From Novosphingobium jiangmenense (lineage in GTDB: Bacteria > Pseudomonadota > Alphaproteobacteria > Sphingomonadales > Sphingomonadaceae), in NCBI RefSeq assembly GCF_015694345.1, contig NZ_JADQDC010000004.1:62001-126000 (forward strand): a stretch of DNA of 64,000 nucleotides, given 5' to 3'. The position numbers were made by a program, and so were the translations under genes. Positions 1-64,000 of the stretch are shown here, piece after piece (positions within the stretch are counted from its first letter, which is position 1; each line of letters begins with the position of its first letter). The notes beneath the pieces are model-generated. The model saw only the letters and a program-made list of their open reading frames with translations. It did no database searches and was not told the DNA's origin.

Positions 1-21
1 CGCTCCACCGTCGAGGCGTAA
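1..21 (+). CDS. Possible 3' end of a truncated upstream gene
   Basis: Frame 1 of the first bases is open from the window edge and stops with TAA at 19-21, giving a short tail ending in STVEA. It could be the end of a plus-strand gene whose body lies outside the window. Six codons are too few to identify a product, and a chance open stretch is equally possible. Confidence 0.2.
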   Translation, partial: RSTVEA

Positions 22-55
22 GCGACAAATCACTTCAGCAACTCGGAATGGGAAA

Positions 56-132
56 TGGCGCACCCGACAGGATTCGAACCTGTGGCCTTTGCCTTCGGAG
101 GGCAACGCTCTATCCAGCTGAGCTACGGGTGC
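56..132 (-). tRNA. tRNA-Arg (anticodon CCG)
   Basis: The complementary strand folds as a complete tRNA. The acceptor stem is GCACCCG with CGGGTGC, the D arm begins GCTC AGCTGGATA GAGC, the anticodon loop is CTCCGAA with anticodon CCG (reads Arg codon CGG), and the T arm carries TTCGAAT. A discriminator G and an encoded CCA (complement at 56-58) complete the 3' end. It is a standalone gene; CGG is a common Arg codon in this GC-rich sequence. Confidence 0.96.
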
Positions 133-250
133 AGGGCCGAGACGGCACCTAGCAGCGCCTTGGCGGCCTTGCCAGCGATTTTCGCGTCGATCTGCCTCGC
201 GGCATCCGGCTTAGCGATTTGGGAACCTGTTGCAGGCTAGGCCGGGGGGC

Positions 251-667
251 ATGAACGGGATCCCGACGTCCACGAACGATTCGCGCAGCGCACCGCCGCC
301 GCAGGCAGGTCGGGTGGAATTTGGCCATGCGGCGGGCAACGCGATGTCGATGAAATGGTCGGCATTGCATGATGCCGCCGCTCTGGTCTGCACCCTGGCC
401 GGACTTCAGCCGGAGATGCGCAAGCCCGATGTGCGAAACTTCCCGGCGATCATGCGCGACACCGGCGGCTGGCGCTACGATCTGGCCAAGCAGGGCGTGG
501 ACGATCTGGCGTCGATCATGGAACCGGGGCTCGCAGCCTTGTTGGCGGTCTCGGCCCGCGGGCAATCCCCTCGACCGGCGGCCGCGGCACTATGGCAGGA
601 GTTCGTTGCGTCGCGGGCCGCGTTGCTTGCACTGGTGCCGCCTCTGGGCATCAAGCGGCGGGCCTGA
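251..667 (+). CDS. Conserved-looking hypothetical protein (138 aa)
   Basis: I do not recognise a named family. The start is taken as ATG 251 behind a G-rich stretch; a TTG at 230 would add seven residues. The protein is soluble, without signal peptide or membrane segment. The middle (about residues 45-100) has a balanced composition, including MRKPDVRNFPAI and DTGGWRYDLAKQG, which looks like real protein. The gene converges on mmcB with 12 bases between the stops. No function can be given. Confidence 0.55.
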   Translation: MNGIPTSTNDSRSAPPPQAGRVEFGHAAGNAMSMKWSALHDAAALVCTLAGLQPEMRKPDVRNFPAIMRDTGGWRYDLAKQGVDDLASIMEPGLAALLAVSARGQSPRPAAAALWQEFVASRAALLALVPPLGIKRRA

Positions 668-679
668 ACTCCCTCCCGT

Positions 680-1168
680 TCAACCACCCCAGGTGGCGCA
701 GTGCGGATCAAGGCCGACCAGCTGGCGCCGCAGCGAAGCACGGGCAAGACGTTCGACTTCAGCCTTGCGGCGAGCGGCGGCGAGCGGGATAGTTGGCGCC
801 GGGCGCAGAATCTCGGCATCGTAGCCATCGGCGACGATCACGCCGCAGGCATGGGGCAGAAAGTCTTCGGTTTCGAGAACGGCGCGATCGAGATGCGGGG
901 CAAGGCCCCAGTAGAACCGGTCGCAATGGTCGAGATAATCGGTCCACTTGCCATCGCCGAGGAGATCGGCGCGGCTGACCTTGATCTCGACGATCACGAC
1001 TTGCCCTTTGGCATCGATCCCCATCAGGTCTGCACGCCTGCCCGAGCGCAAGGGCATTTCGGGCAGGCACCAGATATCGTTGCGCGCGAACAGGCGGCAG
1101 ATGCCGCGCGCCACGGCGCGGGCTTCGCGTTCGATCACGTCAGGAGCAGTGGCGGCCGATTCGATCAT
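680..1168 (-). CDS. mmcB: MmcB family DNA repair protein
   Basis: A 162-residue protein of the alphaproteobacterial MmcB family (formerly DUF2159), linked in Caulobacter to mitomycin C damage tolerance. The core resembles a PD-(D/E)XK nuclease fold: RRADLMGID supplies the acidic residue and VVIVEIKVSRADL the ExK element (about residues 44-68), followed by DYLDHCDRFYW. N-terminal EREARAVARGICRLF is typical of the family. The length fits a complete gene. It is transcribed away from the manganese exporter locus with its own upstream gap. Nuclease activity is inferred from fold motifs only. Confidence 0.85.
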   Translation of the reverse strand: MIESAATAPDVIEREARAVARGICRLFARNDIWCLPEMPLRSGRRADLMGIDAKGQVVIVEIKVSRADLLGDGKWTDYLDHCDRFYWGLAPHLDRAVLETEDFLPHACGVIVADGYDAEILRPAPTIPLAAARRKAEVERLARASLRRQLVGLDPHCATWGG

Positions 1169-1205
1169 GCCGCCACTCTAGAACAAATGTCGAACGCGTA
1201 AAGCC

Positions 1206-1784
1206 TCAGAAGATGCCGAGGGTCTGCACAAACAGCCAGACGCCCGTCGCAACGAGCAGGGCGGCGGCAATCATGCGCACGACATCCAGGGGCACACGCT
1301 TGATCAGTTCGTTGCCGAAGAACACTGCGGGCACGTTGGCGATCATCATGCCGAGCGTCGTCCCCATCGTCACCGCGATGGCGTCGTTGAAGCGCGCGCC
1401 TAGCGCGATCGTGGCGATCTGCGTCTTGTCTCCCATCTCGACGATGAAGAAGGCGACCAGCGTGGTGAGGAAGGCACCGTGGCGCGAGGGCTTGGGCGCT
1501 TCGTCCTCGTCCATCTTGTCGGGAACCAGCGTCCACAGACCCATGGCGACAAAGCCCATGGCCACGGCATAGCGGAACCACTGCCCATCGAGATAGGCGG
1601 CGGCGGTTGCGCCGAGCAGCGCGGCGAGGAAGTGGTTGGCGAGCGTTGCGCTGAGGATACCGAGCACGATCGGCAGCGGGCGCTTGAAGCGCGTGGCGAG
1701 GATGATCGCAAGGAGCTGCGTCTTGTCGCCGATTTCGGCGAGCGCAACGATCGCGGTGGAGGTGGTGAGAGCTTCGAACATCAT
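1206..1784 (-). CDS. TMEM165/GDT1 (UPF0016) family cation exporter
   Basis: A 192-residue inner membrane protein with about six hydrophobic segments and the two hallmark repeats of the family, EIGDKTQ near residue 17 and EMGDKTQ near residue 117; each acidic loop contributes to a cation site. Bacterial members export Mn2+ (some move Ca2+). The gene lies directly behind a yybP-ykoY riboswitch on the same strand, which strongly supports manganese as substrate and as inducer. The start ATG 1784 is 77 bases after the aptamer end. Complete and monocistronic in appearance. Confidence 0.9.
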   Translation of the reverse strand: MMFEALTTSTAIVALAEIGDKTQLLAIILATRFKRPLPIVLGILSATLANHFLAALLGATAAAYLDGQWFRYAVAMGFVAMGLWTLVPDKMDEDEAPKPSRHGAFLTTLVAFFIVEMGDKTQIATIALGARFNDAIAVTMGTTLGMMIANVPAVFFGNELIKRVPLDVVRMIAAALLVATGVWLFVQTLGIF

Positions 1785-1860
1785 GATTTCCGGGGCCGGG
1801 CGGAGCGATCAGGCCAACGACAACGTGCCCCTCCGCCCGGCCCGGACGATGGGTTCGCTG

Positions 1861-1971
1861 TCATTGGTCTCGCCCGGAGGACCAGAAAGGTCCTGCCGCC
1901 TGCGCCATGGCCTCTCGACCAAGCATGTTGACGCTGAGGGCCGCGAAACGCGGTGGCTACTCCCCAAGTGA
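1861..1971 (-). promoter_or_regulatory. yybP-ykoY Mn2+ riboswitch
   Basis: On the minus strand the leader contains the conserved yybP-ykoY pieces in order: GGGGAGTAGCC after the P1 strand TCACTTGG, a GC hairpin around CCGCG-TTT-CGCGG, then GTCAACATGCT, a long GC-rich arm, and GGGCGAGACC followed by the P1 partner CCAATGA. P1 closes as TCA/TGA plus TTGG/CCAA. In this class Mn2+ bridges the two conserved loops and switches the downstream gene on. It precedes the TMEM165-type exporter, the usual partner of this element. Confidence 0.9.
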
Positions 1972-2070
1972 CGTGAGAGGGCCGTTAGCTGCGTATGGTG
2001 TGCGGCGCAAGAGCGAGCTATGGCGCGCCGGAGCGCTACCCGACGACGGGCGCGCCAAAGGAACCCCGTC

Positions 2071-3390
2071 GTGAAGCGCATTGCCTTTGCCATCGTCGCA
2101 TGTTGCATTGCCCCGCCCGCACAGGCCGAGGAAAGTCCCTGGACACTCTCTGCATCGGCGCGGCTGCGCGTGGAATCCATCGGCGGGCAGTTCCGCCCCC
2201 TGCCCGCTCCGGCAACCGATACGATGGTTTCGCTCAGGACCGAGCTTGCTGCGAGCTATGATGCCGGGCCGGTACGATTCAATGCCGAGGTGTGGGACGC
2301 GCGCGCCTGGGGGCAGGACCTGCGGTCATCAGCCAACAGCGGCGAGGTCAATGCGCTGGAACTGGTGCAGGCCAATGTCGCGGTGAAGCTGGCAGGAAAG
2401 AGCGCGCTGACGCTGGGGCGCTATACGCTCGACCTCGGCAACCGGCGCATGGTGGCGCGGCAGCGGTTCCGGAACACGACAAATGCCTTCACTGGAGCGC
2501 TGCTCGCGCTGGACGGGGGCAAGGGGCGCAAGCTTGACCTCATGTTCGCGCTGCCGCACCAGCGCCTGCCCGATGATGCGGCAAGCATCCGCGACGACAA
2601 GGTGCAGTGGGACCGCGAGAGCTTCGACGTGATGTTCTTCGGCGGACACGGCACACTACCGAACGTGCTGGGCGGCACGCTGCAGCCCTACGCGTTCGGG
2701 CTGGTCGAGCGCGATAGCGCGAAGCTGGCGACCGCGAACCGGCGGATCGGGACCGTGGGGGCGCGGCACTTCGTCAAGGCGAAGGCAGGCGCCTGGGACC
2801 ACGACATCGAAGGCGCGGTGCAGTTCGGCAAGGCGCGGCGGACAGCGGGCGCGGCGGACGTGACGGACCTCGACGTGTTTGCGTGGTTCGTCCACGCCGA
2901 CGCCGGATACACCTTCGCAGGCGGCTGGAGCCCGCGCGTGGTGGCGATGTTCGATGCGGCGAGCGGCGACAAGGGCAAGGCGGGGAAGTTCACGCGGTTC
3001 GACGCGCTCTATTCGGCGCGGCGTTTCGAGTTCGGACCGAACGGGCTGTACGGTCCATTCCGCCGGAGCAACATCGTCTCGCCCTCGCTGCGACTGGAGG
3101 TGACGCCTTCCAAGCGGACCGACGGGTTCATGGCCTGGCGCACGGCCTGGGCGGAGAACCGGCGCGACCAGTTTGCCGCGACGGGCGTGCGCGATGCGAG
3201 CGGGGCTTCGGGCAACCTTGGCGGACACCAGATCGAGGGGCGCGTACGGCACTGGATCGTACCGGGGCTGCTTCAGGTGGATGGCGGCGCGGCGGTGCTG
3301 CTCAAGCGTCGGCTGTTGACGAATGCACCTAACGCGCCTGCGACGGGGAACACCACCTACGGCTATGTGGACCTGACGCTGACGCTTTGA
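2071..3390 (+). CDS. Alginate export family outer membrane protein
   Basis: A 439-residue protein with a signal peptide (KRIAFAIVACCIAPPAQA) starting at GTG 2071, with AAAGGA just upstream. The mature part alternates short polar and aromatic strands as in a beta-barrel porin and ends in YVDLTLTL, a good outer membrane C-terminal strand. The pattern (ASARLRVESIGGQ, GRYTLDLGNRRMVARQRFRN, RSNIVSPSLRLE) matches the alginate_exp domain family. In sphingomonads these are often general substrate channels, so alginate itself is not implied. Its 3' end overlaps the converging DUF1289 gene by 28 bases. Confidence 0.82.
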   Translation: MKRIAFAIVACCIAPPAQAEESPWTLSASARLRVESIGGQFRPLPAPATDTMVSLRTELAASYDAGPVRFNAEVWDARAWGQDLRSSANSGEVNALELVQANVAVKLAGKSALTLGRYTLDLGNRRMVARQRFRNTTNAFTGALLALDGGKGRKLDLMFALPHQRLPDDAASIRDDKVQWDRESFDVMFFGGHGTLPNVLGGTLQPYAFGLVERDSAKLATANRRIGTVGARHFVKAKAGAWDHDIEGAVQFGKARRTAGAADVTDLDVFAWFVHADAGYTFAGGWSPRVVAMFDAASGDKGKAGKFTRFDALYSARRFEFGPNGLYGPFRRSNIVSPSLRLEVTPSKRTDGFMAWRTAWAENRRDQFAATGVRDASGASGNLGGHQIEGRVRHWIVPGLLQVDGGAAVLLKRRLLTNAPNAPATGNTTYGYVDLTLTL

Positions 3391-3551
3391 CGGGCGGCGA
3401 GAGCACGGAGGATCGCGTGCTTCTCCTGCGCCGTGGCGGTGAACCATGCCGTGATTTCGCCAAGCGTGCGCTGGCAACCGCGGCAGACCTCGGTCGCCCG
3501 GTCGATCTCGCAGACGCCGGTGCAGGGACTGGGCGGGTGCGCTTCGGTCAC
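3363..3551 (-). CDS. DUF1289 domain-containing protein
   Basis: A 62-residue protein with the DUF1289 cysteine arrangement PCTGVCEID and VCRGCQRTLGEI (four cysteines in two pairs, residues about 10-26), followed by the W-rich AWFTATAQEKHAIL. The cysteines suggest a small metal-binding module, but the family function is unknown. The start is GTG 3551, which overlaps the stop of the upstream peptidase gene as GTGA, so the two are translationally coupled. It converges on the porin gene and the two 3' ends overlap. Confidence 0.85.
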   Translation of the reverse strand: MTEAHPPSPCTGVCEIDRATEVCRGCQRTLGEITAWFTATAQEKHAILRALAARQSVSVRST

Positions 3552-4858
3552 CGCGCAGACTTCTCCGCCGAGAGCCGGGTCATCAGCAGGGCCGCACGCT
3601 TGGCCTGGGTCCAGATGCTGGGGACATCGACCGTTTCGCCCGGCGCATGATCGCCGGTGGAGTGCGGGCCGAGGCCGACGAGGCCGTCGACGTATTCGGC
3701 AACGAAGCTGATGTCCCCAGCCCCGCGCTTCATCGGATCGAGCGGCTGCATCTGCGGCAGGTCGAGCGTTGTGTTGACCTGGTTGAGCCGGGCCAGCAGC
3801 GCCTTGTTGCCCTCGGTCGGAGCCATCGGCGGATAGCCTTCGCTGAATTCGATCTTTGCGGTGGTCACACCGGGATAGCTGCGCGCGACGATGGCTTGCA
3901 TCTTGCGCATCGCGGCGGCGTTTTGCTGAGGCGAGAGGGTGCGCAGATCTCCGCGTGCCACGGCCTTGCCGGCGATTATGTTGGTTTTCCCCTGCGCAGA
4001 GACATGGGCGTTGTCTTCCGCCACAGTTGCCTCCGCCCCGCCGGCGATCAGGCCGACGTTGAGGGTGAGGTAGGGTTCGGGCAGTTCGGTGCGGAAGGCG
4101 TCCACGATCTTCGCTGCGGCATAGATGGCACCGTCGCCCGCGCTTGCGCCCCAAACGCCGCTGGAGTGGCCGGACTTCGCCTCGATGGTGAGCGCCCAGC
4201 TTTGCGAGGAGCGGCGGGCGATCGAGCCCATGTCGAGACCGTTCTCGCGGGAGAGGCCTTCGAAATCGAGCGCGACATCGGCGGCCTTTGCGGCAGCGAC
4301 GAGGTCGGCGCGAGCGACTTGGGTGGGAGAACCCGCCTCCTCCTCGTCGCCTGTGAGGAAGACTTCGATGTTGGCGCCCTTGAGGGTTCCCGCCGCATGC
4401 ATGGCGCGCACGGCGGCGAGAATCACGGCGATGCCGCCCTTGTCGTCACCCACGCCGGGGCCGGTGGCCTTGTCTCCGTTGCGCACATAGGTCTGGAAAG
4501 GGGAGTCCGGCTCGAACACCGTATCGAGGTGTCCGATCAGCAGGAGCTTCTTTTTGCCCTTGCGGCCCTTGTGGCTGAGGACGAGGTGCCCGGCTCGTCC
4601 TGTCTGCTCCATCGGAATCCAGCGCGAGGTGAAGCCCAGAGCGGTGAACTCCGGCACGACGATATCCCGCACCTTGCGCACGCCATCGAGGTTACGGCTT
4701 CCCGAGTTCTGGTTAACCATGGTCTCAAGGAACTTGAGCGTGCGGGCCTGCTCGGCGTCGACCGTCGCGGCCATCTTCGCTTCGGCCCCCTTTGGCGCGG
4801 CATGTGCGGTGCTGCCAACGAGCACAAGAGCAGCCATCAGACCAGACGTGAAACGCAT
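3548..4858 (-). CDS. M20 family metallopeptidase (secreted)
   Basis: A 436-residue M20/M28-like zinc hydrolase with a signal peptide ending near AHA (residues 1-20). Visible motifs are LLLIGHLDTVFEP (first metal His and Asp), GPGVGDDKGGIAVIL (bridging Asp) and TGDEEEAGSPT (catalytic Glu pair), with a dimerisation/lid region between about residues 215 and 320 and a C-terminal metal His in GLGPHSTGDHAPGE. This is the glutamate carboxypeptidase-like branch, acting in the periplasm on peptides or N-acyl amino acids. It is followed by DUF1289 with a 4-base overlap. Confidence 0.88.
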   Translation of the reverse strand: MRFTSGLMAALVLVGSTAHAAPKGAEAKMAATVDAEQARTLKFLETMVNQNSGSRNLDGVRKVRDIVVPEFTALGFTSRWIPMEQTGRAGHLVLSHKGRKGKKKLLLIGHLDTVFEPDSPFQTYVRNGDKATGPGVGDDKGGIAVILAAVRAMHAAGTLKGANIEVFLTGDEEEAGSPTQVARADLVAAAKAADVALDFEGLSRENGLDMGSIARRSSQSWALTIEAKSGHSSGVWGASAGDGAIYAAAKIVDAFRTELPEPYLTLNVGLIAGGAEATVAEDNAHVSAQGKTNIIAGKAVARGDLRTLSPQQNAAAMRKMQAIVARSYPGVTTAKIEFSEGYPPMAPTEGNKALLARLNQVNTTLDLPQMQPLDPMKRGAGDISFVAEYVDGLVGLGPHSTGDHAPGETVDVPSIWTQAKRAALLMTRLSAEKSAR

Positions 4859-5185
4859 CGACCCACTCCTTTTGCGGGCACGTTGGCGAGGTGGAAGGCG
4901 CCTTGCAACCGCCTTTTGCCCGAATTTCCTTGCCTTATCGGGAGGTGCCCCCTATGTGCAGCGCAGCAAGACCGGCGGCGGACAATCCGCTGCAATCCGG
5001 GTGCTGGCGTGAGATTTCGCTCTCGAAGCAGAAATCCGCCCCGGACGAACGGTCATTGCCCCGCCCGCTTCCCCTTTCACGCATGGGTCGCACGATCGAC
5101 CCCGCTCGTGCCGTCTTGGCGCGTGCGCACAAGCGAACTCCCTCGCGCGTCGGCATTCTGCCGATGCGCCGACGAAAGCATATTC
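4859..5185. other. Divergent intergenic region upstream of the peptidase and the DEAD-box helicase
   Basis: 327 bases without a convincing gene. It carries the start regions of two divergent genes and, at its right end, an 11-bp hairpin (described separately). No clear sigma70 hexamers stand out. The length suggests a long 5' untranslated leader for the helicase. Confidence 0.5.
5145..5169 (+). promoter_or_regulatory. Hairpin in the 5' leader of the DEAD-box helicase
   Basis: The arms 5145-5155 and 5159-5169 form an 11-bp stem (one G.T pair) closed by the loop TTC, ending 16 bases before the helicase ATG at 5186. No T-run follows, so it is not an intrinsic terminator. A role in mRNA stability, autoregulation or temperature response is inference. 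Confidence 0.5.
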
Positions 5186-6718
5186 ATGTCCTATTTTTCC
5201 GAACTCGGCCTTGCCGAACCCATTCTTCGTGCGCTTGAATCCAAGGGCTACAACGACCCGACGCCGATCCAGCGCCAGGCGATCCCCGCCCTGCTGCAGG
5301 GGCGCGACCTGCTCGGCATCGCGCAGACTGGCACCGGCAAGACCGCCGCGTTCTCGCTGCCTTCGCTGCACCGCCTGGCGGCCAATCCGCAGCCGCGCAA
5401 GCCGGCCTCGTGCCGCATGCTGGTGCTCTCGCCGACGCGTGAGCTGGCCGCGCAGATTGCCGACAACATGAAGGGCTATGCCCGCTATCTCAACATGTCG
5501 GTCGATTGCGTGTTCGGCGGCGTGCCGGTGGGCAAGCAGGCCCGCCGTCTGGTGCCGGGCGTCGACATCCTTGTCGCCACGCCGGGCCGCCTGCTCGATC
5601 TGATCGACCAGCGCGCACTGACGCTGGGCCGCACCGAAATCTTCGTGCTCGACGAAGCCGACCAGATGATGGACCTGGGCTTCATCCATGCGCTGAAGCG
5701 CGTGGCCAACCTGCTGCCCAAGACCCGCCAGAGCCTGTTTTTCTCGGCAACGATGCCCAAGGCGATCGAAGACCTTGGCAAGCAGTTCATCGTCAATCCG
5801 GTGCGCGTCGAAGTCGCCCCCAACTCGACCACGGCCGAGCGCGTCGAACAGTACGTTACGTTCATCAACCAGGCCGAGAAGCAGGCGCTGCTCACGCTGC
5901 GCATCCGTGCGCTGCTGGCCTCGAAGGAGCTCGACCGCGCGCTGGTGTTCACCCGCACCAAGCACGGTGCCGACCGCGTGGTGCGCCACTTGACTTCCGC
6001 CGGGATCGACGCCCGCGCCATCCACGGCAACAAGAGCCAGGCGCAGCGCACCGCCGCGCTCGAGGCGTTCCGTCAGGGTTCGTGCCCGGTGCTGGTCGCC
6101 ACTGACATCGCCGCGCGCGGGATCGACGTTTCGGGGGTGAGCCACGTGTTCAACTTCGAACTGCCCAACGTGCCCGAGCAGTACGTCCATCGCATCGGCC
6201 GCACCGCGCGTGCCGGGGCTGACGGCATCGCCATCAGCTTCTGCGCGCCGGACGAGAAGCCCTACCTCAAGGACATCGAGAAGCTGACGCGGGTCAAGAT
6301 CGACACGCTGGGCCTGCCCGAAAACTTCATGGCCGAAGCCGCCAAGCTGCCCGCCCCCAGCCGCAAGCCTGCGGAAATGGAGCAGGATGCGCGCCGCGAT
6401 GCCCGCGATGCGCGTGGCAATAGTGGCCGTGGCAGCCAAGGTCAGGGGCGTGGTGGCGAGGGCCGGGGTGGTCAGCGCCGCGACAGCCAGGCCCATGGCG
6501 GCCGCGCGCAGGGCCGTGATGGACGTCCGCGCGACGTCTCGCCGCGTCAGGAGCGTCGTGACGGCGGTGCTGCCGATCGCGGTCCGGTGCGCAATCCGGT
6601 GCTCGAAGCCACGCTCAACGGTGGCGAGCGCGAGGACGCGGGCAAGCCGCGTCGCTTCCGTCCGCGCGGTGCGCCGGGCGTGGGCGCGCACAAGCACAAG
6701 GTTCGCCGCGCGAGCTGA
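5186..6718 (+). CDS. DEAD-box ATP-dependent RNA helicase, RhlE-like
   Basis: A 510-residue helicase with all core motifs: the Q motif (YNDPTPIQRQAIP), motif I AQTGTGKTAAF, Ia PTRELAAQI, Ib TPGRLLDL, II DEAD in VLDEADQMMD, III SATMPK, IV ALVFTRTKHGADRV, V DIAARGIDV and VI HRIGRTARAG. After about residue 390 comes a basic, Gly/Arg/Gln-rich disordered tail (RGGEGRGGQRRD), as in RhlE-type helicases that unwind rRNA or mRNA. The start ATG follows a weak GAAAG. Although a much longer open frame runs in from upstream, homology begins here at MSYFSELGL. Confidence 0.93.
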   Translation: MSYFSELGLAEPILRALESKGYNDPTPIQRQAIPALLQGRDLLGIAQTGTGKTAAFSLPSLHRLAANPQPRKPASCRMLVLSPTRELAAQIADNMKGYARYLNMSVDCVFGGVPVGKQARRLVPGVDILVATPGRLLDLIDQRALTLGRTEIFVLDEADQMMDLGFIHALKRVANLLPKTRQSLFFSATMPKAIEDLGKQFIVNPVRVEVAPNSTTAERVEQYVTFINQAEKQALLTLRIRALLASKELDRALVFTRTKHGADRVVRHLTSAGIDARAIHGNKSQAQRTAALEAFRQGSCPVLVATDIAARGIDVSGVSHVFNFELPNVPEQYVHRIGRTARAGADGIAISFCAPDEKPYLKDIEKLTRVKIDTLGLPENFMAEAAKLPAPSRKPAEMEQDARRDARDARGNSGRGSQGQGRGGEGRGGQRRDSQAHGGRAQGRDGRPRDVSPRQERRDGGAADRGPVRNPVLEATLNGGEREDAGKPRRFRPRGAPGVGAHKHKVRRAS

Positions 6719-6728
6719 GGGTCCGGGA

Positions 6729-6754
6729 ACAGCCCTGCCCCAAGGCAGGGCTGT
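6729..6754 (+). terminator. Likely terminator of the helicase gene
   Basis: A perfect 11-bp hairpin (ACAGCCCTGCC with GGCAGGGCTGT, loop CCAA) begins 10 bases after the helicase stop. The tract after it (CCTCTCGCTT) is only moderately T-rich, so termination may be partial. Confidence 0.6.
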
Positions 6755-6788
6755 CCTCTCGCTTGAAACCTTGGCATAGACCCTCGCG

Positions 6789-7499
6789 ATGGACAGCGTT
6801 GTAGCCTCGGCGATTGCCATGACCGTGATCGTGGCGGTGCGCTACCTGCTCACCAGCGGCATGTTCGCCTGGGCCACGCACAAGGTGCGGCCCGGCCACT
6901 ATGCGGGGCTGGAAAAGCAGATCCGTTCCGAAATCACCTGGAGCCTTGCCACGGCGGCGATCTATGGCGTGCCGGCAGGCGTGGTGGCGTGGGGCTGGCA
7001 GCAGCGCGGGTGGACGAAGATCTACACTGATCCGCTTGCCTACCCCTTGTGGTGGATGCCGGTTTCGCTGCTGCTCTACCTCTTCATCCACGACACCTGG
7101 TTCTACTGGACCCACCGATGGATGCATCGCCCGAAGGTGTTCAGGGCCGTCCATGCGATCCACCATGCCAGCCGCCCGCCGACAGCCTGGGCGGCGATGA
7201 ACTTCCATCCCGTAGAGGCGGCCATCGTCTCGCTGCTGATCCCTGCGCTGGTCTTCGTGATCCCGATCCACGCCGGGATGCTGGGGCTGGTGCTGCTGGT
7301 GATGACCGTGATGGGCGTGACCAATCACATGGGCTGGGAGATGTTCCCGAAGTGGCTCGTTCATTCCGGAGCAGGGAACTGGCTGATAACCGCGAGCCAC
7401 CACCATCGCCACCATGAACAATACCGCTGCAACTACGGTCTCTATTTCCGCCTGTGGGACCGGCTGTGCGGCACAGACAAGGGACTGTCCGCACCATGA
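6789..7499 (+). CDS. Sterol desaturase / fatty acid hydroxylase superfamily protein
   Basis: A 236-residue integral membrane di-iron enzyme. Histidine clusters are present in order: HDTWFYWTHRWMH (about residues 103-115), HAIHH, and near the C-terminus SHHHRHHEQY. Four or so hydrophobic segments surround them. Sphingomonad relatives hydroxylate carotenoids or lipids, but the substrate cannot be read from sequence. The ATG of the next gene overlaps its stop as ATGA, so it is the first gene of a short run with the DUF2141 and MFS genes. Confidence 0.85.
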   Translation: MDSVVASAIAMTVIVAVRYLLTSGMFAWATHKVRPGHYAGLEKQIRSEITWSLATAAIYGVPAGVVAWGWQQRGWTKIYTDPLAYPLWWMPVSLLLYLFIHDTWFYWTHRWMHRPKVFRAVHAIHHASRPPTAWAAMNFHPVEAAIVSLLIPALVFVIPIHAGMLGLVLLVMTVMGVTNHMGWEMFPKWLVHSGAGNWLITASHHHRHHEQYRCNYGLYFRLWDRLCGTDKGLSAP

Positions 7500-7924
7500 A
7501 GCGCATTGCACTCCTGCTGCCTCTCCTCCTCGCCGGCAACGCACCCGCACCGACCAGCATTACGGTTGACGTGACCGGCCTGCGCAATGCCAAGGGCATG
7601 GTGTGGCTGTGCATGAGCGCGAATCCCAGGCTGTTCCCCGAAGGCTGCGACAAGGACCCCGCCCACCGCACCGCATCGATGCGCGCCGACCAGCCGGGGC
7701 CGATGGTGATCCGCGACGTGATGCCGGGCCGCTATGCCATCGTCCTCCTGCATGACGAGAACGGGAACAAGAAGATGGACAAGACGCTGTTCCTGCCGAA
7801 GGAGGGCTTCGGCTTCTCGCGCGATGCGCCGGTCAGAATGTCGGCGCCAAAGTTCGATGCGGCGGCCTTCGACGTTACCGGCGGCACGTCTGTCCGCATG
7901 AAAATGAAGGTCCGATACCTGTAG
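7496..7924 (+). CDS. DUF2141 domain-containing secreted protein
   Basis: A 142-residue protein with a signal peptide (KRIALLLPLLLAGNAPA). The body matches the DUF2141 family: ITVDVTGLRNAKGMVWLCMS near the start, a two-cysteine stretch (CMSANPRLFPEGCDK), then PGRYAIVLLHDENGNKKMD and GFGFSRDAPVRMSAPKFDAAAF. These are small periplasmic beta-sandwich proteins of unknown function, often beside carotenoid or lipid genes. Its ATG 7496 overlaps the preceding stop, which fits coupling with the desaturase-like gene. Confidence 0.88.
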   Translation: MKRIALLLPLLLAGNAPAPTSITVDVTGLRNAKGMVWLCMSANPRLFPEGCDKDPAHRTASMRADQPGPMVIRDVMPGRYAIVLLHDENGNKKMDKTLFLPKEGFGFSRDAPVRMSAPKFDAAAFDVTGGTSVRMKMKVRYL

Positions 7925-9198
7925 TGCCAGTCGCCCCCGTCAAGCCTGCCGAATCAAAGCCTGCCCACGGAACCTCTCTGGCGCCGTTCCGCTATCCGGC
8001 ATTCCGGGCGATCTGGACGGCGAACCTGTTCTCCAACATCGGCTCGATGATCCAGTCGGTCGGCGCGGCGTGGCTGATGACCGAACTGACGACGTCGCAC
8101 CTGATGGTAGCGCTGGTGCAGGCTTCGGCGACGATCCCGATCCTGCTGCTGGGCATGTTTGCCGGCGCGATTGCCGACAATTACGACCGTCGCCGTGTGA
8201 TGCTGGCGGCGCAGACGGGGATGCTTGTCGTGTCCTCCGTACTGGCGGTCTTGGCATATACCGAGAACGTCGGGCCATGGTCGCTACTGGCGCTGACGCT
8301 CATGGTGGGCATGGGTACCGCGCTCAACGGCCCGGCGTGGCAAGCTTCGGTGCGGCTGCAGGTCGCGCGGCAGGACTTGCCTCAGGCGATCTCGCTCAAT
8401 GCGATCTCGTTCAATCTGGCGCGCAGCGTGGGTCCGGCGCTCGGTGGCATCCTGATTTCGCTGTGGGACACCAGTCTTGCCTTCGCCCTCAATGCGATCA
8501 GCTATCTTGGCATGATCGTGGTGCTGGCCCGCTGGCGGCCCGAATCGCTGCCGCCGATGCGCGAGCCGATGCTGGCGGCGATCGGGCGCGGCGTACGGTT
8601 CTGTGTCTCGTCCTCGCCGATCCGCAAGGTGCTGCTGCGCGGCCTTGCCATCGGCTTCGGCGCGGCGGGATTGCAGGCCCTGATGCCAAGCGTGGCGCGC
8701 GACATGCTCAAGGGCAGCGAACTTGACTACGGCCTGATGCTGGGCGGGTTCGGCATCGGTTCGATCGTGACCGCATTCTGGATTTCAAAGGTACGCCAGC
8801 GTCTCGGCAGCGAGTCGGTGGTGACCGGGGCGACGCTGATCTTCGCCTGCGCGCAGCTGCTGATGGCGTCCGCCACCGGCATACCCGTAGCCGTGCTTGC
8901 GGCCTTCATCGGCGGGATGGGCTGGGCCAGCGCGATGACCAGCCTCAACGTCGCCATGCAGTTGCGCAGCCCGGAGGACATCCTCGGGCGGTGCCTGTCG
9001 ATATATCAGGCGGTGACCTTTGGCGGCATGGCGCTGGGCGCCTGGGTGTGGGGGTCTGTGGCGGACATCGCCAGCCTCCCAACCGCGCTTCATGCCGCTG
9101 CAGCGTGGCTGGCGCTTTCACTTGCCATGCACTTTTTTGCGCCTATGCCGACGCGCGAAGAGGGGCGGCTGGACGCCGTTCCCACGCCGAGAAGTTGA
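7924..9198 (+). CDS. MFS transporter (EntS-like, MFS_3 family)
   Basis: A 424-residue major facilitator with about 11-12 membrane segments. It has the MFS_3 hallmark start FRYPAFRAIWTANLFSNIGSMIQ, the loop 2-3 motif GAIADNYDRRRVML, and a repeat of this architecture in the second half. The proposed start is GTG 7924, sharing a base with the previous stop (TAGTG). This branch exports siderophores, drugs or unknown solutes; the substrate is not evident. The downstream CitE-like gene starts 18 bases after its stop. Confidence 0.87.
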   Translation: MPVAPVKPAESKPAHGTSLAPFRYPAFRAIWTANLFSNIGSMIQSVGAAWLMTELTTSHLMVALVQASATIPILLLGMFAGAIADNYDRRRVMLAAQTGMLVVSSVLAVLAYTENVGPWSLLALTLMVGMGTALNGPAWQASVRLQVARQDLPQAISLNAISFNLARSVGPALGGILISLWDTSLAFALNAISYLGMIVVLARWRPESLPPMREPMLAAIGRGVRFCVSSSPIRKVLLRGLAIGFGAAGLQALMPSVARDMLKGSELDYGLMLGGFGIGSIVTAFWISKVRQRLGSESVVTGATLIFACAQLLMASATGIPVAVLAAFIGGMGWASAMTSLNVAMQLRSPEDILGRCLSIYQAVTFGGMALGAWVWGSVADIASLPTALHAAAAWLALSLAMHFFAPMPTREEGRLDAVPTPRS

Positions 9199-9215
9199 AG
9201 CCGGAGGTTTCCGAA

Positions 9216-10088
9216 TTGACCGACGCCCGCCCGTTGCGCTCGCTCCTGTACATGCCCGCCAGCAACGCCCGGGCGATGGCCAAGGCACGCAACCTCGATT
9301 GCGATGCGGTGTGTCTCGATCTGGAAGACGCGGTAGCACCGGAAGCCAAGGCCGAGGCGCGCGCTGCCCTGGTTGCCGAGGTACAGGCGGGCGGCTTCGG
9401 GCACCGCCGTCTGGTCGCGCGCATCAACGGCCTGTCGACGCCTTGGGGGCATGACGATATTGCGGCGCTGGCACAGGCGCCGGTCGAGGCAGTGCTTGCG
9501 CCCAAGGTTGACGATGCCGCCGACATTCAGGCCCTGTCGGCAGCGATGGACGCGGCCGGGTTCGCGCCCGACGTTGCGCTGTGGGTGATGATCGAGACGC
9601 CGCGCGCGGTGCTGGCGCTGGAGCGGATTGCCGATTGCGCCGCGACCACGCGCCTTGCCGGCTTCGTGCTCGGGCTCAACGACCTCGCCAAGGACAGCGG
9701 CATTGCCCAGTTGCCGGGGCGCGGGGCGTTCCTGCCGGTGCTGACCATGGCGGTGCTCGCCGCGCGGGCGAATGGCCTCGTCATCCTCGACGGCGTGTGC
9801 AACGCGATCGAGGACACCGTGCGTCTGGAAGGCGAATGCGTGCAGGCCCGCGATTCGGGTTTTGACGGCAAGACGCTGATTCACCCCGCGCAACTCGAAG
9901 TCTGCAACCGCGTGTTTGCGCCGACGCAGGCCGATCTCGCCGAAGCCGAAGCAATCGTCGCGGCCTTTGCCGACCCGGCCAATTCCGGCAAGGGCGCGCT
10001 GCGCGTGAACGGAAAAATGGCGGAATTACTGCACCTTACCCAAGCCGAACGGCTTCTGGCCAAAGCAGCCGCCATCGCTGCGCGTTAA
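9216..10088 (+). CDS. CoA ester lyase, CitE-like (HpcH/HpaI aldolase family)
   Basis: A 290-residue TIM-barrel lyase. Motifs: RSLLYMPASNARAM, CDAVCLDLEDAVAPEAK (acidic Mg2+ region), VMIETPRAVLAL (metal-binding Glu), GLNDLAKD and DGKTLIHPAQLEVCN. It probably cleaves or forms a malyl-, citramalyl- or 3-methylmalyl-CoA type bond; no citrate lyase alpha or gamma subunits are nearby, so citrate lyase itself is unlikely. The start is TTG 9216 because GGAGG lies eight bases upstream; no ATG or GTG fits the homology. Confidence 0.87.
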   Translation: MTDARPLRSLLYMPASNARAMAKARNLDCDAVCLDLEDAVAPEAKAEARAALVAEVQAGGFGHRRLVARINGLSTPWGHDDIAALAQAPVEAVLAPKVDDAADIQALSAAMDAAGFAPDVALWVMIETPRAVLALERIADCAATTRLAGFVLGLNDLAKDSGIAQLPGRGAFLPVLTMAVLAARANGLVILDGVCNAIEDTVRLEGECVQARDSGFDGKTLIHPAQLEVCNRVFAPTQADLAEAEAIVAAFADPANSGKGALRVNGKMAELLHLTQAERLLAKAAAIAAR

Positions 10089-10104
10089 CCTCGCATAAGC
10101 TCCA

Positions 10105-10143
10105 CTGGCGCAACTTAAGCACTTCTTCACGAAGTTGCGCCAG
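10105..10143. repeat. Perfect 12-bp inverted repeat upstream of the PAS gene
   Basis: CTGGCGCAACTT at 10105-10116 is mirrored by AAGTTGCGCCAG at 10132-10143 with a 15-base spacer. It lies between the lyase stop and the GTG start of the PAS gene. There is no T-run on either side, so it could be a transcript-end hairpin, a leader hairpin or an operator. Confidence 0.6.
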
Positions 10144-10167
10144 ACCTGTGCCCATTAAGGGGACCAG

Positions 10168-11526
10168 GTGAGCCTGATGGATACTTTGCGTGGATTTGAT
10201 CGTGACGCCGCCGAGGCCGAACTCGACCTCTCCGGTTTCGAGGACGATGCGCCGAGCGAACCGCCGCCGGTCGTCGGCCAGGACGAACGCCGCATGCAGG
10301 TGCGCGCCTACAACTATTGGGCGGGCCTCCTGGGCGATCACTCCTTCCCCCCGGTCGCATCGCTGCTGGCCGGGCATTACCCGGACTTTGCCGACAACCT
10401 CGTGCTCCTGCACTTCGATGAAGGCATCGAGGATCCGGCGATCACCTTCCTCGGCGCGAAGCTGGCCGACGAATGCGGCACGGAAAGCTCGATCGAACGC
10501 TTGAGCCAGGTGCCGGGCCGCTCGCTGCTCTCGCGCATCACCGACCACTACATGCAGATCATCGCCAACCAGGCGCCGATCGGCTTCGAGGCCGAGTTCG
10601 TGAACCACTTCGGGCGCACGATCCTCTATCGCGGCATCCTGCTGCCGTTCTCGTCTGACGGCACGCGCATCGACTACATCATGGGCGCGATCAACTGGAA
10701 GGAACTGGCCGACCAGGCAACGACCGACGAACTGCTGCTGGAAATCGGTCAGGCGCTGGATGCCGCGCCGATCAAGGCGCAGCCGCGCCGTCCGCTAATC
10801 GAGCCGACCGATGCCTGGGCCGATGGTCCCGCCTCGCTGGACGGTGATGCCTTTCCGGAACCGGCCTTCGGGCTCGACGACGATATCCTGCCGCTGCCCG
10901 TCAGCGCGCCAGCAGAGAACGAGCTCGAGGCCCTGGCTGATTGGCTCGCTTCGGCGCGCGAACTGGCGCTGGTCGCCAATTCGAGCGAGGACCGCACCCG
11001 CAGCGCGCTTTACGCCGCGATCGGTCGCGCCTGGGACTTCGCCCTCGCCGCACAGGCCGAGCCTGAAGAGTTTGCCGAACTGCTCGAAGACGCAGGCCTG
11101 ACCATGCAGGAACGCGCGCCGATGACCCCTGTGGTCAAGCTCGTGTTCGGCGCGGACTACGACAAGACGCGCCTGACCGAATATGCCACCGCGTTGACCC
11201 ACGCCCAGCGCATCGGGCTGGGACGCGGTGAACTGGCGGCCTATCTCTCGGAAGCTGCGGGTGGTCTCAAGGGTGTGATCAACGCCGAGCGCCGCCTGCG
11301 CCGCGAGGAAGCGGGCAAGGCTCTGGCCAAGCGCGGGCCTGAAGCTCTCGCGCAATCGCTGCGGGCGCTGCCATCGCGCAAGGTCACCGAAATTGCTCCG
11401 CCCGAGGGTGCCGAATTTGCGCTGGTCGTGGTGCGGCGACTGGAGAACGGCGAGATCGTCGCGCTGGGCGAAGTGCATGACGACGCTGCCCTGTTCGAGC
11501 GCGCGGCACGCCACCTTATCGGCTGA
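10168..11526 (+). CDS. PAS domain-containing protein (PAS_5-like)
   Basis: A 452-residue cytosolic protein. Residues of about 35-180 read as a PAS_5/DUF1489-like domain common in alphaproteobacteria (AYNYWAGLLGDHSFPPV, GRSLLSRITDHYMQIIANQAPIGFEAEFVNHFGR, LYRGILLPFSSDG, IDYIMGAINWKEL). The C-terminal 250 residues are alpha-helical and Ala/Glu-rich without a recognisable output domain, kinase or GGDEF motif. It may sense a ligand and act by protein contact. The start is GTG 10168 after AAGGGGA; ATG 10177 is the alternative. The upstream inverted repeat is noted separately. Confidence 0.7.
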   Translation: MSLMDTLRGFDRDAAEAELDLSGFEDDAPSEPPPVVGQDERRMQVRAYNYWAGLLGDHSFPPVASLLAGHYPDFADNLVLLHFDEGIEDPAITFLGAKLADECGTESSIERLSQVPGRSLLSRITDHYMQIIANQAPIGFEAEFVNHFGRTILYRGILLPFSSDGTRIDYIMGAINWKELADQATTDELLLEIGQALDAAPIKAQPRRPLIEPTDAWADGPASLDGDAFPEPAFGLDDDILPLPVSAPAENELEALADWLASARELALVANSSEDRTRSALYAAIGRAWDFALAAQAEPEEFAELLEDAGLTMQERAPMTPVVKLVFGADYDKTRLTEYATALTHAQRIGLGRGELAAYLSEAAGGLKGVINAERRLRREEAGKALAKRGPEALAQSLRALPSRKVTEIAPPEGAEFALVVVRRLENGEIVALGEVHDDAALFERAARHLIG

Positions 11527-11582
11527 CACCCTGCCCCTGCAGGTGCCTTGCGCAATGGCGGCAGCCTGCTAGCCAGAGCCGC

Positions 11583-12539
11583 ATGGCACGGACGGACAAG
11601 GGCAAGCGGCGCATGGGGTGGATCGGCTGGACGGCGGTGTGCATCGTCCTGCTGGGGCTGGTCGGCTATCTTGCCTATCGCCATGCGATGCAGAACAACG
11701 CCGTTGCCGTGCTCGATGGCGCGGACAAGCTGCTGAACGGCGGCGACGGCGCGATCCGGCTGGTGGCAGCAGAGCGCTACGGCAAGGACCCGGCGCAGAA
11801 GCTCGAGATGTTCGTGCCGCAGGGCGCCAAGGGCGCGCTGCCGATCGTGGTGTTCGTCCACGGCGGCGGCTGGTCGAGCGGCGATCCGCACGACTACCGC
11901 TTCATTGCGCGGACTTTCTGCGCGCAAGGCTACGCGGTCGTGCTGGCAGGCTACCGGCTTTACCCGCAGGCGAAATATCCCGCGATGCTCCAGGACGGCG
12001 CCGCGGCGCTGCGCTGGGTGCAGGACAATGCGGCGAAGCTTGGCGGAGATCCCGCACGGATGGCGCTGATGGGGCATTCGGCGGGGGCCTACAACGTCGT
12101 CATGCTCTCGCTCGATCCGCAGTGGCTGCTGGGCGTGGGACTCGATACCGGAGTTATCCGAGGCACTGTTTCGCTGGCGGGACCATTCGATTTCCTGCCT
12201 TTCGACACGCCCGCGACGATCCACAGCTTCGGCGATGCACCCGATCCTTCGATGACCCAGCCGGTCAACTTCGCGCGCAACGATGCCCCGCCGTTGCTGC
12301 TGGTGACGGGTGACGCCGATACGCGGGTCAAGCCGCGCAATTCCAGGGCGCTGGCCCGGCGCATGACCGAGGCAGGCACGGCCACCGAGCCGGTCCTGCT
12401 TGAAGGCGTGAACCACGAGGGCATCATCATGATGTTCGCCCGCCCCTTCTCGCGCGACACGCGCGGCCTTGATGCAGTCCTGCCGTTCCTCGCCAAGGTG
12501 ACGGCACCTTCAGTTGCGGTTCAGGCGCAGGGTCGATAG
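11583..12539 (+). CDS. Alpha/beta hydrolase with N-terminal membrane anchor
   Basis: A 318-residue hydrolase of the hormone-sensitive lipase/acetyl esterase type. After a basic start and one hydrophobic segment (residues about 15-35, probable anchor or uncleaved signal), the oxyanion motif VHGGGWSSGDP appears, then the nucleophile in MGHSAGAYN, the acid in TGDADTRV and the His in GVNHEGII. Substrate is unknown; carboxylester cleavage at the periplasmic face is likely. It ends 10 bases before the protease gene, so co-transcription is plausible. Confidence 0.85.
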   Translation: MARTDKGKRRMGWIGWTAVCIVLLGLVGYLAYRHAMQNNAVAVLDGADKLLNGGDGAIRLVAAERYGKDPAQKLEMFVPQGAKGALPIVVFVHGGGWSSGDPHDYRFIARTFCAQGYAVVLAGYRLYPQAKYPAMLQDGAAALRWVQDNAAKLGGDPARMALMGHSAGAYNVVMLSLDPQWLLGVGLDTGVIRGTVSLAGPFDFLPFDTPATIHSFGDAPDPSMTQPVNFARNDAPPLLLVTGDADTRVKPRNSRALARRMTEAGTATEPVLLEGVNHEGIIMMFARPFSRDTRGLDAVLPFLAKVTAPSVAVQAQGR

Positions 12540-12549
12540 TCCCGGCACC

Positions 12550-13929
12550 GTGACGCGCCGACTCCCCGCCCTGTTCTTCAAGCGACTGCTGGCGCTCATC
12601 GCCGCGCTTTCCTTGTGCATCCAGCCTGCCGCCGCGCAATCGGTCCTGCGCGACGCCGAAACCGAGGCGCTGTTCCGCGATGCCTCGGCACCGATCTTCA
12701 AAGCAGCCGGGTTCAACCCCAACGCGGTAGAACTCGTGCTGCTCAACGATGGCTCGATCAACGCCTTCGTGGCAGGCGGGCAGGCGATCTATATCCATTC
12801 GGGGCTGATCGGCGCGACCGACAACGTCAACGAGCTGCAGGGCGTGATCGCCCACGAACTCGGCCACATCACCGGCGGCCACATCATCCGCTATGACGAG
12901 GGCCTGAAGCCCGCGACCGGGATCACCGTGCTCTCGCTGTTGCTCGGCGGGCTGGCGGCGGCGGCGGGTTCTCCCGATGCCGCGCTGGGCGTGTTCATGG
13001 CCGGGCAGCAGGCCGCGCTGGGCAAGTTCCTCGCCTTCAGCCGTGCGCAGGAAAGCTCCGCAGACGCGGCGGGCGCGAAGTTCCTTTCGGACGCCGGGAT
13101 TTCCGGGCGCGGCTCGCTGGAGTTCTTCAAGAAGCTGCAGAACCAGGAATTCCGCTATGGCTTCAGCCGCCGCAGCAATCCCGATGCCGAGTTCTACAGC
13201 ACCCACCCGATGACGGCTGACCGTCTCACCACGCTGCAGGACGTCTATGAAAAGGACCCGGCGTGGAACACGCCGCCGCCGGCAGAATTGCAGGCCCGGT
13301 TCCTGCGGGTGAAGGCCAAGCTCTATGGCTACCTCGCCGAGCCGCAGGATACGCTGCGGGCCTACCCTGAGTACCTGACCGACGTGCCTGCGCGCTATGC
13401 CCGCGCCTATGCCTTCCACAAGGAGGCCTTCGTCGACAAGGCGCTGGACGAGACCAAGGCGCTGATCGCGACCGACCCCACCAATCCCTACTTCCTCGAA
13501 CTCGAAGGCCAGATCCTGCTCGAATCGGGCAGGCCGGCAGAGGCCGTCGTCCCCTTGCGCAAGGCAACGCAGCTGACCAGCAACGAGCCGCTGATCGCCA
13601 CGACCTTCGGCCACGCCCTGATCGCCACCGAGGACAAGGACAATTTCGCCGAGGCGGAGAAGGTGCTCAAGGCTTCAGCCGCGCGCGACAAGGACAATCC
13701 CTTCACGTGGTACCAGCTTGGCGTCGTCTACGAGGCCAAGGGCGACATCCCCCGGGCGCGGCTTGCCAGTGCCGAACAGCAGCTGATGAACATGCAACTG
13801 GGCGAGGCTGTGCGCAGCGCGGAAGCCGCGGAAGCCGCGCTGCCCAAGGGCACGCCCGACTGGTTGCGCGCGCAGGACATCGCCATGTCGGCCCGCGCGA
13901 TGATGGAACGTCAGAAGAAATCGCGCTAG
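12550..13929 (+). CDS. M48 family metalloprotease with TPR domain, BepA-like
   Basis: A 459-residue secreted zinc protease. A signal peptide (LLALIAALSLCIQPAAAQ) precedes an M48 domain with the catalytic IAHELGHITGGHI (HExxH) and third ligand in the ESSADAAG region, and the C-terminal 200 residues contain TPR-like helices. In E. coli the equivalent BepA degrades or assembles outer membrane proteins such as LptD. The start GTG 12550 is preferred over TTG 12514 because the latter would overlap the previous gene and lengthen the signal region. The next gene encodes a DsbA-like protein, consistent with an envelope quality-control cluster. Confidence 0.88.
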   Translation: MTRRLPALFFKRLLALIAALSLCIQPAAAQSVLRDAETEALFRDASAPIFKAAGFNPNAVELVLLNDGSINAFVAGGQAIYIHSGLIGATDNVNELQGVIAHELGHITGGHIIRYDEGLKPATGITVLSLLLGGLAAAAGSPDAALGVFMAGQQAALGKFLAFSRAQESSADAAGAKFLSDAGISGRGSLEFFKKLQNQEFRYGFSRRSNPDAEFYSTHPMTADRLTTLQDVYEKDPAWNTPPPAELQARFLRVKAKLYGYLAEPQDTLRAYPEYLTDVPARYARAYAFHKEAFVDKALDETKALIATDPTNPYFLELEGQILLESGRPAEAVVPLRKATQLTSNEPLIATTFGHALIATEDKDNFAEAEKVLKASAARDKDNPFTWYQLGVVYEAKGDIPRARLASAEQQLMNMQLGEAVRSAEAAEAALPKGTPDWLRAQDIAMSARAMMERQKKSR

Positions 13930-13939
13930 GCACCAGAGA

Positions 13940-14737
13940 ATGTCGGATACACAGCCCCGCCGCCTTGGCGCTCTTGCCGCCGTAGCCCTGCTTTTCGCTG
14001 CCGGAGGCGCCGTTGCGGGCTGGTGGTACGAACACCGGCAAGCCGATGGCGCGCCTGGTGAAGACCCGCAATTGGAAGCCTCGCTCGCCAGCGCCGGGAT
14101 CGACGGCAAGGAACGCGCGGCGATCGAAGGGCTGGTACGCTCCTACATTCTCGAACACCCCGAAGTCCTGCCCGAGGCGATGGAGCGGCTGCAGCAGCGC
14201 GAGGCCGCGGCGCAGATCGGCCCGATGCGCGGGGCACTGGAAACGCCCTACCCCGGCGCTGTGCTCGGCAATCCCAATGGCAAGGTCACGCTGGTCGAAT
14301 TCACCGATTTTGCCTGCACCTATTGCCGGCAGAGCGTGAAGGCGCTGGAAGCACTGATCGCGAAGAACCCGGACTTGCGCGTCGTGGTCCGCGAACTGCC
14401 GATCATCGCCCCCGAAAGCGCGCCTGCCGCGCGGATGGCGCTGGCTGCGGCCGCGCAAGGCAAGTATCCCGCCTATCACAAGGCGATGTTCGAAGGCGCC
14501 CGGCCTTCGGATGCGAGCATCACCGCAGCCGCCACGGCAGCGGGCGTGGATCTGGCAGCAGCGCGGACTTTCGTTGCGCGGCCGGATGTCGACGAAGAGC
14601 TGAAGCGCAACCTGCAGATGGCGCGCCAGCTTGGCATCAACGGCACCCCGGCCTGGGTGATCGGCGAACAGCTGGTGCATGGCGCGGTGCCGCAGGAAGA
14701 TTTGCAGGCTGCCATCGATACGGCACGCAAGGGCTGA
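13940..14737 (+). CDS. DsbA family thiol-disulfide oxidoreductase
   Basis: A 265-residue protein anchored or exported by an N-terminal hydrophobic segment (about residues 10-30). A helical linker with EHPEVLPEAMERLQQRE is typical of the Com1/DsbA-like group, and the thioredoxin fold carries the active site CTYC in VEFTDFACTYCRQ, with the cis-Pro region GTPAWVIG. It acts in the periplasm on disulfide formation or isomerisation. It lies 10 bases after the M48 protease gene and probably shares its transcript. Confidence 0.9.
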   Translation: MSDTQPRRLGALAAVALLFAAGGAVAGWWYEHRQADGAPGEDPQLEASLASAGIDGKERAAIEGLVRSYILEHPEVLPEAMERLQQREAAAQIGPMRGALETPYPGAVLGNPNGKVTLVEFTDFACTYCRQSVKALEALIAKNPDLRVVVRELPIIAPESAPAARMALAAAAQGKYPAYHKAMFEGARPSDASITAAATAAGVDLAAARTFVARPDVDEELKRNLQMARQLGINGTPAWVIGEQLVHGAVPQEDLQAAIDTARKG

Positions 14738-14780
14738 GGCGGGCTAGCCTAACCTCCCGCTAACGGTTACAAACCTTTTC

Positions 14781-15926
14781 ATGGCCGCGCTGCCGTTCAG
14801 ACCCACGCCGTTCTTCGGCAACAAGAACCGTGCCTTCTGGCGCCTGCAGTTCATGGGCTGGGGCGGCGCGATGCTGCTGCGCGCGATGTCGTCGATCGCC
14901 AATGCGCAACCGTGGTCGTTCCTCGTCATCGTCGCCATCGCCACGATCACCGGCTTTTCGATCTCGCTGATCCTGTCGGTCATCTACCGCGCGCTGATCA
15001 ACCGCCGCCCGATCGTGACCTGGGGCGTGACCGCCGTGGCAATGTCGGTAGCAGTCGGCCTCTATGCCTTCATCGATTCGTGGGTGATTAGCCTCTACCG
15101 GCAGGGCGGTGATGCCAGTTTCGCCCAGCTTTTCGTCGGCGTGTTCTACCTTGACCTGACGCTCGTGATCTCGTGGACCGGGCTGTACTACGCGATCAAC
15201 TTCTTCCTGCAGGTGGAAGAGCAGAACGACCAGCTGATGCGGCTCGAGGCGCAGGCGACCAGCGCCCAGCTGGCCATGCTGCGCTATCAGCTCAATCCGC
15301 ATTTCCTGTTCAACACACTGAATTCGATCTCGACCCTCGTCCTGCTCAAGCAGACCGAGCCCGCCAACGCGATGCTTTCGCGGCTGTCGTCGTTCCTGCG
15401 CTACACGCTGGTCAACGAGCCGACCGCGCGGGTGACCGTGGCGCAGGAGATCGAGACGCTGAAGCTCTATCTCGATATCGAGCGCATGCGCTTCGAGGAA
15501 CGGCTGCGCACCGAATTCCGCATCGACGATGCCGTGCGCAACGGATTGATGCCCTCGCTGCTGCTGCAGCCGCTGGTCGAGAATGCGATCAAGTATGCCG
15601 TGAGCCCGATGGAATACGGCGCGGAAATCACGGTGGAGGCGCAACTCGTCGGCCCGATGCTGCGGGTCACCGTGTCGGACACCGGACCGGGCTTGCCAGC
15701 GGGCACCGATCCTTCAAGCGTGTTCGGCGTGAGCAGTGACAGCACCGGGATCGGTCTTGCCAACATCCGCGATCGTCTGGTCCAGGCCTATGGCGAGAAC
15801 CAGCGCTTCGACATCTCGAACCGCCCGGAAGGGGGGTTTCAGGTGGTGCTGGAACTGCCTTTCGAGGCCAAGCCCGAACCCGTGCAGGCGATCCCCGTCC
15901 GCAAGGTGGCGGGAGTTGGCGCATGA
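14781..15926 (+). CDS. Sensor histidine kinase, LytS/YehU type
   Basis: A 381-residue membrane kinase. About four hydrophobic segments occupy residues 20-145, followed by a short helical linker (QVEEQNDQLMRLEAQ). The His_kinase domain has the phosphorylation site H174 in QLNPHFLFNTLNSIS, and an HATPase domain carries LQPLVENAIKYAV (N box) and SDTGPGLP/GIGLANIRDRL (G boxes). The partner LytTR regulator starts 98 bases downstream. No large extracytoplasmic sensor is present, so the signal is probably sensed within the membrane. Confidence 0.92.
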   Translation: MAALPFRPTPFFGNKNRAFWRLQFMGWGGAMLLRAMSSIANAQPWSFLVIVAIATITGFSISLILSVIYRALINRRPIVTWGVTAVAMSVAVGLYAFIDSWVISLYRQGGDASFAQLFVGVFYLDLTLVISWTGLYYAINFFLQVEEQNDQLMRLEAQATSAQLAMLRYQLNPHFLFNTLNSISTLVLLKQTEPANAMLSRLSSFLRYTLVNEPTARVTVAQEIETLKLYLDIERMRFEERLRTEFRIDDAVRNGLMPSLLLQPLVENAIKYAVSPMEYGAEITVEAQLVGPMLRVTVSDTGPGLPAGTDPSSVFGVSSDSTGIGLANIRDRLVQAYGENQRFDISNRPEGGFQVVLELPFEAKPEPVQAIPVRKVAGVGA

Positions 15927-16023
15927 TTTCGGGAACCGACTGCCACTTTACCCGTCCTGCCATCAGGCAAACTCCAACGGGGGGACCGTTCCGGGGGCGC
16001 AACGTGATCCATAAGGGAACCGC

Positions 16024-16821
16024 ATGACGATCCGCACGATCCTCGTCGACGACGAGAAACTGGCCATCCAGGGGCTGCAGCTCCGCCTTCAGGCCTTCCC
16101 CGATGTCAAGGTGATCGACACCTGCTCGAACGGGCGCGAGGCCATCCGCAAGATCAAGACCGAAAAGCCCGACCTCGTGTTCTGCGACATCCAGATGCCG
16201 GGGTTCGACGGCTTCTCGGTGGTCAAGGGCGTGATGGAAATCGACCCGCCGCTGTTCGTCTTTGTCACCGCCTATTCCGAACACGCGATCAAGGCGTTCG
16301 AAGCCAATGCGGTCGACTATCTGCTCAAGCCGGTCGAGGAAGACCGCCTCGCCGACGCGCTTGACCGCGCGCGTACGCGTCTTTCGGAAAAGCGCAGCCG
16401 CGAAGAGGCGGACAAGCTCAAGAACGTGCTCGCCGAAGTCGCCCCCGACGCCCTGCCCGAGATCGAGGACGAGGGCGAGCCGGTGGCAGGCCGCTTCGAG
16501 AAGCTCATCAACATCAAGGACCGCGGCAAGATCTTCCGCGTCGATGTCGACACGATCGAGCGCATCGAGGCCGCCGGCGACTACATGTGCATCTACACCG
16601 GCGACAATTCGCTGATCCTGCGCGAAACGATGAAGGACCTCGAGCGCCGCCTCGATCCGCGCGTGTTCCAGCGCGTGCATCGGTCCAAGATCGTCAACCT
16701 CGATCAGGTGCGTCAGGTCAAGCCGCACACCAATGGCGAATGCTTCCTCGTTCTCGAAAGCGGCGCCGAGGTGAAGGTGTCGCGATCCTACCGCGACGTG
16801 GTGGCGCGGTTCGTTCACTGA
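16024..16821 (+). CDS. LytTR family response regulator
   Basis: A 265-residue two-domain regulator. The receiver (1-125) has the acidic pair in VDDE, the phospho-acceptor D55 in VFCDIQMPGFDG, the TAYSEHA Thr switch and the KPVEEDRL Lys. A linker leads to a LytTR DNA-binding domain (about 165-265: ERIEAAGDYMCIYTG, FQRVHRSKIVNLDQV). It is the cognate partner of the kinase gene just upstream. The GC-rich 97-base gap between the two genes contains no separate terminator. Confidence 0.93.
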   Translation: MTIRTILVDDEKLAIQGLQLRLQAFPDVKVIDTCSNGREAIRKIKTEKPDLVFCDIQMPGFDGFSVVKGVMEIDPPLFVFVTAYSEHAIKAFEANAVDYLLKPVEEDRLADALDRARTRLSEKRSREEADKLKNVLAEVAPDALPEIEDEGEPVAGRFEKLINIKDRGKIFRVDVDTIERIEAAGDYMCIYTGDNSLILRETMKDLERRLDPRVFQRVHRSKIVNLDQVRQVKPHTNGECFLVLESGAEVKVSRSYRDVVARFVH

Positions 16822-16858
16822 ACTCGACAGAGAGGCCGGGAATGGTATTGGGCCCTGC

Positions 16859-17725
16859 ATGAGCAGCTTTTCCATTCCCGGCTTCGATCTGGAAGCCTTC
16901 GTCGCCGCTACGCTTGCCGAGGATCTGGGTGAAGGCCTGCCCGGCGGCGGGCATGACGTGACCAGCGAGAGCGTGATCCCCGCCGACGCGCGCTTTTCGG
17001 GCGTGATGGACAGCCGCGATGCGATCACCGTGTGCGGGCTGCCGATAGCCGCCGCGTTCTTCCGCGCGCTCGATCCGGACATGAAGATCGAGATTCTGGT
17101 CGAGGAAGGCGCACGGGTTGCGCCGGGCTCTGACCTGATGCGGCTTGAGGGCAATGCCCGCGCCATGCTGACGGGCGAGCGCAGCGCGCTGAACACGGTG
17201 CAGCACCTTAGCGGCGTGGCCACGCTGACGCGGCAATATGTCGATGCGAAGGGTGACACGACGGCAAAGCTGCTCGACACCCGCAAGACCATCCCGGGCC
17301 TGCGCCATCTCGAAAAGTATGCCGTGCGCACCGGCGGTGGCACCAATCACCGCATGGGCCTGTGGGACGCGGCGATGATCAAGGACAACCACGTCCTTGT
17401 CGCGGGCGGCGTGGCCGAGGCCGTGCGCCGTGCGCTTTCTGCCGGGGTGAAGGACGTGATCTGCGAGGTCGACCACATCGACCAGATCATGCCCGCCCTC
17501 GATGCCGGGGCGACGCGCCTGCTGCTCGACAACATGGGGCCGGACATGCTGCGCGAGGCCGTTGCGCTCGTTGCAGGCCGCGTCCCCTGCGAGGCCTCGG
17601 GTGGCGTGCGGCTCGATACCATCGGCGCGATTGCGGCCTCGGGCGTGGATTACGTCTCGGTCGGCCGCTTGACCCAGAGCGCGCCTGCCGCCGACATCGG
17701 CCTCGACTTCACGCCAATTGCCTGA
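16859..17725 (+). CDS. nadC: Nicotinate-nucleotide pyrophosphorylase (carboxylating)
   Basis: A 288-residue quinolinate phosphoribosyltransferase, which makes nicotinate mononucleotide from quinolinate and PRPP in de novo NAD synthesis. Family motifs are EDLGEG near the N-terminus, GERSALNTVQHLSGVAT, the PRPP/quinolinate-binding stretch LDTRKTIPGLRHLEKYAV, GGGTNHRMGLWDAAMIKDNH, and the barrel glycines in ASGGVRLDTI. The length and ends match the family. nadA and nadB are not in the window, so the pathway genes are scattered. Confidence 0.95.
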   Translation: MSSFSIPGFDLEAFVAATLAEDLGEGLPGGGHDVTSESVIPADARFSGVMDSRDAITVCGLPIAAAFFRALDPDMKIEILVEEGARVAPGSDLMRLEGNARAMLTGERSALNTVQHLSGVATLTRQYVDAKGDTTAKLLDTRKTIPGLRHLEKYAVRTGGGTNHRMGLWDAAMIKDNHVLVAGGVAEAVRRALSAGVKDVICEVDHIDQIMPALDAGATRLLLDNMGPDMLREAVALVAGRVPCEASGGVRLDTIGAIAASGVDYVSVGRLTQSAPAADIGLDFTPIA

Positions 17726-17737
17726 ACGGAACCCGTG

Positions 17738-18130
17738 ATGCGCCCCGCCACCATCCGCGCCTTCGAAGCGAGCGTGATCGCCAGCCAGCTGATCCGCATC
17801 GTCAACATCGTCGCCAATGCCGGTGCCATGGCGGCAGCGCTGGAGATCGAACGCAACCAGTTGCTGGTCGGTCCCTTTGCCAACATGCTGGTCGCCGTCG
17901 GTCTGGCGCTCGCCATATCGCGCGGGAAGTTCGCCATTGCGCGCTGGTTTCTGCTGGTCGTGATCGCGCTGGACCTGATCGGACTCGGTGGCATCCCCGC
18001 CGTCGCCACAATGATCGGCATTCCCTTCGCGATCTTCTCGACGCTGGCGATCCTGCTGATGCTGGCCGCGGGCGTGCTGATGTTCCTGCCCGCGTCGACG
18101 GCGTGGCTGAAGCAGGACAAGGCAGACTGA
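17738..18130 (+). CDS. Small integral membrane protein, hypothetical
   Basis: A 130-residue protein made almost entirely of four hydrophobic helices separated by short basic loops (for example ISRGKFAIARW). No family motif is recognised. ATG 17738 is preferred over the adjacent GTG 17735 and has a GGA-type ribosome site about ten bases upstream. It sits between nadC (12 bases) and the RNase T2 gene (2 bases), so the three are likely one transcript. Confidence 0.72.
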   Translation: MRPATIRAFEASVIASQLIRIVNIVANAGAMAAALEIERNQLLVGPFANMLVAVGLALAISRGKFAIARWFLLVVIALDLIGLGGIPAVATMIGIPFAIFSTLAILLMLAAGVLMFLPASTAWLKQDKAD

Positions 18131-18132
18131 CC

Positions 18133-18831
18133 GTGCGCTGGCTCGCGGCGCTGGCGGCATTGGCGGGCACCCCCGCCCTCGCCCAGGGCTGGCAATGCCA
18201 GGTGCCGCCGCAGATCAGCGTGCCGCCCCTGCCCGCGCCCGATGCGCCGCCCCGCGTGGTGCCGACGACCGGCTACACGCTGGCGATAAGCTGGTCGCCC
18301 GAGTTCTGCCGCACGCGCAAGGACGATCCCGCCCACGCCACGCAGTGTTCGGGCCGGCAAGGTCGCTTCGGCTTCGTGCTGCATGGTCTGTGGCCGGATG
18401 GCAAGGGCGGCAAGTTTCCGCAATACTGCCCCTCCCGCCTGCTGCCCGATGCGCAAGTCCTGCGCCGCAACTTCTGCACCACCCCTTCGGCCGACCTGAT
18501 GATGCACGAATGGGCCAAGCACGGCACCTGCATGGGGATCAGTCCAGCGGACTACTTCGCCAAGGGGCGGGAGCTGTTCCAGAGCCTGGAGTTCCCCGAC
18601 ATGGCGCGCCTCTCGCGCACCGAGGGACTGGATGTCGGCAAGGTCAAGCAGGCGCTGGTCATCGCCAATCCGCGCCTCAGGCCCGAGATGATTCGCCTGC
18701 TGCTCGGCCGCGATGGCTGGCTGCGAGAGGTACACTTGTGCCATTCGCGCAAGCTCAAGCCGGTGCGATGCCCGATCGGCAACGGCGGGCCACCGGACAC
18801 GGTGCCGGTGAAGATCTGGCGCTCTTTCTAG
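18133..18831 (+). CDS. Ribonuclease T2 family protein (secreted)
   Basis: A 232-residue secreted endoribonuclease. A signal peptide (RWLAALAALAGTPALAQ) is followed by the two catalytic signatures of the family, CAS-1 in FVLHGLWPDGKGG and CAS-2 in MMHEWAKHGTCMG, and by several cysteines suited to disulfides. These enzymes cleave single-stranded RNA in the periplasm without base preference. The start is GTG 18133, two bases after the preceding stop. Its end overlaps the converging tadA gene by four bases. Confidence 0.9.
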   Translation: MRWLAALAALAGTPALAQGWQCQVPPQISVPPLPAPDAPPRVVPTTGYTLAISWSPEFCRTRKDDPAHATQCSGRQGRFGFVLHGLWPDGKGGKFPQYCPSRLLPDAQVLRRNFCTTPSADLMMHEWAKHGTCMGISPADYFAKGRELFQSLEFPDMARLSRTEGLDVGKVKQALVIANPRLRPEMIRLLLGRDGWLREVHLCHSRKLKPVRCPIGNGGPPDTVPVKIWRSF

Positions 18832-19283
18832 CGCCGTTCCCGGAAGAACTGCCGCAACATCTCCGCTGCCTCATCCTCACCCATGCCGGAATAGACTTCG
18901 GGCCGGTGCAGGCAGGTCGGCTGTTCGAATACCCGCGCGCCATGCTCCACCGCGCCACCCTTGGGATCGCTGGCGGCATAATAGACGCGGGCAATGCGGG
19001 CATGGGCAATGGCGCCGGCACACATCGCGCAAGGCTCAAGGCTGACCCACAGGTCGCAACCTTCAAGCCGCTCCTGCCCCAGCGCCCCAGCGGCTGCGCG
19101 AATCGCCAGCACCTCGGCATGAGCGGTCGGGTCGCACAGCTTTCGCGGCTGATTGTGGGCAGCGGCGATGACCTTTCCGTCCTTGACGATCACCGCGCCG
19201 ATGGGCACTTCGCCCGCATCCGCAGCGAACTGGGCTTCTTCAAAGGCCAGTCGCATCGGTTCGGGAAGAGGCCAGCGGGTCAT
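18828..19283 (-). CDS. tadA: tRNA adenosine(34) deaminase / nucleoside deaminase
   Basis: A 151-residue cytidine-deaminase-fold enzyme. Zinc ligands and the catalytic Glu are visible in TAHAEVLAIR and EPCAMCAGAIAHARI, and the segment VYYAASDPKGGAVEHG is typical of TadA, which converts A34 to inosine in tRNA-Arg(ACG). The C-terminal helix (DEAAEMLRQFFRERR) is complete. A related guanine deaminase activity cannot be excluded from sequence. Upstream lies the palindromic repeat region. Confidence 0.88.
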   Translation of the reverse strand: MTRWPLPEPMRLAFEEAQFAADAGEVPIGAVIVKDGKVIAAAHNQPRKLCDPTAHAEVLAIRAAAGALGQERLEGCDLWVSLEPCAMCAGAIAHARIARVYYAASDPKGGAVEHGARVFEQPTCLHRPEVYSGMGEDEAAEMLRQFFRERR

Positions 19284-19307
19284 GCCTACGGCATATTCGT
19301 TTGCTGG

Positions 19308-19326
19308 CCATTCGCAAGGCGAATGG
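19308..19326. repeat. Short palindrome beside the large palindromic element
   Basis: CCATTCGC, loop AAG, GCGAATGG: a perfect 8-bp inverted repeat ending three bases before the 33-bp palindromic element. A similar short hairpin precedes the second copy of the element at 56738-56759, though with a different sequence. Confidence 0.6.
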
Positions 19327-19329
19327 CGG

Positions 19330-19410
19330 CGGCACCGGTCCGCTCCCCCGCCCGGCCACCCACGAGAGTATCCTGAATGGGTGGCCGGGCGGGGGAGCGG
19401 GCCGGTGCCG
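19330..19410. repeat. Dispersed palindromic element, copy 1 (33-bp stem)
   Basis: Arms 19330-19362 and 19378-19410 are complementary at 32 of 33 positions (the exception is a G.T pair), with a 15-base loop at 19363-19377 beginning CGAGAGTATCCT. A near-identical element is at 56763-56843 in the same orientation. Stem differences between the copies largely preserve pairing (a G-C pair here is an A-T pair there). No transposase lies nearby. It resembles a REP- or MITE-like non-coding repeat family; the element lies between tadA and rpmB. Confidence 0.9.
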
Positions 19411-19463
19411 TGTCAGGATCGACGCGAATGCGGCGATCCGGCCTAGACATCAAACGCGAATCC

Positions 19464-19491
19464 TTGACTTCGCTCCGTGAATCGATAAGAG
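19464..19491 (+). promoter_or_regulatory. Candidate promoter of rpmB
   Basis: TTGACT at 19464-19469 resembles a -35 box and TAAGAG at 19486-19491 a weak -10 box, with 16 bases between. It lies about 50 bases upstream of the rpmB ATG. A TATTAT at 19510 has no good -35 partner. The assignment rests only on resemblance to the sigma70 consensus. Confidence 0.35.
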
Positions 19492-19538
19492 CCGCGCCTT
19501 CCCGATAGGTATTATCGAACACAAGCGAGATTTCAGCC

Positions 19539-19823
19539 ATGTCGCGTATCTGCGAACTGACCGGTAAGGGCCGCCAAGTCGGTCACAACGTAAGCCACGC
19601 CAACAACAAGACCAAGCGTCTGTTCCTGCCCAACCTGCAGAACGTCACGCTGATGAGCGAAAAGCTGGAGCGCAGCTTCAAGTTCCGCGTTTCGACGCAC
19701 GGTCTGCGTTCGGTCGAGCACAACGGCGGTCTCGACAACTGGCTGCTCAAGCAGTCGGACACCAAGCTTTCGACGCGCGCCCTCAAGGTGAAGCGCGAGC
19801 TGGTCAAGGCGAACGCCGCCTAA
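19539..19823 (+). CDS. rpmB: 50S ribosomal protein L28
   Basis: A 94-residue protein matching alphaproteobacterial L28: [20 protein letters not shown] at the start, [33 protein letters not shown]-type core and the C-terminal KVKRELVKA. It is a component of the large ribosomal subunit near the E site. It stands alone with its own upstream region and a strong terminator downstream, the usual arrangement in sphingomonads. Confidence 0.97.
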
Positions 19824-19854
19824 TCTTCTGCCCGCAAGGGACGAAACATCGAAG

Positions 19855-19884
19855 GCCCCCATCCCTTGCGGATCGGGGGCTTTT
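19855..19884 (+). terminator. Intrinsic terminator of rpmB
   Basis: GCCCCC at 19855-19860 pairs with GGGGGC at 19875-19880, with ATCC/GGAT extending the stem inside, followed by TTTT. It begins 31 bases after the rpmB stop. A wider pairing (CCGCAAGGGA with TCCCTTGCGG) overlaps it as an alternative fold. Confidence 0.85.
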
Positions 19885-19894
19885 GTTGCGTCGG

Positions 19895-20890
19895 TCAGAA
19901 TCTCTCCGGAAGACGCAGCTTCATCAGCCGCGTTTCCTGAAAAGCCGAATCGTTGGCATCGGTGATCAGCCAGAGCGCATGGCCCTTGCCCTCAGGCACC
20001 AGCGTCATCCCTTCCCAGTTCTCACGCAAATAGGGTCCGTCGAGCGTCGCAAGTTGCTGTGTCCGCAGCGGACGCGTGGGATCAAGCCGCCGCAAATCGG
20101 CTAGCACCAGCCGCGCCTCGAAGTGCGGCAGCAGGAAGGCAAAGCGGCGGACAAGCAGGAGCAGGCGGCCATCTGGCAGCGCCACGGCATCGACCGGATC
20201 GAAGCCGGGCGGGACGATCACGCCGAAGGGTTGCCCCTTGGTCTCGCCGGGATGGCCCGGAAAGATCAGGCCCAGATGCAGCCCGCCGCGTCCTGTCCCG
20301 CAGGATTCGCACAGCATCGCCCAGCGACCATCTGGCAACCGCGCCATGGCTTCCGTGCCACCGTTGCGCGGCCAGTCCGCGATCTCGGGTACTTCCAGCA
20401 GCCGCGCCTTGCCGAGACGCGTGTCGACCCGCACCACGTTGCGATTGTCCTCCAGACCTAGCCACAAGGCACCGTCAGGATCGCGGACGGCGGATTCGAC
20501 ATCGAAGCCGAAGTAGCGGCCGTCGGCCAGGCGCAACGACACGGCCCGCTGGACCTTGGGCAAGCTCCACCCCGTGCGCGGCGGCAAGGGAAGCGAAAGG
20601 ACGCGGTTACGATCGCTGATGGCAAGGAATCCGCCGGAGCGCGATTGCACCAGCGCAGAATAGCCACCGAAGAAGCGGTCCGTGCCACTGATTCGCCACA
20701 GCCCCTCGATCGCGAACGGCGCCAGACCGGCGCGTTCGGCAGCGGGGACCTCCGCCAGGATGTCCTCGACCAGCACTTTGCCCGTGCCGAGATTGGGATT
20801 GGGCCTCGGCCCCGTCCAGCTCAGCCAGAGCAGCGGAAGCAGCAGCAGGAGAAAGGCCAGGACTTTGCGCACGCAGGCGCGTTGGCACAT
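19895..20890 (-). CDS. Esterase-like activity of phytase family protein
   Basis: A 331-residue exported protein: an N-terminal hydrophobic segment (VLAFLLLLLPLLWLSW) is followed by a beta-propeller-like domain with the family pattern APFAIEGLWRISG, FGGYSALVQSRSGGFLAISDRNR, FDVESAVRDPDGALWLGLEDN, GGTEAMARLPDGRW. These match the Phytase-like (PF13449 type) group, whose members have no firmly known substrate. The start ATG 20890 gives an unusually Cys-rich N-terminus; GTG 20872 is an alternative. Confidence 0.8.
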   Translation of the reverse strand: MCQRACVRKVLAFLLLLLPLLWLSWTGPRPNPNLGTGKVLVEDILAEVPAAERAGLAPFAIEGLWRISGTDRFFGGYSALVQSRSGGFLAISDRNRVLSLPLPPRTGWSLPKVQRAVSLRLADGRYFGFDVESAVRDPDGALWLGLEDNRNVVRVDTRLGKARLLEVPEIADWPRNGGTEAMARLPDGRWAMLCESCGTGRGGLHLGLIFPGHPGETKGQPFGVIVPPGFDPVDAVALPDGRLLLLVRRFAFLLPHFEARLVLADLRRLDPTRPLRTQQLATLDGPYLRENWEGMTLVPEGKGHALWLITDANDSAFQETRLMKLRLPERF

Positions 20891-20951
20891 CTTTGCCTGC
20901 GGTCAACCTGCAACCGCAACCGACAACAACAAAGGGTCAGGCCAGATGATG

Positions 20952-21437
20952 TCAGGCAGGCCGGAACTTCAGCGCGTCGCCATTGATGCAATAGCGCAGG
21001 CCGGTGGGCGCAGGACCATCGTCGAAAACATGGCCGAGATGGCCGCCACACTGCGTGCAGTGCACTTCGGTGCGTGACATGCCGAGGCTGCGGTCGGTGC
21101 TGGTCGCCACGCCCTTGGGCAGCGGCTTCCAGAAGCTCGGCCAGCCGGTGCCGCTGTCGAACTTGGTGGTGGAGGAGAACAGCGCGTTGCCATCGGCGGC
21201 GCAGACGAAGGTGCCCTTGCGGTGTTCCTTCAGCAGCGGCGAGGTGAACGGGCGCTCGGTACCTTCCTCGCGCAGGATGTAGAACTGCTCCGGCGTCAGA
21301 ACGCGGCGCCATTCGGCCTCGCTCTTCATGATCGGGAACGTGCCCTTGGCCGCCGGCTTGGCACTGCAGGCACTGGCAAAGGGCAGGACCGAACCTGCGG
21401 CGAGAAATGCAACAAAGCGGCGGCGGGTGGCGATCAT
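20952..21437 (-). CDS. msrB: Peptide-methionine (R)-S-oxide reductase MsrB, exported
   Basis: A 161-residue MsrB that reduces methionine-R-sulfoxide in proteins. The twin-arginine-like signal ([21 protein letters not shown]) indicates export to the periplasm, perhaps with lipidation. The catalytic region [17 protein letters not shown] and RYCING contains the resolving/catalytic cysteines. Oddly, the first zinc CxxC is incomplete ([10 protein letters not shown] has one Cys), so the structural zinc site looks degenerate. ATG 21437 has GGAAGG at good spacing, while TTG 21443 does not. A structured leader precedes it. Confidence 0.92.
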
Positions 21438-21453
21438 CTGCAAACCTTCCGGT

Positions 21454-21511
21454 GTCCTGCCGATGGGTGAGAGGGTGTTACCTCGGGGGGCGGAATTCCC
21501 ACCGGCAGGAC
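21454..21511 (-). promoter_or_regulatory. Structured RNA element in the msrB 5' leader
   Basis: On the minus strand the arms GTCCTGCCGGTGGG (21511-21498) and CCCATCGGCAGGAC (21467-21454) make a 14-bp stem with one G.U pair. They enclose 30 bases with a small inner hairpin (GAGG/CCTC). The stem ends about ten bases before the GGAAGG ribosome site of msrB. No T-run follows, so it is not a classical terminator of the upstream P450 gene. No known riboswitch class was recognised. Confidence 0.55.
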
Positions 21512-21583
21512 TTGGGCCTTGCTAGCCCGGCCCTGCCTGCGCCATCGTGACGAAGGTCATAGCACCATTACCTGTCTGCGCGA

Positions 21584-22921
21584 TTACCGCCTTTCGAGCA
21601 CGACCTCGAGCTTGCGGAATCCGTGGACGAAATTGGCGCGCACGCGCTCGACCTCGCCAGCCACCCGCACCTGCATCCGCCGTTCGTGCATTTCCTCAAG
21701 CAGGATGCGCAGTTGCAGCTCGGCAAGCCGCGCGCCGACGCAGCGGTGCACGCCATAGCCGAAGGACAGGTGCCTGCGCGCATTGTCGCGGTCGACGATG
21801 AGCTTGTCGGGGTTCTCGAACACGGTCTCGTCGCGGTTGGCCGAGATGTACCAGAGGATCAGCTTCTCGCCTGCCTTGATCTGCTGGCCGAACAGGTCTG
21901 CGTCAGCCGTGGCAGTGCGGCGCATGTGGGCGAGCGGGGTGACGTAGCGGATGCATTCCTGCACCGCATTGGGGATCAGCGAGGGATCGCGCGCGAGCAG
22001 GTCACGCTGGTCGGGGAACTGGTCGAGCGCGTGGACGATGCCCGACATGGTGTTGCGCGTGGTGTCGTTGCCGCCGACGATCAGCAGCACGAGATTGCCC
22101 ATGAACTCCTGCGGGCTCATGTGATTCATCGCCTCGGAGTGAATCATCATCGAGATGAGATCGCCCGAAGGCTCCGAACGCATGCGCTCGCCCCACAGCC
22201 GCTGGAAGTAGTGCGCCATCTCGCCGAGGAAGCCGAAGCGCATGTCGGTGAGGTCCCGGGCCAGGGTCAGTTCGACGTCACCAGCCCAGTCCGACCAGAA
22301 CGTCAGGAGGCGCCGGTCCGGCCAGGGGAAGCCGAACAGCAGGGCGAGCATGCCGGTGGTCAGTTCGATCGAGACCTTGTCCACCCAATCGAACTTCTCG
22401 CCCCACGGCAGCGAATCGAGGACCTCTCCGGTGCGCTGACGGATCTCGCGCTCCATCTCGACCATCTTGGCCGGGGTGAAGGCGGGCGCCACGGTGCGAC
22501 GCTGGCCGGTGTGCTCTGGGCGGTCCATCGCGATGAACATCGGCAGCTGGCGTTCGGCAAGGACTGCCGGGTCGACGTCGGCCGGGGGATCGCCAATGGT
22601 GATGCCGCCGTACTGCCACGACGAGGAGAACAGTTCGGGCAGCGATTCGACGTGCTGGATCGCCTTGTGGTTCACCACGTTCCAGTAGGCCCCGTAGGGC
22701 GATTCGGGGATGAAGTTCACCGGTGCTTCGCGGCGCATCTCGGCGAAGATCGGCTGCCAGCGATCCTCGACATATATGTCGGAGCGGCTGACGTCCCACT
22801 TGTGGGTATGCGCCGGAGCGCCCTGCGGATTGTCCTTGAGCCAGGCGGTGAACGCCTCGATCGCGGTGGGGGAACTGCGGTAGGTGAACTGCGGGGCTTC
22901 GGGTGCAAGCTGCGTGGCCAT
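21584..22921 (-). CDS. Cytochrome P450, CYP153-like
   Basis: A 445-residue soluble P450. Visible landmarks are the I-helix VGGNDTTRNTMSG, the ExxR helix (ECIRYVTP), and the heme-binding loop SFGYGVHRCVGARLAE with the axial Cys. The N-terminal half (DRWQPIFAEMRREAPVNF, MFIAMDRPEHTGQRRTVAPA, WGEKFDWVDKVSIELTTGML) is characteristic of CYP153 enzymes, which oxidise terminal carbons of alkanes, alcohols or fatty acids. ATG 22921 has GGAGG upstream. The likely electron donor, an ArR-like reductase, is encoded four genes away; no ferredoxin gene adjoins. Confidence 0.92.
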   Translation of the reverse strand: MATQLAPEAPQFTYRSSPTAIEAFTAWLKDNPQGAPAHTHKWDVSRSDIYVEDRWQPIFAEMRREAPVNFIPESPYGAYWNVVNHKAIQHVESLPELFSSSWQYGGITIGDPPADVDPAVLAERQLPMFIAMDRPEHTGQRRTVAPAFTPAKMVEMEREIRQRTGEVLDSLPWGEKFDWVDKVSIELTTGMLALLFGFPWPDRRLLTFWSDWAGDVELTLARDLTDMRFGFLGEMAHYFQRLWGERMRSEPSGDLISMMIHSEAMNHMSPQEFMGNLVLLIVGGNDTTRNTMSGIVHALDQFPDQRDLLARDPSLIPNAVQECIRYVTPLAHMRRTATADADLFGQQIKAGEKLILWYISANRDETVFENPDKLIVDRDNARRHLSFGYGVHRCVGARLAELQLRILLEEMHERRMQVRVAGEVERVRANFVHGFRKLEVVLERR

Positions 22922-22998
22922 GGCTATCCTCCGGAAAGGCCGCGCGTTGCCCGCGCGGTCCTTTTCACTCTGGCAGCTTGCCACAACCTACATTGATG

Positions 22999-24219
22999 TC
23001 AATAAGCTTTGCGCCGGAACAGGCCCCGCTTCGTCTTGCCGCGCGCCGGGCCGGACTTCATCACCGTCCGGCGGAACAACTGCGCCCCTGCCCGCACGAT
23101 CACCACCACCCAGAACGCCTGCCACAGCAGCGCCACGATATGTGGCCAGACGGCAGGTTCCTGCGCCGCGCGCGCCAGCATCGCGTAGGGCGAGCTGACC
23201 GGGAAGATCACCGAGAGCCATTCGACCCACGAGCCCGGCATCGTCAGCGCGTAGCTCGAGAAGAAGAACACCATGAGCTGGAACATCGAGACCGGCATAG
23301 ACAGCGTCTGCACTTCGCGCACCGTTGCTGCCATGCCGCCGATCGACAGGAACAGCGATCCCATCAGCAGATAGGCCATGGCGAAGTAGAGGAAGCCGAG
23401 GATCAGGAACAAGGGCCAGCCGACAGCGGGCGTCGACAGCGCGGGCATGCTCTTCGCGCCCATCAGCACGATGGTGCCGATTGCCGTTCCCCACACCGCT
23501 ATGCCGACGAGGCTGACCGCGAGCATCGCAAAGAGCTTGCCCATGAACATCGCATCCATCGGGATCGCTGCTGCCAGTACCTCGATGATCTTGTTGCCCT
23601 TTTCCTCGACAAGGTTGGACAGGACCATGCCCGCCAGCAGCATCGTCAGCAGGAACAGCAGCACTTGTGCGCCTTGGGCAGTGTAGACCTGTCCGGTGCG
23701 GACCTTGGCGATCGAGGTGTTGACCTCTTCAACCTGCACGTCGGGATAGGCCGTCGGCGTATCGGCCCGGGCGCGGGCGGCGAGGTTGGAGACGAGGCCG
23801 ACCCATTGGCGAGCGCGGTCGGCGGTGGCCGTCAGCGTCGGCTTGGCGAGCGTCCCGCCGACCACGGCAGTGACCTCGCGAGAGCCATCGGCCAGCGCCG
23901 CCTTGGCGTCGAAGGGTTTGCCAGCGACAGGAGTGGCGAGTTCGAACATGTCGGGCAGGCCCCCGGCCATCCGCCCCTGCAACTCTTCGCGCGCGGCCAT
24001 CATGCGCTTGTTGTCCTCGGCGCTCATGGCAAGCCCGATGGTCGGCCGCTCGACGTTCTGCTGGACCTTGGCGCCGATGTTGCCGGCAAGCCCGCCGACG
24101 ATCAGCGGGAACGCCGGGCCGATCAGGAAGAAGATGAAAGTCTTGGAGAAAACCACCGCGACGAAATCGCGCCGGGCGATGACCAGCGCAGCGCGCAGCT
24201 TTTCGGCAAATCCGCTCAC
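22999..24219 (-). CDS. ABC transporter permease, NatB-like
   Basis: A 406-residue membrane protein with one N-terminal hydrophobic segment (TFIFFLIGPAFPLIVGGLAG), an extracytoplasmic domain of about 180 residues, and a C-terminal block of five or six membrane helices, the layout of ABC2-type NatB permeases. It contains LVEEKGNKIIEVLAAAIPMDA, a signature of this group. The start is GTG 24219, overlapping the ATPase stop as GTGA. With the ATPase it would form an exporter; Na+ or drug export is inferred only from similarity. Confidence 0.88.
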   Translation of the reverse strand: MSGFAEKLRAALVIARRDFVAVVFSKTFIFFLIGPAFPLIVGGLAGNIGAKVQQNVERPTIGLAMSAEDNKRMMAAREELQGRMAGGLPDMFELATPVAGKPFDAKAALADGSREVTAVVGGTLAKPTLTATADRARQWVGLVSNLAARARADTPTAYPDVQVEEVNTSIAKVRTGQVYTAQGAQVLLFLLTMLLAGMVLSNLVEEKGNKIIEVLAAAIPMDAMFMGKLFAMLAVSLVGIAVWGTAIGTIVLMGAKSMPALSTPAVGWPLFLILGFLYFAMAYLLMGSLFLSIGGMAATVREVQTLSMPVSMFQLMVFFFSSYALTMPGSWVEWLSVIFPVSSPYAMLARAAQEPAVWPHIVALLWQAFWVVVIVRAGAQLFRRTVMKSGPARGKTKRGLFRRKAY

Positions 24220-25205
24220 CGCTCTTCTCCTTCGCCATCCTCGAGCGCCTTGGCCGCCGCCTCGCCTGCAATGGCGACGAAGGCGTCGTGCAGCCCTGCC
24301 CGCTCGATCGAGAGGCTGAGGATGCCGGCATCGCCTTCGATCAGCGCGCGCAACAGCGGTTCGACGCCGGTTTCGGGCAGGGTGAAGTGCCAGAACGCGC
24401 CTTCGTGGCGCACGTCTGCGGGAAGCGCGGCGCGCCACGGTCCGTCCTGTGCCCGGGTTTCGAGCCGGACTTGCGGGCGCAGGCGATCGCGGGCGAGATC
24501 GACCGGCCCGGCGAAGGGCACCTTGCCCCCGGCGATAATCGCCACCTGATCGCACAGACGCTCGGCATGGGCGATGACGTGGGTCGAGAAGATCACCGTC
24601 GTTCCACCCGCCGCCAGCGCGCGGATCATGCGTTCGAGCTTGCCCTGGTTGAGCGCGTCGAGGCCGGAGAAGGGTTCGTCGAACACGACGAGGTCCGGCT
24701 TGTGGACCAGCGTGCCAAGCAGCTGCACGGTCTGCGCCATGCCCTTCGACATCTGGCGGATCTGGCGGTCAGCCGCGTAGCCAAGCCCATGTTCTTCCAG
24801 CAATTCCCGCCCGCGGCGGCGACCTTCCTTGAGCGGCACGCCGCGCAGCGCGGCGAGGAAGCCGATGGCTTCGTAAGCCTTCATTGCCGGGTAGAGGCCG
24901 CGCTCCTCGGGCAGGTAGCCGATGCGGCGGGCGACATCGGTCGGGCGTTCGTGGCCCAGCACGCGGCGGTATCCGGCGTCGGGATCGATGATGCCGAGCA
25001 GCATGCGCAGCGTGGTGGTCTTGCCCGCGCCATTGGGCCCGAGAATGCCGTAGATCGCACCCTTTGGCACCGATATGTCGACGCCATCGACGGCGGTGAA
25101 ACCGTCGAACCGCTTGACCAGCCCGCGCGCCTCGATGGCGAGTTCCACCCCGGTGCTGTCAACCGCGTTGCCAGTCACCGGCCATTCCCCTAGCTCGATC
25201 TTCAT
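24216..25205 (-). CDS. ABC transporter ATP-binding protein, NatA-like
   Basis: A 329-residue ATPase. Walker A is GPNGAGKTTT, the Q-loop lies around YLPEERGLYP, the signature is the NatA-type MSKGMAQ rather than LSGGQ, Walker B is LVVFDEPFSGLD, and the switch His is in FSTHVIAHAE. The extra C-terminal 90 residues fit the DUF4162 tail of NatA proteins. It is coupled to the permease by a 4-base overlap and divergently placed from queG, 46 bases away. Confidence 0.92.
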   Translation of the reverse strand: MKIELGEWPVTGNAVDSTGVELAIEARGLVKRFDGFTAVDGVDISVPKGAIYGILGPNGAGKTTTLRMLLGIIDPDAGYRRVLGHERPTDVARRIGYLPEERGLYPAMKAYEAIGFLAALRGVPLKEGRRRGRELLEEHGLGYAADRQIRQMSKGMAQTVQLLGTLVHKPDLVVFDEPFSGLDALNQGKLERMIRALAAGGTTVIFSTHVIAHAERLCDQVAIIAGGKVPFAGPVDLARDRLRPQVRLETRAQDGPWRAALPADVRHEGAFWHFTLPETGVEPLLRALIEGDAGILSLSIERAGLHDAFVAIAGEAAAKALEDGEGEER

Positions 25206-25251
25206 GGGTCATTGCCCTAGCGATAGGCGATGAACGAGCAGGGCAGCAAGT

Positions 25252-26361
25252 GTGGTTAACGCAAGTCCAACTCTTCGAGGCAGAGAGGCAACTCCCGGGG
25301 GCAGAGGGGCAACTCCTGGCAACGAAGGCCTGACTCTCGAGCGCAAAGTGCAGGCAGAAGCGCTACGCCTCGGCTTCGCCGCCTGCGGCATCGCGCCGGC
25401 CAGCGATGACCCCCTCCGCGCGACTCGACTCGAGCAGTGGATCGCCGATGGTTGCCACGGATCGATGGAGTGGATGGAGACGCGGCTCCATCACCGTCGT
25501 GGCCCGCAGTCGCTCTGGCCCGAAGCGAGGAGCGTGATCGCGCTGGGGATGAGCTATGCCCCGGCGGCAGACCCTCGCGCACTGGAAGCGCACCCGGAGC
25601 GTGGGCGCATTTCGGTCTACGCGCAGGGCGGCGATTATCACGACGTGGTGAAGCGCAATCTCAAGGCGCTGGCGCGGTGGCTGGTGGCCGAGGTGCCGGG
25701 AGCGGAGGTCAAGGTCTTCGTCGATACCGCGCCGGTCATGGAAAAGCCGCTGGGGCAGGCGGCGGGGATCGGGTGGCAGGGGAAGCATACCAATCTGGTC
25801 AGCCGGACGCACGGATCCTGGCTGTTCCTCGGCGCGATCTATACGACGCTGGAGTTGACGCCCGATGCGCCGCACGCCGACCGCTGCGGGTCATGCACCG
25901 CATGCCAGACGGCCTGTCCCACGATGGCTTTTCCCAAGCCTTATCAGCTCGATGCGCGGCGGTGCATTTCCTACCTGACGATCGAGCACAAGGGGCCGGT
26001 GGCGGAGGAGTTTCGGGCCGCCCTGGGCAACCGTATCTACGGCTGCGACGATTGCCTTGCCGCCTGTCCGTGGAACAGCTTTGCGCAAGCGGCGCAGGCC
26101 AATCGCGCGTTCCTGCCGCGCGCCGAACTGACCGCGCCGAAGCTGGCGGAGCTGCTGGCACTGGACGATGCAACGTTCCGCAAGGTGTTCAGCGGCAGTC
26201 CGATCAAGCGGATCGGGCGGGACCGGATGGTGCGCAACTGTCTTTACGCCGCCGGCAACAGCGGAGACCGGACGCTGCTGCCAATGGTTGAGGCCTTGCG
26301 CAGCGATCCTGACCCAGCGGTGGCAGATGCCGCACGCTGGGCTGCGGAGCGGCTGGCTTAG
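25252..26361 (+). CDS. queG: Epoxyqueuosine reductase
   Basis: Last step of queuosine synthesis in tRNA, a cobalamin- and Fe-S-dependent reduction. It carries two ferredoxin-like clusters ([13 protein letters not shown] and [10 protein letters not shown]), the catalytic Asp region [15 protein letters not shown] and [15 protein letters not shown]. Family homology begins around [14 protein letters not shown]. Starting at GTG 25252 adds a 29-residue N-terminal extension containing a 21-base tandem duplication, so the true start may be different (CTG 25330 is near the homology start). It converges on the reductase gene with a 4-base overlap. Confidence 0.93.
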
Positions 26362-27587
26362 GCCACCATTTCCTTCAGCGGAACGCTGGCGTCGGCCAGT
26401 TGCTCGGGCGAGAGCTGGGCGCGGGCTTCGACCAGTTTCTTGCCCTGCACGTAGTCCTTGACCATGTTCACGCAATCGAGCGCGATGACCTTGCCGTTCT
26501 TGAGGTAGACCACCGAGAACGAACGCGTCGCCGGATCGCCGCGCAGCACGGCGTTGTCGTGGCCGGTGGAGAGGCCGACGGTCTGCAGGCGCAGGTCATA
26601 CTGGTTTGACCAGAACCATGGCGTCGCCTTGTAGGGCACAGGAGCGCCGCAGATGTCCTTGGCGGCGGTGGTCGCCTGATCGTTGGCGTTCTGGACGGAT
26701 TCGAGGCGGATCACTGCGCCGTCGGCGAAATCGTTGGCATGGGCCGCGCAATCGCCGATGGCATAGACATCGGGCAGCGAGGTGCGGCAGAATTCGTCGA
26801 CATCCACGCCGTTGCCACCCGAAGCGCCAGCCGAGAGCAGCGGGCCGACGCAGGGGATGATGCCGATGCCGACAATGACGATATCGGCGGGGAGCACGGA
26901 GCCGTCCTGCATCTTCACCCCGGTCACCTTGGTGCCATCGCCTTCGATGCAGTCCATCGCCGCGCCGGTGCGCAGATCGACGCCGTGGGCGCGGTGTTCG
27001 GCCTGATAGAACTCGGACAGCGCTTCACCGGCAACGCGCGCCAGCACGCGCGGCAGGGCTTCGAGCAGGGTCACGTGAACGTCAAACTTGGTCAGCACCG
27101 CTGCTGCTTCGAGGCCGATGTAGCCGCCGCCGATGACCACGGCGCGCTTGGCTCCGGCATCGAGTTCGCTCATCAGGCGATCAGCGTCCTCCTTGGTGCG
27201 CACCGCATGAACACCGGCGAGGTCCGCGCCCATGCATGACAGGCGGCGCGGATCGCCGCCGGTCGCCCAGATCAGCTTGCCGTAGCCGATCTCGCTGCCG
27301 TCACCGAGCTTGACGGTGTGCGCGGCGGGATCGAGCGAGACGACTTCGGCGCCGAGCTTCATCTCGACCGCCTTGTCCTCCCAGAACTGGGCGGGGCGGA
27401 TGCAGATGCGATCGAAGGTCTTGTCGCGGGCGAGGTATTCCTTCGACAGCGGCGGACGCTCGTAAGGGATCTCGGGCTCGCGCCCGATCACCAGAATGCG
27501 GCCTTCGAAACCGTTCTGGCGCAGTGCGATGGCCGCCTGCGCGCCGCCATGGCCTGCACCCACGATGATGACGTCTGCGTGTTCCAT
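26358..27587 (-). CDS. NAD(P)H-dependent ferredoxin reductase (ArR-like)
   Basis: A 409-residue FAD flavoprotein of the putidaredoxin reductase type. It has the FAD-binding [13 protein letters not shown] at residues 6-18, [12 protein letters not shown], the ATGGDPRRL hinge, the NAD-binding [16 protein letters not shown] and the second FAD motif [11 protein letters not shown]. The sequence closely resembles ArR of Novosphingobium aromaticivorans, which feeds electrons through a [2Fe-2S] ferredoxin to several P450s. Here it lies near the CYP153-like gene. The divergent upstream gap holds a short palindrome that may be an operator. Confidence 0.92.
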
Positions 27588-27644
27588 CCGGTGACCCTTC
27601 GAATCCCTCTGCCTTGCGCCTGCCGTTTGGACAAAAGCGTCCCG

Positions 27645-27658
27645 GCGTCAACTGACGC
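27645..27658. promoter_or_regulatory. Candidate operator between the reductase and serine hydrolase genes
   Basis: GCGTCA-AC-TGACGC is a perfect 6-bp inverted repeat with a 2-base spacer, located 58 bases upstream of the reductase start in the divergent gap. On the minus strand it contains TTGACG, which could also be a -35 box. Function is inferred from position and symmetry. Confidence 0.35.
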
Positions 27659-27690
27659 AATCGAAAAAGACCATCCCTACAAGGCCACTC

Positions 27691-27720
27691 TTGCCGAAAG
27701 CGGCCATTGCGGATTATGCT
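27691..27720 (+). promoter_or_regulatory. Candidate promoter of the serine hydrolase gene
   Basis: TTGCCG at 27691-27696 and TATGCT at 27715-27720 are spaced by 18 bases, about 55 bases before the ATG. The hexamers resemble a sigma70 promoter; the evidence is sequence resemblance only. Confidence 0.35.
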
Positions 27721-27774
27721 ATGCAATATAACACATGGGCGACGTAAGATCGCTCGACGGGAGTGGAGACAAAG

Positions 27775-28974
27775 ATGCGCGCAAGAACGGCAATCGCGGC
27801 ACTGCTGGCCGTGGCTACCCTCGCTCCGATGTCGGTAGCGGCAGACGAACCGGTTCAGACGCCGCCCGACCCGGTCATCTCGATGCGGCAGCACTGGCTG
27901 GACGACGGCATCAACAGCTTCAACTTCCGCAACTCCGCGCAGATTTTCGAGACGCGGACTGTGGCCAAGGGCAAGATGGCCTGGCCTCTGCTGCAAGGTG
28001 CGAAGGCCACCATGCCCGCCGATTACGACAACTGGGCGCGGCGGACCTATACCAATGCGCTGCTGGTGATCCACGATGGCCGGATAGTGTTCGAGGACTA
28101 TCGCAACCGGACGACCCCTGAAGATCGTTTCATCTCGTTCTCGATGGCCAAGACGATCACCGCGCTGCTGGTCGGCCTTGCGGTTCAGGACGGCAAGATT
28201 GCCTCGATCGACGATCCGGTGAGCAAGTACGTGCCCGAACTGAAGGGCGGCGGCTACGAGGGCGTCTCGATCCGCCACTTGCTGCAGATGCGCTCGGGCG
28301 TGGCTTACGAGGAGCGCTACGACTTCGGCGAAAAGCCGAGCCTTGCCGCGCTAATCCACATGAACGCCATCGTCGCCAACAAGGAGCGCTTTGCCGACCG
28401 CGCAAGGACCATCGCCAAGGCCGTGGAGCCAGGCAGCCGCTTCAACTATGCCACGCTCGACACCGCAGTGCTCGGCTGGGTGGTGGAAAGCGCCACGGGC
28501 GAGAAGCTGGCGTCATACATGAGCCGCCGCCTGTGGCAGCCGCTGGGTGCGGAAGCGGATGGCTTCTGGATCGCCGACGGGCCGCAAGGGGTAGGGCGCG
28601 AGCTTTCGGGCATGGGCTACAACGCGCGGTTGCGGGACTTCGGGCGGCTGGGGCTGATGCTGCTGAACAAGGGCAAGGCCAACGGACGGCAAGTGGTGCC
28701 CGAAAGCTGGGTCAAGCAGCAGACCACGATGATCCCGTTCGCGGCATCGGCGGCGCTCGGCCTCGGCAAGGGCTATGGCTTCCAGACCTGGCAACTGGAC
28801 AGCGAGCCGGGCGCCTATTCCGCCGTGGGGCTGGCCGGGCAATTCATCTACGTTCACCCCGCCAGCAACACGGTGATCGTGAAGCTGAGCCATTTCCCCA
28901 ATCCGGAGCCGGAAGGGGTGATCGACGAAACGCTGAAGGGCTTTCACGCGATCATCGCGGGCCTGCCGAAGTAG
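27775..28974 (+). CDS. Serine hydrolase, beta-lactamase/class C-like family
   Basis: A 399-residue exported protein with signal peptide RARTAIAALLAVATLAPMSVA. The serine-lysine dyad is in FISFSMAKTITALL (SxxK), and a Tyr motif in SRFNYATLDTAVLG stands in for YxN. C-terminal blocks such as GYGFQTWQLD and GQFIYVHPASNTVIVKLS match the beta-lactamase/esterase EstB-like family. It is more likely an esterase or peptidase than a resistance enzyme. ATG 27775 follows a GGAG site; GTG 27763 is less likely. Confidence 0.87.
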   Translation: MRARTAIAALLAVATLAPMSVAADEPVQTPPDPVISMRQHWLDDGINSFNFRNSAQIFETRTVAKGKMAWPLLQGAKATMPADYDNWARRTYTNALLVIHDGRIVFEDYRNRTTPEDRFISFSMAKTITALLVGLAVQDGKIASIDDPVSKYVPELKGGGYEGVSIRHLLQMRSGVAYEERYDFGEKPSLAALIHMNAIVANKERFADRARTIAKAVEPGSRFNYATLDTAVLGWVVESATGEKLASYMSRRLWQPLGAEADGFWIADGPQGVGRELSGMGYNARLRDFGRLGLMLLNKGKANGRQVVPESWVKQQTTMIPFAASAALGLGKGYGFQTWQLDSEPGAYSAVGLAGQFIYVHPASNTVIVKLSHFPNPEPEGVIDETLKGFHAIIAGLPK

Positions 28975-28977
28975 CGG

Positions 28978-29586
28978 TCAGATCTCGACAATGGTGGCGG
29001 CGAGGCGTTCGACCTCGGCGCGATCGTGGCTTACATAGAGGATGGGCAGGCGCATCTCGTCGCGCAGGCGCTCGATGACGCGCATGACCTCTTCGCGGCG
29101 GGCGCGGTCAAGCGAGGCGAGGGGTTCGTCCATCAGCAGGAAGCGGGGGTTGGAGAGGAGGGCGCGGCCGATGGCGACGCGTTGCGCCTCACCGCCCGAG
29201 AGGGTGCGCGGCCAGCGGTGAAGCAGGTGGGCGATGCCAAGGAAGTCGACCACTTCGGCTTGTGACATCACGCCACCGTGGCGCGCGCCATAGGCGAGGT
29301 TGGCGCGGACGCGCAGGTGGGGGAATAGCCGTGCGTCCTGAAACACATAGCCGGAGCGGCGTTGCTGGACGGGCATGTCCATTCCGGCGGCGCTGTCGAA
29401 CAGGACTTCGCCGCCGACGGCGATGCGGCCCTGATTCGGCCTCAGCAGGCCGGAGACCATGTTGAGGATCGAGGTCTTGCCTGCGCCCGAGGGGCCGAAC
29501 AGCGCAGTGAGGCCGGGGGGCGCGGCGAAGCTGCAGGCGATGTGCGTATCGCCTAGCTTGCGCGAGACGGTGACCTCAAAGGACAT
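28978..29586 (-). CDS. modC: Molybdate ABC transporter ATP-binding protein, short form
   Basis: A 202-residue ATPase with Walker A GPSGAGKTS, signature LSGGEAQR, Walker B FLLMDEPLASLD and the switch His in YVSHDRAEVER. Order and content of the neighbours identify the molybdate system. Typical ModC proteins are about 350 residues with a C-terminal TOBE (molybdate-sensing) domain; here the protein stops right after the ATPase domain at ATIVEI. The stop looks genuine, so regulation by the TOBE domain is absent. It overlaps modB by 11 bases. Confidence 0.9.
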   Translation of the reverse strand: MSFEVTVSRKLGDTHIACSFAAPPGLTALFGPSGAGKTSILNMVSGLLRPNQGRIAVGGEVLFDSAAGMDMPVQQRRSGYVFQDARLFPHLRVRANLAYGARHGGVMSQAEVVDFLGIAHLLHRWPRTLSGGEAQRVAIGRALLSNPRFLLMDEPLASLDRARREEVMRVIERLRDEMRLPILYVSHDRAEVERLAATIVEI

Positions 29587-30262
29587 GGGCGCTCCTGCCC
29601 ATGCGACGGGCGAGGACTTCGGAGATGACCAGCGCCGCCAGCGAGAGAAGGACCGAGATCATGGCAAGGCGAGTGACTGCGCTTTCGCCACCGGGGATCT
29701 GCAAGGCACTGTAGATCGCGAGTGGCAGGGTCTGGGTTTCGCCGGGGATATTGCTGACGAAGGTGATCGTCGCGCCGAATTCGCCGAGCGAGCGGGCGAA
29801 GCCGAGCACGGTTCCGGCAATCACGCCCGGCAGCGCGAGCGGGACGGTGATCGTGCGGAAAGTGCGCCAGCGCGAGGCGCCAAGGGTCATGGCGGCGACT
29901 TCGAGGCGCTGGTCGACCGCTTCGATCGACAGGCGCATGGCACGGACCATCAGCGGCAGGGCCATGACGGCGGCGGCGAGCGCGGCGCCGGTCCAGCGGA
30001 ACATGAAGGTGAGGCCGAGGGTGCCATCGAGCCATGCTCCGGCGGGGCCTTGCGGGCCGAAGGCGAGGAGCAGGAGCCAGCCGGTCACGACCGGCGGGAG
30101 GACCAGCGGCAAGTGGATCAGCGCATCGAGCAGGACCTTGCCGGGGAAGCGCCCCCGCGCCAGCGCCCATGCCAGCGCGAAAGCGACAGGCAGGCAGGCA
30201 GCGACCGCGACGGCACCGACCTTGAGCGAAAGCCGGACGATCTCCCACTCCTCGGCGGTCAT
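29576..30262 (-). CDS. modB: Molybdate ABC transporter permease
   Basis: A 228-residue permease with about five membrane helices and the binding-protein-dependent motif region EVAAMTLGASRWRTFRTITVPLALPGVIAG (EAA loop), ending FGATITFVSNIPGETQTLPLAIY, which is characteristic of ModB. ATG 30262 overlaps the modA stop as ATGA, and its own 3' end overlaps modC. The three genes are therefore one coupled unit. Confidence 0.94.
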   Translation of the reverse strand: MTAEEWEIVRLSLKVGAVAVAACLPVAFALAWALARGRFPGKVLLDALIHLPLVLPPVVTGWLLLLAFGPQGPAGAWLDGTLGLTFMFRWTGAALAAAVMALPLMVRAMRLSIEAVDQRLEVAAMTLGASRWRTFRTITVPLALPGVIAGTVLGFARSLGEFGATITFVSNIPGETQTLPLAIYSALQIPGGESAVTRLAMISVLLSLAALVISEVLARRMGRSAHVL

Positions 30263-31035
30263 CAGCGCTGCCCGAACCCGCGCTTGAGGAAGATGGCGCG
30301 GCCTTCGCGGGAGATCAGGAAGCGGCGGAAGGCTTCTGCGTCGCGATGGCGTGAACTGGCGAGGAGGGCGACCGGGTAAGTGATCGGCTGGTGGCTGGCG
30401 GCGGGGAACGTGCCGATGACGCGGACGGCGCGCGAGGCCATGGCGTCGGTGGCGTAGACGATGCCGAGGGGAGCGGCGCCGCGTTCGACCAGCGCGAGGG
30501 CGGCGCGGACGTTCTCGGCGGCGGCGACCTTGCCCGCGACGGTGGTCCAGACTCCCAGCTTGGTGAGCGCCTCGCGCCCGTAGCGACCGGCAGGGACAGC
30601 AGCGGGATCGGCCATGGCGAGGCGACCGGTGCCCAGCGCCTTGGCCAATGCGAAGTTGCGGGTGGTCCGCAGGTTCACGCGGCTTTGCGCAGGCGCGATG
30701 AGGACCAGCCGGTTTTCGGTGAGGCGGGCGCGGGTGCCAAGCTTGAGCAGGGACTTGCGCTGAAGGTAATCCATCCACTCTTCATCGGCAGACGCGAAGA
30801 GATCGGCGCGGGCGCCAGCCTCGGCCTGACGCGCCAGCGCGGATGAGGCGGCGAAGGAAAGGACCGGGCGGGGATGGCCTTTGCGCGCCCATGCAGTCGC
30901 GGCGTCAGTCATCGCTTCCTGCAGGCTGGCGGCGGCGAGGACCAGCGGGCCTTTGTCCTGCGCCAGCGCCGGGGTGGCCGGGCCGAGCGCGAGCAGCAGG
31001 GCGAGGAAGGCGCGGCGCAGAATCGGCGGCATCAT
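30262..31035 (-). CDS. modA: Molybdate-binding periplasmic protein
   Basis: A 257-residue solute-binding protein with a signal peptide (RRAFLALLLALGPATPALAQ). It has ModA features: LVLAAASLQEAMTDAA, LSFAASSALARQAEAGARADLFASADEEWMD, LVLIAP and the C-terminal RFLISREGRAIFLKRGFG. It binds oxyanions in the periplasm and delivers them to ModBC. Two adjacent ATG codons (31035, 31032) can serve as start; no clear Shine-Dalgarno site lies upstream, and the predicted promoter and operator are unusually close, so the mRNA may be nearly leaderless. Confidence 0.93.
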   Translation of the reverse strand: MMPPILRRAFLALLLALGPATPALAQDKGPLVLAAASLQEAMTDAATAWARKGHPRPVLSFAASSALARQAEAGARADLFASADEEWMDYLQRKSLLKLGTRARLTENRLVLIAPAQSRVNLRTTRNFALAKALGTGRLAMADPAAVPAGRYGREALTKLGVWTTVAGKVAAAENVRAALALVERGAAPLGIVYATDAMASRAVRVIGTFPAASHQPITYPVALLASSRHRDAEAFRRFLISREGRAIFLKRGFGQR

Positions 31036-31040
31036 GGTTC

Positions 31041-31088
31041 CGGAACAAGCTATGTTCCGCTGTATATACCATGATGCCGCTTGGGCAA
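31041..31088 (-). promoter_or_regulatory. mod operon promoter and operator-like palindrome
   Basis: Immediately upstream of modA is the 19-base palindrome CGGAACAAGCTATGTTCCG (31041-31059; 7-bp arms, 5-base centre). On the minus strand a TTGCCC near 31086 and TATACA near 31066 are spaced about 16 bases as -35 and -10 boxes, putting the start site in the palindrome. An operator overlapping +1 would fit repression, for example by a ModE-like or other regulator; the site does not match the classical ModE TATAT consensus. Confidence 0.5.
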
Positions 31089-31103
31089 TGGCGGCCAGAG
31101 GGT

Positions 31104-34100
31104 TCAGCGGCCGAGCAGGGTCCTCGCTTGGCTGGCGACTTGCGCGAGCATGGCCGGAGCCACTGCCGGTGCAGCCTGCGCGCGGGCGACGAGGCTGCGG
31201 AACTGGCGCACGGCCACCGCATTCGCCGAGAGCCATTCGCTGACGAAGGCATCGGGCGAGCCGCCCTTCGACCGCGCGAGGAAATCGAGGCGCATCTGCT
31301 GGAAATCGCGGGCAAGCCCGGCGACAAGCAGGCGCTCCCACGGATCGGACGGATTCATGCGGCGTGCGGCCTGTTGCGCCCAGTCGATACCGAGTGCTGC
31401 GCCGAGATCGGCGAAGGCACCGGTCAGTGCGGCGGCATCGACATTGAGCTCTCCGGCGAGATGGGCGAGGCCGATGGCGCCGTCCATGTCGTAGAGGTGG
31501 ACGAGCCGCGATGCGATTTCGGCGGGGACGCCGCTGGTGGCGAGATCGTCGGCCATGCGGCGCGCCTGTGCCTGCGCCGCACCGCGCAGCAGGTCTGCAG
31601 TGGTGTGCGAGAGCAGGGCGACGCCGCCGAACAGGTCCTCGATCAGGGCGTCGGGCGATTGCGTGCCGCGACCGGCGCGCAGGACGTCGGCGACATGGCC
31701 GCGCAGGCCTTGGGCGATGCGGTCGAACAGGTCGAGGCGCAGAGTTTCTGGCATGTCTGCGGTGTCGAGCAGGTCCCAGGTATTGCGCAGATCAAGCAGT
31801 CGCTCTGCCGCGACGAAGGCGGCGGCGACTTGCGCCAGCGAGACGCCCTCTTCCTCGCACAGTTCGAACGGGATCACCGGGCCCATGCGGTTGATGATGC
31901 GGTTGGCGAGCTTGGTGGCGATGATCTCGCGGCGCAGGCGGTGGTGGACGATCTCGGTTTCGTAGGCCTCCCGCATCTGCGGCGGGAAGGCGGCGACGAG
32001 TTCCTCTTCGAGCACGGGATCATCGACCACGGTGCTCTCTTCCAGCGCGCGCTGGAGCACGAGCTTGCTACTGGAAAGCAGCACGGCGAGTTCGGGGCGG
32101 GTGAGGCCCTGCCCTGCGGCAGCGCGGCGGGCGAGGTCTTCGGCACCGGCGAGGCCTTCGGTCTTGCGATCGAGGTCGCCGCCTTCCTCGAGCACGTCGA
32201 TCAGGCGCGACCATGCCGGCATGGCGGGGGCGCCGCCGCGTTCGGCGATGGACAGGGCCAGCGCCTGCAGGCGATTGTCCTCGAGCACGAGGTGGGCGAC
32301 CTCGTCGGTCATCGCGGCGAGCAGTTCGACGCGGGCGTCTTCGGTCAGCTTGCCCGAGCGCTTGGCGGCGGCGAGGGCGATCTTGATGTTGACCTCGTTG
32401 TCCGAGCAATCGACGCCGGCGGAGTTGTCGATGAAGTCGGTGTTGATACGGCCACCGTGCAGCGAGAACTCGATACGCGCGGCTTGGGTGGTGCCGAGGT
32501 TGGCGCCTTCGCCGATGACCTTGGCACGGACCTCGTTGGCCGAGACGCGGACGGAATCGTTGGACGGGTCGCCGACATCGACGTTGTTCTGCGTTGAGGC
32601 CCTCACGTAGGTGCCGATGCCGCCGAACCAGAGCAGGTCGACGCTGCTGCGCAGGATCGCCGAGATGAGGGTTTCGGGATCGGTCTCGGCGACGTCCAGC
32701 CCAAGCATGGCCTGCACTTCGGGCGAGAGCGGGATCGCCTTCATCGAGCGGGGGAATACGCCGCCGCCCTTGGAAATCAGGGTCTTGTCGTAATCGTCCC
32801 AGCTGGAGCGGGGCAGCGCGAACATGCGGTTGCGCTCTTCCCAACTGCGCGCCGGGTCGGGATCGGGATCGAGGAAGACGTGGCGGTGGTCGAACGCTGC
32901 GACGACCTTCAGCGCCTTCGACAGCAGCATGCCGTTGCCGAACACGTCGCCCGACATGTCGCCGCAACCGGCCACGCGGATCGGCTGGGTCTGCACGTCG
33001 ACGCCGAGTTCGAGGAAATGGCGGCGGACCGAGAGCCAGGCCCCGCGCGCGGTGATACCCATGGCCTTGTGGTCGTAACCCTTCGAGCCGCCGCTGGCGA
33101 AGGCATCGTCGAGCCAGAAGTCCTTCGATTCGGCGATGGCATTGGCGACGTCGGAGAAGGTGGCGGTGCCCTTGTCGGCGGCGACGACGAAGTAGGGGTC
33201 CTCGCCATCGCGGATCACGACATGGGCGGGGTGGACGACCTTGCCCTCGACGATGTTGTCGGTGATCGACAGCAGGGTGCGGATGAACACCTGGTAGCTG
33301 ACCTTGCCCTCGGCGAGCCAGCCTTCGCGGTCCTTGACGGGATCGGGCAACTGCTTGGGATAGAAGCCACCCTTGGCGCCGGTCGGCACGATCACGGCGT
33401 TCTTGACGCGCTGCGCCTTCATCAGGCCCAGGACTTCGGTGCGGAAATCGTCGCGACGGTCGGACCAGCGCAGGCCCCCGCGCGCGACGGGCCCTGCGCG
33501 CAGGTGGATACCTTCGACGCGGGGGGAATAGACGAATATCTCGCGCCACGGCAGCGGCTTGGGCAGGCCGGGGACGAGGGCGGAATCGATCTTGAAGGCC
33601 ATCGCCTCTGCAGCAGCGGGGGCGAAGGCGTTGGTGCGCAGGATCGCGCCGACGAGCGCGCGGAAGCTGCGCAGGAGGCGGTCGTCGTTGATCGCGGCAA
33701 CACTTGCGAGGCCGGTCCGGATGCGCTCCTCGGCTTGGCCAAAGGCCTCATCGCGGTCGCCGGTGAAAGCGGGATCGTGGCGGGCGACGAAGGCATCGAC
33801 AAGGCCGCGCGTGACTGTCGGTGCGTTCTTGAGTGCCTCGACGACGGTGGGGATGCCGAAGGTCATGCCGGCCTGGCGCAAGTAGCGGTAGAAGGCGCGG
33901 AGCCAGTTGGCTTCGGTGGCGGTGAGGCCGGTGGCGACGATGAGGCGGTTGAAGGCATCGTCCTCGGCCGCGCCGTTGAGGACCGCGGCGAGCGAGCTTT
34001 CGATCGAGGCCGCGCGGGCGAGCAGGTCTTCGACCGAGCTGTCAGCCGGATGGGCGACGAGGAAATCGTGGATGTAGCCCAAGCGGCCGCCGTCGAGCGG

Positions 34101-35801
34101 CGTGGGCACTTCCTCGAGCACGCGGAAACCGAAGTTCTCAAGCACCGGCACCGCATCGGACAGGACGATCGCGCCTTCGCGCTGGTAGAGCTTGAGGCGC
34201 AGCGCGGCTTCGCCGGGATTGCGATGCAGGCGCACGGCACGGCGCGGGGCGTTGCTGCCCGAGAGCGTACGCAGGACGCGGATGTCGCGCGCGGCCTCTG
34301 CAGCGCCCGATGCGTTGCGATAGGCGATGGGGAAGGCATCGGCATAGCGCGCGGCGATGGCGGCGGCGCGGGAGGGCTCTTCGCTCGTGGCCAGCTCGGT
34401 TTCGACCGCGCCGGCCCAGCCGCGGACCATGCCCTGCAGCTGCTGATCGAGCGCGGCTTCGTCGGCGCGGGTGTCCTGATCGCGGACGTCGAGGACGAAG
34501 CGCAGCATGGCCAGCGTGCTGCCTTCGACCTGCAGCGACCAGTCGATCACCTGCGCTCCGGCGGCGGCTTCGAGCATCGCGCGGATGGCAAGGCGGACTT
34601 GGGTGGAAAGCACGTCGCGCGGGAGCCAGACGAAGGCGAAGAGGTGGCGGGCAAGCGGCGCTTCGACCAGCGCGAGGCGGGGGCGCGGGCGATCGACCAG
34701 ACTCATCATCGCGGTGGAGACGCGTTCGAGATCGGCATCGTCGAAGCTGACGAGGAGATCGTGCGGGAGGGCGGTGAGGGCGTGGACCAGCGCCTTGCCG
34801 GCATGGCCGTTGGGGGCGAAGCCGAACTTGTCCATCATCTCGGCCAGCTGGGTGCGCAGGCGCGGCACGCGATCGGGCGCGGCGGCGAGCGCGGCACTGG
34901 TCCAGACCCCGGCGTGGACCGAGAGGGCCACGACCTTGCCGCGTTCGATGCGCGGCACCATGAACAGGTCGAGGGGCACCCGGCGGTGGACGTTGGCGAT
35001 GCGGTTCGCCTTGACGATCAAGGGCGCGCGGCCCTTTCCGCTTTCGAACCAGCGGAAGGCGCGGGTGAAGGAACTGTCAGCGAGCAGGCTGCGGTCGCTG
35101 GCGCGGCAGATGCCGAGCGGCTTCTCCTCGGTGCCATCGCGCAGGCGAGTGACGCTGCCGAGCTGGGTGAGCATCCCATCGGCGAGCCAGCGCAGGAGTG
35201 CAGCGCCTTCCGGATCGGCAAGGCCCGCCGCGTCCTCGCGCATCGCGGCCTGCATCAGCGGCCAGTCGGTGACGGCAGCGCGGACATCGGCCAGCGTCTC
35301 TTCCAGCGCGGCGACGAGGCTGCGGCGCTGGCGCGCGTCGGCACGTTCGGTTTCGAGGTAGACGATCGATTCGCGGCGTTCGCCCGAAGCATCGCCTGCG
35401 GGGAAATCGGTGAGGTTGCCTTCGGCATCACGACGCACCGCAACGACGGGGTGAACCAGGCGGTCGATAGCGAGGCCCTGCGCGGTGATGGCAGAGGTGA
35501 TGGAGTCGACGAGAAAGGGCATGTCGTCGTTGATCACGGCGATGCGCAAGTGACGGCCGCCGCTGTCCGAACCGCTGACGCTTTCGATGGCGATGGCAGG
35601 ATCGCTGCCCTTGCGCACCGCGGCAGCTCCGGCGGAGAAACGGGCGGCTTCGGCGAGGCGCGCAGTGTCGAAATCGAGCGCTTCATCGGGCAGGAGAGCG
35701 GCGGCGAAACGCTCTGCCAGCGCGAGGGCAATCTGGTCGGAGGGGTCCTGCGAGGCTGGCGCGGCAGGGGCTTGCGAACGGCTTGCGGACGTTGACGCCA
35801 T
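31104..35801 (-). CDS. NAD-specific glutamate dehydrogenase, large (GDH-180 type)
   Basis: A 1565-residue enzyme of the very large GDH class that interconverts glutamate and 2-oxoglutarate with NAD. The N-terminal 700 residues hold ACT-like regulatory modules ([23 protein letters not shown]). The catalytic core includes [23 protein letters not shown] (substrate binding) and [16 protein letters not shown], with a nucleotide-binding domain around [14 protein letters not shown] and [13 protein letters not shown]. It is likely a homotetramer or hexamer mainly used for glutamate catabolism. It is complete, with its own promoter region upstream. Confidence 0.95.
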   Translation of the reverse strand: [1565 protein letters not shown]

Positions 35802-35856
35802 GGGGTTTTCCCGACTCTCCTTGCGAGAGGATATTTCACTCTCGTGTAATTATTGA

Positions 35857-35870
35857 ATACGTAAGCGTAT
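35857..35870. promoter_or_regulatory. Palindrome in the glutamate dehydrogenase promoter region
   Basis: ATACG-TAAG-CGTAT forms a 5-bp inverted repeat 56 bases upstream of the dehydrogenase ATG, next to an AT-rich stretch (minus strand TTGGAA near 35880 and TATTCA near 35856 could be -35 and -10). It may be a regulator site; this rests on symmetry and position. Confidence 0.35.
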
Positions 35871-35997
35871 CATTGTTCCAAAGAGTAATCCAGCCGTTGC
35901 GAGACCTCAAGTCCGGTTCTCTGGCGCGTCCGGCTTAACCCGCCGTTGTGAACCCTTTGCGCGTGTTTTCGTGCCGAAGGATTGCGGAAACGTGTTT

Positions 35998-36990
35998 TCA
36001 GGCTGGTGCGAGTTCGCGCGCGGCCTCGGCGGTGAGTCGCAGGGAACGCAGGCGCGCTTCCTGATCGTAGATCGAGGCGGCAACGATGATCTCGTCCGCC
36101 TGGGTGCGTTCGGCAAAGGCGGCGAGGCCAGCGCGGACCGTTGTTACCGAACCGCAAGTGCTGACCTGGCGGACATGCTCGAGCATGGCGAGGGCGGGCG
36201 GCGGCAGGCTGTCGCGGTAACCGGGGACGGGCGGCTTGAGCTTGCCGGGGGTACCGGTGCGCAGGGCGACGAATGCCTGATCCATCGACGAGGCGAGCAA
36301 CTGGCCTTCCTCATCGCTTTCGGCAGCGACGACATTGATGGCGGCGGCGCAATAGGGTGCGTCCAGAGTCTCGGAGGGCTGGAAGCGCTCGCGATAGATC
36401 TTCAACGCGGCATCGAGATGATCGGGCGCGAAGTGCGAGGCAAAGGCATAGGGCAGGCCGAGCATCGCCGCGAGCTGCGCGCCGAACAGGCTGGAGCCGA
36501 GAATCCACAGCTGCGGGCGCGCGCCCTTGGCGGGATAGGCCTGCAGCGGCACGCGCGGATCGCCGGCGAACTGGAGCTGAAGCTCGACCACGTCCTGCGG
36601 GAAGTCCTCGGCGGCGCGGTTGGTGTCCTTGTGCAAGGCGCGCATGATGCGCTGGTCGGCACCGGGGGCGCGACCAAGACCGAGGTCGATGCGGCCGGGG
36701 AACAGGGCGTCGAGCGTGCCGAACTGCTCGGCAATCACGAGCGGGTTGTGGTTGGGCAGCATGATCCCGCCCGAGCCGATGCGAATGGTCGTAGTCGAAT
36801 GGCCGATGTGGGCCAGCGCGACGGCGGTCGCTGCGCCTGCCAGTCCTTCCATGCCGTGGTGTTCGGCGACCCAGTAGCGCTGGTAGCCGCATTCCTCGGC
36901 CACGCGTGCGGCGGCGGCGGAGTTGTCGAGCGCGGCCCTTGCTGTCCCGCCCTCGACCACGCTGACCAGATCGAGGACGGAGAGTTTCAT
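35998..36990 (-). CDS. LLM class flavin-dependent oxidoreductase
   Basis: A 330-residue luciferase-like monooxygenase of the group 2 type (MsnO8-like). Family features: KLSVLDLVSVVEGGTARAAL, RYWVAEHHGMEGLAGAAT, IRIGSGGIMLPNHNPLVIAEQFGTLDALFPGRIDLGLGRAPG and PQLWILGSSLFGAQLAAMLGLPYAFASHFAP. It binds FMN or F420-like flavin. The substrate is unknown. The ATG overlaps the preceding TPR gene stop as ATGA, making a coupled operon with that gene and the upstream hydrolase. Confidence 0.92.
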   Translation of the reverse strand: MKLSVLDLVSVVEGGTARAALDNSAAAARVAEECGYQRYWVAEHHGMEGLAGAATAVALAHIGHSTTTIRIGSGGIMLPNHNPLVIAEQFGTLDALFPGRIDLGLGRAPGADQRIMRALHKDTNRAAEDFPQDVVELQLQFAGDPRVPLQAYPAKGARPQLWILGSSLFGAQLAAMLGLPYAFASHFAPDHLDAALKIYRERFQPSETLDAPYCAAAINVVAAESDEEGQLLASSMDQAFVALRTGTPGKLKPPVPGYRDSLPPPALAMLEHVRQVSTCGSVTTVRAGLAAFAERTQADEIIVAASIYDQEARLRSLRLTAEAARELAPA

Positions 36991-37913
36991 GGCGCTGTCT
37001 TTCCTGCGGTTGCCGGAGCTTCAGATTTAGGCGCGGGGCCAAGCTGTTCAAGGTAGCTCTGCGCGGTCTTGCCCGCTTCGCCGTCCTTGTCGGCCGAGAC
37101 GACCGATTCCCAAGACTTTCGCGCGGCCTCGTCCCGGCCCGAAAGCACCGCGATGACGCCCGCTTCGAGGCCGATCTGCGGATTGCGCGGGCCATATTGT
37201 GCGGCGACCTCGATGTCGCGCTGGGCGCGGTCGAGTTCGCCGTTGCGCCGGGCGAGCGTGGCGGAGAGGAGCCAGCCTTCGGGGTCTTCGGGCGCGAGAC
37301 GGTGGGCCTCGTCGAGTGCGTCGCCTGCCTCCGCCAGCCGCCCGAGCGCGACCAGCGCGCGCGAACGATCGGCCTGCATTGCCCCCAGCGCAGCATTGTC
37401 GGCATAGCCCTGAACGGCGATGGCGCGATCAAACCAGCCCAGCGCTTGTTCGGCCTTCCCACCGGCCAGCGCCGCGTTGCCGGCCATGCCCATGAGCGGG
37501 ACGGCGGCGACTTCCTGCTGCTTGGGCACGCCGGAGACGGCCTGGGCGAAAGCTTCCAGAGCGCCGTCAAAGTCCCCGGCGTTGGAACGCAGGATGCCGA
37601 GGCACTGGTTGGCGCGGACCTGCTGCCCGCCGTCACGGCTTTCGCCGAGCCACGTCTGCACTTCGACCATCGCCGCGTCGGGATCGGTGGCGGCCTTTTG
37701 CAGGCAGTAGGCCAGCCGGTCCTGCTCGGGCAGGTTCGGGCGTTCGAGGCCCGCCTGCTTCTCCGCCTCGCGCTGCTGCTCGGGGCTGCGGCGGCGCGGG
37801 ATCGGCAGGTCGGACGGGCGCATCGACATGGTGGCGGGACCGATCTGCATGAGCGAGGCCTGCTGTTCGATGCGATGCTCCACGGCAAAAAGCGGTGCGG
37901 GAAGATCGATCAT
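36987..37913 (-). CDS. Tetratricopeptide repeat protein, hypothetical
   Basis: A 308-residue protein whose region from about residue 95 to 290 consists of TPR-like helical pairs (LGILRSNAGDFDGALEAFAQAV, GNAALAGGKAEQALGWFDRAIAV, AHRLAPEDPEGWLLSATLARRNGELDRAQ). The N-terminal 90 residues are Pro/Arg/Gln-rich and probably disordered. No signal peptide is evident. ATG 37913 has AAGGA ten bases upstream; GTG 37934 is possible. A scaffold or binding role is inferred from the repeats. Confidence 0.8.
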   Translation of the reverse strand: MIDLPAPLFAVEHRIEQQASLMQIGPATMSMRPSDLPIPRRRSPEQQREAEKQAGLERPNLPEQDRLAYCLQKAATDPDAAMVEVQTWLGESRDGGQQVRANQCLGILRSNAGDFDGALEAFAQAVSGVPKQQEVAAVPLMGMAGNAALAGGKAEQALGWFDRAIAVQGYADNAALGAMQADRSRALVALGRLAEAGDALDEAHRLAPEDPEGWLLSATLARRNGELDRAQRDIEVAAQYGPRNPQIGLEAGVIAVLSGRDEAARKSWESVVSADKDGEAGKTAQSYLEQLGPAPKSEAPATAGKTAP

Positions 37914-37935
37914 GGCAGGCTTGTCCTTCGGCACG

Positions 37936-38682
37936 TCAGGCGTCTTGCCCGGCAGCGAGCCCGGCGAGTTCGCGCAGGAGCAGCGCGATGTCGGCAGGGC
38001 GCGAGAGCCGGTGATCGCCGTCCTTGATCAGGTGCACCTGCACATCGGCTGAACGCAGGGCGCGGGCGAGGTTGATCGAGATCTCCCACGGCACGTCAGC
38101 GTCGGCCTGACCGTGGATCAGGCGGACCGGGCCGTCGAAGGCAATGCCGCTGGCGAGGCGCTTGTGGCGTTCGGCGTCGGAAAAGAACCCGGCGTGAGTC
38201 GGGGTGGGTTCGGGGCCGTAGGGGTTGTCCTCGTAGATCGTGCGCCCGGCGGCGAGTTCGATGCGCTGCGATTGCGACAGGCCCCATTCGGTGAAATCAG
38301 GCGCAGGTGCGATGCCGACCAGTGCCTTTGCCCTCTCGCCCAGCGCTTCGGCGAGGAGGAGCATGAGCCAGCCGCCCATGCTGGAGCCAACGAGTTGCAC
38401 AGGCCCGATGCCGAGGTGGTCGATCAGGCCGACGATCTCGTCACGCCATTTGGAGAGCCGGCCATCGGCGAAGTCACCATCGCTTTCCCCGCAGCCGGTG
38501 TAGTCTAGCAAGAGGCAGCCGCGCCCGTGCTCGCGGGCCCATTGGAGCACGGCCTGCGCCTTGCCGCCGGCCATGTCGGACATGTAGCCGGGGAGGAAGA
38601 TGATGGTGGGAGAAGTGCCGGCGAGGTGGCGGTAGGCCATCTGCTGGCCGGAAGGCAGGGTAAAGCGCGCTACGTCGGTCAT
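37936..38682 (-). CDS. Alpha/beta hydrolase
   Basis: A 248-residue cytosolic hydrolase. The oxyanion region FLPGYMSDMAGGKA and the second acidic loop LDYTGCGESDGDF precede the nucleophile in LVGSSMGGWLMLLL, with acid in IHGQADADVP and His in DGDHRLSR. It resembles the palmitoyl-thioesterase ABHD10-like/YqiA-type group common in alphaproteobacteria. It is followed closely by the TPR gene. Confidence 0.87.
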   Translation of the reverse strand: MTDVARFTLPSGQQMAYRHLAGTSPTIIFLPGYMSDMAGGKAQAVLQWAREHGRGCLLLDYTGCGESDGDFADGRLSKWRDEIVGLIDHLGIGPVQLVGSSMGGWLMLLLAEALGERAKALVGIAPAPDFTEWGLSQSQRIELAAGRTIYEDNPYGPEPTPTHAGFFSDAERHKRLASGIAFDGPVRLIHGQADADVPWEISINLARALRSADVQVHLIKDGDHRLSRPADIALLLRELAGLAAGQDA

Positions 38683-38718
38683 GCCCTGTCATGGCCCGCA
38701 CGAACGGGCGGGGCAAGC

Positions 38719-38886
38719 TCAGTTGAGCGGAAGGATCAGGGTGACGTGAGGAACGGCGGCATTGGCGGTGCTGGCGGGGCGGTCAACCTTGTGGTGCTTG
38801 CTGGCGGACATCGAGGCAGCGGCGATGCCAATCGCAATGGCCAGCCACATGCCGATGCGGCGCGGGTGCTTTCCGGGCATTTTCAT
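38719..38886 (-). CDS. Small single-pass membrane protein of the XRE module
   Basis: A 55-residue protein with a basic N-terminus (KMPGKHPRR), one hydrophobic helix (IGMWLAIAIGIAAAS) and a polar, His/Lys-containing tail ending TLILPLN. ATG 38886 overlaps the stop of the XRE regulator gene as ATGA, which is the main reason to believe it is translated. No family is recognised. It is the last gene of the four-gene module. Confidence 0.6.
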   Translation of the reverse strand: MKMPGKHPRRIGMWLAIAIGIAAASMSASKHHKVDRPASTANAAVPHVTLILPLN

Positions 38887-39077
38887 TCTCCACGCTGGAA
38901 GATGTCTTCGATCGGCAGGGCGAAGACATCGGCGATGCGGAAGGCGAGCGGGAGCGAGGGGTCGTACTTGCCCGTCTCGATCGCGTTGACCGACTGGCGG
39001 CTGACCTCGAGCTTTTCGGCAAGGTCGGCCTGGCTCCAGTTGCGCTCGGCGCGCAGGACCTTGAGTCGGTTCTTCAT
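38883..39077 (-). CDS. XRE family helix-turn-helix transcriptional regulator
   Basis: A 64-residue Cro/CI-type protein that is essentially one HTH domain: KNRLKVLRAERNWSQADLAEKLEVSRQSVNAIETGKYDPSLPLAFRIADVF follows the canonical five-helix pattern. Such short regulators usually sit with membrane proteins and repress their own operon. ATG 39077 has GGAGG at good spacing and overlaps the preceding membrane gene stop as ATGA. Confidence 0.92.
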   Translation of the reverse strand: MKNRLKVLRAERNWSQADLAEKLEVSRQSVNAIETGKYDPSLPLAFRIADVFALPIEDIFQRGE

Positions 39078-39490
39078 TCGCCACCTCCGCACCGTTCCAG
39101 CAGCGCGTTGATGCAACCACCGAGGCCCAGCCCGCCGAACCACAGGACCGTGGCGTAGAACGCCGGGACGTGCGGGAGCAGGCCGAAGCTTTCGACAAAG
39201 CCCCATGCCGTCGCCACGCTGAGCGTGAAGCCGGTGGCGATGAGGATCTGCCGGGTCATCAGGTAGCGCTGATATTCATCGCGCAGCGAGGTCAGCAGGC
39301 GGCCGATCGCCACGAATACGCCGATCACCGGGAGCGCGGGAAGTAGCGCAGCGGCATAGGCGCTGAGGCCGGTGGGGGCGCTGTTCTTGAAGAACAGGTT
39401 CACGCCGACGAGCGTGGCGACGTAGCCGCCCATCAGCAGCATGACGGCGCGGGTGTAGCGGCGGTGTTCGGGAGTCATCCGGGCAACCAT
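39074..39490 (-). CDS. Integral membrane protein of the XRE module, hypothetical
   Basis: A 138-residue protein with four predicted membrane helices (VMLLMGGYVATLVGVNLFF, AAALLPALPVIGVFVAIGRLL, ILIATGFTLSVATAWGFVESF, FYATVLWFGGLGLGGCINALL) and a charged loop LRDEYQRYLMTRQ. This pattern is common next to short XRE regulators in sphingomonads and other bacteria, but its function is unknown to me. It is coupled to both neighbours. Confidence 0.8.
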   Translation of the reverse strand: MVARMTPEHRRYTRAVMLLMGGYVATLVGVNLFFKNSAPTGLSAYAAALLPALPVIGVFVAIGRLLTSLRDEYQRYLMTRQILIATGFTLSVATAWGFVESFGLLPHVPAFYATVLWFGGLGLGGCINALLERCGGGE

Positions 39491-39493
39491 GGC

Positions 39494-39664
39494 TCAGGCC
39501 TCCTGCTGGCGGCGCAGGCAGCGCGTGCCCGAAAGCGCGGCGACGAGCGGCACGAACAGCACGGCGGTGGTGGTCGAGCCCTTGGGCAGGACTTCGAAGA
39601 TATCGAGCAGGGCGATCACGACCATCACGAGGGCCGTCACGGCGGGGAGAACGAAGCGAATCAT
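39494..39664 (-). CDS. Small two-helix membrane protein (56 aa)
   Basis: Reading the minus strand from ATG 39664 to TGA 39494 gives a 56-residue protein: IRFVLPAVTALVMVVIALL is a membrane helix, followed by a KGSTTT turn, a second helix (AVLFVPLVAAL) and a basic tail (RCLRRQQEA). AGGAGG lies just upstream. It begins the four-gene module and ends three bases before the next start. It would be missed by length-filtered gene calling. No function is assigned. Confidence 0.68.
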   Translation of the reverse strand: MIRFVLPAVTALVMVVIALLDIFEVLPKGSTTTAVLFVPLVAALSGTRCLRRQQEA

Positions 39665-39804
39665 GGGTCAAGCCTCCTTGATCTGATGACAAGGTTACTT
39701 GACCATTCTACGCGCCATGTCAAGCGTCATTGTCATCATGCCAATGGTGCTTGACCTGATAGACCTAATGACTCTGCCACGGTTCCGCGCTAGAAGCGCA
39801 AGCG
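39665..39804. promoter_or_regulatory. Divergent control region with clustered TTGAC motifs
   Basis: 140 bases between the XRE module and the thrS leader. It contains at least four TTGAC/GTCAA occurrences in both orientations (for example around 39666, 39699, 39719 and 39750). The inverted pair at 39699-39725 is CTTGAC...GTCAAG. They may serve as -35 boxes and as half-sites for the module's own XRE regulator. Confidence 0.4.
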
Positions 39805-39873
39805 ATGGCCGACCGTTGCACCAGCACTACAACCACTACCCCCGCGAGCCGGGGGCGGTCGCTGCTGGGCTAA
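39805..39873 (+). CDS. Threonine-rich leader peptide of thrS
   Basis: A 22-codon frame from ATG 39805 to TAA 39871-39873 starting MADRCTS and containing six Thr codons within a seven-codon run (residues 6-12), followed by PASRGRSLLG. The Thr codons are three ACC, two ACT and one ACA; the last two types are rare in a genome this GC-rich. It ends 138 bases upstream of thrS. A weak AGAAG site lies nine bases before the ATG. It looks like a ribosome-stalling sensor of charged tRNA-Thr. Confidence 0.75.
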   Translation: MADRCTSTTTTTPASRGRSLLG

Positions 39874-39881
39874 GTCCTGCC

Positions 39882-39920
39882 GCGATGCCGCCGCCCGGTT
39901 CGGGCGGCCTTGCGCATCGC
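39882..39920 (+). promoter_or_regulatory. Attenuator-type hairpin in the thrS leader
   Basis: Nested stems: outer GCGATGC/GCATCGC (39882-39888, 39914-39920) and inner GCCGCCCG/CGGGCGGC (39890-39897, 39901-39908, loop GTT). A GGGCGG at 39853-39858, inside the leader peptide frame, can pair instead with CCGCCC at 39891-39896 and would break the hairpin. In turn GGGGG at 39851-39855 can pair with CCCCC at 39839-39843. This is the 1:2, 2:3, 3:4 logic of attenuators. There is no clear T-run, so transcription termination may need Rho or not occur. Confidence 0.6.
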
Positions 39921-39959
39921 CTCCCGAACCGACCGAATTGCCTGATGCGCGCCCTTCCG

Positions 39960-39991
39960 GTGGCGGCGCTCCTGTGCCAAAGCGCTGCCAC
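39960..39991 (+). promoter_or_regulatory. Second leader hairpin upstream of thrS
   Basis: GTGGCGGCGCT (39960-39970) pairs with AGCGCTGCCAC (39981-39991), an 11-bp stem with one G.U and a 10-base loop, about ten bases before the GAGAG ribosome site of thrS. It could influence translation initiation or mRNA stability. Confidence 0.5.
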
Positions 39992-40011
39992 GAGATTGCA
40001 GAGAGACCCGC

Positions 40012-42006
40012 ATGTCCGAGTTGCTGAAGATCACCCTGCCCGATGGTTCCGTGCGCGAGGTTGCGCCGGGCAGCACTCCGGCCGACATCGCCGCCGCAAT
40101 CGGCCCGGGCCTTGCCAAGGCGGCACTGGCGGCGAAGGTCGATGGCGAGCTGGTCGACCTTTCGCGGCCCTTCACCGCCGATGCGCAACTGGCGCTGGTG
40201 ACGGCGAAGGACGAGGCCGAGGCGCTGGACCTGGCGCGGCATGACTATGCGCACGTGCTGGCAGAAGCGGTGCAGGCGCTGTTTCCGGGGACGCAGATCA
40301 CCTTCGGGCCGAGCACGGACGACGGCTTCTACTATGACTTCGCACCGAAGGACCGCCCGTTCACCGACGAGGACCTGCCGGCGATCGAGGCGGAGATGCG
40401 CAAGATCATCGCCGCCAACAAGCCGCTGCGCCGCGAGGTGTGGAGCCGCGAACAGCTGATCAGCCGCTGGAAGCAGCAGGGCGAGAGCTTCAAGGCCGAA
40501 TGGGCGGCGGAACTGCCGGGCGACGAACCGCTGACGGTCTACTGGTCGGGCGATGACTGGCTCGACATGTGCCGCGGGCCGCACCTGCCCTCGACCGGTA
40601 AGCTCGATCCGGCGGCGTTCAAGCTGACGCGCGTTTCGGGGGCCTACTGGCGCGGCGACCAGAAGAACGCGATGCTCAGCCGCGTCTATGGCACCGGCTG
40701 GCTCAACAAGAAGCAGCTCGATGCGCACCTGACGCGGCTGGAAGAAGCGGCCAAGCGCGATCACCGCAAGCTCGGCAACGAGATGGACCTGTTCCATCTC
40801 CAGCAGGAAGCCCACGGATCGGTGTTCTGGCACCCCAAGGGCTACCTGATCTGGCGCGAGCTGGAAGCCTACATGCGCCGCGCCATCGACGGCGCGGGCT
40901 ATCGCGAAGTGAAGACGCCGCAGGTCATGGACGCGCGCCAGTGGGAGCAGTCCGGACACTGGGGCAAGTATCGCGAGAACATGTTCGTCATCCCCGACGA
41001 GGTGCCGAACGTCGAGGATGAGGGCCCGATCGTCTCCAACGATGCCGAGTGGATGGCGCTGAAGCCGATGAATTGCCCGGCGCACGTGCTGATCTTCCGG
41101 CAGGGCATCAAGTCCTACCGCGAACTGCCGCTGCGCCTCTACGAGAACGGCTGCTGCCACCGCAACGAACCGCACGGCGCGCTCCATGGCCTGATGCGCG
41201 TACGCCAGTTCACGCAGGACGACGCGCACATCTTCTGCCGCGAAGACCAGATCGTGTCCGAAGTGCAGGCGTTCTGCGAACTGGCCGACCGCATCTACAA
41301 GCACTTCGGCTTCACCTACTCGATCAAGCTCGCGCTGCGCCCGGAAAAGCGCTTCGGCACCGAGGAGATGTGGGACAAGGCCGAGGCCGAACTGCGCGCC
41401 GCCGTGGTCCGCGCCGGCCTTGCCACCGAGGAATACGGCTGGGAGGAACTGCCGGGCGAAGGTGCGTTCTATGCGCCCAAGCTGGAATGGCACCTGACCG
41501 ATGCAATCGGCCGCACTTGGCAGGTGGGCACGATCCAGTCCGACCGCGTCCTGCCCGAGCGCCTCGACGCCACCTACATCGGCGAGGATGGCGAGAAGCA
41601 CCGCCCGGTCATGCTGCACCGCGCGATCTTCGGCTCCTACGAACGCTTCATCGGTATCCTGATCGAGCACTTTGCCGGTCGCCTGCCGGCGTGGCTGGCG
41701 CCGGTGCAGGCCGTGGTCGCCACCATCGTTTCGGACGCTGACGACTATGCCAGGGATGCGCTGGCCAAGCTGAAGGCAGCGGGGATCCGTGCCGAGACCG
41801 ACCTGCGCAACGAGAAGATCAACTACAAGGTGCGCGAACACTCGCTGCAGAAGGTCCCCTACCTGCTGGTGGTGGGCAAGCGCGAGGCCGAGGAAGGCAC
41901 CGTGGCGATCCGCACCCTGGGCGAACAGCACCAGAAGGTGATGTCGCTGGACGAGGCGATTGCCCTGCTCAAGGGCGAGGCAACGCCGCCGGATCTGCGG
42001 AGCTGA
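40012..42006 (+). CDS. thrS: Threonyl-tRNA synthetase
   Basis: A 664-residue class II synthetase charging tRNA-Thr. It has an N-terminal TGS domain (residues 1-62), an editing (SAD) domain including HDYAHVLAEAVQALFPGTQ and YWSGDDWLDMCRGPHLPSTG, the catalytic core with motif 2 (CCHRNEPHGALHGLMRVRQFTQDDAH) and zinc ligands (MNCPAH, the His in this stretch and a later His), and a C-terminal anticodon-binding domain. It is complete. The 200-base leader contains a Thr-rich peptide and alternative hairpins, suggesting regulation by threonyl-tRNA level. Confidence 0.97.
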   Translation: MSELLKITLPDGSVREVAPGSTPADIAAAIGPGLAKAALAAKVDGELVDLSRPFTADAQLALVTAKDEAEALDLARHDYAHVLAEAVQALFPGTQITFGPSTDDGFYYDFAPKDRPFTDEDLPAIEAEMRKIIAANKPLRREVWSREQLISRWKQQGESFKAEWAAELPGDEPLTVYWSGDDWLDMCRGPHLPSTGKLDPAAFKLTRVSGAYWRGDQKNAMLSRVYGTGWLNKKQLDAHLTRLEEAAKRDHRKLGNEMDLFHLQQEAHGSVFWHPKGYLIWRELEAYMRRAIDGAGYREVKTPQVMDARQWEQSGHWGKYRENMFVIPDEVPNVEDEGPIVSNDAEWMALKPMNCPAHVLIFRQGIKSYRELPLRLYENGCCHRNEPHGALHGLMRVRQFTQDDAHIFCREDQIVSEVQAFCELADRIYKHFGFTYSIKLALRPEKRFGTEEMWDKAEAELRAAVVRAGLATEEYGWEELPGEGAFYAPKLEWHLTDAIGRTWQVGTIQSDRVLPERLDATYIGEDGEKHRPVMLHRAIFGSYERFIGILIEHFAGRLPAWLAPVQAVVATIVSDADDYARDALAKLKAAGIRAETDLRNEKINYKVREHSLQKVPYLLVVGKREAEEGTVAIRTLGEQHQKVMSLDEAIALLKGEATPPDLRS

Positions 42007-42071
42007 CCTCGCTCGACCTGCCACTCATTTCGCTCGGGCTTTGTGCGCTGGCGGCGTTCGTCGCCGCCTTC

Positions 42072-42746
42072 GTGCGCGGGCTGGCCGGCTTTGGCATGGC
42101 CATCCTGCTGGTGCCGCTGATCGGGCTGGTGATTCCACCGGGCGAGGCGGTGGTCGTGTCCAACATGCTCGGGCTGCTGATCGGTCTGGTCGGCGCGCGG
42201 CAGGTGTGGAACGCGGGCGAGAAGAGCGCTGGCGTGATCGGCGGACTGGCAATGCTGCTGACACCGGCAGGACTGCTGATGCTGTTCGCGACGCCGCCCG
42301 AAGTGGCGCGCGTGCTCATCGCGGCGGTGGCCATTGGCGCATTCCTGCTGGTGCTGTTGCCCGCCAAGCCGGGACACGCGCCGGGGAAGGTTGAGACGGG
42401 CCTGACTGGAGCGGCGGCGGGATTGCTCACCGGATTTGCGGGAATGCCGGGGCCGCCGGTGGTGCCCTATTACTTGCGCCGCCCCATCCCGCGCGAAGTT
42501 GCGCGCGCCTCGATGCTGACAGTATTTCTGCTCACGTCCATCGCCAGCACGGCGGCGGCTTTGGCGCTCAAGCTAGCTTCGTGGCGCGATGTGCTGTTTG
42601 CGCTCGTACTGTTCGCGCCGGTGCTGATCGGCAACCACCTCGGCACGCGCGCCTTCGGCAAGGTCAGCGATGCGGCGTGGCGCGGGTTTGTGGGCTTTCT
42701 GCTGGCAGTATCCGGTCTGATGGCGGTTGTCCGCCTGCTTAGCTGA
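42072..42746 (+). CDS. TauE/SafE family permease
   Basis: At least 224 residues with about seven or eight membrane helices; GLAGFGMAILLVPLIG and the internal repeat GLLTGFAGMPGPPVVPYYL are the two family repeats. These proteins move sulfite, sulfoacetate or other anions. GTG 42072 is the first ordinary start codon, but the first membrane helix appears to continue upstream in frame (LISLGLCALAAFVAAFVRG), where only CTG codons (42003, 42018, 42048) could initiate. The true gene may therefore start about 70 bases earlier, overlapping the thrS stop. It converges on the suf operon. Confidence 0.82.
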   Translation: MRGLAGFGMAILLVPLIGLVIPPGEAVVVSNMLGLLIGLVGARQVWNAGEKSAGVIGGLAMLLTPAGLLMLFATPPEVARVLIAAVAIGAFLLVLLPAKPGHAPGKVETGLTGAAAGLLTGFAGMPGPPVVPYYLRRPIPREVARASMLTVFLLTSIASTAAALALKLASWRDVLFALVLFAPVLIGNHLGTRAFGKVSDAAWRGFVGFLLAVSGLMAVVRLLS

Positions 42747-43109
42747 TCAGACGGTAAAGCTCTCGCCGCAGCCGCACGAACCCTTGGCGTTGGGGTTCTG
42801 GAACACGAAGCCGGCGGTGAAATCGTCTTCCTGCCAGTCCATCGTGCTGCCGATCAGGTAGAGCACCGAGGCGCTGTCGATGAAGAACAGGCCGCCCGGC
42901 GTCTCGATCTTCTCATCGAGCGGGTTGGCTTCGTTCACGTAGTCGACCGAATAGGCGAGGCCGGAGCAGCCGCGGCGCGGGGTGGACAGCTTCACGCCGA
43001 TCGCGCCTTCCGGAGCGGTCGCCATGAGGTGTGCCACGCGCGCCTCCGCACTGGGCGTGAGGATCACTGCGGCGGGACGCGGGCGGCGGACTTTGGTTTC
43101 GGTCGTCAT
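42747..43109 (-). CDS. Iron-sulfur cluster assembly A-type protein (SufA/IscA family)
   Basis: A 120-residue A-type carrier that accepts clusters from SufBCD and passes them on. The three conserved cysteines are in RRGCSGLAYS and the C-terminal SCGCGESF. The core VILTPSAEARVAHLMA and GLFFIDSASVLYLIGSTMDW match the family. It is the last gene of the suf operon and its stop abuts that of the TauE/SafE gene (adjacent TGA and TCA). Confidence 0.94.
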   Translation of the reverse strand: MTTETKVRRPRPAAVILTPSAEARVAHLMATAPEGAIGVKLSTPRRGCSGLAYSVDYVNEANPLDEKIETPGGLFFIDSASVLYLIGSTMDWQEDDFTAGFVFQNPNAKGSCGCGESFTV

Positions 43110-43132
43110 GGTGACACCTATATGGGGAGCGT

Positions 43133-43633
43133 TCAGAGCATTCCCAGTTCGAGCTTGGCTTCGTCGCTCATCTTGGCAGGATCCCATGCGGGGTCCCAGA
43201 CGAGGTTGACGTCGGCTTCGCGCACGCCGGGCACTGCCGAGACGCGCAGTTCGACTTCGCCAGGCATTGACTCGGCCACCGGGCAATGCGGCGTGGTCAG
43301 CGTCATCGTCACATCGACATGCCCGTCGTCCGAAACGTCGACGCCATAGATCAGGCCGAGATCGTAGATGTTGACCGGGATTTCCGGGTCGAAGATTTCC
43401 TTGAGCGCCGCGATCACGCCTTCATAGATGTCGCCGCCGGGTTCGCCCGAGGAGACAGCTTCCGGCTTGGCCGCGAGGAAGCCTTCGAGATAGTCGCGCT
43501 TGCGCTCGAGCTTTTCGGCAGGCGTCTCTTCCACCGCGTCTTCGACGAAGGCGCGCTTGGGGGCCGATACGGCTTCGACCTCTTCGACCGCGAACTTTAC
43601 CTCAGCGGGGTTCTGGGGATCGTTGTCGCTCAT
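43133..43633 (-). CDS. SUF system assembly protein, MIP18/DUF59 family (SufT-like)
   Basis: A 166-residue protein whose C-terminal half is a DUF59 domain: VIAALKEIFDPEIPVNIYDLGLIYGV and VTMTLTTPHCPVAESMPGEVE with the conserved Cys. The N-terminal 60 residues are acidic and variable. In SUF operons this protein assists cluster maturation. It overlaps the sufS stop as ATGA, placing it in the same coupled operon. Confidence 0.92.
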   Translation of the reverse strand: MSDNDPQNPAEVKFAVEEVEAVSAPKRAFVEDAVEETPAEKLERKRDYLEGFLAAKPEAVSSGEPGGDIYEGVIAALKEIFDPEIPVNIYDLGLIYGVDVSDDGHVDVTMTLTTPHCPVAESMPGEVELRVSAVPGVREADVNLVWDPAWDPAKMSDEAKLELGML

Positions 43634-44841
43634 CCGAAAATCCTCTTGGTCCTTTCGATCCCGCGCACGAGCGCGGCGATATCGCTTTCATCGCTGTAGA
43701 TGCCGAAGCTGGCGCGGGCGGTGGCGGGCACGCCAAGGTGCGCCATCAGCGGCTGGGCGCAATGGTGTCCGGCGCGGATCGCCACGCCTTCCTCGTCCAG
43801 AATCGTGCCGAGATCGTGCGGGTGCACACCTTCGAGCGCGAAGCTGAGGATGCCGGCGCTGTCTTCAGGGCCGAACAGGCGGACCGAGTTCATGCCGCGC
43901 AGGGCTTCGCGCGCCTTGGCAACGAGCGCGCATTCGTGGGCGTGGATGGCGTCGAGCCCCTGTGCCTGAACGAAATCGACCGCAGCGCCGAAGCCGATGG
44001 CCTCGACAATGGCGGGGGTGCCTGCCTCGAACCGCTGCGGCGCGGGGGCGTAGGTGGTTTTCTCAAACGTGACCTTGTCGATCATCGCACCGCCGCCCTG
44101 CCATGGCGGCATGGCATCGAGGATCTCGGCCTTGGCCCAGAGCGCGCCGATGCCGGTGGGGCCATAGAGCTTGTGCGCGGAGAAGACGTAGAAATCGGCG
44201 TCGAGGGCCTTCACGTCGACAGTGAGGCGGGCAACAGACTGGCAGCCATCGAGCAGAATCTTCGCGCCGACGCGGCGCGCCAGCGCGACCGCGCGCGGGG
44301 CATCGAGCGTGGAGCCGAGGACGTTGGAGACGTGCGCAAAAGCGACCAGCTTGTGTGCAGGCGTGATCGTCCGCTCGGCGGCGTCGAGGTCGATCAATCC
44401 GTCCTCGGTCAGCGGGCAGACGTCGATCTCGACGCCAGTGCGGTCGCGCAGCAGCTGCCACGGCACGATGTTGGCGTGGTGCTCAAGCGTGGATATGAGA
44501 ATGCGATCACCGGCCTTGAGGTTCGCCTGACCCCAGGTCTGCGCGACGAGATTGATCGCCTCGGTCGCGCCGCGCGTGAAAACGAGTTCATTCTCGGCCC
44601 CGCCGACCAGCGCGGCAACCTTGCGGCGCGCGGCCTCGAAGGCCAGCGTCATGTCAGCCGAGCGCGCATAGACGCCGCGATGGACGGTGGCGTAGTCACT
44701 GCCCAGCGCGCGCACCATCGCATCGATCACCACTTGCGGCTTCTGCGCGGTGGCGGCGGTATCGAGGTAGTGCCAGCGGCTGCCGTCAGGATTGACGAGG
44801 CCGGGCCACTCTGCGGTGCGGGTGAGCGCGTCCGTCGTCAC
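43630..44841 (-). CDS. sufS: Cysteine desulfurase SufS
   Basis: A 403-residue PLP enzyme that removes sulfur from cysteine for cluster assembly. Motifs: the N-terminal YLDTAATAQKP, VHRGVYARSAD, GATEAINLVAQTWG, EHHANIVPWQLL, the PLP Lys in FYVFSAHKLYGPTG, and the active Cys loop region RAGHHCAQPLM, typical of SufS. The start is GTG 44841, overlapping the sufD stop as GTGA. No sufE gene is seen in the window. Confidence 0.96.
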   Translation of the reverse strand: MTTDALTRTAEWPGLVNPDGSRWHYLDTAATAQKPQVVIDAMVRALGSDYATVHRGVYARSADMTLAFEAARRKVAALVGGAENELVFTRGATEAINLVAQTWGQANLKAGDRILISTLEHHANIVPWQLLRDRTGVEIDVCPLTEDGLIDLDAAERTITPAHKLVAFAHVSNVLGSTLDAPRAVALARRVGAKILLDGCQSVARLTVDVKALDADFYVFSAHKLYGPTGIGALWAKAEILDAMPPWQGGGAMIDKVTFEKTTYAPAPQRFEAGTPAIVEAIGFGAAVDFVQAQGLDAIHAHECALVAKAREALRGMNSVRLFGPEDSAGILSFALEGVHPHDLGTILDEEGVAIRAGHHCAQPLMAHLGVPATARASFGIYSDESDIAALVRGIERTKRIFG

Positions 44842-45566
44842 AACACGGCGTCCAGTGCGTTCAATGCGGCTTCGGTCAGCGCCTCTTCCTCCGCCGCACC
44901 GACAAAGGCCTCTGCGATGAAGGCATGAAGCATGAGCTTCTTGGCGTCGGCGGGCGGCAACCCACGTTGCGCCAGATAGAAAAGGCTCTGCTGATCGAGT
45001 TCACCGACGGCGCAGCCATGGGCGCACTTGACGTCGTCGGCGTAGATTTCGAGTTCCGGGCGTGCATTGGCGGTGGCGGTACGATCGAGCAGCATGGCGC
45101 GGATCGACTGTTCGCCATCGGTGCCGATGGCCCCGCGCGCCACGACGACGCGACCGAGGTAGGTGCCGGTGGCCTTGCCGCCGAGGACCGAGCGCACGAT
45201 CTGGCTCGAGACGGCATCAGGCTCGGCATGGACAACTTCGGTGACGATCTCGGCGGTCTGTTCGCCGCCCGCGATCTGGGCTGCGCCGAGGTGGAACTTC
45301 GCGCCCTTGCCTAGCGTGACCTTGACCAAAATGCGGCCGTAGGCGGAGCCGGCGTTGAGCAGACGCAGGTCATACTCGGCGCCGTCTCCCAGCGTGATGG
45401 CGATGTCCTGCGCGGCATCGTTTGCGCCATCGAGAACGACGGCACTCGCGCCCTGCTCGCCCGCAGCGACACGGATTTCCTGCACCGGCAGCGGCCAGAG
45501 CGCTTCGAGCGCCGCGAGGTCGGCGTAGCGGAAGGCTTCTTGCCTGCGGGTGGGCAGTGCACTCAT
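44838..45566 (-). CDS. sufD: Fe-S cluster assembly protein SufD
   Basis: A 242-residue SufB/SufD-type protein. The beta-helix part is visible around AHGCAVGELDQQSLFYLAQRGLPPADAKKLMLHAFI, the conserved C-terminal SufBD signature. It is shorter than the E. coli protein (about 420 residues), missing much of the N-terminal half, as is usual in sphingomonads. It forms the scaffold with SufB and SufC. It is coupled to sufC and sufS by 4-base overlaps. Confidence 0.93.
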   Translation of the reverse strand: MSALPTRRQEAFRYADLAALEALWPLPVQEIRVAAGEQGASAVVLDGANDAAQDIAITLGDGAEYDLRLLNAGSAYGRILVKVTLGKGAKFHLGAAQIAGGEQTAEIVTEVVHAEPDAVSSQIVRSVLGGKATGTYLGRVVVARGAIGTDGEQSIRAMLLDRTATANARPELEIYADDVKCAHGCAVGELDQQSLFYLAQRGLPPADAKKLMLHAFIAEAFVGAAEEEALTEAALNALDAVL

Positions 45567-46306
45567 GCCGCGACGGCCTCGTAGCCGTGCTCTTCGAGTT
45601 CGAGCGCGAGTTCGGGGCCACCGCTCTTGACGATGCGGCCACCGGCAAGGACGTGGACGAAATCGGGCTTCACGTAATCGAGCAGGCGCTGGTAGTGCGT
45701 GATCAGCAACACTGCCTTGTCGGGCTTGCGCATGATCGCATTGATGCCCTCGCCGCAGATGCGCAGCGCATCGATGTCGAGGCCGGAGTCGGTCTCGTCG
45801 AGGATCGCGATCTTGGGATCGAGGATGCCCATCTGGACCATCTCGGCGCGCTTCTTCTCGCCGCCCGAAAAGCCGACGTTCACCGGGCGCTTGAGCATGT
45901 CCATGTCCATGCGCAGCAGCCCCGCCTTCTCCTTGGCGAGCTTGAGGAATTCGCCGCCCGAAAGCGGAGCCTCGCCCCGGGCCTTGCGCTGGGCATTGGC
46001 GGATTCGCGCAGGAACTGGACGAAGGATACGCCGGGGATTTCGACCGGGTACTGGAAGCCGAGGAACAGGCCTGCAGCGGCGCGCTCGTGCGGTTCGAGT
46101 TCGAACAGGTCGGTGCCATCCAATGTGGCCGTCCCGCCGGTCACTTCATAGCCGGGGCGCCCGCCGAGCGTGTAGCCCAGCGTCGACTTGCCCGCGCCGT
46201 TCGGCCCCATGATCGCGTGGATCTCGCCCGCGTTGATGGTAAGCGAAAGGCCCTTGAGGATCGGCTTGTCGGCAACGGAGGCCTGGAGGTTTTCAATCTT
46301 GAGCAT
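45563..46306 (-). CDS. sufC: Fe-S cluster assembly ATPase SufC
   Basis: A 247-residue ABC-type ATPase of the SufBC2D scaffold. Walker A is GPNGAGKSTL, the Q-loop region is FQYPVEIPGVSF, the signature is FSGGEKKR, Walker B is IAILDETDSGLD and the switch His is in LITHYQRLLDY. The start ATG 46306 (LKIENL) has GAAAGAG six bases upstream. TTG 46321, overlapping the previous stop as TTGA, is an alternative that would add five residues. Confidence 0.96.
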   Translation of the reverse strand: MLKIENLQASVADKPILKGLSLTINAGEIHAIMGPNGAGKSTLGYTLGGRPGYEVTGGTATLDGTDLFELEPHERAAAGLFLGFQYPVEIPGVSFVQFLRESANAQRKARGEAPLSGGEFLKLAKEKAGLLRMDMDMLKRPVNVGFSGGEKKRAEMVQMGILDPKIAILDETDSGLDIDALRICGEGINAIMRKPDKAVLLITHYQRLLDYVKPDFVHVLAGGRIVKSGGPELALELEEHGYEAVAA

Positions 46307-46317
46307 CGTCATCTCTT

Positions 46318-46827
46318 TCAACCGCGAGGCGAACGCTGCGGACGGGCGCCGGAGCGCGAATAGGAGGGGCGTGCGGGGCGCGAGGCGGCGCGCAGTTCGT
46401 CGTAACGGACCTTCATCGCGCGCAGCACGGCGGCGCAGGCACCTTCGGGATCGCCGAGGACTTCGGCTGCATCGTAGCGGATGACCTTGAGTCCCACTTC
46501 GGCAAGGCTGGCATCGCGGCGGCGTTCGATCTCGGGCGCATCGCCACGATCGAGCGCGACGACCAGCTTCAGTGGCTGGCTGGCGAAATCGACGATGGCC
46601 GAGCCGATCACGGCGTAGCGCTTGAACTTGTACTTGCCGAGGTCTTCCTTGGCGAGCTCGTCGGCCAAGGCGAGGTGTGCCTCGTCCGGCTCGCGGCGCA
46701 ACTGGCGCGCGCGCTCGTGAATCGCGTCAAGACGCGAACCGGAAATCGCCCAGCCGCGACCCTTCTTCTGGATCTTCGGCGCATCGGCACGTTCGCCGAC
46801 AGGGCGGATGGTAAGCGTCTTCTTCAA
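46318..46827 (-). CDS. DUF559 domain protein within the suf operon
   Basis: A 169-residue protein resembling the DUF559/very-short-patch-repair endonuclease-like fold: [47 protein letters not shown] followed by [22 protein letters not shown]. The fold's catalytic D and Q/E positions look only partly kept (DFA and ALD), so nuclease activity is uncertain. The start is TTG 46827 (TTGA overlap with sufB) supported by AAGGA eight bases upstream. Its position between sufB and sufC suggests a link to cluster assembly or a hitch-hiking role; neither is proven. Confidence 0.8.
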
Positions 46828-48305
46828 CCGACTGATCCTTCAAGGCTGATGCCGAGCAGCTTCTGCGCTTCGACCGCGAATTCCATCGGCAGTTGCTGCA
46901 GCACCTCGCGGGCGAAGCCGTTGACGATCAGGGCGACGGCGCTTTCCTGGTCGAGGCCGCGCTGCATGGCGTAGAACAGCTGGTCGTCGCTGATCTTGCT
47001 GGTGGTGGCTTCGTGTTCGATCGTGGCGCTGGGGTTGCGCACTTCGATATAGGGCACGGTGTGCGCGCCGCATTCGGCGCCGAGCAGCAGGCTGTCGCAC
47101 TGGGTGAAGTTGCGCACGCCTTCGGCCTGCGGGGCGACGCGCACCAGACCGCGATAGGTGTTGTTGCTCTTGCCCGCAGAGATGCCCTTCGACACGATCG
47201 TCGAGCGCGACCCCTTGCCATTGTGGATCATCTTGGTGCCGGTATCGGCCTGCTGGTAATTGTTGGTGACGGCGACCGAGTAGAACTCGCCCACCGAATC
47301 CTCGCCATTCAGCACGCAGGACGGATACTTCCAGGTGATCGCCGAGCCGGTTTCGACCTGCGTCCACGACACCTTCGAGCGGGCACCCTGGCACAGCGCG
47401 CGCTTGGTGACGAAGTTGTAGATGCCGCCCTTGCCTTCCGCGTCGCCGGGATACCAGTTCTGCACGGTGGAGTACTTGATCTCGGCATCGTCGAGCGCGA
47501 CAAGTTCGACCACGGCGGCGTGAAGCTGGTTCTCGTCACGCTGCGGGGCGGTGCAGCCCTCGAGATAGCTGACGTAGGCGCCCTTGTCGGCAACGATCAA
47601 GGTGCGTTCGAACTGGCCGGTGTTCTCCGCGTTGATGCGGAAATAGGTGCTCAGCTCCATCGGGCAGCGCACGCCTTCGGGGATGTAGACGAAGGTGCCG
47701 TCGGAAAAGACCGCGCAGTTGAGCGTGGCGAAGTAGTTGTCGTGCATCGGCACGACCTTGCCCAGCCACTTCTTCACGAGGCCCGGGTATTCGCGGATCG
47801 CCTCGGAGATAGAGCGGAAGATGACGCCTGCCGCTTCCAGCTCCTTGCGGAAGGTGGTGGCGACCGAGACGCTGTCGAACACGGCGTCCACTGCGATCTT
47901 GCGCGCGCCTTCGACGCCGGCGAGCACCTTCTGCTCTTCCAGCGGAATGCCGAGCTTTTCGTAGACGCGCAGGATTTCGGGATCGACCTCGTCAAGGCTG
48001 CCGAGCTTTGGCTTGGCCTTGGGGGCGGCCCAGTAATAGGCGTCCTGATAGTCGATCGGCGGGATGTTCAGCTTCGCCCAGTCGGGCGTGGGCATGGTCA
48101 GCCAGTGGCGATAGGCCTTTAGCCGCCATTCGAGCATCCACTCCGGCTCGTCCTTCTTGGCCGAGATGTAGCGGACGGTATCTTCGGACAGGCCCTTGGG
48201 CCCGTACTCCTGCTCGATGTCAGACGACCAGCCGTGTTCGTATTCGGCAACCTTTGCGGCAGCTTCACGAGCGGCCTGGTCCTTGAGTTCGACGTTCTCG
48301 GTCAT
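46824..48305 (-). CDS. sufB: Fe-S cluster assembly protein SufB
   Basis: A 493-residue scaffold protein. It has the SufB-specific N-terminus ([44 protein letters not shown]) and the C-terminal SufBD beta-helix, with cysteines in [15 protein letters not shown]-adjacent strands and [37 protein letters not shown]. The ATG at 48305 overlaps the regulator stop as ATGA. It is the catalytic scaffold subunit where clusters form. Confidence 0.96.
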
Positions 48306-48733
48306 GCCATAACCTCCGTCACCGCTGCGGCAGGACGGGACAATTGGGTGAGCGGTATGCCCGCCAACGCGCCGCGAAGTGCGGCATCGACGGCAGGCCA
48401 GTGCGGACGGACGGTGCACGCGGCTTCCAGCGTGCAATCATGGCGCCCATGCTCGCTGCAGGGCGTGAGCGCAATGGGGCCTTCCACTGCCTCGACGATA
48501 TCGGCCAAAGTGATAGCTGCGGCCGGGCGCGCAAGTTTCAGGCCGCCACGCGCACCACGGACGGACTTGAGCAGGCCCGCAGCCGAAAGCTTGCTGACCA
48601 GCTTCTGCACGGTCGGCACCGGCAGGCCGGTTTCGTCGGCGAGTTGCTGGGCACAGACGCGGCTCTGCCCGCAATGGCGCGCAGCGGCGGTCATCGTGAC
48701 GACGGCGTAATCGGCCATGCTCGAAAGACGCAT
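48302..48733 (-). CDS. Rrf2 family SUF regulator (Fe-S sensor)
   Basis: A 143-residue winged-helix regulator: [20 protein letters not shown] begins the HTH, and [33 protein letters not shown] is the typical Rrf2 wing and dimer helix. Three cysteines in CSEHGRHDC and [10 protein letters not shown] are spaced for a [2Fe-2S] or [4Fe-4S] cluster, as in IscR-type proteins. It heads the suf operon, presumably repressing it when clusters are plentiful. The ATG at 48733 is preferred since homology begins there. Confidence 0.93.
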
Positions 48734-48755
48734 CTGGCAGGGTCCCGGGTAGCGA

Positions 48756-48769
48756 TCCGACAAATCGGA
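48756..48769 (-). promoter_or_regulatory. Candidate operator of the suf operon
   Basis: TCCGA-CAAA-TCGGA is a 5-bp inverted repeat 22 bases upstream of the Rrf2 regulator ATG. Its place in the promoter region of an Fe-S responsive operon makes it the best candidate binding site for the encoded regulator. Confidence 0.45.
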
Positions 48770-48867
48770 CCGAATCACTCCGGTTATCTAGGCGCGGTCT
48801 CCAGCAGGCACAACCCGCGATCGGAACAAAAGGGCAGGGCAGATAGGCCAGGGCAAGGAGCCAAGGC

Positions 48868-48907
48868 AAAAAAAGGGCGGCCGAGCCCCTTGGGGTCACC
48901 GGCCGCC
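48868..48907 (-). terminator. Strong intrinsic terminator on the minus strand without a gene before it
   Basis: On the minus strand, GGCGGCCG (48907-48900) pairs with CGGCCGCC (48883-48876), with an inner CCCC-TT/AA-GGGG stem, followed by seven T (complement of 48868-48874). It is among the strongest terminators in the window. No convincing minus-strand gene lies upstream (48908-49190). Plus-strand use is unlikely because no T-run follows in that direction. Confidence 0.8.
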
Positions 48908-49190
48908 TCAAAGTCGAGAACTCGTTGCAAGACTGCACCGAGCCCTTCGGGTCGCATCGCCTTCCTAAGCAGAAGCAGTTCGGGAGAATTGTATGGATTC
49001 GACAATTTCGGTGGCAAAGGCGCAACATACCAAGCGCAATCAATTACAATTGCTGTCAGATTCGAGAAGATCAGGCTTGGCCGCGGGAAGATAACGTCGC
49101 AAAGACCGGCGAAGGGGTGTGGTGTGGCGTGATTTGCCCGAACCCGGCCTCTTTGCCTTGCACCGCTTGCAAAACCGGAACTGCTTGACC
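48908..49190. other. Non-coding region upstream of pyrD
   Basis: 283 bases without a supported protein gene. It contains the perfect palindrome CAATT-AC-AATTG (49042-49053), several small GC hairpins, and the upstream side of the orphan terminator. It could encode a minus-strand small RNA; no known RNA class (tmRNA, 6S, RNase P, SRP) was recognised. Confidence 0.5.
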
Positions 49191-50240
49191 GTGACGCCAT
49201 ATTCGCTGCTGCGCCCACTGATCTTTCGAATCCCTGCCGAAGCCGCACACCGCCTGACGATCCGCGCACTCGCCGTTTCGCAGCCCGGTGGACCTGTCGC
49301 CCCCACGCCAAACCTCGCGCAGCGGATCGCCGGCATCGCATTTCCCAATCCTGTCGGCATGGCCCCGGGGTTCGACAAGAATGCCGAGGTGCCCGATGCC
49401 ATGCTGGGCATGGGCTTCGGCTTCGTCGAGGTGGGCACGGTGACGCCGCTGCCGCAGGAAGGCAATCCGAAGCCTCGGCTGTTCCGGCTCGTCGAGGACC
49501 GCGCTGTGATCAACCGCATGGGATTCAACAACGAAGGCGCCCAGGCTGTCACCAATCGGCTGATCCGTCGTCGCGAGACGGGCAAGCACGGCTTGCCGGG
49601 CATCGTCGGCGTGAACATCGGGGCGAACAAGGATTCAGGCGACCGCATCGCCGATTATGCCCAGATGACCCGGCTCATGGCGCCGCTGGCGTCGTACCTT
49701 ACGGTCAACATCTCCTCGCCCAACACGCCGGGACTGAGAGCCTTGCAGGATGAAGGCGCACTCTCGGCACTGCTCGATGCGGTGATCGAGGCGCGCGGCA
49801 ACATGAACGTGCCGATCTTCCTGAAGCTGGCGCCCGATCTCGAGCCTTCGGACATTGACGCCATCTGCCGGATCGCAATCGAAAAGCGGCTGGCGGCGCT
49901 GATCGTCTCCAACACGACCATCACACGCCCAGCCTTGCGCTCAAGCCACGCGGGCGAAACGGGCGGTCTGTCGGGCGAACCCTTGCGTGAACTGGCGCTG
50001 CAACGGCTGCGCGATTTCCGCAAGGCGAGCGGCGGCGCAATTCCGCTGATCGGCGTCGGGGGAATTGCTACCGTAGAGGATGCCTGGGCGCGCATCCGTG
50101 CCGGGGCGAGCCTGATCCAGATATACAGCGCGATGGTCTATGAAGGGCCGGGCCTTGCCCGTCGCCTTGTCGCAGGACTGGAACAGAAGGTCAGGCAGGC
50201 TGGCATGACCTCCATTGCCGAGGCGGTCGGCAGCGAATAG
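49191..50240 (+). CDS. pyrD: Dihydroorotate dehydrogenase (quinone), class 2
   Basis: A 349-residue membrane-associated flavoenzyme oxidising dihydroorotate to orotate with quinone, fourth step of pyrimidine synthesis. N-terminal amphipathic YSLLRPLIFRIPAEAAHRLTI, then NPVGMAPGFDKNAEVPDAML, FGFVEVGTVTPLPQEGNPKPRLFRL, NRMGFNNEGA, GVNIGANKDS and the catalytic Ser region NISSPNTPGLR. GTG 49191 is chosen since homology begins there; TTG 49185 is an alternative. Confidence 0.95.
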   Translation: MTPYSLLRPLIFRIPAEAAHRLTIRALAVSQPGGPVAPTPNLAQRIAGIAFPNPVGMAPGFDKNAEVPDAMLGMGFGFVEVGTVTPLPQEGNPKPRLFRLVEDRAVINRMGFNNEGAQAVTNRLIRRRETGKHGLPGIVGVNIGANKDSGDRIADYAQMTRLMAPLASYLTVNISSPNTPGLRALQDEGALSALLDAVIEARGNMNVPIFLKLAPDLEPSDIDAICRIAIEKRLAALIVSNTTITRPALRSSHAGETGGLSGEPLRELALQRLRDFRKASGGAIPLIGVGGIATVEDAWARIRAGASLIQIYSAMVYEGPGLARRLVAGLEQKVRQAGMTSIAEAVGSE

Positions 50241-50249
50241 CAAGGGGGC

Positions 50250-52007
50250 ATGTCGCTCCCCCGCTTCCTGCAACCCGCCCCACTCGTTGCCCTTCTGCTG
50301 GCAAGCGGGTGCGTGCCCCCGCCCACTGCCGCGATTTCACCGGCCAACCCTACGCCTGCCGTCGCCGCAGCGGAGGGCGTTCCGCTCGACAGCCCCGGTC
50401 TGGTTTCCGCAGCTGACCCGCGCGCAGCCGAGGCGGGTGCGCAGATGCTGCGCCTTGGTGGCAGCGCCACCGATGCTGCGATCGCAACGATGCTGGCCCT
50501 CACCGTGGTCGAACCGCAAAGCTCCGGCATAGGCGGCGGCGGATTTCTCGTGCTGGGCGATGCGGCAGGCGGCGTCGAAACCATCGACGGGCGCGAGACC
50601 GCACCGAAAGCCGCAACCCCGCAATGGTTCTACGTCGACGGCAAGGCACTGGCATATGGCGATGCCATCCCGGGCGGGCGCAGCGTCGGCGTGCCGGGCA
50701 ATCTGCGGCTGGCGGCGATGGCGCACAACGGCAAGGGCAGGCTGGCGTGGCGCACGCTGTTCCAGCCGGCGATCCGTCTGGCGCGCGAAGGCTTTGCCAT
50801 CACCCCGCGCCTGCGCACCATTCTCGCCGCCGCCAGCCGGACAGGTGCGCTCGATCCCGATGCGCGGGCACTCTATTACGGCTCGGACGGACAACCACTG
50901 CCGGTGGGCACGCAGGTGCGCAATCCCGCGCTGGCCGCGACACTGGAAATGATCGCGGCGCGCGGGGCCGACAGCTTCTACAGCGGAGACAATGCCACGC
51001 TTGTCGCCAGCAAGGTCGGCACGGCACCGCGCAATCCGGCGCCGATGACCACGTCCGATCTCGCCGACTACAAGGCAGTGCGCCGCCCGGCGGTTTGCGG
51101 GATGTACCGAGCCTACCGCATTTGCGGGATGGGTCCGCCCTCGTCCGGGGCGACGACGGTCTTCGCGATCCTCAAGCAGCTGGAGCGCTTCGACCTCAAG
51201 GCGCTTGGGCCGCAAAATCCGGTTTCGTGGCACCTCATCGCCGAATCCCAGCGCCTCGCCTATGCCGATCGGGATCAGTACCTGGCCGACGGCGACTTCG
51301 TGGCAGTTCCGGTCGCCGGCCTGACCGATCCTGCCTATCTTGCCTCCCGCTCCGCCCTGATCTCGGAAAGCACCTCGCTCGGACTGGTGCAGCCCGGTAC
51401 GCCGCCGGGCGCCAGACTGGCCTTCGCCCGCGCGGAGCCTCAGGAAGAGCACGGCACCACGCACTTCGTCACGGTCGATCGCTGGGGCAATGCCGCAAGC
51501 TATACCTCGACCATCGAGGGCCCGTTCGGATCGGGGCTGATGGTCGGCGGCTACTACCTCAACAACGAACTGACCGACTTCAACATCGTGCCTGACAAGG
51601 ACGGCAAGCCCACGGCCAACCGGGTCGAGGGCGGCAAGCGGCCGCGCAGTTCGATGTCGCCGACGCTGGTCTATGGTCCGGACGGCAAGCTGCGCCTCGC
51701 GGTCGGCGCAGCGGGTGGCGTGACGATACCGGCGCAAGTGGCAAAGGCTATCATCGGCGTGCTCGACTGGAACCTGTCCGCGCGCGACGCGATTGCGCTG
51801 CCGGTGATCTTTGCGCCGGGCGGCGATGCGATCTTCGTGGAAAAGGGCACGACTCTGGAAGCGATGATCCCCGCGCTTCAGCAACTGGGCCATGCACAAG
51901 TGCTGGCACGATCTCCCTCTTTCAAGGCCAACGCCATCGAACGGGTCGGGGACCGTTGGCGCGGCGCCGCCGATCCGCGCAGCGAAGGCGCCGCCATCGC
52001 GCCCTGA
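50250..52007 (+). CDS. ggt: Gamma-glutamyltransferase (lipoprotein-like signal)
   Basis: A 585-residue precursor that self-cleaves into two subunits and moves gamma-glutamyl groups of glutathione. The N-terminus has a lipobox (VALLLASGC), suggesting outer membrane attachment. Family features: ATDAAIATMLALTVVEPQSSGIGGGGFLVL, the cleavage/catalytic Thr in EEHGTTHFVTVD, and GKRPRSSMSPTLVYGPDGKLRLAVGAAGG. It starts nine bases after pyrD, so the two may be co-transcribed. Confidence 0.93.
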   Translation: MSLPRFLQPAPLVALLLASGCVPPPTAAISPANPTPAVAAAEGVPLDSPGLVSAADPRAAEAGAQMLRLGGSATDAAIATMLALTVVEPQSSGIGGGGFLVLGDAAGGVETIDGRETAPKAATPQWFYVDGKALAYGDAIPGGRSVGVPGNLRLAAMAHNGKGRLAWRTLFQPAIRLAREGFAITPRLRTILAAASRTGALDPDARALYYGSDGQPLPVGTQVRNPALAATLEMIAARGADSFYSGDNATLVASKVGTAPRNPAPMTTSDLADYKAVRRPAVCGMYRAYRICGMGPPSSGATTVFAILKQLERFDLKALGPQNPVSWHLIAESQRLAYADRDQYLADGDFVAVPVAGLTDPAYLASRSALISESTSLGLVQPGTPPGARLAFARAEPQEEHGTTHFVTVDRWGNAASYTSTIEGPFGSGLMVGGYYLNNELTDFNIVPDKDGKPTANRVEGGKRPRSSMSPTLVYGPDGKLRLAVGAAGGVTIPAQVAKAIIGVLDWNLSARDAIALPVIFAPGGDAIFVEKGTTLEAMIPALQQLGHAQVLARSPSFKANAIERVGDRWRGAADPRSEGAAIAP

Positions 52008-52091
52008 TCCAGCCCGTTCGGGCATATCTGCCTGTCGCGTGGAGTGACCGGTTGCCGTAAGGGGACCGGGTGACTAGGTTCCTTTGCAACT

Positions 52092-52117
52092 GGCAGGGAG
52101 CATCGCCTCTCCCTGCC
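52092..52117. repeat. Hairpin upstream of the acyl-CoA ligase gene
   Basis: GGCAGGGA at 52092-52099 and TCCCTGCC at 52110-52117 form a perfect 8-bp stem with a 10-base loop, 22 bases before the GTG start. A smaller palindrome GCCCGTTCGGGC lies at 52013-52024 just after ggt. Neither has a T-run. Confidence 0.5.
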
Positions 52118-52139
52118 GAAAAGGGGCGAGGGTCAAGAC

Positions 52140-53957
52140 GTGCAGCTTTCCGATTTCGCAGGCTTTCCCAATCTGGTTTCGATGTTCCTGGATCGCGCGG
52201 CAGTGCGCGGCGACGGGCCGTTTCTCTGGGCCAAGGCGAAGGGTCAGTGGAACGCGCTGAGCTGGGCCGAGGCCGCCCGGCAGGTCTGCGTGCTGGCGGA
52301 GTCCCTGCGCGGACTGGGTCTCAATCCCGGCGACCGGGTCGCGCTCGTTTCGGAAAACCGGCCCGAGTGGTGCATCGCCGACCATGCGATCATGGCGGCC
52401 GGGCTGGTGACGGTGCCGACCTACATCACCAATACCGAGCGCGACCACCTGCACATTCTCGAGAATTCGGGCGCGCGCGCGGTGATCGTATCGACCTCGA
52501 AGCTGTCGCAGCCGCTGCTCCCGGCGGCGCTGTCGGCTCCCTGCGTGGAGCACGTGATCGGCATGGAGCCGCTGCGCCAGATGCAGGCGGGCAAGCTTTC
52601 GTTCCATGACTGGCAGTCGCTGACCAGCGGGGACGGCGTGGCGGCGCGGGCCGCAGTCGACGAACGGCTCAAGACGATGGGCCGCGATGACCTGGCCTGC
52701 ATCATCTACACCAGCGGCACCGGCGGTTCCCCGCGCGGTGTGCGGCTGCACCACGGTTCGATCCTGTGCAACGTAGAAGGCGCGGCCGAGATTCTGGCCA
52801 ACGATTTCGGCTGGGACGAGGAGGTGTTCCTCTCGTTCCTGCCACTTTCCCACGCCTATGAGCATACCGGCGGCCAGTACCTGCCGATCGGCATGGGCGC
52901 GCAGATCTACTATTCGGAAGGCCTCGAGAAGCTCGCCTCGAACATCGAGGAAGTCCGGCCGACGATCATGGTCGTGGTGCCGCGCCTGTTCGAGGTGCTG
53001 CGCACGCGGATCATGAAGCAGGTGGAGAAGCAGGGGAAGGTTGCCAACTATCTGATGGACCGCGCGCTTTCGATCGGCGGGCGCAAGGCCGCGGGCAAGG
53101 GACGCCTGCTCGATGCGCCGATGAACCTGATCCTCGAGAAGACCCTGCGACCAAAGATCCGCGCTCGTTTCGGTGGACGGATGAAAGCGATGGTTTCAGG
53201 CGGCGCGCCGCTCACCCCCGATGTCGGCGTGTTCTTCCAGGCGATGGGCCTGACCATGCTGCAGGGCTATGGCCAGACCGAGGCCGGGCCGGTGATCTCG
53301 TGCAATCGCCCCAAGGTCGGCCTGAGGATGGACACCGTCGGCCCGCCGATGAAGGGGGTCGAGGTCAAGATCGCCGAAGATGGCGAGATCCTCGTGAAGG
53401 GCGAACTCGTCATGCACGGCTACTGGCACAACGATGCCGAGACGGCGCGCGCCATTCCGCCCGAAGGCCCGAATGCGGGCTGGCTGCACACCGGCGACAT
53501 CGGGCACCTCGATGCCAAGGGCCGCATCGTCATCACCGATCGCAAGAAGGACATGATCGTCAACGACAAGGGCGACAATGTCTCCCCGCAGAAAATCGAG
53601 GGCATGCTGACGCTGCAGCCGGAGATCGCGCAGGCGATGGTCTCGGGCGACAAGCGGCCCTATATCGTCGGGCTGATCGTGCCTGACCCCGAATGGGCGC
53701 TCGAATGGTCACGCGCGCAGGGCGAACACTTCGATTTCAAGGAACTGCAGGACCTTCCCGCATTCAAGAGCGCGATCCGCGCGGCGGTGGACCGGGTCAA
53801 CAAGGACCTCTCGGTGATCGAGAAGGTGCGCCAGTTCACCTTCGCCGACGAGGCTTTCAGCATCGACAATGGCGAGATGACGCCAAGCCTCAAGATCCGG
53901 CGCCACAAGATCAAGGAACGCTACGGCGCGCGCGTGGACGCGCTCTACAAGGGCTGA
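52140..53957 (+). CDS. AMP-dependent synthetase/ligase, long-chain acyl-CoA synthetase type
   Basis: A 605-residue adenylate-forming enzyme. The ATP-binding P-loop is YTSGTGGSPRGVRLHH, with LPLSHAYEHTGGQY, the adenylate motif GYGQTEAGP, TGDIGHLDAKGRI and the C-terminal DRKKDMIVNDKGDNVSP. The pattern is that of the FadD15/ACSBG-like group, activating fatty acids for synthesis or degradation. GTG 52140 follows GAGGG. No membrane segment is evident. Confidence 0.92.
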   Translation: MQLSDFAGFPNLVSMFLDRAAVRGDGPFLWAKAKGQWNALSWAEAARQVCVLAESLRGLGLNPGDRVALVSENRPEWCIADHAIMAAGLVTVPTYITNTERDHLHILENSGARAVIVSTSKLSQPLLPAALSAPCVEHVIGMEPLRQMQAGKLSFHDWQSLTSGDGVAARAAVDERLKTMGRDDLACIIYTSGTGGSPRGVRLHHGSILCNVEGAAEILANDFGWDEEVFLSFLPLSHAYEHTGGQYLPIGMGAQIYYSEGLEKLASNIEEVRPTIMVVVPRLFEVLRTRIMKQVEKQGKVANYLMDRALSIGGRKAAGKGRLLDAPMNLILEKTLRPKIRARFGGRMKAMVSGGAPLTPDVGVFFQAMGLTMLQGYGQTEAGPVISCNRPKVGLRMDTVGPPMKGVEVKIAEDGEILVKGELVMHGYWHNDAETARAIPPEGPNAGWLHTGDIGHLDAKGRIVITDRKKDMIVNDKGDNVSPQKIEGMLTLQPEIAQAMVSGDKRPYIVGLIVPDPEWALEWSRAQGEHFDFKELQDLPAFKSAIRAAVDRVNKDLSVIEKVRQFTFADEAFSIDNGEMTPSLKIRRHKIKERYGARVDALYKG

Positions 53958-53973
53958 CTACTGGGGCAGAAGG

Positions 53974-54741
53974 TCAGCGCCCGGCCATGGCCTTGACGCG
54001 GGCGAGGTAGGTGCGACCGATGCGCTGGATCGAGCCATCGGCCAGTTCGGCCGACCACACGCCCAGGCCGTCGTGCTTCAGGCCCGCAATGCGATCGCGC
54101 CGGACGATGGTCGAGCGGTGGAGGCGGATAAACTGCTCCGGGTCCAGCCGTGCTTCCAACCCGGCGATGGTGTGGAGCATCATGTAGCTGCGGCCTTGCC
54201 CGTTTTGATGGCCGACATGCAGGCGGACGTAGTCGCGCTCTGCGTCGATGCGTTCGAGGTCTGAGGCAGCAACTCGGATCAGTTCGGAGCGATGCGGGAC
54301 CCAGAACTCCTCGATCCACTCGCTGGCAGGTTTTTCGGGCGTGAGCGGCGTTTCGGCGGGCGCGCTGCGGCGCGACTGGGCGCGCTCCACCGCGCGTTCC
54401 AGACGCTCCTGGGCGACAGGCTTGAGCACATAGTCGACGGCATCGCAATCGAAGGCCTCCACCGCGAAATCGTCATGCGCGGTGACGAATACCACCGCCG
54501 GGCGGTTGGCTTGCCCGGCCAGCGCCCGCGCCACGCCAAGGCCGTCGACTTCGGGCATGGTCATGTCGAGCAGGACGAGATCGGGCGTCAGCGCCTCGAT
54601 CAGGCGCAGTGCAGCGGCTCCATCGCTGGCGGTGCCGACCACCTGCAGGGCCGGAATCCGGGCGCAGAGAATTTGCATCCGCTCCACCGCCAGCGGTTCG
54701 TCATCAACGATCAACGTGCGCAACGTCAGTCCCCTCAGCAT
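53974..54741 (-). CDS. LytTR family response regulator (second system)
   Basis: A 255-residue regulator with a receiver domain (IVDDEPLAVERM, phospho-acceptor in VLLDMTMPEVDGLG, TAHDDFAVEAF, LKPVAQERL) and a C-terminal LytTR domain (IDAERDYVRLHVG, FIRLHRSTIVRRDRI, GRTYLARVKAM). The ATG overlaps the stop region of the kinase gene. It is a paralogue of the regulator at 16024, and the two systems could share or insulate signals. Confidence 0.93.
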   Translation of the reverse strand: MLRGLTLRTLIVDDEPLAVERMQILCARIPALQVVGTASDGAAALRLIEALTPDLVLLDMTMPEVDGLGVARALAGQANRPAVVFVTAHDDFAVEAFDCDAVDYVLKPVAQERLERAVERAQSRRSAPAETPLTPEKPASEWIEEFWVPHRSELIRVAASDLERIDAERDYVRLHVGHQNGQGRSYMMLHTIAGLEARLDPEQFIRLHRSTIVRRDRIAGLKHDGLGVWSAELADGSIQRIGRTYLARVKAMAGR

Positions 54742-56654
54742 TCGTTCCGGACGACCGGCATGGTCAGCACGGTCGCATAACCTCCGGCAGGCAACGGGCC
54801 GCTTTCCACCTTGGCCACGTCCTCGCCGAAGCGGGCGGCGAGACGGCTCTTCACGTTGGCGATGCCGATGCCGGTGCCGCCATTGGCAAAGCCCTCGCCC
54901 GGACCATCGTCTGCCACGGTCAGCACCAGAAAGCCGCCAGCCTCTCGCGCGGTGATGCGGATGGTGACCGGGCGGATCGTCGTCGAGACCGCATACTTGA
55001 TCGAGTTCTCGACCAGCGGCTGAAGGATCATGCCGGGCACGCAGGCGGTCATCAGATCGTCGGGGATGTCGAACTCACAACGCAGGCGCTCAGGAAAGCG
55101 CACCGCCTCGATGTCGAGGTAGTGGCGCTGCAGGGCGATCTCGTCCTCAAGCGGCATGTCTGACGTGGGGTCGCCCGCAAGGCTGTGGCGATAGAAGCGC
55201 GAAATCGACTGGATCATCCGCTCGGCCTGTTCGGTTCGCCCGACCATGACCAAAGCCGACAAGGAATTCAATGTGTTGAACAGGAAATGCGGGTTCACCT
55301 GATAGCGCAAGGAGCGCAGTTCGGCGGCCTTGGCGGCGCGGGCGTATTGTCCTTCGCGATACTCCGCCGCGCGCAATTGCTCGCCATTGCCCAGCGCCAG
55401 ATAGAGCGCGGCCCAAGCGATGAGCAGGAAATAGCGACCCAGCGCAACGTCGGTCAGCTGCCGCCAGAGGCCTTCATTCTCCACCGTCTGGCGGATGATC
55501 GTCACGTGGTCGGGGCCGCGCAGGTCCTCGGTGACGATCTCGGACGGGGAAGGCTGTGGCCCGCTCGCCGCCTCGGCCTTGGCTGCCTCTGCCCTGGCTG
55601 CTTCCGCCTTGTCCTGTTCCGCCGCTGTCCGGGCTGCTGCGACCTCACGCGCTCGCACGGCTCTTGCCTTCTCCAGCGCCAGCTGGCGGGCCGCCTGCGC
55701 TTTCTTCAGCGCCTTGTCCGCCTCGCGGCGCGCCGTTTCGCGGATCTTCTCCCTTTCCGCTGCGGAGAGGACCGGCGGGGCGGGTGGCGCAGGAGGGGCC
55801 GCCGATGCTGCCGCAGCCGGCGCCGCAGGTGCTTCAGGCGCATCGCTGATGCTCTCGACGTCGCCATCCTCGTCAACGGTATAGACCTTGCCGCCTGTCC
55901 GCACTTCCGAGCGTCCATCGGCAAACTGGCGGACGAAAAGACCCGGCTGCGAAATCACCATGCTGCCGTCGGCGTCCTGCTTCACGCCGAAGTTCTTGAG
56001 CGCCTGGATCGTCGCCTCGTCGCCGACCTTGCGCAGTTCGGCAATGTCCTCCTCGTTGAGCAGGGGTTCCAGCGACGACGCGGCCTTGGGGGCAGGGGGA
56101 GCCTTTGGTGGCTGAGCCTTGGGGGGAGGGGCGGGTTCGGGCAAATCCGGCTCGGGCGGTGGCGGAGGAATGAAGCCTTCGTCGAGCACGTCGACCAGCA
56201 CATTGCCCGCCATGTCGTGGCGAATCTTGACCCCCGGCTTGCCCTGACTGCCGGTGACCGTGGTCTGGGTGGTTGTCGTGGTCGTGCCGGACTGTCCCGG
56301 TTCGGTGCTGATACGTTCGATCATGCGCTTTTCGACCGGCGCGAAGGCCCACTGGTTCACTGCCGCAAGGGCCAGCGCTGCCGGGAGCATGATCACCAGC
56401 GCCGCCGCCACGCGCGTTGCGAGGGGTCGACCATCGAAGCGGCGCAACAGCGGCCAGCACGCCACCGTCACCACGATGCCCGCAACCGTCACCAAGGCGC
56501 GGCGCCAGAGCAGGTCGGAGAAATCGCCGAGCTCCACCACCAGACCGCGCACGGTGATCAGAAGGAAATAGCACAGCCACAGCGCCGCTGCCGACAGGAT
56601 CACCTGCCGGGCCGGAACGCGCGGGATACCCGGATCGATTTGCGACGACGTCAT
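54735..56654 (-). CDS. LytS-type sensor histidine kinase with long extracytoplasmic insert
   Basis: A 639-residue kinase. Three or so N-terminal membrane segments (residues about 15-105) are followed by an insert of about 290 residues before the last membrane segment (about 405-425): it has a segment around GVKIRHDMAGNVLVDVLDEG, a Pro-rich stretch, a compact part (VRQFADGRSEVRTGGKVYTV), and an Ala/Lys/Glu-rich coiled-coil region. The kinase core has H456 in QVNPHFLFNTLNSLS and ATPase motifs LQPLVENSIKYAV and GTGIGIANVKSRL. The insert is absent from the first kinase and is the probable sensor. Confidence 0.9.
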   Translation of the reverse strand: MTSSQIDPGIPRVPARQVILSAAALWLCYFLLITVRGLVVELGDFSDLLWRRALVTVAGIVVTVACWPLLRRFDGRPLATRVAAALVIMLPAALALAAVNQWAFAPVEKRMIERISTEPGQSGTTTTTTQTTVTGSQGKPGVKIRHDMAGNVLVDVLDEGFIPPPPPEPDLPEPAPPPKAQPPKAPPAPKAASSLEPLLNEEDIAELRKVGDEATIQALKNFGVKQDADGSMVISQPGLFVRQFADGRSEVRTGGKVYTVDEDGDVESISDAPEAPAAPAAAASAAPPAPPAPPVLSAAEREKIRETARREADKALKKAQAARQLALEKARAVRAREVAAARTAAEQDKAEAARAEAAKAEAASGPQPSPSEIVTEDLRGPDHVTIIRQTVENEGLWRQLTDVALGRYFLLIAWAALYLALGNGEQLRAAEYREGQYARAAKAAELRSLRYQVNPHFLFNTLNSLSALVMVGRTEQAERMIQSISRFYRHSLAGDPTSDMPLEDEIALQRHYLDIEAVRFPERLRCEFDIPDDLMTACVPGMILQPLVENSIKYAVSTTIRPVTIRITAREAGGFLVLTVADDGPGEGFANGGTGIGIANVKSRLAARFGEDVAKVESGPLPAGGYATVLTMPVVRNEC

Positions 56655-56737
56655 CGCGCGTTGTTTAAACGCGAACCGCCCGACGCGCCATAACGGCGGT
56701 CGGGCGGCGAATGTCGTTCATGGAATTTATTGGGTGC

Positions 56738-56759
56738 GCCCCTGACATCCGTCAGGGGC
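56738..56759. repeat. Short hairpin beside palindromic element copy 2
   Basis: GCCCCTGAC, loop ATCC, GTCAGGGGC: a perfect 9-bp stem ending three bases before the large palindromic element. It lies between the kinase start and the fumarase 3' end. Confidence 0.6.
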
Positions 56760-56762
56760 TTG

Positions 56763-56843
56763 CGGCACCGGCCCGCTCCCCCGCCCGACCTCCCACGAGA
56801 GTATCCTTAATGGGTGGTCGGGCGGGGGAGCGGGCCGGTGCCG
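56763..56843. repeat. Dispersed palindromic element, copy 2 (33-bp stem)
   Basis: Arms 56763-56795 and 56811-56843 are complementary at 32 of 33 positions, with a 15-base loop beginning CGAGAGTATCC. It matches copy 1 at 19330-19410 at about 75 of 81 bases; a stem pair that is G-C there is A-T here. It lies between the fumarase terminator and the kinase promoter, in non-coding DNA. The element is a member of a repeat family with at least two copies in 64 kb. Confidence 0.9.
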
Positions 56844-56846
56844 TCA

Positions 56847-56870
56847 AGGAAAGCCCGGATGGGCTTTCCT
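56847..56870 (-). terminator. Terminator of the fumarase gene
   Basis: AGGAAAGCCC and GGGCTTTCCT form a perfect 10-bp stem with a 4-base loop, five bases after the fumarase stop on the minus strand. The T content in and after the stem (TTTCCTTG) is moderate. Confidence 0.7.
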
Positions 56871-56875
56871 ACCCA

Positions 56876-58399
56876 TCAAACCGCCAGCAGGCCCTCGTCC
56901 GCGATCTTCTTCTTCCACACGAGCGGCGCGGCCTGGTGGACGTTCTCGCCCGAGCTGTCGACCGCGACGGTCACCGGCATGTCCTCGACGGTGAACTCGT
57001 AGATCGCTTCCATGCCGAGGTCTTCGAAGCCGACGACCTTGGCCTGCTTGATTGCGCGGGCCACGAGGTAAGCCGCGCCGCCGACCGCCATCAGGTAGGC
57101 ACTCTTGTGCTCGGCGATCGACTTGGTGGCGGCCGGGCCGCGCTCGGCCTTGCCGACGCTGGCGAGCAGGCCGAGGTCGAGCATGGTGTCGGAGAAGCTG
57201 TCCATGCGCGTGGCGGTGGTCGGGCCTGCCGGGCCGACGACTTCATCGCGCACCGGATCGACCGGGCCGACGTAGTAGATCACGCGGCCCTTGAAATCGA
57301 CCGGCAGTTCCTCGCCCTTCGCGAGCATGTCCTTGATGCGCTTGTGCGCGGCATCGCGGCCGGTGAGCATCTTGCCGTTGAGCAGCAGGCGGTCGCCGGC
57401 CTTCCAGCCTTCGACCTCGGCCTGGGTCAGCGTGTCGAGATTGACGCGCTTGGCTGCCGAATCCGGCGCCCAGTGGACCTGCGGCCATTCGTCGAGCTTG
57501 GGGCGCTCAAGGAAGCTCGGGCCCGAACCGTCGAGACTGAAGTGCGCGTGGCGGGTGGCGGCGCAGTTGGGGATCATCGCCACCGGCTTGCCCGCGGCGT
57601 GGCACGGCGCGTCCATGATCTTCACGTCGAGAATGGTCGACAAGCCGCCGAGGCCTTGTGCACCGATGCCGAGCGCATTGACCTTGTCGAAGATCTCGAT
57701 GCGCATGCGCTCGATATCGGTCTGGGGGCCGCGCTGCTTGAGCTGGGCCATGTCGATCGGCTCCATCAGCGCCTTCTTGGCGAGGAGCACGCAGTGCTCC
57801 GCCGTGCCGCCGATACCGATGCCGAGCATGCCCGGCGGGCACCAGCCGGCGCCCATCTGCGGCAGCATCTCGACCACCCAGTCGACGATGTTCTCGGACG
57901 GGTTCATCATCTTGAACTTCGACTTGTTTTCCGAGCCGCCACCCTTGGCCGCGACGTCGACCGTGACCTTGTTGCCCTTGACCATCTCGACATGGAGCAC
58001 GCAGGGCGTGTTGTCGCGGGTGTTGCGGCGGGTGAAGGCAGGGTCGGCCAGCACCGAGGCGCGCAGCTTGTTGTCGGGATGGTTGTAGGCGCGGCGCACG
58101 CCTTCATCGACGACATCCTGCAGGCTCATGTCGGATTCGAGGCGGCAGTCCTGCCCCCATTCGATGAACACGTTGACGATGCCGGTGTCCTGGCAGATCG
58201 GGCGATGCCCTTCGGCGCACATGCGGCTGTTGGTGAGGATCTGCGCGATGGCATCCTTGGCGGCAGGGCCCTGTTCGGCCTTGTAGGCTTCGCCCAGCGC
58301 TCGGATGTAGTCCATCGGGTGGAAATAGCTGATGTACTGCAACGCGTCCGCGACGCTCTCGATCAGGTCCGCTTCCTTGATCGTGACCATTTCCGCCAT
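56876..58399 (-). CDS. Fumarate hydratase, class I (4Fe-4S)
   Basis: A 507-residue TCA-cycle enzyme converting fumarate and malate. Cluster-binding and conserved cysteines appear in RPICQDTGIVNVFIEWGQDC, WCPPGMLGIGIGGTAEHCVLLAKKAL and PNCAATRHAHFSL. The C-terminal half has GRVIYYVGPVDPVRDEVVGPAGPTTATRMD, the beta domain of fused class I fumarases. ATG 58399 is chosen because GGAGGGAG lies upstream and homology starts there. It depends on a 4Fe-4S cluster, so it is a likely client of the suf system. Confidence 0.95.
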   Translation of the reverse strand: MAEMVTIKEADLIESVADALQYISYFHPMDYIRALGEAYKAEQGPAAKDAIAQILTNSRMCAEGHRPICQDTGIVNVFIEWGQDCRLESDMSLQDVVDEGVRRAYNHPDNKLRASVLADPAFTRRNTRDNTPCVLHVEMVKGNKVTVDVAAKGGGSENKSKFKMMNPSENIVDWVVEMLPQMGAGWCPPGMLGIGIGGTAEHCVLLAKKALMEPIDMAQLKQRGPQTDIERMRIEIFDKVNALGIGAQGLGGLSTILDVKIMDAPCHAAGKPVAMIPNCAATRHAHFSLDGSGPSFLERPKLDEWPQVHWAPDSAAKRVNLDTLTQAEVEGWKAGDRLLLNGKMLTGRDAAHKRIKDMLAKGEELPVDFKGRVIYYVGPVDPVRDEVVGPAGPTTATRMDSFSDTMLDLGLLASVGKAERGPAATKSIAEHKSAYLMAVGGAAYLVARAIKQAKVVGFEDLGMEAIYEFTVEDMPVTVAVDSSGENVHQAAPLVWKKKIADEGLLAV

Positions 58400-58563
58400 G
58401 TTGCCGACTCCCTCCAGAGGCCTTGATTGCGAGAGGCGCATTACGCGGCAATTTGCGACAAGCAAATCCCTTGGAAACAGCAGGTCGATAATCTACAGGC
58501 ACTTGGCAAGATTCAGGCTGCCTCTGGTGCGGTGGTGCAGCCCCAACAGATATGAGGGTTCGA

Positions 58564-59157
58564 ATGACCGTGGTTGAAGATCGCCCGGCGGCGAATGAAA
58601 TGCTGGTCGCGCGCCGTGCGATGATCGATAGCCAGCTCCGCGTGAGCGGGGTGAATTCTCCTGCCGTGCTCAACGCCTTCAACGCGGTCCCGCGCGAAGA
58701 CTTCGTCCCTGCCGAGCGCCGCGCGGTCGCCTATATCGATCGTGCCGTGCCGCTGGGCGAAGGCCGCTCGCTGTCGCCGGCGCTGACCTACGGACAGATG
58801 CTCGAAGCCGCGCAGGCCACGCGGGACGATTCGGTGCTGGTCATCTCGCCCAACGGCTACCTGGCCGCGCTGGCCGGGCATCTTGCCGGCAACGTGACGC
58901 GGGCCGATTCGCTGGCAACGGCGCAAGGCGGTCCCTATTCGCTGATCCTGATCGACGGTGCGGCCGAAGTGCTGCCCGACGCGCTGGCAGCGCTCCTGTC
59001 CGACGACGGCCGCATCGTTACCGGAATTGCCGATCGCGGCGTTACCCGGCTGGCGCTCGGGCGCAAGGCGCTTGGCAAGGTCGTGGCGACGCCGCTGGCC
59101 GAAGCCGACTTCGCGGTACTGGCTGAATTCGCCGCACCGAAGAAATGGAGCTTCTGA
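58564..59157 (+). CDS. Protein-L-isoaspartate O-methyltransferase-like protein
   Basis: A 197-residue protein of the PCMT family by its N-terminus (ARRAMIDSQLRVSGVNSPAVLNAFNAVPREDFVPAERRAVAYIDRAVPLGEGRSLSPALTYGQMLEA). However, the SAM-binding glycine motif I normally found here is replaced by VLVISPNGYLAALAGHLAG, and later acidic and post-motif positions look eroded. It may be catalytically altered or inactive. It sits five bases before the TolC gene, an arrangement I recall as common in alphaproteobacteria. ATG 58564 has GAGGG upstream. Confidence 0.82.
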   Translation: MTVVEDRPAANEMLVARRAMIDSQLRVSGVNSPAVLNAFNAVPREDFVPAERRAVAYIDRAVPLGEGRSLSPALTYGQMLEAAQATRDDSVLVISPNGYLAALAGHLAGNVTRADSLATAQGGPYSLILIDGAAEVLPDALAALLSDDGRIVTGIADRGVTRLALGRKALGKVVATPLAEADFAVLAEFAAPKKWSF

Positions 59158-59162
59158 GCCTC

Positions 59163-60617
59163 ATGGCTACCCGCAAGGCGCTGCGCCTCGTTCTGGTGGC
59201 GGGCGCCGCCAGCATCGCCACGACGCCTGCCATGGCGGACGACCTGCGCGAGGCCCTGACCAGCGCCTACAACACCAATCCCACGCTTCAGGCCGCGCGG
59301 GCCAACCAGCGCGCGACGGACGAAGGCGTACCGATCGCGCGGGCTCGCGGTCTGCCGAGCCTGCAGGGTCAGGCGAGCTACACCAAGGTGCTGCGCGCCA
59401 ACCCGAACTCGTTTCTGATCACCGACTGGTCGAACAGCATCGATCTCAGCCTCGGCGTGCCGGTCTATTCGGGGGGCGCGGTCAAGAATTTGATCCGCGC
59501 CGCCAAGACCCGCGTCGAAGCCGGGCAGGAAGATCTGCGCGCGACTGAGTCCGGCGTGTTCTCGCAAGTCGTCGCCGCTTATATGGACGTGATCCGCGAT
59601 TCCGCGATCGTCGGGCTGAACAAGAGCAACGTCGATGTCCTTGAGGTGAACCTCAAGGCGACCAGCGACCGCTTCGAGATCGGCGACGTGACCCGCACCG
59701 ACGTTGCCCAGTCCAATTCCCGCCTCGCGCTGGCCCGTGGCGATCTGCGCACGGCGCAAGCCAACCTCATCGCCAGCCGCGAACGGTACATCCAGGTCGT
59801 GGGCAAGGCACCGACCGATCTGCAGCCCCCGCCGCCGCTGCCCGGCCTGCCGGGGAACGCGGACGATGCCGTCGATTTCGCGCTCGAGAACAATCCCGAT
59901 CTGATCGCCGCGCGCGAGCGGAGCAAGGCCGCCGCTTTCGATGTGAAGGTCGCCGATGCGGCAAAGCTGCCTACCGTTTCACTGTCTACGAATGGCAGCC
60001 GACAGGCTTTCAAGGGGACATTCCAGGGTTCGAGCCAGACCTTGCAGCAGGCGAACACGACGGCTCAGGCCGGCGTCAGCGTCTCGATCCCGCTCTATCA
60101 GGGTGGTGGCCCCGCTGCGCAGACTCGCCAGGCGCAGGCACGTGAGAGTGCCACGCTGGAGCAGGAAATCGGCGTGGAGCGCGAAGTGATCGCCTCGGTG
60201 CGCTCGGCCTATGCATCGTTGCAGGCGGCGAACGAGATCATCGCTATGAACCAGACCGCGGTCGATGCTGCGGCTCTGAGCCTTGAGGGCGTGCGCGCGG
60301 AGAACACGGTCGGCAATCGCACGATCCTCAACATCCTCGATGCCGAGCAGGAACTGCTGCGGGCGCAGGTGCAGCTCGTGGCGGCGCGGCGCAATGCCTA
60401 TGTCGCCGGGTTCAACCTGCTGGCGGCGATGGGCAAGGCAGATGCCAACGACCTCGGTCTCGATGGCGGCGCGCTCTATGATCCGCAGGTCAACTACGAT
60501 CGCGTGAAGGGCCGCATCTGGGACTGGGACCGCGATCCCAAGCCTGCGGCGGTGTCCACGCGCACCGTTGACACGCCCGCGCAGGATGCGACAATTCCGC
60601 CCTCGCCGCTTCCATAA
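59163..60617 (+). CDS. TolC family outer membrane protein
   Basis: A 484-residue outer membrane channel of type I secretion and efflux systems. A signal peptide (ALRLVLVAGAASIATTPAMAD) is followed by two TolC repeats: DDLREALTSAYNTNPTLQAARANQRATDE, SLGVPVYSGGAVKN, ATSDRFEIGDVTRTDVAQSNSRLALAR and, in the second half, VSIPLYQGGGPAAQTRQAQ with LNILDAEQELLRAQVQLV. ATG 59163 follows the PCMT-like gene by five bases. No partner membrane fusion protein or ABC transporter is adjacent. Confidence 0.94.
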   Translation: MATRKALRLVLVAGAASIATTPAMADDLREALTSAYNTNPTLQAARANQRATDEGVPIARARGLPSLQGQASYTKVLRANPNSFLITDWSNSIDLSLGVPVYSGGAVKNLIRAAKTRVEAGQEDLRATESGVFSQVVAAYMDVIRDSAIVGLNKSNVDVLEVNLKATSDRFEIGDVTRTDVAQSNSRLALARGDLRTAQANLIASRERYIQVVGKAPTDLQPPPPLPGLPGNADDAVDFALENNPDLIAARERSKAAAFDVKVADAAKLPTVSLSTNGSRQAFKGTFQGSSQTLQQANTTAQAGVSVSIPLYQGGGPAAQTRQAQARESATLEQEIGVEREVIASVRSAYASLQAANEIIAMNQTAVDAAALSLEGVRAENTVGNRTILNILDAEQELLRAQVQLVAARRNAYVAGFNLLAAMGKADANDLGLDGGALYDPQVNYDRVKGRIWDWDRDPKPAAVSTRTVDTPAQDATIPPSPLP

Positions 60618-60658
60618 GAGAATCGGTGCAGCAGGGGCATTTGGGGGTACTAACTGCA

Positions 60659-61069
60659 ATGCGTCAGGCCGGTGAACCGTCCGTCGAGGAAATCCTCGAA
60701 TCGATCAAGAAGGTGATCGCGCGCGACAACAAGGCCGAGGCGCAGGCGCGCCTGCAGCCCAAGCCCGCCCCGCGCCCCGACGTGCTTGAACTGACCGACC
60801 CTGCCGAAGAGGAAGAAGCCGAACCGACGGGCGGTCTGATCGCCGACGCCGCAGCCGCATCGATGCGCGAATCGCTGGCGGCGCTGTCGATGTTGGCGCA
60901 GCCCGGTGCCACCCCGCAGATTGTCCGCTCGGGCGAGACCTCGCTCGAAGGGCTGGTGCGGGATCTGCTCAAGCCGATGCTGGCCGAGTGGCTCGACAAG
61001 AACCTCCCCGCCATGGTCGAGAAGATGGTTGCAGCCGAGATCGCTCGCATCGCCGGGAAGCGCGGCTGA
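60659..61069 (+). CDS. popZ: PopZ-like polar organising protein (DUF2497 family)
   Basis: A 136-residue protein with the bipartite PopZ layout: a short N-terminal helix (SVEEILESIKKVIARDN) that binds client proteins, an acidic Pro/Glu-rich disordered middle (residues about 35-60), and C-terminal oligomerisation helices (LEGLVRDLLKPMLAEWLDKNLPAMVEKMVAAEIARIAG). In Caulobacter PopZ forms the polar hub that tethers the chromosome origin and recruits signalling proteins. ATG 60659 has a GGGGG site nine bases upstream. It lies downstream of TolC. Confidence 0.88.
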   Translation: MRQAGEPSVEEILESIKKVIARDNKAEAQARLQPKPAPRPDVLELTDPAEEEEAEPTGGLIADAAAASMRESLAALSMLAQPGATPQIVRSGETSLEGLVRDLLKPMLAEWLDKNLPAMVEKMVAAEIARIAGKRG

Positions 61070-61112
61070 TTTTGCGTTTGCGCCGTGGACTTACGGCGCT
61101 AATCCGGTTTCC

Positions 61113-63221
61113 ATGAAAACCAACTCGCTGTTGCGGGCAGCTGCTCCGCTCGCCTTCGCTTTCGCCGCTCCTGCCCTTGCCCAGCAGGCTGCGCCGTTCT
61201 CTCCGCAAGATCTGGTAACCCTCGGCCGGCTTGGCGGCACTGCGGTTTCGCCCGACGGCAAGACCGTCGCCTACATCATCACCTCGACCGATCCTGCGAA
61301 CTACAAGCGCACGCCGACGCTGTGGGTGCGCAGCACCGATGGAAAGACTGCCCCCCGCCGGATCGACACCGGCGGCAGCGCCAGCGACCCCGCCTTCGCG
61401 CCGGACGGTTCGCTCTACTACCTCTCGGACCGCAAGGTCGGCGAAGCCGAGACCACGCAGGTCTGGAAGGTCGATGTCGCATCGGGGGTGACGACGCAGG
61501 TCACCGCTTTCAAGACAGAGGTCTCCGGCTTCGAACTCTCGCCCAACGGCAAGCGCATCGCCGTGTGGGGCGACATCGCGCGTGATTGCCCGACCTTCGG
61601 CTGCGACCACGACGGCAACACCGCCCTCCCCGGACCCGGCACCGGCCGACACTACAAGGACGGCACGGGCTTCGTGCGCCACTGGGACGCATGGGAAACC
61701 CCCGGCAACTACAGCCGCGTCTTCGCTTTCGATCTCGGCGCGGACGGCAAGGCTTCGGGTGTAGGCAAGGCAGCAGACGGCCCTGTTGGCACCCTCACCG
61801 GCGACAGCCCGGGCAAGCCCTTCGGCGGCGGCGAGGACGTGGCTTGGGCGGCGGACTCGCAGTCTTTGTTCTTCGTTGCGCGGCAGGCTGACCGCAACGA
61901 GCCGACCTCGACCAATCTCGACATCTGGCAATCGAAGTTCGACGGCGCAGCCCCGCAGAACCTGACGCAAGCCAACAAGGCCACCGACAATACGCCCGCC
62001 CCTTCGCCCGATGGCAAGTGGCTGGCCTATGCCGCGATGGCGCGGCCCGGCTATGAAGCGGACCGTCTGGTCGTCCACCTGATCAACCTGCAGACCGGCG
62101 AGAACCGCGAGCTGACCGGTGGTTGGGATCGCTCGGTCGCCTCGCTGACGTGGACGCCGGACAGCAAGGCGCTGATCGCAACCGCCGAAGACGTCCTCGA
62201 TACGCCTGCCTTCCGCATCGATCCGGTGAACGGCAGGGTCACGCGCCTCATCCTCAACCCCGGCCGCGAAGGGCACATCGGCAATGTCGTCCCGCTCAAG
62301 GACGGTCGCCTGGTCTACACGCGCGATTCGCTCGACGCCCCGGCCGAACTGTTCATCGGCAAGCCGGGCAAGGCAGGCGCGCGGCTGACCGACGTTGCAG
62401 CTTCAACACTGGCACAGCGCGCACCGGTCGTCACGCAGCGCTTCAGCTTCAAGGGCGCGGATGGCGATACGGTCTGGGGCCAGATCACCAAGCCGAGCTG
62501 GATCAAGGGCAAGATGCCTTCGGTCCTGTTCGTCCACGGTGGGCCGCAGGGCTCCTACAACGACAGCTGGTCCAACCGCTGGAACGCGCGCGTCTGGGCG
62601 AGTCAGGGCTACGCCATTGTCTCGGTCGATTTCCACGGATCCACCGGATACGGGCAGGCGTTCACCGATGGCATCAACCGCCAGTGGGGCGGCAAGCCGC
62701 TGGAAGACCTGCAGAAGGGCTTTGCCGCCGCGATCGCGTTGGATGGGCAGATCGATGGCGACAACGCCTGTGCGGCGGGCGCTTCCTACGGCGGCTACAT
62801 GATGAACTGGATCGCCGGTAACTGGCCGGACCGGTTCAAGTGCCTCATCCAGCATGACGGCGTGTTCGATGCCCGTGCCATGGCCTACGAAACCGAGGAA
62901 CTGTGGTTCGACGAGTGGGAGCACGGCGGGCACCCCTACTACGAAGCGCCGGAAGAGTTCGAGAAGTGGAACCCGGTTAACCACGTCGCCAAGTGGAAGA
63001 CGCCGATGCTGGTTATCACCGGCGAGAAGGACTTCCGCATTCCCTATACGCAAGGGCTGGCCGCGTTCACTGCGCTCCAGCGCCGGGGCATTCCGTCCGA
63101 ACTGCTGGTCTTCCCGGACGAGAACCACTGGGTGCTCAAGGCCAAGAACTCGTTGCAGTGGCACCAGACCTCGTTCAACTGGCTCGACCGCTGGTTGAAG
63201 AAGGATGGCAAGGCCGAATGA
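61113..63221 (+). CDS. S9 family peptidase (dipeptidyl peptidase-like)
   Basis: A 702-residue secreted serine peptidase. A signal peptide ([19 protein letters not shown]) precedes a beta-propeller domain ([42 protein letters not shown]) and a C-terminal alpha/beta hydrolase with the catalytic Ser in [12 protein letters not shown], Asp in [13 protein letters not shown] and His in [12 protein letters not shown]. It probably removes dipeptides or short acyl-peptides in the periplasm. The next gene overlaps by four bases. Confidence 0.93.
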
Positions 63222-63589
63222 TCCCCGATCCCGCAGAGATTGCCCTTGCGGAAATAGCGCTCGAAAAGCTGGGCGGGTTCAACCCTAAGCGCCATATCCT
63301 GCTCTGCGCTGGCCCCGAAAAGGACAAGTGCGCCCCGCGCGATGTGGGTGACGAGGCGTGGAACTACCTCAAGAAGCGCCTCGGCGAGCTCAAGCTTGGC
63401 GGGGCGCAGGGGGTGCTGCGCAACAAGGTCGGCTGCCTGCGCGTGTGCATGGTCGGGCCGGTCGCGGTCGTCTACCCGGACAACGTCTGGTACCATTCCT
63501 GCACCCCGCCGGTGCTGGAGCGGATCATTCAGGAGCACGTGATCGGCGGCGTGCCGGTCGAGGACTACCGACTGAATCCCCCAGCTTAG
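63218..63589 (+). CDS. (2Fe-2S) ferredoxin domain-containing protein, thioredoxin-like
   Basis: A 123-residue protein of the thioredoxin-like [2Fe-2S] ferredoxin group. Four cysteines are in [13 protein letters not shown] and [11 protein letters not shown], the usual C-x8-C and C-x3-C spacing, and the fold pattern includes [12 protein letters not shown]. It may carry electrons or regulate redox processes. ATG 63218 overlaps the peptidase stop. It converges on nnrD with a four-base overlap. Confidence 0.92.
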
Positions 63590-64000
63590 GCAGCCCGTTC
63601 CATCACCCGCGGAATGAAGCCGAGAAGCTCGCTGGCGAGATAACCCAGCGGGCCGATCGCTTCGGCACAGCGCCTGCCGGCCTCGCCGTGCAGCCATACC
63701 GACCATAGCGCCGCCTGCAGCGGTTCCGCCCCGCGCGCCAGCAGCGCAGCGGCGATTCCGGCCATGACGTCGCCCGAACCACCGGTTGCCAGACCGACAT
63801 TTCCGCCGCTGTAGCTGAACAGCTCGTCCTCCGGAGTCGCCACCAGCGTGACTGCGCCCTTCAGGACGACCACGGCCCCAAACTGGCCGGCGCACTGGCA
63901 GACTGCGGCCGCGCGATCCCGTTCCACAACTTCCGCAGCCACCTGAAGCAGCGCCGCGATCTCGCCGATGTGTGGCGTCAGCACTGCCGGAGAGCGCCGT
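63586..64000 (-). CDS. nnrD: ADP-dependent NAD(P)H-hydrate dehydratase, partial
   Basis: The 3' part of a YjeF C-terminal (carbohydrate kinase-like) domain that repairs hydrated NAD(P)H. Visible motifs are [26 protein letters not shown] and [21 protein letters not shown] (the GxGD nucleotide-binding signature). The reading frame is open to the right edge, so the 5' end and any N-terminal epimerase domain lie outside the window. Confidence 0.88.

Follow-up and report, generated by a model that had tools for sequence, protein, structure and literature searches.

A Thr-rich leader and alternative RNA helices upstream of thrS in Novosphingobium and relatives: a candidate ribosome-mediated attenuator

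The thrS locus and its promoter-like elements

In the window (the whole 64,000-nucleotide stretch of Novosphingobium jiangmenense DNA that was analyzed), the gene for threonine--tRNA ligase is preceded by a short Thr-rich open reading frame (ORF) and by several segments that can pair with one another in alternative ways (Table 1). A sequence-only reading of this DNA had pointed to the 22-codon frame with six Thr codons in a run of seven, which is present as claimed and which is the only ORF on either strand of the window to hold at least five Thr within eight codons when the last 60 codons of each ORF are scanned. That reading had also called the codons ACT and ACA uncommon. Both are indeed rare among the Thr codons of seven window genes (10 and 5 of 98, respectively), but over 64 unique leaders only ACT is enriched (102 of 441 Thr codons), whereas ACA is not (26 of 441). 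The leader gave no Rfam match over the gathering score (the best E value was 2.3, with unrelated families, and Thr_leader was not listed), and the T-box model gave no match at its gathering score. The sole Rfam match over threshold in the window was a tRNA gene at positions 59-132 of the minus strand.

Table 1. Features of the thrS leader region (positions in the window; z, score of own versus foreign helix partners)
Feature	Position	Strand	Remarks
P1 -35-like hexamer ATGACT	39768-39773	+	predicted from aligned leaders
P1 -10-like hexamer TAGAAG (GCTAnA type)	39791-39796	+	17 nt 3' of the -35; predicted
Leader ORF	39805-39873	+	ATG at 39805, 22 codons, TAA at 39871-39873; six Thr codons in seven; peptide MADRCTSTTTTTPASRGRSLLG
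Segment 1	39839-39844	+	pairs with segment 2 (z 4.0); begins inside the last Thr codon
Segment 2	39850-39858	+	pairs with 1 or with 3 (2:3, z 5.5)
GCGATGC	39882-39888	+	can lengthen hairpin 3:4 via 39914-39920; not a conserved feature
Segment 3	39890-39897	+	pairs with 2 or with 4 (3:4, z 3.9)
Segment i	39896-39904	+	spans the loop of hairpin 3:4 and some of each arm; partner k (z 9.9), outer pairs weaker
Segment 4	39901-39908	+	3' arm of terminator-like hairpin 3:4
Segment j	39912-39918	+	pairs with l (z 8.5)
Segment k (CCCGAACCG)	39923-39931	+	within C-rich stretch; pairs with i
Segment l	39944-39950	+	pairs with j
Putative second promoter P2 (TTCCGG, 16 nt, CCAAAG)	39955-39982	+	downstream of the switch; by-eye pattern
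Likely thrS Shine-Dalgarno AGAGAG	40000-40005	+	by eye
thrS, threonine--tRNA ligase	40012-42006	+	TIGR00418, 649 bits (cut-off 384)

A promoter, P1, is predicted just upstream of the leader ORF. Across the aligned leaders, the TGAC positions of its -35 hexamer are held at 95% (T), 98% (G), 82% (A), and 86% (C), and 65 of the 68 unique leaders have a CTA with its T 12-16 nt 5' of an in-frame start, together with TGAC at -35 spacing; by comparison, 7.5% of random positions have a CTA at that distance, although the leaders alone had a choice of in-frame starts. In 59 of these 65 leaders the start codon follows the -10 hexamer after 6-8 nt (8 nt in the window), a short spacing which suggests that the leader mRNA is probably leaderless, with its 5' end at the AUG or within about 2 nt of it. 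A leaderless transcript has been described for trpL of Sinorhizobium meliloti (PMC7298713).

The conserved stretch between segment l and thrS is a probable candidate for a second promoter, P2, which probably supplies a basal level of thrS. A P2-like pattern was found no more than 130 nt from thrS in 30 of 50 congeners with a leader and 13 of 40 without, and in none of 86 control stretches farther upstream, the pattern being a loose one made by eye from these same sequences. Among leader-less congeners, the P2-like stretch is whole in L006, L007, L015, and L023, is represented by its downstream half in L008 and L010, and is absent from others, such as L026, L028, L035, and L038-L040. Two leader-less loci (L007 and L047) retain an l-like GACGCC beside the promoter-like stretch, which may be a remnant of the leader or a sign of some other role for l.

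Distribution and coding constraint of the Thr leader

The occurrence of the leader was surveyed in congeners (99 genomes searched, of which 95 had a thrS match and 90 were fetched) and in the best 80 of at least 591 other stretches from GTDB species genomes, some species being shared between the two sets. A leader was called when at least four Thr fell within eight codons and the start lay no more than 260 nt from thrS; L147 (286 nt) was added by hand, and L045, with 101 nt of upstream sequence only, was counted as lacking a leader. By these rules a Thr-run leader stands before thrS in 50 of the 90 congeners and in 23 of the best 80 other loci, with hosts in Novosphingobium, Croceicoccus, Altererythrobacter, Erythrobacter, Pelagerythrobacter, Blastomonas, Pacificimonas, and one Sphingopyxis. 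No leader was detected at the Sphingomonas and Sphingobium loci among the best 80 of at least 591. The conservation proposed as a check by the sequence-only reading is thus seen in many genera, though the leader is missing from 40 of the 90 fetched congeners.

After removal of L091 and L093 (odd or truncated) and of identical rows, 65 of the 73 leader loci were left, and a 93% identity filter reduced them to 57. The first alignment (A1) holds 52 of these 57, as L021, L022, L090, L096, and L168 were omitted by hand for loop insertions or divergence. The second alignment (A2) has 80 rows, none from the genus of the window; it was fitted to helices 3:4 and j:l and not to 1:2, 2:3, or i:k, and its independence from A1 is incomplete, as L246 is probably the same strain as L105.

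Comparison shows that the Thr run is under constraint as coding sequence. The four codons that end the run encode Thr in 49, 49, 51, and 51 of the 52 rows of A1 and in 75, 74, 77, and 74 of the 80 rows of A2, and in both alignments the third base varies while the first and second are held at every codon of the run except the last. Such variation with Thr kept points to a constraint on threonine rather than on the bases, and an open frame with a start and a stop recurs among relatives. A chance ORF was rejected on the basis of this third-base pattern and of the unique Thr density in the window.

At E<=0.01, a covariance model of the element, R1, had matches in 150 of 396 Sphingomonadales genomes, including the one from which the window comes. 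At E<1e-5 there were 139 of 396, all in the family of the window, and some of these 139 had supplied the sequences of the model. The 11 genomes with weaker matches (best E >1e-5) comprise two plausible members (L286 and L287) and others whose matches probably arose by chance. In a class-wide sample R1 matched 7 of 289 genomes, three of them already-seen family members and four outside the family (best 8.8e-5). The occurrence of the element outside the family was rejected: loci L203-L207, which represent the four outside matches plus a second match inside the family (G117), had neither thrS (tblastn) nor an ORF with more than three Thr in eight codons within the 3 kb taken for each, and the L203 match overlies an ORF on the opposite strand.

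In all 30 loci listed from the Sphingomonadales search thrS is the next gene after the R1 match, and among a further 80 R1 loci from other genera of the family it is next in 74, 72 of which reach four Thr in eight codons, and comes after one small gene in 6. In six genomes (L288-L293), the Thr leader is separated from thrS by a gene of about 165 residues, which is encoded on the same strand and weakly resembles RNase AS/Rv2179c below family cut-offs. Leader, inserted gene, and thrS apparently form an operon there, an arrangement that fits control at the operon level.

Mapped onto a ThrRS tree of 110 proteins, the distribution of the leader requires no fewer than 14 gains or losses, 9 of them forced by well supported branches, which, together with the 40 of 90 congeners that do without it, implies that the leader is dispensable. 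The simplest reading is old presence and repeated loss, because the same RNA occurs in distant genera; horizontal transfer may also have contributed. One member of the tree, L060 (titled Actinobacteria bacterium 21-64-8), has a ThrRS that groups with Novosphingobium and a Sphingomonas and is probably a mislabelled or mixed bin.

Alternative helices and their response to a placed ribosome

Three pairings had been proposed from the window alone and all exist in its sequence, the first extending by one pair: 1:2 joins CCCCCG (39839-39844) with CGGGGG (39850-39855), 2:3 joins GGGCGG (39853-39858) with CCGCCC (39891-39896), and 3:4 joins GCCGCCCG (39890-39897) with CGGGCGGC (39901-39908). The fold of the window sequence at 39795-40015 is not unusual when taken alone (z -1.15), so the support comes from comparison among homologues. 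The covariation check suggested for these stems gave comparative support for all three in two alignments and in a foreign-partner control, and two further helices, i:k and j:l, emerged which the sequence-only reading had missed, along with the probable leaderless promoter and the probable second promoter, while it was right about the element itself. Strand i overlaps the loop and parts of the arms of hairpin 3:4, so that i:k and 3:4 are mutually exclusive. Helices i:k and j:l cross and would form a pseudoknot if both were present together, and we infer that they may form simultaneously. Judged from its homologues, the Thr leader RNA looks like a five-segment switch.

In the foreign-partner control, the helix partner of each A1 sequence was compared with partners taken from other sequences, which gave z values from 3.9 (3:4) to 9.9 (i:k) for the five helices (Table 1) and from -2.0 to -0.3 for five unrelated control pairings. 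A de novo covariation scan of the 52 leaders ranked j:l first and 3:4 next, followed by two short pairings outside the model mixed with i:k and 2:3. When pairs of sequence windows between the leader and the thrS start were scanned (32 of the 65 sequences), i:k came top (z 8.0) and j:l second (z 5.4), with 3:4, 1:2, and 2:3 at z 3.4-4.1 among other pairings of like height.

The de novo scan of the second alignment also placed j:l first and 3:4 second, these being the helices to which A2 was fitted and whose counts are favored by it; all seven pairs of j:l have changes on both sides. Helix i:k, to which A2 was not fitted, has ten pairs with high raw covariation and 86% pairing, its outer pairs being weaker (76.8% paired). 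For the OFF set of helices (1:2, 3:4, and j:l) 93.3% of cells are paired, against at most 52.2% in slid versions, and for the ON set (part of 2:3, i:k, and j:l) 89.9%, against at most 53.6%. Two-sided changes number 125 for the OFF set (31.0 in shuffles) and 128 for the ON set (43.3 in shuffles), and none of 500 shuffles matched either structure on all five measures, although the shuffle statistics ignore relatedness and overstate significance, a fault from which the slid and foreign controls suffer less. One score counts against the model: the penalized score in A2 is higher for segment 2 with k (0.76) than for 2:3 (0.19) and i:k (0.04). The pairing of 2 with k was rejected, as it has no own-versus-foreign support in A1 (z -1.6). 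The extension of hairpin 3:4 through 39882-39888 and 39914-39920 was also set aside; it can form in the window and is unsupported over the homologues (z 1.3).

The footprint of a ribosome has its edge 15 nt from the P-site codon. A ribosome with this footprint was placed at chosen codons of the leader, and the uncovered RNA was folded in an equilibrium calculation, which takes account neither of the order in which the RNA is transcribed nor of the pseudoknot. When the ribosome sits on the stop codon, 3:4 has a probability above 0.5 in 36 of 52 leaders (0.98 in the window) and stays below 0.5 in the other 16. A stall at the third-last Thr gives 2:3 in 31 of 52 and 3:4 in 9 (2:3 at 0.99 in the window), and a stall at the second-last Thr gives 29 and 11 (0.54 and 0.40 in the window). 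At the very last Thr, 2:3 exceeds 0.5 in 19 of 52 and 3:4 in 21; in the window both are low there (0.17 and 0.12) and i:k is dominant (0.88). When the ribosome stalls inside the run, the modeled switch would therefore go in the right direction in the majority of homologues, with exceptions; at the last codon it would become blurred. The ribosome-free fold has 2:3 in 31 of 52 (0.99 in the window) and 3:4 in 10, so termination is not predicted at equilibrium for an untranslated leader.

Proposed mechanism, rival explanations, and known systems

A short ORF of cognate codons directly before thrS and the mutually exclusive helices 1:2, 2:3, and 3:4 are what is expected of an attenuator, and the element is very probably a ribosome-mediated attenuator of thrS. 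This interpretation, already offered by the sequence-only reading, is supported by conservation, by the covariation of its three stems, and by folding with a placed ribosome in the majority of homologues. Transcription from P1 would probably start at or beside the AUG of the leader ORF. With ample charged tRNA-Thr, the ribosome would reach the stop codon, segment 3 would pair with 4, and transcription would end before thrS. With charged tRNA-Thr in short supply, the ribosome would halt on the last Thr codons and cover segment 1, so that segment 2 would capture 3; the freed strand i could then form i:k alongside j:l, and RNA polymerase would continue into thrS. The promoter, the stalling, the termination, and the response to threonine are thus steps that we infer from the arrangement of the element.

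How transcription would stop is less evident. The absence of a clear T-run after the last hairpin, acknowledged earlier as a weakness, is confirmed: at most 4 T occur in the 8 nt following 3:4 (mean 1.7, n=52; mean 2.3 after l), and the terminator scan and T counts together found a hairpin and no U-tract at the leader. T-run terminators are not enriched in 20 kb of the window (6 found versus 12.6 in shuffles), so the absence of one at the thrS leader says little. Sites of Rho action have been described as unstructured, rich in YC, and high in C:G (PMC12121999). The stretch from j to l, which holds k, is 40% C and 15% G with C exceeding G in 52 of 52 leaders, a composition expected of a candidate Rho site, though the stretch is short (mean only 26 nt). 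Rho acting on a single-stranded C-rich k region and a U-poor intrinsic terminator appear about equally likely as the stop mechanism. A more specific and rather speculative proposal is that the k strand, and not a terminator hairpin, decides the outcome: 3:4 would expose k to Rho when threonine is plentiful, the pseudoknot of i:k and j:l would hide it during starvation, and the element would be old within the family and repeatedly lost since the second promoter makes the attenuator dispensable. If this were true, the state of a synthetase attenuator would be read by Rho.

The lack of a U-tract is also compatible with translational control, in which the leader ribosome would alter access to the thrS ribosome-binding site and not transcription. 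By eye, l lies near the start of the inserted gene in the six loci that have one, where j:l could hide the ribosome-binding site of that gene, and the scan of window pairs gave two pairings near the thrS start: two windows around the thrS ribosome-binding site (z 4.9, own score 11.6) and k with the thrS start (z 3.4, own score 10.3). Both are short pairings with low own scores, however, and the former joins overlapping windows. No switch helix reaches the thrS ribosome-binding site with support like that of i:k or j:l (32 of the 65 sequences), and in the window l ends 61 nt 5' of the thrS start with promoter-like sequence in between; translational control is therefore considered unlikely.

In the E. 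coli type of operator, ThrRS binds tRNA-Thr-like hairpins near the ribosome-binding site. Similar autoregulation, possibly in addition to the attenuator, could be imagined for the conserved stretch at about 39955-39990, which includes a conserved TGTGCCA and has UGU in a possible loop. The stretch resembles a promoter, 13 of the 40 congeners that lack the leader show a similar pattern, and the helix scored z 2.5 only; the operator reading of this stretch was set aside in favor of a promoter on these grounds. As autoregulation would moreover leave the Thr codons unexplained, we regard it as quite improbable. Least credible of all is a structured RNA whose helix sequences would have given rise to the Thr run incidentally. 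In favor of this idea, the run is rich in C and A, segment 1 is in contact with its last codon, and the run paired with the leader end at z 3.0, but an incidental run would not account for the variable third positions at all run codons but the last, nor for the recurring open frame. A ribosome-mediated attenuator is thus the preferred reading.

In E. coli, the thrL leader of thrABC senses Thr codons and controls biosynthesis, the thrL and pheST attenuators end in U-tract terminators, and textbook control of thrS operates in other modes than leader-peptide attenuation. The idea of a Thr leader before thrS is not wholly new, since a Thr leader peptide, thrL, has been proposed before thrS of Streptomyces lividans (PMC8079986). 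According to its description, that leader resembles the present one in having a leader peptide, a leaderless transcript, and one hairpin without U-rich sequence, the authors leaving termination unclear; it differs in having two Thr codons in 18 residues and in belonging to an unrelated phylum, and alternative helices and covariation are not among the features described for it (PMC8079986). In Rhodobacterales, the uORFC-8-2 motif of cysS is likewise an alphaproteobacterial cognate-codon leader before a synthetase gene and a proposed attenuator, but its two tandem Cys codons form part of a stem, the motif ends with a U-run, and its description includes no five-segment switch (PMC8632094). The LEU element of leuA in Actinobacteria shares a cognate-codon run, a possible pseudoknot, an alternative structure, and the lack of other attenuator parts; its Leu codons are described as pairing with a Shine-Dalgarno box, whereas no such pairing was found at the thrS leader (PMC1262725). 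The same source names the pheST attenuator, which is similar in that a synthetase operon is under classical attenuation (PMC1262725). Finally, peTrpL/rnTrpL of S. meliloti is an alphaproteobacterial leader whose transcript starts at the ATG and which acts by cognate-codon attenuation, while it serves a Trp biosynthesis gene and is drawn with an ordinary terminator hairpin (PMC7298713).

Searches of the open-licence literature on thrS attenuation, synthetase attenuation, Alphaproteobacteria, Sphingomonadales, Novosphingobium, and Sphingomonas turned up no description of the sphingomonad thrS leader element, and the main text of PMC2965389 does not contain the word thrS. The element matches none of the above systems, as far as they are described, nor any Rfam family, which suggests a distinct form of ribosome-mediated attenuation. 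It is a clear candidate for the way in which Novosphingobium, Erythrobacter, and their relatives control an essential synthetase gene. The Streptomyces leader was the one other proposed thrS leader peptide found, and the sphingomonad one has wide comparative support. With two extra covarying helices and a missing U-tract, it is also a natural case for studying how attenuation ends transcription in GC-rich bacteria, and R1 is a usable model for searching for the element. In the same genome, no convincing cognate-codon leader was detected at the thresholds used within about 1.5 kb on each side of the ilvB, homoserine dehydrogenase, trpE, pheS, and prephenate dehydratase genes (L294-L300); judged on those five genes, the thrS leader may be unusual within this genome.

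Several variants of the locus were observed. In L091 (Pacificimonas flava), the hairpin and the k and l segments are similar, while the leader is longer and its Thr run is broken (TPTTSTS), and in L090 (Blastomonas) the i:k pairing is unclear by eye. An extra GCCCACATGC...GCATGGGGC inverted repeat lies just 5' of the thrS ribosome-binding site in L117, L129, L134, and L147, with a variant of it in L127 and L130. In L229 and L237, k and l are separated by the insertion of a long GC-rich inverted repeat, after which comes AACGCC, which could serve as l.
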